Shown piece by piece: positions 1 through 20,949 of a DNA stretch of 20,949 bases. The position numbers and the translations under genes are program-made. The notes below the pieces were generated by a model that was given only the letters and a program-made list of their open reading frames with translations, was not told the origin of the DNA and did no database searches. The stretch is taken from IMG/VR virus record IMGVR_UViG_3300017706_002536, positions 1 through 20,949 of that record; one strand, 5' to 3'. Source of the DNA: a virus. Position 1 is the first letter of the stretch; each line of letters opens with the position of its first letter.

Positions 1-2
1 AC

Positions 3-119
3 CCATTTACTGGCGAAAAAGAAGTAAAATTTTCTAAAATTAGATATAGAAACCAAAGAAGCGGAGAGACTGTCATATCTTCTTTGATAATTAAAGATAT
101 CGAACGACAGATTGATTAA
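3..119 (+). CDS. C-terminal fragment of an unidentified upstream protein
   Basis: An open frame runs from the window edge and ends in TAA at 117-119, giving the last 38 residues of a protein (ending IERQID). The tail is charged and beta/alpha mixed, with no recognisable motif. It lies 56 bp upstream of the first sheath gene on the same strand, so it is probably a late structural or packaging gene. In T4-like phages, neck, tail-terminator or terminase genes precede the sheath. That functional suggestion is positional inference only. Confidence 0.6.
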   Translation, partial: PFTGEKEVKFSKIRYRNQRSGETVISSLIIKDIERQID

Positions 120-164
120 AATGACAGTTTTTTGGATTGGAAGTAGATAGTTATGATTATATTG

Positions 165-169
165 AGGAG
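165..169 (+). promoter_or_regulatory. Ribosome binding site of sheath 1
   Basis: AGGAG lies six bases upstream of the ATG at 176. It fits the strong AGGAG(A)-type sites seen before most virion genes in this window and decides the start. Confidence 0.7.
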
Positions 170-175
170 TGAATA

Positions 176-3100
176 ATGAAAGAACAAACATTCAGATCAC
201 CCGGATTTTTTGAGAGAGAAATCGACTTAAGTACACGTCAGACAGTAATTGAAGGTGTACCTGGTGGTGTTATTGGAACTGCAAGGGGAGGCCCGGCATT
301 TGTCCCAGTGACTGTCGGATCTTTTTCAGATTTCGAGTTTAAGTTTGGATCTTTAGATCCGGACAGGTTTGGCCCGTATGCGGCTGATGCTTTTTTACAA
401 CATAAAACAGCTTTGACTTATATCAGAGTTTTAGGTGCAGGTGGGAATAACACTGTACAGCATATTAATACAACACAAACTGCAGGAACTGTTCAAGGAG
501 CAGGATTTATCATAAAAGGCTCTAGATCTGAAGTATCATCTGAAAATAGATACCGAGGATCAGTTCAGTTTTTAGCTGCAACACACGAAGTACGTGCAGA
601 TACTGAAGTAGTAGGTTTTCCTATCTTTACTGATAATGATTCATTTGGTCTGACAGGTGTAACATCAAATGTAAATCTTGTTAGAGCAGCAATTTTTACA
701 ACAACAGCGTCTAGAATTGAAGTTTTAAATCATGATGCTTTCTATTCTGGTGTAACCACAGCAGACGATACTGCAACTATTAGTGAGTACACCGGTGTCG
801 ATACAGAAGGGACATTTAAGTTAGTTATATCTTCATCACAACCTAACTTTTCTAACGATGAAGGTTTTTCTGGTATTAAAATTGTAACAGCATCGCTAGA
901 TCCTTCTAGTGAGTTTTATGTAGAAAAAATACTAAATACAAGCTTAGATAGATTTGATGAAACGCAACATTTACTTTATCTGGATTTGCCGGTAGAATCA
1001 GAAATTGCAAAAGTAAAATATGACAACTCAAAGTATTCTGTTATTGTTTCTTCTGGTTCTGCAGAAACTAGTTCGAACAGCGGCCTTGCAAGTGAATTTA
1101 GAGATTTATTTGGTCGATTCGACACAAGGTATACAACTGCTAGAACAACTTCTTTCATATCACAACCGTATGGTTCAGAAGAATATGACTTGTTTCATTT
1201 TGAATCACTAGACGACGGTGAAATGGGCAACAAGAGATTTAAGGTTAGCATTGCGGACTTAAGAAGATCTACAAATGTTAAAGATCCTTATGGTACATTT
1301 TCAGTTTTAATCAGATCTTTAAATGATTCAGATACCGACATTAATATTCTGGAAAGATACTCTAAATGTAACCTTAATCCTGCTAGTGAAAATTATGTTG
1401 CTAATAAAATAGGCGACATGAAAGCAGTTTATAATTTTGACGCTGAGACTGAATCTGAACGTAGGCTAAACGTTACAGGTAAGATACCTAATAAGTCTTC
1501 TTACGTTAGGATTGTTATGAATGCAAACGTTACTGATAGACTAATTCCTAATTCAGCTTTACCATTTGGCTTTAGAGGCTTACCTGTTTTAAAGCTAAAT
1601 GACAATCTAACTGATGGGACTGACACTTTGTCTATGGGTGATAACAGATCAAGACTTTCCTATGTTGAAGGAGGAAAAACTCAGGTTGGCTCCGATATCG
1701 GATATTCTACGATGCCTCCTATTCCTTTTACTTTTAAGGCAACTAGAGGAAAGGTTGCTGCTTCTCCTTCGTTTACGGGTCAACCTGGATCACTAGAACT
1801 AGCTGATAGTAGAATATATTGGGGTGTAAAAACAAATAGACTTCCTTTTACTGGTAGTATTGCTGATGCAGCGCTTAATTCAAATAAGTCTGGAGGTTTT
1901 AACAGCTTAATAACCAGCTATTCAAAGCTTCTTGGTATAGAAAAACTAGATACACTGGTTACGGGATCAGGTGCTGATCACTTTAATAATAATAAGTTTA
2001 CATTAGCTCGAGTCGCTTTAAATAATCATGCAAATGCATCTGATAATTTAGAAACTGCATTATCAGTATTGACAGGTTCTAGTGCAGAACACATTAGAGA
2101 CGCTGCATATATTAGAAATGGTACGTTAACTAGTCCTAACTTTACAATTAATGATACAACTAGTGCAACAAGAAGAATTACGTTTGCTTCAATGGCAGCT
2201 TCAACAGATTATAAATATTTTAATAGATTTACAGATTATCTTAAATTTACCAACATTATGTATGGTGGCTTTGATGGATTAAATATTATTGATCGTGATT
2301 CGAGACTTATGAATGATAAAGCTAGTTCAAACGATACAGCTGCCGGTGGTAAAGCAGGAGGAGGTCAAATATCTTACGGGCCTCTAGATTCTTCTTACTC
2401 CCCTGGTCAAGGTGAAAATAACAATATTATTGCTTCTTACAGAACAGCAGCGAGAATTATAACAGATCCACTGGCTTCAAGAGTAAATGTTGTTGCTATT
2501 CCGGGAATCAGATCTAACTATGTAACAGATTATGCAGGAGAGTTAACTAGAGAGTATAGTAAAGCGATATACATTATGGACATTAATGCATATGATGATA
2601 ATGACAATTCTCTTTTTGATGATGCTGTAACTAGACCTAATGTTAGAAAAACAGTTGAAAAATTTGAAGGCAGGGCAATTGATAATAGTTACGTTGCAAC
2701 ATACTTTCCTGATGTTATTAAAAATGATAGAATTAATGGTGACGCAGTTAATATGCCGGCTTCAATTGCTGCCTTGGGCGCATTAGCTTATAACGATAAA
2801 GTTGCCTATCCATGGTTTGCACCTGCTGGTTTTAATAGAGGCGCTTTAAACAGTGTGATAAATACAGAAGTAAGACTAAATACTGAAGATAGAAATATTT
2901 TGTATGAAGCGCGTATTAATCCTATTGCAAATTTTCCAACGGGACCGTTTGTTATATTTGGACAAAAGACTTTGCAACAAGATAGATCTGCTTTGGATCG
3001 AGTTAATGTTAGAAGAATGCTTTTAGAAGTTAAACGAATTGTTTCGGAAGTTGCTAATAAAATCATATTTGAACAAAATACAAATAGCACACGTGCAAGA

Positions 3101-3310
3101 TTTATAGGTCAGGTAACACCTGCACTTTCAAATATTCAAGTGCAACAAGGTATCGATCAATTTAAGGTTGTTATGGATACAACTAACAATACACAGCTTG
3201 ATGTTGAACAGAATAGACTTAATGGAAGAATAGTTCTTGTGCCGACACGTGCAGTTGAATTTATTTCAATGGATTTCATTATTACTAATTCAGGTGTAAG
3301 TTTTGAGTAA
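176..3310 (+). CDS. 18: Contractile tail sheath protein, paralog 1 (gp18-like)
   Basis: This 1044-aa protein is a contractile-tail sheath subunit, which polymerises around the tail tube and shortens to drive the tube into the host. The N-terminus has the typical sheath opening: a PGFFEREID stretch, then GVIGTARGGPAFVPV and a GSFSDFEFKFG segment. Near residue 878 is the hallmark PWFAPAGFNRG motif, followed by the conserved C-terminal domain with NVRR and the final VEFISMDF beta strands. T4 gp18 is 659 aa, so about 350 residues are extra, probably as protrusion domains in the middle, where similarity to the second copy is patchier. The start is set by AGGAG at 165-169, six bases before ATG. The next gene is a clear paralog. 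Family assignment is strong; which copy dominates in virions is unknown. Confidence 0.92.
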   Translation: MKEQTFRSPGFFEREIDLSTRQTVIEGVPGGVIGTARGGPAFVPVTVGSFSDFEFKFGSLDPDRFGPYAADAFLQHKTALTYIRVLGAGGNNTVQHINTTQTAGTVQGAGFIIKGSRSEVSSENRYRGSVQFLAATHEVRADTEVVGFPIFTDNDSFGLTGVTSNVNLVRAAIFTTTASRIEVLNHDAFYSGVTTADDTATISEYTGVDTEGTFKLVISSSQPNFSNDEGFSGIKIVTASLDPSSEFYVEKILNTSLDRFDETQHLLYLDLPVESEIAKVKYDNSKYSVIVSSGSAETSSNSGLASEFRDLFGRFDTRYTTARTTSFISQPYGSEEYDLFHFESLDDGEMGNKRFKVSIADLRRSTNVKDPYGTFSVLIRSLNDSDTDINILERYSKCNLNPASENYVANKIGDMKAVYNFDAETESERRLNVTGKIPNKSSYVRIVMNANVTDRLIPNSALPFGFRGLPVLKLNDNLTDGTDTLSMGDNRSRLSYVEGGKTQVGSDIGYSTMPPIPFTFKATRGKVAASPSFTGQPGSLELADSRIYWGVKTNRLPFTGSIADAALNSNKSGGFNSLITSYSKLLGIEKLDTLVTGSGADHFNNNKFTLARVALNNHANASDNLETALSVLTGSSAEHIRDAAYIRNGTLTSPNFTINDTTSATRRITFASMAASTDYKYFNRFTDYLKFTNIMYGGFDGLNIIDRDSRLMNDKASSNDTAAGGKAGGGQISYGPLDSSYSPGQGENNNIIASYRTAARIITDPLASRVNVVAIPGIRSNYVTDYAGELTREYSKAIYIMDINAYDDNDNSLFDDAVTRPNVRKTVEKFEGRAIDNSYVATYFPDVIKNDRINGDAVNMPASIAALGALAYNDKVAYPWFAPAGFNRGALNSVINTEVRLNTEDRNILYEARINPIANFPTGPFVIFGQKTLQQDRSALDRVNVRRMLLEVKRIVSEVANKIIFEQNTNSTRARFIGQVTPALSNIQVQQGIDQFKVVMDTTNNTQLDVEQNRLNGRIVLVPTRAVEFISMDFIITNSGVSFE

Positions 3311-3344
3311 TATATATGTATAAGAAAATAATTGGAGAAATTAG

Positions 3345-6320
3345 ATGGCAGAATTAACATTTAAATCAGCTGGTGTTAGTACAAGAGAAATCGACCTTTC
3401 AGGTCCTACACCACAAAGCCCTCAAGGGGTACCCGCAGGAGTTATTGGAACATCTGTCGAGGGACCTGCATATGTTCCGCTTACATTTGGATCTTTTACA
3501 GACTTTACGACAATATTCGGATTAACTGATGGTAAAAAGTTTGGACCTTTAGCAGTTAATGAATGGATGAAGTCTTCGAAGGCTGGTACGTTTATTCGAA
3601 TACTTGGAATTGGTGACGGTAAAAAAAGAGATGCTAGTACAGGGATTGTCACAAATGCAGGATTTGTCGTTGGAGAAGAAACTGTTCAGACGAATGGAAG
3701 GCTAGGCGTTAATCCGCACTCTAATGAAACAAACGGTGTTAAAGGTAGAACTTACTTTTTAGGCACGTACATGTCCGAGTCTAATGGTAGTACAATTTTT
3801 AGTGATGCTGGACTTCAAAATGTTGGTGAAAATAAGTCTAGACCAATTCTTCGGGGTGTGGTTCTAGCACCAAGTGGCGTTATACTTCATCTAAGTGGAA
3901 ACAACATGGCAGAACCAGATGCGCCTGGTATCACAGATACTGCCATAGCATCCGCAGGTAACTTAATGGGAAGAAAAGGTGGTTTAACCGGTTCTGTCGA
4001 CTTGTCTTCACAAGAATTTGTTATGTTAATGAATGGCTTTAAAGGGTCAGCATCAAAGCCCACGATCGTAACTGCTTCTTTCGATATGACATCACCTAAT
4101 TATTTTGCAAATGTTTTTAATAGAGATCCGCTCAAGATAGAAGAGAAAGGGCACTTGCTTTATGGTCATTATGATATTTACCCTTCCATGGCTAAAGTCA
4201 CAGGAAGTGGAGTAGTTACTGCAGGTTCAGAAATAGGCAACAAGCTAGATATCGGATTTTTATTAAGCGGGTCACAAGCTCACGGTGCAGCTTCAACTGT
4301 TGAGCATGTGGATTTTGAAGATTTTCAAGATAGATTTACACACGCTGAGTCTCCTTTTGTAACTTCACAAGGTTTTGACTCTCCTGGTGGATACGACTTG
4401 TTTAAGCTAGTAGCTCTAGACAGTGGTGAATCTGGTGGTCAAAAATATAAAATATCAATTGAAAATCTTGTCCCTAGTAATAATGATTATAGTAGATTTG
4501 ATGTTTTAATTAGAGAATTTAATGATACAGATGAAGAACGCAGAGTACTAGAATCACATAGAGGCGTAACATTAGATCCCGGTTCTGACAGATATATTGG
4601 AAGGTCAATAGGGGATCAGCATATTTTCTTTAATTTTGACAATGATACAGAATCTCAAAAAATAATAGTAGACGGTGTGCATCCTTCAAGATCAAGATAT
4701 GTAAGAGTTGAAATTTCTGATGTTGTTAAAAAGAAAGAAGTCCCTGTTGAAGCGCTTCCTTTCGGATATAGAGGACCTTCTCATCTTAACACATCTGGAT
4801 CTTTACTTTCAAATGAAGCTGATACATTATACGCCACGTCTATGCAAGTTCAGTCTGTTGTTGAACCTCCTTTTCCAAAAAGATCTAGAATTTCGACAGG
4901 CGTTGCACTTAATAAAACAATCAATACTAGACTTTATTGGGGAATGCAATCTGCGCAAGTTACTGATCCTGCAGATCCAAACAAAAGATCAGCTTTTAAT
5001 GAAACAATTAAAACTATTGGAAAACACTTTCCTAATCATAGGAAAACAGTTTCTCCTTTCACAGTAGGTAATAATGCAGGTGTCGCTGACTTAGCCGGCG
5101 GAACTGTTTTGGACAGTGATAAGTTTAACAACAATAGATTTAGTTTAGAAAAAATTAAAGTTATCACAGGCTCAGACACTTTGGCAGCACCATCCAAATG
5201 GATTGATGCTGTTTATGAAAGAAAAGGAAACATCGTTGCTGATGAAACAAACAAAACCAGAAAATTTAAAGCTGCCGACCTTGCTTCTGTTTCAAATAGA
5301 AAGTTTGCAAAATTTACATTACCAATGCAAGGTGGGTTTGATGGTACTAATATCTTTGATAAAGATAAGTACGAGTTGACAAACAACGCTGTTAAGCGTG
5401 AAATGGATGATGCAAATCAAGGCGAATTGTCTGGGCCAACAGTTACAGCTTATAGAAAAGCAGTAGATGTTATGGGCTCAAAATCAGATGCTGAGATACA
5501 ACTATTGGCAATCCCGGGTATGAGACATCCTTCAGTTGCAGATTACGCAATTTCAGCTGTAGAAAATAGATTTGATGCAATGTATATTATGGATATAGAA
5601 GAAAGAGATAATGTTAACAGCGTTATTACTTCTTCAGTACAAAATCCACATGTTTTATACACTGTTAATGATTTTAAAAATAGAGCTTTGGATTCTTCTT
5701 TTGCTGCTGCATATTTTCCCGACTTAACTGTTTTTGATCCTAATACTGGAGCACTAGTTCAGACACCACCTTCAGTTGCTGTATTAGGCGCATATGGAAA
5801 CAACGATGTTGTTGGTCATCCATGGACTGCTCCAGCCGGATTTTCTAGAGGTGCTTTAAGTGCTGTTGAAGCTTCTTCGGTTTTACTAAATAGAACAAAC
5901 TTAGATGATTTGTATGACGCAGATATCAATCCGATCACTGCATTTCCTGGTACCGGTATTACAGTATGGGGACAAAAAACATTACTCCAGAGCTCATCTG
6001 CATTGGACAGAATTAATGTTAGAAGGTTGCTTATTGATGTTCGTAGAAAAGTTAGAAATATTGCTAATACTTTACTGTTTGAGCCAAATCGTTCAGAGAC
6101 ATTAGAGAAGTTTGCTTCATTAGTAAACCCTATTTTGCAAAGAGTGCAAAATCAGTCAGGTGTTGATCGCTATAAGGTTGTAATTGATACTACTACTACT
6201 ACGCAGGCTGATGTTGAAAACAATACAATTAGAGGTAAAATATTCCTGCAACCAACAAGAACAGTAGAGTTTGTTGCTTTGGACTTTGTTGTTTCAAATG
6301 CAGGATCAGAACTTCTTTAA
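3345..6320 (+). CDS. 18: Contractile tail sheath protein, paralog 2 (gp18-like)
   Basis: A second, 991-aa tail sheath protein lies 34 bp after the first and is homologous to it along its length. The opening has the same layout (FKSAGVSTREIDLSG, GVPAGVIGTSVEGPAYVPLT, GSFTDFTTIFG). The middle shares blocks such as the PFGYRGP segment and a GGFDG-type segment. Near residue 824 it has the PWTAPAGFSRGALS motif, then NVRR and a C-terminal VEFVALDF strand. Both N- and C-terminal interlocking regions are intact, so neither copy looks like a pseudogene. GGAG at 3334-3337 sets the start. The two copies may be two sheath types in one tail, or one may be used at the baseplate or neck end. The sequence does not decide this. 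Confidence 0.92.
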   Translation: MAELTFKSAGVSTREIDLSGPTPQSPQGVPAGVIGTSVEGPAYVPLTFGSFTDFTTIFGLTDGKKFGPLAVNEWMKSSKAGTFIRILGIGDGKKRDASTGIVTNAGFVVGEETVQTNGRLGVNPHSNETNGVKGRTYFLGTYMSESNGSTIFSDAGLQNVGENKSRPILRGVVLAPSGVILHLSGNNMAEPDAPGITDTAIASAGNLMGRKGGLTGSVDLSSQEFVMLMNGFKGSASKPTIVTASFDMTSPNYFANVFNRDPLKIEEKGHLLYGHYDIYPSMAKVTGSGVVTAGSEIGNKLDIGFLLSGSQAHGAASTVEHVDFEDFQDRFTHAESPFVTSQGFDSPGGYDLFKLVALDSGESGGQKYKISIENLVPSNNDYSRFDVLIREFNDTDEERRVLESHRGVTLDPGSDRYIGRSIGDQHIFFNFDNDTESQKIIVDGVHPSRSRYVRVEISDVVKKKEVPVEALPFGYRGPSHLNTSGSLLSNEADTLYATSMQVQSVVEPPFPKRSRISTGVALNKTINTRLYWGMQSAQVTDPADPNKRSAFNETIKTIGKHFPNHRKTVSPFTVGNNAGVADLAGGTVLDSDKFNNNRFSLEKIKVITGSDTLAAPSKWIDAVYERKGNIVADETNKTRKFKAADLASVSNRKFAKFTLPMQGGFDGTNIFDKDKYELTNNAVKREMDDANQGELSGPTVTAYRKAVDVMGSKSDAEIQLLAIPGMRHPSVADYAISAVENRFDAMYIMDIEERDNVNSVITSSVQNPHVLYTVNDFKNRALDSSFAAAYFPDLTVFDPNTGALVQTPPSVAVLGAYGNNDVVGHPWTAPAGFSRGALSAVEASSVLLNRTNLDDLYDADINPITAFPGTGITVWGQKTLLQSSSALDRINVRRLLIDVRRKVRNIANTLLFEPNRSETLEKFASLVNPILQRVQNQSGVDRYKVVIDTTTTTQADVENNTIRGKIFLQPTRTVEFVALDFVVSNAGSELL

Positions 6321-6343
6321 ATAAAAAGTCAAGTTGCGTAATA

Positions 6344-6351
6344 TATAAATT
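6344..6351 (+). promoter_or_regulatory. Possible T4-type late promoter before the tube gene
   Basis: TATAAATT lies in the gap between sheath 2 and the tube gene and matches seven of eight bases of the T4 late -10 element TATAAATA. There is no convincing -35, as expected for T4 late promoters. AT-rich gaps make chance matches likely, so this is weak. Confidence 0.3.
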
Positions 6352-6369
6352 TAGATTAGGAGATATAAA

Positions 6370-6858
6370 ATGGCAGAAACATTATCAGTTACACAAATGC
6401 TTCCCAACAAATTCGAGCCAAAAAGAAATTATAGGTGGGTTCTTGCTATTGAAGGAATTGACTCGTTTTTAATTAAAACAACAAAAAGACCCGATTTTAC
6501 TTTAACAGATAAGAAAATTGACTATATTAATTCATATCGAAGAATTTCAGGAAAACTAGATATGGGAGACATATCTGTTCAACTTCACGACCCAATTGCA
6601 CCAAGCGGAGCTCAACAAGTAATGGAATGGATTAGAACTCATTATGAATCAGTTTCAGGTAGAGCCGGCTATGCTGATTTTTATAAACGAGATATACAAT
6701 TAAAAATGCTTGATCCAATCGGCACAGTTGTTGAGCTTTGGGACATCAAAGGTGCATTTATTAAGTCAGCAAATTTTGGCAGTCTAGACTATAGTGGCGA
6801 TGAGATAATGATGATTGACTTAACTCTCGCATTTGACAATTGTGTTTTACAGTTTTAA
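6370..6858 (+). CDS. 19: Tail tube protein (gp19-like)
   Basis: This 162-aa protein matches the T4 gp19 tail tube subunit in size (163 aa in T4), position after the sheath, and sequence character. An early NKFEPKRNYRWVLAIEGID strand is followed by FLIKTTKRPDF, a GDISVQLHDPIAPSGAQ segment, and a C-terminal beta region that includes IKGAFIKSANFG and the DLTLAFDNC end. Hexamers of it would stack into the inner tube through which DNA passes. AGGAG at 6358-6362 precedes the ATG. The gene is followed by a terminator-like hairpin, consistent with a separately ended, abundant late message. Confidence 0.93.
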   Translation: MAETLSVTQMLPNKFEPKRNYRWVLAIEGIDSFLIKTTKRPDFTLTDKKIDYINSYRRISGKLDMGDISVQLHDPIAPSGAQQVMEWIRTHYESVSGRAGYADFYKRDIQLKMLDPIGTVVELWDIKGAFIKSANFGSLDYSGDEIMMIDLTLAFDNCVLQF

Positions 6859-6890
6859 TTAAAACAATCATTCCTTTACATGTTTAAATT

Positions 6891-6921
6891 AATCCTTACA
6901 ATATACGTAAGGATTTTTTTT
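6891..6921 (+). terminator. Rho-independent terminator-like hairpin after the tube gene
   Basis: A perfect 9-bp stem (AATCCTTAC at 6891-6899 with GTAAGGATT at 6907-6915) and a 7-nt loop are followed by a run of eight T ending at 6921. The next gene's GGAG starts at 6922, so terminator and ribosome-binding site abut. Read-through would be needed for downstream expression unless a promoter lies close by. Confidence 0.7.
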
Positions 6922-6930
6922 GGAGAAAAT

Positions 6931-7758
6931 ATGTCAGAGTTGTTTGGTAAAGATATGTCAGGCCACGTCATGAAATCAAATGTCATGAAAGAAGATTTTG
7001 GATGGGAAATACCGTTTGAAACTGTACCAATACCTTCAAGAGGTATCATTTACAATCCGGAGACAGATCTTTACTGTTTAGAAACAGTACAAATAAAGTC
7101 GATGACAGCAAAGGAAGAAGATATACTTGCCTCTAGAGCTCTTTTAAAAGAAGGTTCAGTGGTTACTAATTTAATAAAGTCTTGTGTTGTTAATGGAAAT
7201 TTTGACCCGGCTAGCATGATAGCTGGTGATAGAAATGCTTTAATGGTATCTATTAGAATAACAGGCTACGGTCCTGAATATCCGTATACTTCTAATTGTA
7301 CAAATTGTGGAAGTAATTCAGAGCAAACTGCTGATTTGTCATTACTACCAATTAAAAGATTAGAAATAGAACCTATTGAAAGAGGTAAAAATGAATTTGA
7401 ATTTAGCCTCCCAGTTACAAAAAAGAAAGTAACATTTAAATTTCTAACTGATAAAGATGATAAGGATCGAGAAGCAGCTAATAAGTTTATAAAAAATCAT
7501 TTAGAAACAAAAGTTGAAAATTCTATCACTTCATTCTTAGAATATTCAATTCAATCAATTGAAGGAGTGCGGGACAGAAACAAAATTAAACATTTTGTTA
7601 TGAATATGCCTGCATATGATTCGAAGGCTTTGCGAAAGTTTATTAGGTCAAAAGAACCGGGCATGGACATGTCACATTCATTTACGTGTAAGAGTTGTGG
7701 GCACAAAAATGAAATTAATCTTCCTATAACTTCCGAGTTTTTTTGGCCCAATACATAG
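6931..7758 (+). CDS. 26: Baseplate hub / tail-assembly protein (gp26-like, T4_baseplate family)
   Basis: This 275-aa protein resembles the T4 gp26 baseplate family (Pfam T4_baseplate). Typical features are the WEIPFETVPIPSRGIIY N-terminal segment, the ITGYGPEYPYTSNCTNCGS block and a C-terminal zinc-ribbon half. Cys123/Cys126 and Cys253/Cys256 form two CxxC pairs that together make a four-Cys metal site. In T4, gp26 acts in hub assembly, and the family sits where other phages encode tape-measure chaperones. The start is ATG 6931 with GGAG at 6922-6925; an upstream in-frame ATG at 6880 would lie before the terminator stem and lacks a good site. The gene ends after a run of seven T (7738-7744) that may allow frameshifting into the next ORF. 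Confidence 0.8.
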   Translation: MSELFGKDMSGHVMKSNVMKEDFGWEIPFETVPIPSRGIIYNPETDLYCLETVQIKSMTAKEEDILASRALLKEGSVVTNLIKSCVVNGNFDPASMIAGDRNALMVSIRITGYGPEYPYTSNCTNCGSNSEQTADLSLLPIKRLEIEPIERGKNEFEFSLPVTKKKVTFKFLTDKDDKDREAANKFIKNHLETKVENSITSFLEYSIQSIEGVRDRNKIKHFVMNMPAYDSKALRKFIRSKEPGMDMSHSFTCKSCGHKNEINLPITSEFFWPNT

Positions 7759-7768
7759 CTGGAGGGTT

Positions 7769-7786
7769 GGTTTCCTTGAGGAAGCC
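7769..7786 (+). promoter_or_regulatory. mRNA hairpin in the gp26-like/small ORF junction
   Basis: GGTTTCC (7769-7775) can pair with GGAAGCC (7780-7786) around a TTGA loop, with one G-U pair. No T-run follows, so it is not a terminator. It covers the GAGGA that would serve GTG 7790 and lies 24 nt after the T7 run. It may control initiation or frameshifting. Confidence 0.45.
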
Positions 7787-7789
7787 TTC

Positions 7790-7990
7790 GTGCTGCAGCG
7801 TCACCTCAACATGTCTTATTCAGAGGTTTACAATTTACCGGTTGCTTATCGTAAGTGGTTTATTAACCGTCTAGTGCAAGATTTTAAGCAAAGAAAAGAT
7901 GCAATTGAGGGCAATGGAGAAAATGAATCAAATCATTCTAACATGGATAAGTTAAAACAATTCGAAGATATGTTGTCTAAGAAGTCTTGA
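7790..7990 (+). CDS. Small tail-assembly protein, possibly the frameshifted C-terminus of the gp26-like gene
   Basis: This 66-aa ORF has a conserved-looking core (NMSYSEVYNLPVAYRKWFI) and a charged C-terminal helix ending in KKS. It occupies the slot between a gp26-type gene and the tape measure, where T4 has gp51 and many phages have a frameshifted tail-assembly chaperone. As a separate gene it would start at GTG 7790, with GAGGA at 7778-7782, or at ATG 7811. However, its frame is open back to 7730, overlapping the end of the gp26-like gene, and the residues before the GTG (GFLEEAF) look coding. Translation could therefore continue from the gp26-like frame by a +1 (or -2) slip. The exact function is inferred from position. 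Confidence 0.6.
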   Translation: MLQRHLNMSYSEVYNLPVAYRKWFINRLVQDFKQRKDAIEGNGENESNHSNMDKLKQFEDMLSKKS

Positions 7991-8022
7991 TGATATATAT
8001 TTAATGTTATCAGGAGAAAATA

Positions 8023-9966
8023 ATGGGTGTATTTGATGAATCAGATTCTACAATTTTAGCAAAGGCTTTTAGTAAAGCGCTTTCTGATTATGGTGTTGCA
8101 AAAGGTAGTGACATATCTAAAATTGACAACCAAATTAAAATAGAGCCTTCAGATGAACTAAAGACTGAAGACTCAACAATATCATCAGATCTGGACAAGT
8201 TAAACGAAGCTCAAAAACAGCAAGAGATAAGTGGAAACAGTCTGGCATCTAAAATCAATGTTTTAGAAGAATCCCTTAAGTTAGCCGGCCGAGGGGCTGA
8301 TATCTATAACGAGTCTTTAAAGACTATAGCAGGCGAATTTCAGCCTTTTTTATCCCAGATGAATTCTCTTCAAGAAGCTTATGGTGGTATATCAATTAAT
8401 CCGGATGAGATGTTAGGATCTGCGAAGGCAGCATCAGATAGACTACAAAACATGCAAGATTTCTTTTATACACAGTCTGGTAAGCAAATGGGAGAAGCAC
8501 TAGGTTTTCAAGGTAATGCTCTTTCTAAATATTTTAAGGATGAAAAAGAAGCTTTTAATATAGCAGAAAACATTATATCTAGATTAACTGATCAGCATTC
8601 ACAATTTGTTAATAAAATGGATGATCAAACGCTTTATAAACTACCAATGTATACCAAGTCTTTAGGGATAAGTACATCTGAAGTTGCTACGCTTATTGAG
8701 CGTTCAATAAATAGAACAGGTGACGCTTCGACAAAAGTTTTAGATGATATTGCTGTTTATTCACAAGGGTTATCTAAAGCCACTGGCGCACCAATGAAAG
8801 CAATTAGTGCGAATGCTGTTCAAATAATTAGTGATACACAAAGGTGGGGTGATACGACTGCTGAAGAAGCAACAAGAATCTCAGCGACTTTGGCACAGTT
8901 AGGTCAAAATTATGATAGTTTTACCGGAGTTATTGATAAATTTCAAGAGTTTGGATCAGCTGCTGAAACAGCGGGTATGGTATCACAAATAACAGGCGGA
9001 CAAGTACAGCTAGACGCACAAGAAATGATGATGATGGCATCAGAAGATCCGGAGAGATTTTTACCGGAACTTAGAAGAAGGTTTTTAAGTTCAGGATTTG
9101 ATTCAGAAGCTTTAAAGAGAATGTCTGAAATGGAGCAAAGACAATTAGCTAGTACATTTTCCATGAACAGAGAAAATCTAGTATCTCTTTTAGACACTAG
9201 AAGAGAATTTAATGAAGCAGACTTAAAAGCGCAGCAAGAAAAAACGGCAAAATCAGGAGCCACTGCTGAGCAAGCTTTAGTAAGTAACATGGAATTAGCA
9301 GCAAAAGCAAATAATGATCTAACAGATGCTATGGATCATCATAGGACGAAAGCTTTGTTAGCAAATAAACAAGCTTTATTAGAAACTGCAGAAGCTTACT
9401 CAGACTATAATGATATACTAAGAAACGTCGACTTTAAAGACGCAGAAAAAGTATCCACAGGTTACAGTGCCATAATCAATGCACAAAAAGATGGTATTGA
9501 AAAATTAATTAAATTAACGCCTCGTCATATCGGTTCTTTGTTAGAATTAGGAAACATAATATCTAGTGAAGCTAATAATACAGCTAGCAATGTTTTTAAC
9601 AATCAATCACCACAAATTAATCCTACAAACAACACATTGCAAACCGGTATTAATTCAAATACTAACAGTCAAATTGCTGTTATTTCAAATGAAAATCAGA
9701 CACAGTTTCAAAATATATCAGAAAAGGTATCTACTCTATCTAGTCAAAATGAAGCTGCTTTAAATAATTCTGATGATATTGAAAATATGTTTGCAAATAC
9801 AAATAAAAGTATGAATCAATTAACAACTTCTGTCCAAAACTTAGTTAAGGCCAGTAATCAAACAATAATACTTAACATAGACGGTAAACAATTAGGGAAA
9901 CTGTTAATAGATAATAAGTATACTATAGACGGTGCACCAGTCCAAATAGTAACAACCGCTGGGTGA
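8023..9966 (+). CDS. Tail tape measure protein
   Basis: This 647-aa protein is mostly helical, rich in Ala, Gln, Ser and Asn, with few Cys or Trp. It follows the gp26-type assembly genes, as tape measures do. The middle (about residues 150-430) is a long run of amphipathic helices. Residues about 525-600 are an Asn/Gln/Thr-rich low-complexity stretch. The end has the TIILNIDGKQLGKLLID segment, a C-terminal pattern common in phage tape measures. At about 0.15 nm per residue it predicts a tail of 95-100 nm, near T4 (gp29, 590 aa). AGGAG at 8012-8016 sets the start. No peptidoglycan hydrolase motif or obvious membrane span is visible. Confidence 0.8.
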   Translation: MGVFDESDSTILAKAFSKALSDYGVAKGSDISKIDNQIKIEPSDELKTEDSTISSDLDKLNEAQKQQEISGNSLASKINVLEESLKLAGRGADIYNESLKTIAGEFQPFLSQMNSLQEAYGGISINPDEMLGSAKAASDRLQNMQDFFYTQSGKQMGEALGFQGNALSKYFKDEKEAFNIAENIISRLTDQHSQFVNKMDDQTLYKLPMYTKSLGISTSEVATLIERSINRTGDASTKVLDDIAVYSQGLSKATGAPMKAISANAVQIISDTQRWGDTTAEEATRISATLAQLGQNYDSFTGVIDKFQEFGSAAETAGMVSQITGGQVQLDAQEMMMMASEDPERFLPELRRRFLSSGFDSEALKRMSEMEQRQLASTFSMNRENLVSLLDTRREFNEADLKAQQEKTAKSGATAEQALVSNMELAAKANNDLTDAMDHHRTKALLANKQALLETAEAYSDYNDILRNVDFKDAEKVSTGYSAIINAQKDGIEKLIKLTPRHIGSLLELGNIISSEANNTASNVFNNQSPQINPTNNTLQTGINSNTNSQIAVISNENQTQFQNISEKVSTLSSQNEAALNNSDDIENMFANTNKSMNQLTTSVQNLVKASNQTIILNIDGKQLGKLLIDNKYTIDGAPVQIVTTAG

Positions 9967-9970
9967 TATA

Positions 9971-10177
9971 ATGAACATTAATATAGATAAAATTAAAGAA
10001 GAAGTGTATAAGACGAAAAAAAATATAGCTAATAACTTATCCAAAGAAGAAGAAGAAGAGATTAATATATTTATAGATAGTTTGTTTGTAGATTTACAAA
10101 ATAAAATAAAAAAAATTAATATTGCTGAGTTAACAAAAAAAATAAATAGCTATTTTAAAGAGAATAAAGATGTCTGA
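9971..10177 (+). CDS. Small charged helical protein, unknown
   Basis: This 68-aa ORF is rich in Lys, Glu, Ile and Asn (with a run of five Glu at residues 26-30) and is predicted helical throughout. It starts 4 bp after the tape-measure stop and overlaps the next gene by 8 bp, so it sits tightly in the operon. Its base composition is more A-rich than its neighbours. The ribosome site is weak (GGGTG). No family is recognised. Its place between tape measure and baseplate genes suggests an assembly or baseplate role, which is inference. Confidence 0.55.
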   Translation: MNINIDKIKEEVYKTKKNIANNLSKEEEEEINIFIDSLFVDLQNKIKKINIAELTKKINSYFKENKDV

Positions 10178-13100
10178 TACTAGAGAAACATTAAAGCAAT
10201 TCCTTAACGCAAATACTAGCACACAAGGTAAAAACTCTATATCACTTTCTCACAACAAGTCTCCGGGTGACAATATAAAGCTAGATAATAAAGAAGATAT
10301 TAAAATAGATCCTGTCACAGGACAAAAGCTTTTAGACTTAGATACTCCAGGCAAAGGAATGCTAGGAGACTATTTAAACTTTTTAACAAAAGAATCCGAT
10401 CATATTTTTCCAATTAAAGAAGGAAATGAGTATTCCCCCAAATCAAACAGAGGCGATTATTTAGCAACGTCTTCTGATCACGGTGCAGAAAAAATATTTT
10501 TAATTCCTGGTACAGAAAATTCTAATAATTTTACACGATATTCTAATAGCCAGTTTCAAGAATTACACGATATAATAGATAAAATTGGTTTTGAAAATAA
10601 TGCAAATAAAGGTCATAAAGTATTAAGTAACATTGAAGGTACAGGTTTAAACTCTTATGGTGAAGTTTCTAATGAACTAGGCGTTTCTTACAAAACTGGT
10701 GATCAAAACCCGGTTACCCAAGCAGTCCAAAATGATGTCTTAGTTAATTCTAGATTTGGCAACATTCCTAATAAAGATGTATTTAAAGGTAAAAACGAAA
10801 CATTAGAAATATTTGAAAACAAAGATAATATAAAAATAAACAATACTTTTGGAAAATATTCAGATGTTAATGTCGATTCATTAATCAAACTAGAAAAACT
10901 TAAACATTTAGGAGCATCGTTACTGATGAAAACGTCAGGTTTTGGAACAGGTATTAACCCAGGACAGTCTTCTAATCCTGAAGATATTGAAAGTGCTTTT
11001 AGTAATAACGGAGAAAACACCGCCGGTGCCGGGAGCAGTTTACTAACCGGAACGGAAATAAAAATAGAAAATAGTTTGTTCAGATCAAAAAATGCTTTTG
11101 GTGGTCCAACTTCTGAAGGCACTGATGAAAGCATAAGATCGGGAAGAGGTGAATTCTTTGAAGATGATAGACTAAGTTACGGATCCACGTATAATCCAGC
11201 TTTGCATTTTAATGGCAAAAATCATAAAATACATAAATTACAAGCTGCGCTAGCTATAACATTAGTTAAAGAACTTGGAAAAGAATTATATAATAGTATT
11301 ATAAGAGAATATGTAACATCAGAAGCAGCAGCGTCAATTTCTCATGAAATTCAATCGTCTGTTACAAATCAAATGCAAATCCTTATGGGTTTTTCATCTC
11401 AGACCCAGGCCTTTGAAGACAATATAACTAAAATGGCAGAAGGATTGACTAATTTAAGATTACAAAATTTGACTAGTCAATTATTTACTCCTACAAGATA
11501 CGACTATTCATCGTGCATTAATAGAGGACTTAAAGTTCTTTTTGATGATGATATAGGTCTGGAAAAAACAATAGGAAGTTTAGGTAGTCTGACTCCTAAT
11601 TCTATACCAGAAATTAAAAAAATTAGAAATTCAATAGGTATCGGCTCTTCGCCAGGATACTGGTTATCAATAGCAAAAAGTGTATTAAAGTCTTCTAAAG
11701 ATATGTTAAGTAGCCTAGATTTATTAACCCAGTCTGAAGAAGGCGTGGACAGAATTCAAAATTTTATTGAATACTTAAATACTAACAGCGTTGTCAGATT
11801 TTTAAATGTGTTAGCAACTGTGGGTGACGCAAGTTTTCAAGCATTTTCCGGTGAATCTTTAGAAAATATTAACTATATAAATAGACCTAGAAATGTAGAT
11901 AGCATGCCGGATGGTCCAGGAACCAGAGTAGGAAAAAGCAAGAAAAAAGATGGATATACAGATAAACAATTAGCATGGTCACAAAATGATGTGCCCTCTG
12001 TATATCTCTTACCTTTGAATCCTCTTAGGGCATCTGGCAGGCTAGATAAGATAATTTCCGGTCCAAATCCATTCACAGCAATGTTAGGATCTAGACTAGC
12101 TGATCAAACATATTTTTCTAAAAATATGGATGGCTCGAATAATAGAATCCCTAAAGAAGTTGTAAAAAGATTAGAAAATATTTTAGATTCTGAGTATGTT
12201 CCTTTTTATTTTCATGATTTAAGAACAAATGAAATTATTTCTTTCCATGCTTTTTTAAATTCACTAACTGACACTATCAACCCGAATTTTAATGCACATT
12301 CCGGATATGGTAGACTTGATCCTGTTAGGCTTTACGAAGGAACAACTAGATCAATATCTGTAGGTTTTACTGTTGTTGCAACTTCGAAAGAAGACTTTGA
12401 TGCAATGTGGTATAAGATTAATAAATTTGTAACATTACTATATCCTCAGTGGACTAAAGGAACACTAGTTGGCTATGATTTAGAAGGAGACGTAACATCA
12501 AAATTTATTCAACCTAACTCTCAAGTATTAGGTGCTTCACCGATTGTAAGAATGAGAGTAGGTGATATAATTAAATCAAATTATTCTAAATTTAATTTAT
12601 CAAGAATGTTTGGTATCGGAGATAGTGATGTTAATCCTATTATAGCTAGTGATGCTGAAAGTGAAAAAGCTAGATCAGTTGCCAATTATATTAATAACAC
12701 AGGTAATGATATGCTAAATAAAATTAAAGATGTAAGTATATCATTAATATCACTAATTTACGGCTCGCTAGTCCAAGCATTTAACTTTGGTGGCGTAAAA
12801 GACTTTGCAGGAAAAAGCAATGGGCACAACAAATTAGTTAAGGCCGGAGCAGAAATATTAACAAATTTATTAGTTAACGGTCATGTTAATCCATTGATTT
12901 TAAATACAACGATAAAAAAACAAAAAAAGAATAATCCTGGAATTGAAGATGAAGAAAACCAGTTCGGACCAAATGAAGGTTTGACAATGTATCTTCGCAG
13001 TAATTATAATGAAGGTTATGAAATAATTAACGGAAACCTTCGTGGAAAAAGATTTTTAATTCAAAAACCTATAAAAGTCAAACTTAATAAAAAATCTGCA

Positions 13101-13736
13101 ATGACAAACTACGAAGTTGAAATTATTGATTTTTCTTTACCTACAGAAATGTTAAATGTTAAGCTACGCGTAAACGCAGTCGACGTTTTTCAAACTCCTA
13201 ACGAGACCTTGATAAATACATTAGAGTTTGGAGCACTCCTCGCCGGCACCGGTGGTTTTGTAGCACCAGGGGCCGATGCACTTTTAAATTCTTTCGCTAA
13301 AGGATTCGCAAACCAAAATAACATGGCACCGCTTGGAGATTTAGTAAGGCATCTATACACTTCAAATGAAAGCAATTTTATGGATTCCTTTAACAACCCT
13401 TTTGTAAAAGCATATGAATCGACAGCCGGCCGAGGCTTGGCCGGAACAATCGGCGCAGTTACTTTTGACTGGTTAGATGATAGTTTTCCTTGGGATATAG
13501 ATCACAATTCACGCGCGCCAATTGGTTGTAATATATCTTTTAGTTTTGATGTTATACATGATATTGCTCCGGGACTAGATCATAGCGGATATAATAGAGC
13601 ACCTCTTTATAACGTTGGCGATGTCATGAGAGGAGTCTCTGGGGACTCATACGAAAGCTTTTTTAAAGAAGACGAGTTTGAGTTTAGAAAGTCAGCCGGC
13701 AAAAGCAGCAGAGTACCTGGAAAGGATACAAATTAA
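10170..13736 (+). CDS. Large baseplate/tail structural protein, tube-initiator-like
   Basis: This 1188-aa protein has no close T4 counterpart in size. Residues 1-350 are Asn/Ser/Lys-rich and look poorly ordered. Near residues 370-450 is a helical segment. The conserved core (about 610-810) includes VPSVYLLPLNPLRASG, then SEYVPFYFHDLRTNEIISFH, YEGTTRSISVGFTVVATS and DAMWYKINKFVTLLYPQW. The last part (about 980-1170) has another beta domain with APIGCNISFSFDVIHDIAPG. The two beta-domain signatures resemble tube-like folds of tail-tube initiators (gp48/gp54, Afp7-type), and the gene precedes gp53 and the hub. I am confident it is a virion baseplate component; the precise equivalence is inferred. 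Its start overlaps the 68-aa gene by 8 bp. Confidence 0.6.
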   Translation: MSDTRETLKQFLNANTSTQGKNSISLSHNKSPGDNIKLDNKEDIKIDPVTGQKLLDLDTPGKGMLGDYLNFLTKESDHIFPIKEGNEYSPKSNRGDYLATSSDHGAEKIFLIPGTENSNNFTRYSNSQFQELHDIIDKIGFENNANKGHKVLSNIEGTGLNSYGEVSNELGVSYKTGDQNPVTQAVQNDVLVNSRFGNIPNKDVFKGKNETLEIFENKDNIKINNTFGKYSDVNVDSLIKLEKLKHLGASLLMKTSGFGTGINPGQSSNPEDIESAFSNNGENTAGAGSSLLTGTEIKIENSLFRSKNAFGGPTSEGTDESIRSGRGEFFEDDRLSYGSTYNPALHFNGKNHKIHKLQAALAITLVKELGKELYNSIIREYVTSEAAASISHEIQSSVTNQMQILMGFSSQTQAFEDNITKMAEGLTNLRLQNLTSQLFTPTRYDYSSCINRGLKVLFDDDIGLEKTIGSLGSLTPNSIPEIKKIRNSIGIGSSPGYWLSIAKSVLKSSKDMLSSLDLLTQSEEGVDRIQNFIEYLNTNSVVRFLNVLATVGDASFQAFSGESLENINYINRPRNVDSMPDGPGTRVGKSKKKDGYTDKQLAWSQNDVPSVYLLPLNPLRASGRLDKIISGPNPFTAMLGSRLADQTYFSKNMDGSNNRIPKEVVKRLENILDSEYVPFYFHDLRTNEIISFHAFLNSLTDTINPNFNAHSGYGRLDPVRLYEGTTRSISVGFTVVATSKEDFDAMWYKINKFVTLLYPQWTKGTLVGYDLEGDVTSKFIQPNSQVLGASPIVRMRVGDIIKSNYSKFNLSRMFGIGDSDVNPIIASDAESEKARSVANYINNTGNDMLNKIKDVSISLISLIYGSLVQAFNFGGVKDFAGKSNGHNKLVKAGAEILTNLLVNGHVNPLILNTTIKKQKKNNPGIEDEENQFGPNEGLTMYLRSNYNEGYEIINGNLRGKRFLIQKPIKVKLNKKSAMTNYEVEIIDFSLPTEMLNVKLRVNAVDVFQTPNETLINTLEFGALLAGTGGFVAPGADALLNSFAKGFANQNNMAPLGDLVRHLYTSNESNFMDSFNNPFVKAYESTAGRGLAGTIGAVTFDWLDDSFPWDIDHNSRAPIGCNISFSFDVIHDIAPGLDHSGYNRAPLYNVGDVMRGVSGDSYESFFKEDEFEFRKSAGKSSRVPGKDTN

Positions 13737-13776
13737 TAAAATTATAGTTAAATAATCAAGGACAAGGAGCAATTAT

Positions 13777-14082
13777 ATGTCTTTTTCTAGATATTCATTC
13801 ACCCCTAATATAAAAAACGATTTAGGCAAATCATTTAAAAGTACTAGCAAAACAAATGTTCGAATAAGAAATGCTATATTTAAAGGTCTAATCGACTTTA
13901 ACGTTCATACAATTCAAGAAGGCGAAAGATTAGACAGTCTATCTTATCTTTATTATGGAAGCTCAGAGTATTGGTGGATTATAGCAGCAGCAAGCGGCAT
14001 TGGTTGGTCTTTGCAAGTTCCACCTGGAACTATTTTGCAAATACCGGGTTCAGTCAACGAAGTTATAAGGTACGTAAGATAA
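13777..14082 (+). CDS. 53: LysM-like baseplate wedge protein (gp53-like)
   Basis: This 101-aa protein carries a LysM-like domain at residues 43-93: HTIQEGERLDSLSYLYYGSS, then EYWWIIAAASG and VPPGTILQIP. The dG-YG-WWiia-PG-l-iP pattern is shared by T4 gp53 and the P2 gpX family, which bind the baseplate near the wedge/hub interface. T4 gp53 is about 196 aa, so this is a short version. AAGGAG at 13764-13769 sets the start. The stop overlaps the next start (TAATG at 14080-14084), implying translational coupling with the hub gene. Confidence 0.78.
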   Translation: MSFSRYSFTPNIKNDLGKSFKSTSKTNVRIRNAIFKGLIDFNVHTIQEGERLDSLSYLYYGSSEYWWIIAAASGIGWSLQVPPGTILQIPGSVNEVIRYVR

Positions 14083-17000
14083 TGCCAGCAAATAAATCTA
14101 AGCGAAGCCCACAAGAAATGATGAGTACGATGATAGAAGCTGTTGATGAATTTGACGGGTTTATTATGGGTATAGGCGGGTCAAATAACTATTTTACTTT
14201 TAACGCTTCGGACGAAGAAAAAGAAAAATTTAGAATTAACAACTTGGACATATATAACAGAGAACCTCAAGAAGAAAAAGTTAAAGATTTAAACAAGTTA
14301 AGAGAACATACTGCAATAAGAAGATCTTTTTTCGCTTCGCTGTTAGATACAACTGTCGGCGCTTACTATACGCACGATATATTGCAAGGAAGTCATGTTT
14401 TATCTTCAAAAGGTTTAGAAAACTATGATTTAGACAGTCAGAAAATCGAAGATTATTTAAAAATACTTGCTGATACTAACGTTTCTGTCGCAGAAAAATC
14501 AGTACCTGCAACAGTCGTATTGAAAGAATCAAGCAATAAAGTTCCAGACCCTACAAAAGAAAAAAATAAATATGGATCAATGTCAAAAATGATTCAGGAA
14601 GGCACTAGCACATATAAAATAAAAGATGCTGTTTACGTCGGTTCAGAAGGTATAGTAGAAAATATGTCAGCTGAAGAAGAGATTCAAACATTGCAAGCTA
14701 TAGCTGAAACGCAAGGAGGCTCAAAAGAAGCTTACTTGTCAGACTTAGACTTAGAAACAAGAAACTTTTTTTTAGAAGAATTTGCATTTATTCCCGATAA
14801 CGAATCAGAATATGTTAACGAATCCGGAATGATATCAGAACCTAGTTTGTATGATAGGAAAATGTCGGCTTATATTATAAAAGATAACGAATTTATACAT
14901 GGTAATAAAAGAAAAGAATTCTTATCTTTATTTTTTAATGGAATTTCACCAATAGAATTAAGCAGATGTACACCTTATATTGAAATTTCATTTTACCACC
15001 AAAATTTCAATACAAATAAAGACAGTTATTTAGATCCGGCCGGATATATGAATTTTTATGCAGATATTGATCCGGCAACAGGCAAGATTGTTCCTTCAGG
15101 CTTTACAACTAAGACTTTACCAGTAGATGAAGAATATAAGAAGACAAATAACACTAAAACAGATATATCATACATGGATATGTTTACTTCACCTCAAACA
15201 ATGGTAAACGCAAATATTAATTCTGAACCGGGTGGGATTAATCCTAAAAAAATAAAGTCAAATCCATTTAACACAGCACTCGAACCTTTCGCACCCCAAG
15301 CTTCTTTAAGCAACCTGACTTTGACAACCACATCCGGCGGATACGGCTTTACTAGTGAAAAAAAGGGCAGTATGTCAATAATAATTCATGACAGAAGTAG
15401 GTTAAAGCAGTTTGCATCAATTATTGCTGTAAATCAGCTTGCAAAAACAAGAGCAAAAATAACTTTTGGGTGGAGCCATCCAGACGGAGACATTCAATCA
15501 GGAAACATAATTGGAAGATTTCTAGACTCAATGAAAAATTCACAACATTATACACTCACGTCTTCAAATATGAGATTTCAAGGAAACGCAGTAGAAGTAG
15601 ATATATCAATGTTTTCAATGGGTGACTATCATGTTCAAGATATGCCTGCTGCTGCAGGTTTAAACGTTCCTTTGCGTGTTATAGGACCAGCAATTAACAC
15701 AATAATCGAGTCTTTAGTTGAAAAAGCAAAATTAGCTTCCGGGATAATTGATTCCGAAAAGACAGGAAGAATACACCCGCAATTAGAACTTTTAATGTCT
15801 TCAGCCAATTCAACTGAAGCAATGGTCTCAGCGAAACAGTTTGGCGAATTAAACAGATTAATCAAATCAGATAATCAAGATACAAAGATTATTACTAAAA
15901 TTGCTAAAATTTTAGGAATTAGTGATTTAAGCGGTAATGATATTAAAATTGAAGACTTGATTGTAGCAATAGATTCTGAGTCTGTAGAAGAAAAAACCTC
16001 TACACCTGGAAATTCAGAAATAGCTAAAATTGTAAGTGATAATATTAAAAAGCAAACCGGTTTAATATTAAGAAGAAAATACGAACAATTGTTTTATTAT
16101 GATAAGTCTAATCAAACAATGTGGCAGCCTGATTACTTTACAGGAGAATGTTGTGTTAATAAAACCACACCGGCTGCAATTGCTGATGCTGATTTAAAAT
16201 TTTTTAAAAATAAAGAAACGGTTTCTTTGGGTAAATGTATCGCAAATTTTGTTGCTGCGCCTATGATATCTACAGGAGAGTATTCTGAAGTTCAAATATT
16301 TTTCTATCCTATTAATCAAGCTGCTGGTTATGCAAGAAGGTTTACAACTGCTTCTTTCCCAATTCAAAGATCAGAATTAGGAAAAATATTTGACGTTGAA
16401 AAAGACGAAAGAGACAATAAAAACCCAGAAGAAAAAGATGAATCGATTCAACTAGGGACAATAACATCAATTGGAATGTTTAATAAAATAGCGTCATTAT
16501 TACAAAGTTTTGATATATCAGCTTATGGATTGACAGAAATTTCATCTTCGTCGCAAAAAAGCACAGTAAGCGATATTCTTAAAAATAAAAATCACCCTAA
16601 GAAATCAGCAATTTTAGCAACTTATTATGCTAATTATAAAAACATAAAAGACCCTAAAAAAGTTAAAGCAGAATTTAACAAAGAAAAAAAAGAAAAAAAA
16701 GAAGAAATTTATAAAGCAGCAGTTTCTAATTACGTAAAAACATTAACAGAACAAAAAAAAGAATCGATACTATCAAAAATTTATTCTAATGATATTGATG
16801 TTGCGCCACAAGATAAAAACACTTTTAGATTTCCTGCCTTAAATATGACTTTCGAAGTTTTAACACCAATAAAGCCTCCAGCTTCTACTGATAACAATGG
16901 TTTTTGGAAATTTTTCTATGCAAAAGATGGTTATTATAAAAATGAAGAAACATCTAGCTACGGTGAAGGAAGAATATTAAGAATTCATGTAACAGATGAT

Positions 17001-17561
17001 GCAAATGTTGGCAGCAGCACAGTAGATTTAGCTTCACAAATTTTATTTAATGGTGCTAAAGACCCAGACAAAAATTCAGCTATAGCTAGTGTTATTGCAG
17101 AAGGTGTAAATAACTTATCTGACCAAGAATTAAAAGAATATATTAAGCGTCATTATGCAACAATAATATACGGATCCGGCAACTCTACAGTTAAAGGTGT
17201 TAATGTTTCTTCTACAACATCAGATAGAGTGGCTCAAGGAAAAATGATGACTTTTGAAAAAAATAGAAGATCAAAAAACATCAGTAAAAATATTAATATT
17301 ATGTCGGATGCAATTAGAATCGTTCCTGCTTCTGTAGATATACAAATGTTAGGATGTCCATTTCTAGAAAGAGGAAACCATATATTTTTAGATATGGGGA
17401 CAAATACAGATTTAGACAATTGTTATACAGTTAATTCAGTTACGCATACTATTAGTAAAAGTGAGTTTTCAACTAGTCTAGGATTAGTAATTTCAAATCA
17501 AGGTACTTTAATTAACACACGAGGAAACTTACTACAAAAAATTAAAAAAGCTGTAAAATAA
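14082..17561 (+). CDS. Giant baseplate hub protein (gp27/gpD-like)
   Basis: This 1159-aa protein begins at ATG 14082, sharing one base with the gp53-like stop; a longer reading from 13971 would run inside the LysM gene and is rejected. Two blocks identify the hub fold. Near residues 405-530 are SLSNLTLTTTSGGYGFTSEK, IIIHDRSRL and ITFGWSHPDGD. At the C-terminus is MLGCPFLERGNHIFLDMG, then TNTDLDNCYTVNSVTHTISK and a beta strand. These match hub domains of the gp27/VgrG/late-control-D type, which join the tube to the spike. T4 gp27 is 391 aa, so about 770 residues are extra, including helical segments and a Lys/Glu-rich linker (near 16660-16760) encoded by two A8 runs. No lysozyme or spike motif is seen. 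Confidence 0.7.
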   Translation: MPANKSKRSPQEMMSTMIEAVDEFDGFIMGIGGSNNYFTFNASDEEKEKFRINNLDIYNREPQEEKVKDLNKLREHTAIRRSFFASLLDTTVGAYYTHDILQGSHVLSSKGLENYDLDSQKIEDYLKILADTNVSVAEKSVPATVVLKESSNKVPDPTKEKNKYGSMSKMIQEGTSTYKIKDAVYVGSEGIVENMSAEEEIQTLQAIAETQGGSKEAYLSDLDLETRNFFLEEFAFIPDNESEYVNESGMISEPSLYDRKMSAYIIKDNEFIHGNKRKEFLSLFFNGISPIELSRCTPYIEISFYHQNFNTNKDSYLDPAGYMNFYADIDPATGKIVPSGFTTKTLPVDEEYKKTNNTKTDISYMDMFTSPQTMVNANINSEPGGINPKKIKSNPFNTALEPFAPQASLSNLTLTTTSGGYGFTSEKKGSMSIIIHDRSRLKQFASIIAVNQLAKTRAKITFGWSHPDGDIQSGNIIGRFLDSMKNSQHYTLTSSNMRFQGNAVEVDISMFSMGDYHVQDMPAAAGLNVPLRVIGPAINTIIESLVEKAKLASGIIDSEKTGRIHPQLELLMSSANSTEAMVSAKQFGELNRLIKSDNQDTKIITKIAKILGISDLSGNDIKIEDLIVAIDSESVEEKTSTPGNSEIAKIVSDNIKKQTGLILRRKYEQLFYYDKSNQTMWQPDYFTGECCVNKTTPAAIADADLKFFKNKETVSLGKCIANFVAAPMISTGEYSEVQIFFYPINQAAGYARRFTTASFPIQRSELGKIFDVEKDERDNKNPEEKDESIQLGTITSIGMFNKIASLLQSFDISAYGLTEISSSSQKSTVSDILKNKNHPKKSAILATYYANYKNIKDPKKVKAEFNKEKKEKKEEIYKAAVSNYVKTLTEQKKESILSKIYSNDIDVAPQDKNTFRFPALNMTFEVLTPIKPPASTDNNGFWKFFYAKDGYYKNEETSSYGEGRILRIHVTDDANVGSSTVDLASQILFNGAKDPDKNSAIASVIAEGVNNLSDQELKEYIKRHYATIIYGSGNSTVKGVNVSSTTSDRVAQGKMMTFEKNRRSKNISKNINIMSDAIRIVPASVDIQMLGCPFLERGNHIFLDMGTNTDLDNCYTVNSVTHTISKSEFSTSLGLVISNQGTLINTRGNLLQKIKKAVK

Positions 17562-17588
17562 TATTATTAAGTTTATACTTTATATACT

Positions 17589-18620
17589 ATGAATATTGTA
17601 ATTAAAGATAACTATAGCTTTTTTAAAGAGGCTCAATCACTTAAAGATTCTCCTTCACCTAGATTGTCTGTTCAAACAGTCAATATTATTCTTGGTGTGC
17701 TTAAAAAAGAAAAAATAAAATCAATTAACGAATACTTTGTAAATGTGTTTAATAGCATGAACGAAAATAAAATAGAATGGAGTATGTTCTTATCTGATAA
17801 TCGAAAAAAAGAATACGAAACATACTTAAAAAATAGATTATTCGAATCAAAACCTTTTTTAACAGAATACTTTTACACTTACTTTCCGGAAAGATTGTCT
17901 TTATTTAAAAAAATACACCCACTAGACATGTCTAACCCATCGATATACAAACACAGTAGTATCACCGGGAGGCTTTCTATTGAAAAAGGTGTAAACTACC
18001 TAACTATGAAAAAAAGTATCAGGAATGAACTTAAAAGCCCTTTTAAGGATCACAGGCTTTATGAATTAGACTTTAAAAGTTGTGAACCTAATCTTTATTG
18101 TAGAATGTTTGATTTGTTGCCTGAAGACGCAGATGACATATATGTGTATATTGCCAAAGAAATTAAAGAGTTAAACGTAGGCAGGGACAAACTTAAAAGA
18201 GTTATTCTTTCTATTCTTTATGGTGCCAACGAAAGGGCAGTAAGTAGATTTTCTGGAATCTCTAAAAAGAAAATAGAAAAAATAAAGTCGATACTTAAAG
18301 TTAATACATTTAAAAACAGACTTGAACAAGAGTTTTTACAACATGGCTATATTAAAAACATGTTTTCACGGCCAATTATAAACAATACGAATCTTGTTAA
18401 TTATTGGATTCAGTCATCAGCAGCAGACTATTGTTGCCTTGCTTTTAACAAATTTTTTAAAGAAAATAAAAATTATAAACTTCACGCTGTTATTCATGAT
18501 GCTGTAATATTCTCAATTCCAAATAACAGTATTGATAAACTGACATCGATTCATTCCCTTAATTATCAAAATTTGTCAATTCCAGTTAAGATAAATAAAG
18601 TTATGCCTCATAATTATTAG
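17589..18620 (+). CDS. Minimal family A DNA polymerase (Pol I-like), polymerase domain only
   Basis: This 343-aa protein has the family A polymerase motifs in order: TGRLS at 126-130; motif A at 161-170 with Asp161 and Glu166 (E. coli Asp705 and Glu710); the O-helix R199-K203-L207-Y211-G (E. coli R754, K758, F762, Y766); IQSSAAD at 274-280; and motif C IHDA at 302-305 (His303, Asp304). Both catalytic Asp residues are kept, so activity is plausible. E. coli Pol I is 928 aa. Here the 5' nuclease, the 3'-5' exonuclease and most of the thumb are absent. The motif C Glu is Ala and the Phe762 position is Leu. No Shine-Dalgarno is visible before ATG 17589. A separate exonuclease, as in phage RM378, may lie elsewhere in the genome. 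Confidence 0.85.
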   Translation: MNIVIKDNYSFFKEAQSLKDSPSPRLSVQTVNIILGVLKKEKIKSINEYFVNVFNSMNENKIEWSMFLSDNRKKEYETYLKNRLFESKPFLTEYFYTYFPERLSLFKKIHPLDMSNPSIYKHSSITGRLSIEKGVNYLTMKKSIRNELKSPFKDHRLYELDFKSCEPNLYCRMFDLLPEDADDIYVYIAKEIKELNVGRDKLKRVILSILYGANERAVSRFSGISKKKIEKIKSILKVNTFKNRLEQEFLQHGYIKNMFSRPIINNTNLVNYWIQSSAADYCCLAFNKFFKENKNYKLHAVIHDAVIFSIPNNSIDKLTSIHSLNYQNLSIPVKINKVMPHNY

Positions 18621-18621
18621 T

Positions 18622-19887
18622 ATGAAAAAAATAAAAGAAATAAACTTAAGTGTTGATACTAGTAGATATTCGTCTCCTTATGTAAAAAATAGACAAAATT
18701 ACTATTCTGGATATTCCGGAGGAATGATTGATTCTGCTGCATCAATAACAAATACACTAGATAACTCTAGAATATTTAGTAGTGATGAATTCGAAGAAGA
18801 ATCTGAAGAGGAGATTAATTTAATGCCGGAAAATATTTTAAATTGTAGAGTTAAAAATAAAAAAGGATATGCACTTAATGAAACGTTGAATGCACTCAAT
18901 GAAAATTGGGAAATTATGGATACAACAGCTAGCGCAATAAAGTATGGCGCAAGAGCATTAAAAGCTGCAGGAAAAAGTACAGTACTTTCAATTCCTTTTA
19001 TTGACGCAATTGCAGGCAGCATGATGTTAATATCTGGAATAGGTAGCTTTAAAAGTGTATCTGACTTAATAATAGAAAAAATTAGAGTACCTGAAAATAC
19101 ATTTGCTGAAGCAATGGCTAGTAACTCTGAATCTGCTTGGCAAGATATCATAAGTGTCGTCAGCAATTTAAGTGAAGAAGAACGACGGTCACTAGAAGAA
19201 AATTTTGAAGATCTTCTTCATAACTTAAAGACATTTATATCCACAGCATTTCAAGCATACGATTCAATATTTGCGTCAGCAGGCGCAGCCGGAGGTCCTT
19301 TAGGGCTATTTGCCTTAGAAGCCGGATCTAATTTTACAACTGCAATTACAGGTTTTATATCTGACACTGTCCCATGGGAAAGATTTGCTTTGGATATAAC
19401 AGGAAAATTTGCTGGAATGATTAATTCGATGTTTGATTATATACTTAAACAAAAAGAACAAGATGACACCGGAAAATTAAGTAAAGCCATCGATGACGGC
19501 GGTCCTGTTTTTCTTGCAATTTTAACTAATCCAGTACAATCAATTAGAAGACTTGGTGAATTTTATACTGCAATAGAAACAGGAAAATCACCAATAGAAG
19601 ATGTAACAAATGCTACATTTAATTCTGTAAAGTCAAAATTAACATCAGATAATATAGAATCAATTATTGATGCAGCAATAAAATCTCACATGTCAGAAAA
19701 CAATTACTATGGTATAGATGAATATGATGAAGAAGATGAAGGTGAAGAAATAGAAGAAATGGGATACACACTACCTTTAGGTGCTTCAAACAAATCTTTT
19801 GACAAAAAAGATGATCATCATGTTATTGCTGAAGAAATAAGAAAATTTCAAGAATGGCAATTAAAAACTTTAGGAAGAACAAAGTAA
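18622..19887 (+). CDS. Unknown 421-aa protein with hydrophobic segments
   Basis: I do not recognise this family. The ATG is one base after the polymerase stop, with no Shine-Dalgarno, suggesting coupled translation. Residues 1-50 are Tyr/Ser/Asn-rich, 54-64 are acidic, and 119-141 form a hydrophobic Ile/Met/Gly stretch. Residues 170-215 are helical. Residues 217-247 are Ala/Gly-rich and hydrophobic, 255-280 amphipathic. Residues 364-380 are very acidic (DEYDEEDEGEEIEE), followed by a charged C-terminal helix. The pattern fits a membrane-interacting or virion-internal protein, or a replication accessory factor next to the polymerase. None of these is shown by sequence. The downstream gene has its own promoter, so this is the last gene of the operon. 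Confidence 0.75.
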   Translation: MKKIKEINLSVDTSRYSSPYVKNRQNYYSGYSGGMIDSAASITNTLDNSRIFSSDEFEEESEEEINLMPENILNCRVKNKKGYALNETLNALNENWEIMDTTASAIKYGARALKAAGKSTVLSIPFIDAIAGSMMLISGIGSFKSVSDLIIEKIRVPENTFAEAMASNSESAWQDIISVVSNLSEEERRSLEENFEDLLHNLKTFISTAFQAYDSIFASAGAAGGPLGLFALEAGSNFTTAITGFISDTVPWERFALDITGKFAGMINSMFDYILKQKEQDDTGKLSKAIDDGGPVFLAILTNPVQSIRRLGEFYTAIETGKSPIEDVTNATFNSVKSKLTSDNIESIIDAAIKSHMSENNYYGIDEYDEEDEGEEIEEMGYTLPLGASNKSFDKKDDHHVIAEEIRKFQEWQLKTLGRTK

Positions 19888-19909
19888 TTTTAACATTTTT
19901 AATTTTCTT

Positions 19910-19938
19910 TTGTATAGTTTGCACGTTTAAGTTATAAT
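19910..19938 (+). promoter_or_regulatory. Sigma70-type promoter for the SSB gene
   Basis: TTGTAT (19910-19915), a 17-bp spacer and a perfect TATAAT (19933-19938) lie in the 122-bp gap before the SSB gene. An inverted repeat TTAAG/CTTAA (19927-19931 and 19940-19944) brackets the -10, as an operator would. Expected transcription start is around 19945-19947. Confidence 0.72.
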
Positions 19939-19944
19939 GCTTAA

Positions 19945-19976
19945 GCAATATAAAAAATATTTAATCTAAATATTGC
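19945..19976 (+). promoter_or_regulatory. Nested inverted repeats in the SSB leader
   Basis: An inner perfect repeat AATATTTA (19956-19963) and TAAATATT (19967-19974) has a 3-nt loop. An outer one pairs GCAATAT (19945-19951) with ATATTGC (19970-19976). The two share bases and cannot both form fully, giving alternative leader folds. The rest of the leader to 19998 is unstructured A/T. Confidence 0.5.
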
Positions 19977-20009
19977 AAATTAAAAATTAACAAAAATCAG
20001 GAGAAAATT

Positions 20010-20777
20010 ATGGCTATCGATTTTGATGCTATTAAACGTAAACTTGACCGCCTTAGCGGTAATAATTCTAGTAGAAATACAATGTGGAAGCCTACTGAAG
20101 GTGAAAAGCATTCTGTCCGACTGCTTTCTTTTCCAGACAATGACGGGCAACCCTTTAAGGAATTAATGTTTTATTACAATATTCCTGGACAGCGAGGCTT
20201 GCTAGCGCCAAGCCAATTTGGTAAACGAGATCCCATCCAAGAACTTATTAATAAGCTTCGAGATGAAGGAACTAAGGAATCATATGAAATGGCAAAAAAG
20301 CTTTATCCTAAAATGAGAGTTTATGCTGCATGTATTGTTCGCGGTGAAGAATCAGAAGGTGTTAAGCTTTGGGGTTTTGGAAAAACAGTATATCAAAAAC
20401 TTCTTGCTTTGATGCTAGATGAAGACTATGGCGATATCACTGATCCGCTTGAAGGTCGTGATATTAATGTTGTTTGTTCTAAAAATCCTGGGCAGCAATG
20501 GGCAATGACTGAAGTTACACCGCGTGGTAAACAAACAAAATTGTCAAAAGATGCTAAACAGGCAAAAGAATGGATGACTGGCCTTCCGGACACTGATAAC
20601 ATTTTCCAGCTTAAGTCATACGATGAATTGTCAAAAATCATTAATGATTGGTTAGCAGGTGATGATGAAGGCGATGAAGACACAGGTACAGAAAGAAATA
20701 CATCAAGTAAAAAGGAAGAAAAGCCAAAAGGTGAGTACTCTAGTTTAGATGATGCTTTTGCTGACTTGATGGAATAA
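20010..20777 (+). CDS. 32: Single-stranded DNA-binding protein (gp32-like)
   Basis: This 255-aa protein has the gp32 layout. A basic N-terminal KRKLDRLSG at 9-17 resembles the cooperative LAST region. An OB-fold core follows, with a W/Y/F-rich binding face including MWKPTEGEKHSVRLLSFPD, LMFYYNIPG and GVKLWGFGKTVYQKLL. The tail from residue 219 is acidic and Ser/Lys-rich and ends SLDDAFADLME, the likely partner-binding hook. T4 gp32 is 301 aa and binds zinc; only two Cys are visible here, with no zinc cluster. It would coat ssDNA in replication and recombination, next to the polymerase and the putative recombinase. AGGAG at 19999-20003 sets the start. It has its own promoter and terminator. 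Confidence 0.82.
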   Translation: MAIDFDAIKRKLDRLSGNNSSRNTMWKPTEGEKHSVRLLSFPDNDGQPFKELMFYYNIPGQRGLLAPSQFGKRDPIQELINKLRDEGTKESYEMAKKLYPKMRVYAACIVRGEESEGVKLWGFGKTVYQKLLALMLDEDYGDITDPLEGRDINVVCSKNPGQQWAMTEVTPRGKQTKLSKDAKQAKEWMTGLPDTDNIFQLKSYDELSKIINDWLAGDDEGDEDTGTERNTSSKKEEKPKGEYSSLDDAFADLME

Positions 20778-20804
20778 ATTAATAAGTTTATAAGATCATG
20801 ATTT

Positions 20805-20832
20805 AAAGGGAGGCTTTATGCTTCCCTTTTTT
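20805..20832 (+). terminator. Rho-independent terminator after the SSB gene
   Basis: A ten-base-pair stem, 20805-20814 with 20820-20829 (one G-U pair, core GGGAGGC/GCTTCCC), has a 5-nt TTTAT loop and is followed by T-rich sequence to 20832 and beyond. It ends the SSB transcript 28 bp after the stop. Confidence 0.85.
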
Positions 20833-20835
20833 ATT

Positions 20836-20864
20836 TTGAAAACTTGAGTTTTATGTGGTATAAT
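20836..20864 (+). promoter_or_regulatory. Strong sigma70-type promoter, extended -10
   Basis: TTGAAA (20836-20841; five of six), a 17-bp spacer and TATAAT (20859-20864) preceded by TGG give an extended -10 promoter. It follows the terminator directly and starts a new unit for the recombinase-like gene. Confidence 0.8.
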
Positions 20865-20884
20865 AAAAATAAACAGGAGATTAA

Positions 20885-20949
20885 ATGTCAGATGACTTCA
20901 CTAAAGACTTGATCAAGTCGCTAAATAAAGATCACGGTTCACGAGTTGC
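20885..20949 (+). CDS. N-terminus of a possible UvsX/RecA-like recombinase (partial)
   Basis: Only 21 codons are in the window (MSDDFTKDLIKSLNKDHGSR then VA). AGGAG at 20875-20879 lies five bases before the ATG, and a strong promoter is upstream. The short acidic start followed by a K-x-L-N-K-D-H-G-S-R helix resembles the beginnings of phage UvsX/RecA-type recombinases, which bind ssDNA together with gp32. Neighbourhood next to the SSB supports this, but 21 residues cannot prove it. Confidence 0.4.
   Translation, partial: MSDDFTKDLIKSLNKDHGSRV

Follow-up and report, generated by a model that had tools for sequence, protein, structure and literature searches.

A compact, exonuclease-less family A DNA polymerase of uncultivated marine phages with a putative gap-filling role

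The polymerase gene and its surroundings

The window, by which we mean the whole stretch of DNA analyzed, is a virus record of 20,949 bp, and questions about the larger genome were put to its relatives. Two consecutive and very large tail sheath genes lie at 176-3310 and 3345-6320 (1044 and 991 aa), and both match the sheath C-terminal family. The gene at the end of the tail block was assigned as a hub from synteny and from the original prediction; no strong family match was obtained for it here. Directly behind it lies the gene of interest, which encodes a 343-aa protein (Table 1). The gap between the two genes, previously given as 28 bp, was found to be 27 bases, while the next ORF does begin one base past the polymerase stop, at 18622, as had been claimed. 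The intervening bases (17562-17588) are A+T rich, and no Shine-Dalgarno sequence can be seen ahead of the polymerase gene, which would suit Bacteroidota-type hosts.

Profile searches of the 343-aa protein indicated membership of family A. Pfam DNA_pol_A matched residues 121-336 (profile positions 113-372 of 381, E = 6e-14) with a score of 52.2 bits, above the curated cut-off of 34.3, and PHROG_17 (“DNA polymerase”) also matched (E = 5e-18). In a profile alignment, residues 120-342 paired with residues 659-923 of E. coli Pol I. We take R128, D161, E166 and R199 to be the equivalents of R668, D705, E710 and R754 of the E. coli enzyme, and K203, Q275 and D304 to be those of K758, Q849 and D882, with L207 at position 762. 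The original prediction that the core polymerase motifs and both catalytic aspartates are present within 343 aa was confirmed by the DNA_pol_A match and by D161 and D304, and Q275 is also present among these motifs. In motif C the usual Glu of HDE is replaced (IHDA). Approximately 117 residues lie ahead of the TGR motif region and palm. No exonuclease family was matched by the protein in the Pfam profile search, and it does not have the 5' nuclease and 3'-5' exonuclease that canonical DNA polymerase I combines in one chain.

The AlphaFold2 model of the protein (pLDDT 91, pTM 0.88) had the Bst and Klenow Pol I structures as its best PDB matches (Foldseek, E 7e-13 to Bst Pol I). Alignments of the model with Pol I structures in VIA-align had Z scores of approximately 21 and an rmsd of 3.0 Å over 252-255 residues; for Klenow, residues 445-926 aligned to model residues 34-340 (255 residues, Z 20.7, rmsd 3.0 Å). 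Both programs supported a palm and fingers fold, whose absence from a prediction of the polymerase alone had been named beforehand as evidence against a polymerase. Based on the extent of the Klenow alignment, the 3'-5' exonuclease domain is absent and the thumb short, in agreement with the earlier remark that the protein has no exonuclease and little thumb. The thumb assignment of residues 34-117 was drawn from the fold alignment. The ORF is thus a real and full-length family A polymerase gene whose product lacks an exonuclease, and DNA polymerase activity is predicted for the 343-aa protein.

Table 1. Features of the polymerase locus in the window.
Feature	Position	Strand	Basis
Baseplate hub-type gene, ~1159 aa, end of tail block	14082..17561	+	ORF; homolog L002 6489-9983
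Compact family A DNA polymerase (predicted), 343 aa	17589..18620, stop included	+	ORF (ATG to stop), Pfam, PHROG, AlphaFold2
Helical part before palm, putative reduced thumb, residues 34-117	17688..17939, approximate	+	AlphaFold2 secondary structure, Klenow alignment
TGR motif, residues 126-128	17964..17972	+	R128 in 80/80 relatives
Motif A ELDFKSCEP, residues 159-167, catalytic D161, steric-gate E166	18063..18089	+	80/80 relatives
Motif B, residues 199-212: R199, K203, L207, Y211-G212	18183..18224	+	R, K in 80/80 relatives
Motif C IHDA, residues 302-305, H303, catalytic D304	18492..18503	+	D304 in 80/80 relatives
421-aa neighbor, modular, not conserved as a whole	18622..19887	+	Relatives compared
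gp32-like ssDNA-binding protein, opens the replication module	20010..20777	+	Pfam gp32 3e-10, PHROG_1192 2e-21

The 421-aa protein encoded behind the polymerase had been proposed as its partner, and a Pfam search assigned it to no family. Its residues ~110-320 are missing in many relatives, which have forms of 164-167 aa at this place, and a protein that matches this part is found after gp32 in L089 and L277. As a modular protein whose middle is absent from many relatives, it was ruled out as a general partner.

Relatives of the polymerase and the replicases they encode

Relatives were gathered by scans with UvsX and a 31-sequence polymerase alignment, and the locus was traced across more than 100 environmental contigs, the relatives' contigs being metagenomic. 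There were 80 distinct full-length relatives of 332-412 aa, referred to here as clade A. The nearest of these (L002, L003 and L016) were 52-53% identical over the full length, with L002 located within a 136-kb contig, G001. The distant relative L017 (401 aa, 25-28% identity) had an unchanged gene order; a small gene directly behind its polymerase (5372-5953) had a weak HD-domain match (0.0018) that was below the cut-off. Direct searches were also carried out: phmmer of the window protein against PDB sequences found no significant polymerase, the 50,697 phage records searched by tblastn gave no match to it or to the L086 member and weak Pol I matches only for the L096 member, and 84,980 bacterial and archaeal species genomes gave one weak match.

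Seven residues (R128, D161, E166, R199, K203, Q275 and D304) were invariant in all 80 relatives. The residue after the HD of motif C was A in 47, S in 17, D in 12 and G in 4, and never E, and position 762 was L in 56, I in 23 and M in one. Since the Glu of motif C is missing throughout the family, activity may be reduced. The dN/dS values of close pairs (0.035-0.18) indicated purifying selection. With full-length relatives at 52-53% identity and 80 members under such selection, the window polymerase is evidently not a chance ORF. Signs of decay, which the original prediction had listed as a point against it, were not seen in these data, and a decayed gene or fragment was ruled out by the 80 full-length relatives, the invariant catalytic residues and the dN/dS values.

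The gene order in clade A is tail hub, small polymerase, at least one variable gene, gp32, UvsX, 5'-3' nuclease, gp41 helicase and RNR. Of the clade A loci that extend 7 kb or more upstream of uvsX, all 40 had the small polymerase gene, which ended 1.1-5.2 kb before uvsX. The gene had been described as attached to a tail operon, which is correct in that it directly follows the hub gene, but in the relatives it lies where the tail genes meet a conserved replication module. In the divergent L275 UvsX is unusually long (555 aa, at 11795), and in L298 it is in two pieces (600 aa at 13067 and 328 aa at 14873), suggesting inserted elements. Besides the 5' nuclease of the replication module, G009 (55268-56065) and G005 (103433-104233) have a further 5'-3' nuclease-like gene (~265 aa), which matches the enzyme of RM378.

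The capsid, portal, terminase and sheath of the relatives match those of the Far-T4 phage RM378, and the window lineage is one of uncultivated marine Far-T4-like phages. Phages of the Far-T4 group are frequent in water, and those from the sea have been linked to Bacteroidetes hosts (PMC4360716, PMC7198788).

A DnaE-type DNA polymerase III alpha (PF07733, E ~1e-55) was identified in seven of the twelve large clade A contigs, and these are precisely the contigs (7/7) that extend 47 kb or more beyond the small polymerase. It was located 19-35 kb downstream, on the same strand, and the five large contigs without DnaE stop 6-31.6 kb downstream. The four DnaE proteins examined were full-length, at 1170-1179 aa, with a PDIDSD motif, and that of G009 had PHP, palm, finger and HHH domains. 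In G027 (the contig of L275; 1497-16607, minus strand) and G028 (the contig of L289; 24965-25099), DnaE appears to be split among several separate reading frames that correspond to consecutive stretches of the profile, a possible sign of inteins, introns or homing endonuclease insertions in the replicase gene. No family B polymerase (DNA_pol_B) was found among the twelve large contigs, and a T4 clamp, clamp loader or PolB was not matched in eight clade A contigs.

G001 contained no other family A polymerase, no family B polymerase and no Pol A-type or RNase_T-type exonuclease, and it ends 8.7 kb downstream of the small polymerase gene. The missing DnaE is best explained by truncation of this contig, because of the 49 genes in the DnaE region of G009 one is shared by G001, versus 46 of the 65 genes in the tail and head region. 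A regular DNA polymerase accompanies the small polymerase in all seven long relatives, and, the window record itself being 20.9 kb, we infer that the window phage has its own DnaE.

The original prediction had also suggested searching for a separate 3'-5' exonuclease. In the relatives, RNase_T-type exonucleases were present in some contigs and were not constant. DnaQ-like enzymes of ~200 aa were found in G009 (4438-5043) and G007 (178054-178632), and weakly matched ones of ~309 aa in G003 (39131-40060), G005 (22386-23315) and G006 (81038-81964); these two kinds are possible proofreaders for DnaE or for the small polymerase. None was found in G001, G008, G011 or G014-G017, and DNA_pol_A_exo1 had no convincing match in the relatives. 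Although some contigs are incomplete, a proofreading subunit in trans was rejected as a constant partner.

Comparison with divPolA1 and other polymerases

An extra PolA, divPolA1, has been described in 14 phages beside a regular DNA polymerase of family A, B or C (Yutin 2024, PMC11348598). Its thumb is truncated, its exonuclease is inactivated, replication genes lie downstream, and its role was left open; QQO91919.1 of Flavobacterium phage immuto_3-5A is an example (PMC11348598). In the literature we found divPolA1 only in that paper and its preprint. The window protein resembles divPolA1 in being a probably accessory PolA with a truncated thumb and without a working exonuclease, and, together with its relatives, in a locus order of gp32, RecA/UvsX, 5'-3' nuclease, DnaB/gp41 and RNR.

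A sister clade to clade A was recognized in Mel-JY01, a cultured phage of Microcystis, and in numerous environmental contigs; these share the module and encode a full PolB of 759-848 aa downstream of gp41. Clamp-loader genes are present in Mel-JY01, and no DnaE was found in contigs of the Mel-JY01 type. The homolog at the polymerase locus is 408-444 aa, with His at the E710 equivalent, Tyr at H881 and mostly Tyr at R754, both catalytic Asp being kept. Its model aligned from residue 1 to Bst 301-876 (~390 residues, rmsd ~3.2, Z ~25), and the protein is predicted to retain an exonuclease-like N-domain. The locus of Flavobacterium phage immuto consists of divPolA1 (441 aa), two small genes, SSB, RecA, 5'-3' nuclease, DnaB and RNR, with a regular PolA of 777 aa at 37.9 kb, and its divPolA1 falls in the sister clade (HMM E 3e-99). 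The profiles of the two clades aligned over 303 columns (hhalign, 99% probability, E 3e-18), indicating homology; the relation is distant, as the clade A HMM gave no direct match to immuto divPolA1. The UvsX tree parted the two clades with supports of 0.84 and 0.93, DnaE being confined to one and PolB to the other. The pairing of DnaE with an intact site and PolB with an altered site goes back to one split in the UvsX tree, a single evolutionary event without replication.

The window protein differs from the described divPolA1 in having not even a vestige of the inactivated exonuclease domain. In addition, clade A proteins are shorter than Mel-JY01/immuto-type members and have E710, R754 and H881 where the latter have E710H, H881Y and mostly R754Y. 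These comparisons make the window protein a sister form of divPolA1 that is short and has a canonical site, set apart from the Mel-JY01/immuto-type members. The marine GOV-bin members of divPolA1 could be closer and may already include the short form. The divPolA2 of barbaviruses is likewise an accessory, exonuclease-less phage PolA, but is set apart by its description, which gives an unrelated N-terminal domain and a variable gene neighborhood (PMC11348598).

Compared to bacterial DNA polymerase I (Klenow, Bst, Taq), the window protein shares the palm, the fingers and motifs A, B and C, but is without the 5' nuclease and the 3'-5' exonuclease and has a short thumb, and clade A has HD[ASDG] rather than HDE in motif C and, with one exception, L or I at position 762. 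RM378 had been cited as a phage that splits its family A polymerase. This proved mistaken: Pfam places its 522-aa polymerase in family B (DNA_pol_B, 2e-33) and the separately encoded exonuclease in DNA_pol_B_exo1, and its genome gave no DNA_pol_A match. As the window protein is of family A, RM378 was ruled out as a model for it.

Proposed role of the small polymerase

Family, fold, intact site, selection, conserved neighborhood, and the presence of DnaE and absence of PolB in relatives were all computed, and the gene neighborhood points to gap filling. With moderate confidence, we interpret the window protein as a probably active, accessory, Pol I-like gap-filler, an exonuclease-free and canonical-site sister of divPolA1 in a phage whose genome is copied by its DnaE. 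The phage's own DnaE (family C) would most likely copy the genome, the stand-alone 5'-3' nuclease encoded a few genes off would remove primers at Okazaki fragments, and the small polymerase would fill the resulting gaps, possibly also at UvsX/gp32 recombination intermediates. The bacterial pair in which Pol III copies and Pol I finishes would thereby be rebuilt, with Pol I split into 5' nuclease and polymerase genes. In bacteria, Pol I fills Okazaki gaps with its own 5' nuclease domain, and a stand-alone 5' nuclease nearly always accompanies the absence of canonical Pol I (PMC12926913).

A PolA homolog at the corresponding locus is also found in phages with PolB (Mel-JY01-like) or with a 777-aa PolA (immuto). 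As the locus is constant while the main polymerase varies among families A, B and C, the small polymerase does not look like a replicase, and its locus appears to go with the 5' nuclease and gp32 module rather than with one replicase. Of the two functions originally suggested, specialized gap filling fits better. The other, that of a sole replicative polymerase working with a partner in trans, is highly improbable: neither the window nor G001 shows a further polymerase, but G001 stops short, every far-reaching relative encodes DnaE, the eight contigs searched gave no T4-like clamp or clamp loader, and the proposed partner is not conserved.

The main rival to gap filling is recombination-linked synthesis or damage bypass, in which the enzyme would extend UvsX and gp32 D-loops or copy past lesions instead of maturing Okazaki fragments. 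Adjoining gp32 and UvsX genes, the lack of a proofreading domain and the accessory status are consistent with this, but the 5' nuclease and gp41 helicase are equally constant neighbors and Leu762 does not suggest an error-prone enzyme, so that we regard it as unlikely, if a serious contender. For Taq, Leu at this position is reported to give slower, more accurate synthesis (work cited in PMC6302109). In virioplankton, Leu762 has been tied to SNF2- and UvrD-type helicases and to no RNR (PMC6302109), a pattern from which clade A departs in having a DnaB-type helicase and RNR.

A function in making or extending primers, whether in the handover from primase to DnaE or as an RNA polymerase, has some basis in the adjoining helicase and replication genes, the altered motif C and the loss of the steric-gate Glu in the sister clade; an RNA polymerase role was considered for divPolA2 (PMC11348598). 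That Glu is kept, however, in all 80 clade A proteins, and G001 has a DnaG-like primase, making such a function doubtful in the extreme. Retention of the dNTP-selecting E710 equivalent favors DNA rather than RNA synthesis. Lastly, the position directly after the tail genes, with the hub gene 27 bases away, could be read as that of a tail or virion-associated protein that has lost its enzymatic role, but with catalytic residues all invariant, a complete palm and fingers fold and a replication module downstream, we give this almost no credence.

Returning to gap filling, we tentatively suggest a broader reading, which we hold with rather less confidence: a large, uncultivated T4-like marine lineage may have a bacterial-style division of labor, with DnaE and a split Pol I whose polymerase half would rank among the shortest family A polymerases in nature, and in a sister lineage with PolB or another PolA as replicase the small polymerase may have changed its active site, keeping just a modified role. 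To divPolA1, known from 14 phage genomes, a short form with a near-canonical site and in company with DnaE is added here. Together with the changed site of the sister form found with PolB, it leads to a testable idea, that the small polymerase finishes the DNA in the wake of the replicase, like Pol I in bacteria. The 332-412-aa proteins would also be compact starting points for examining the minimal needs of a family A polymerase.
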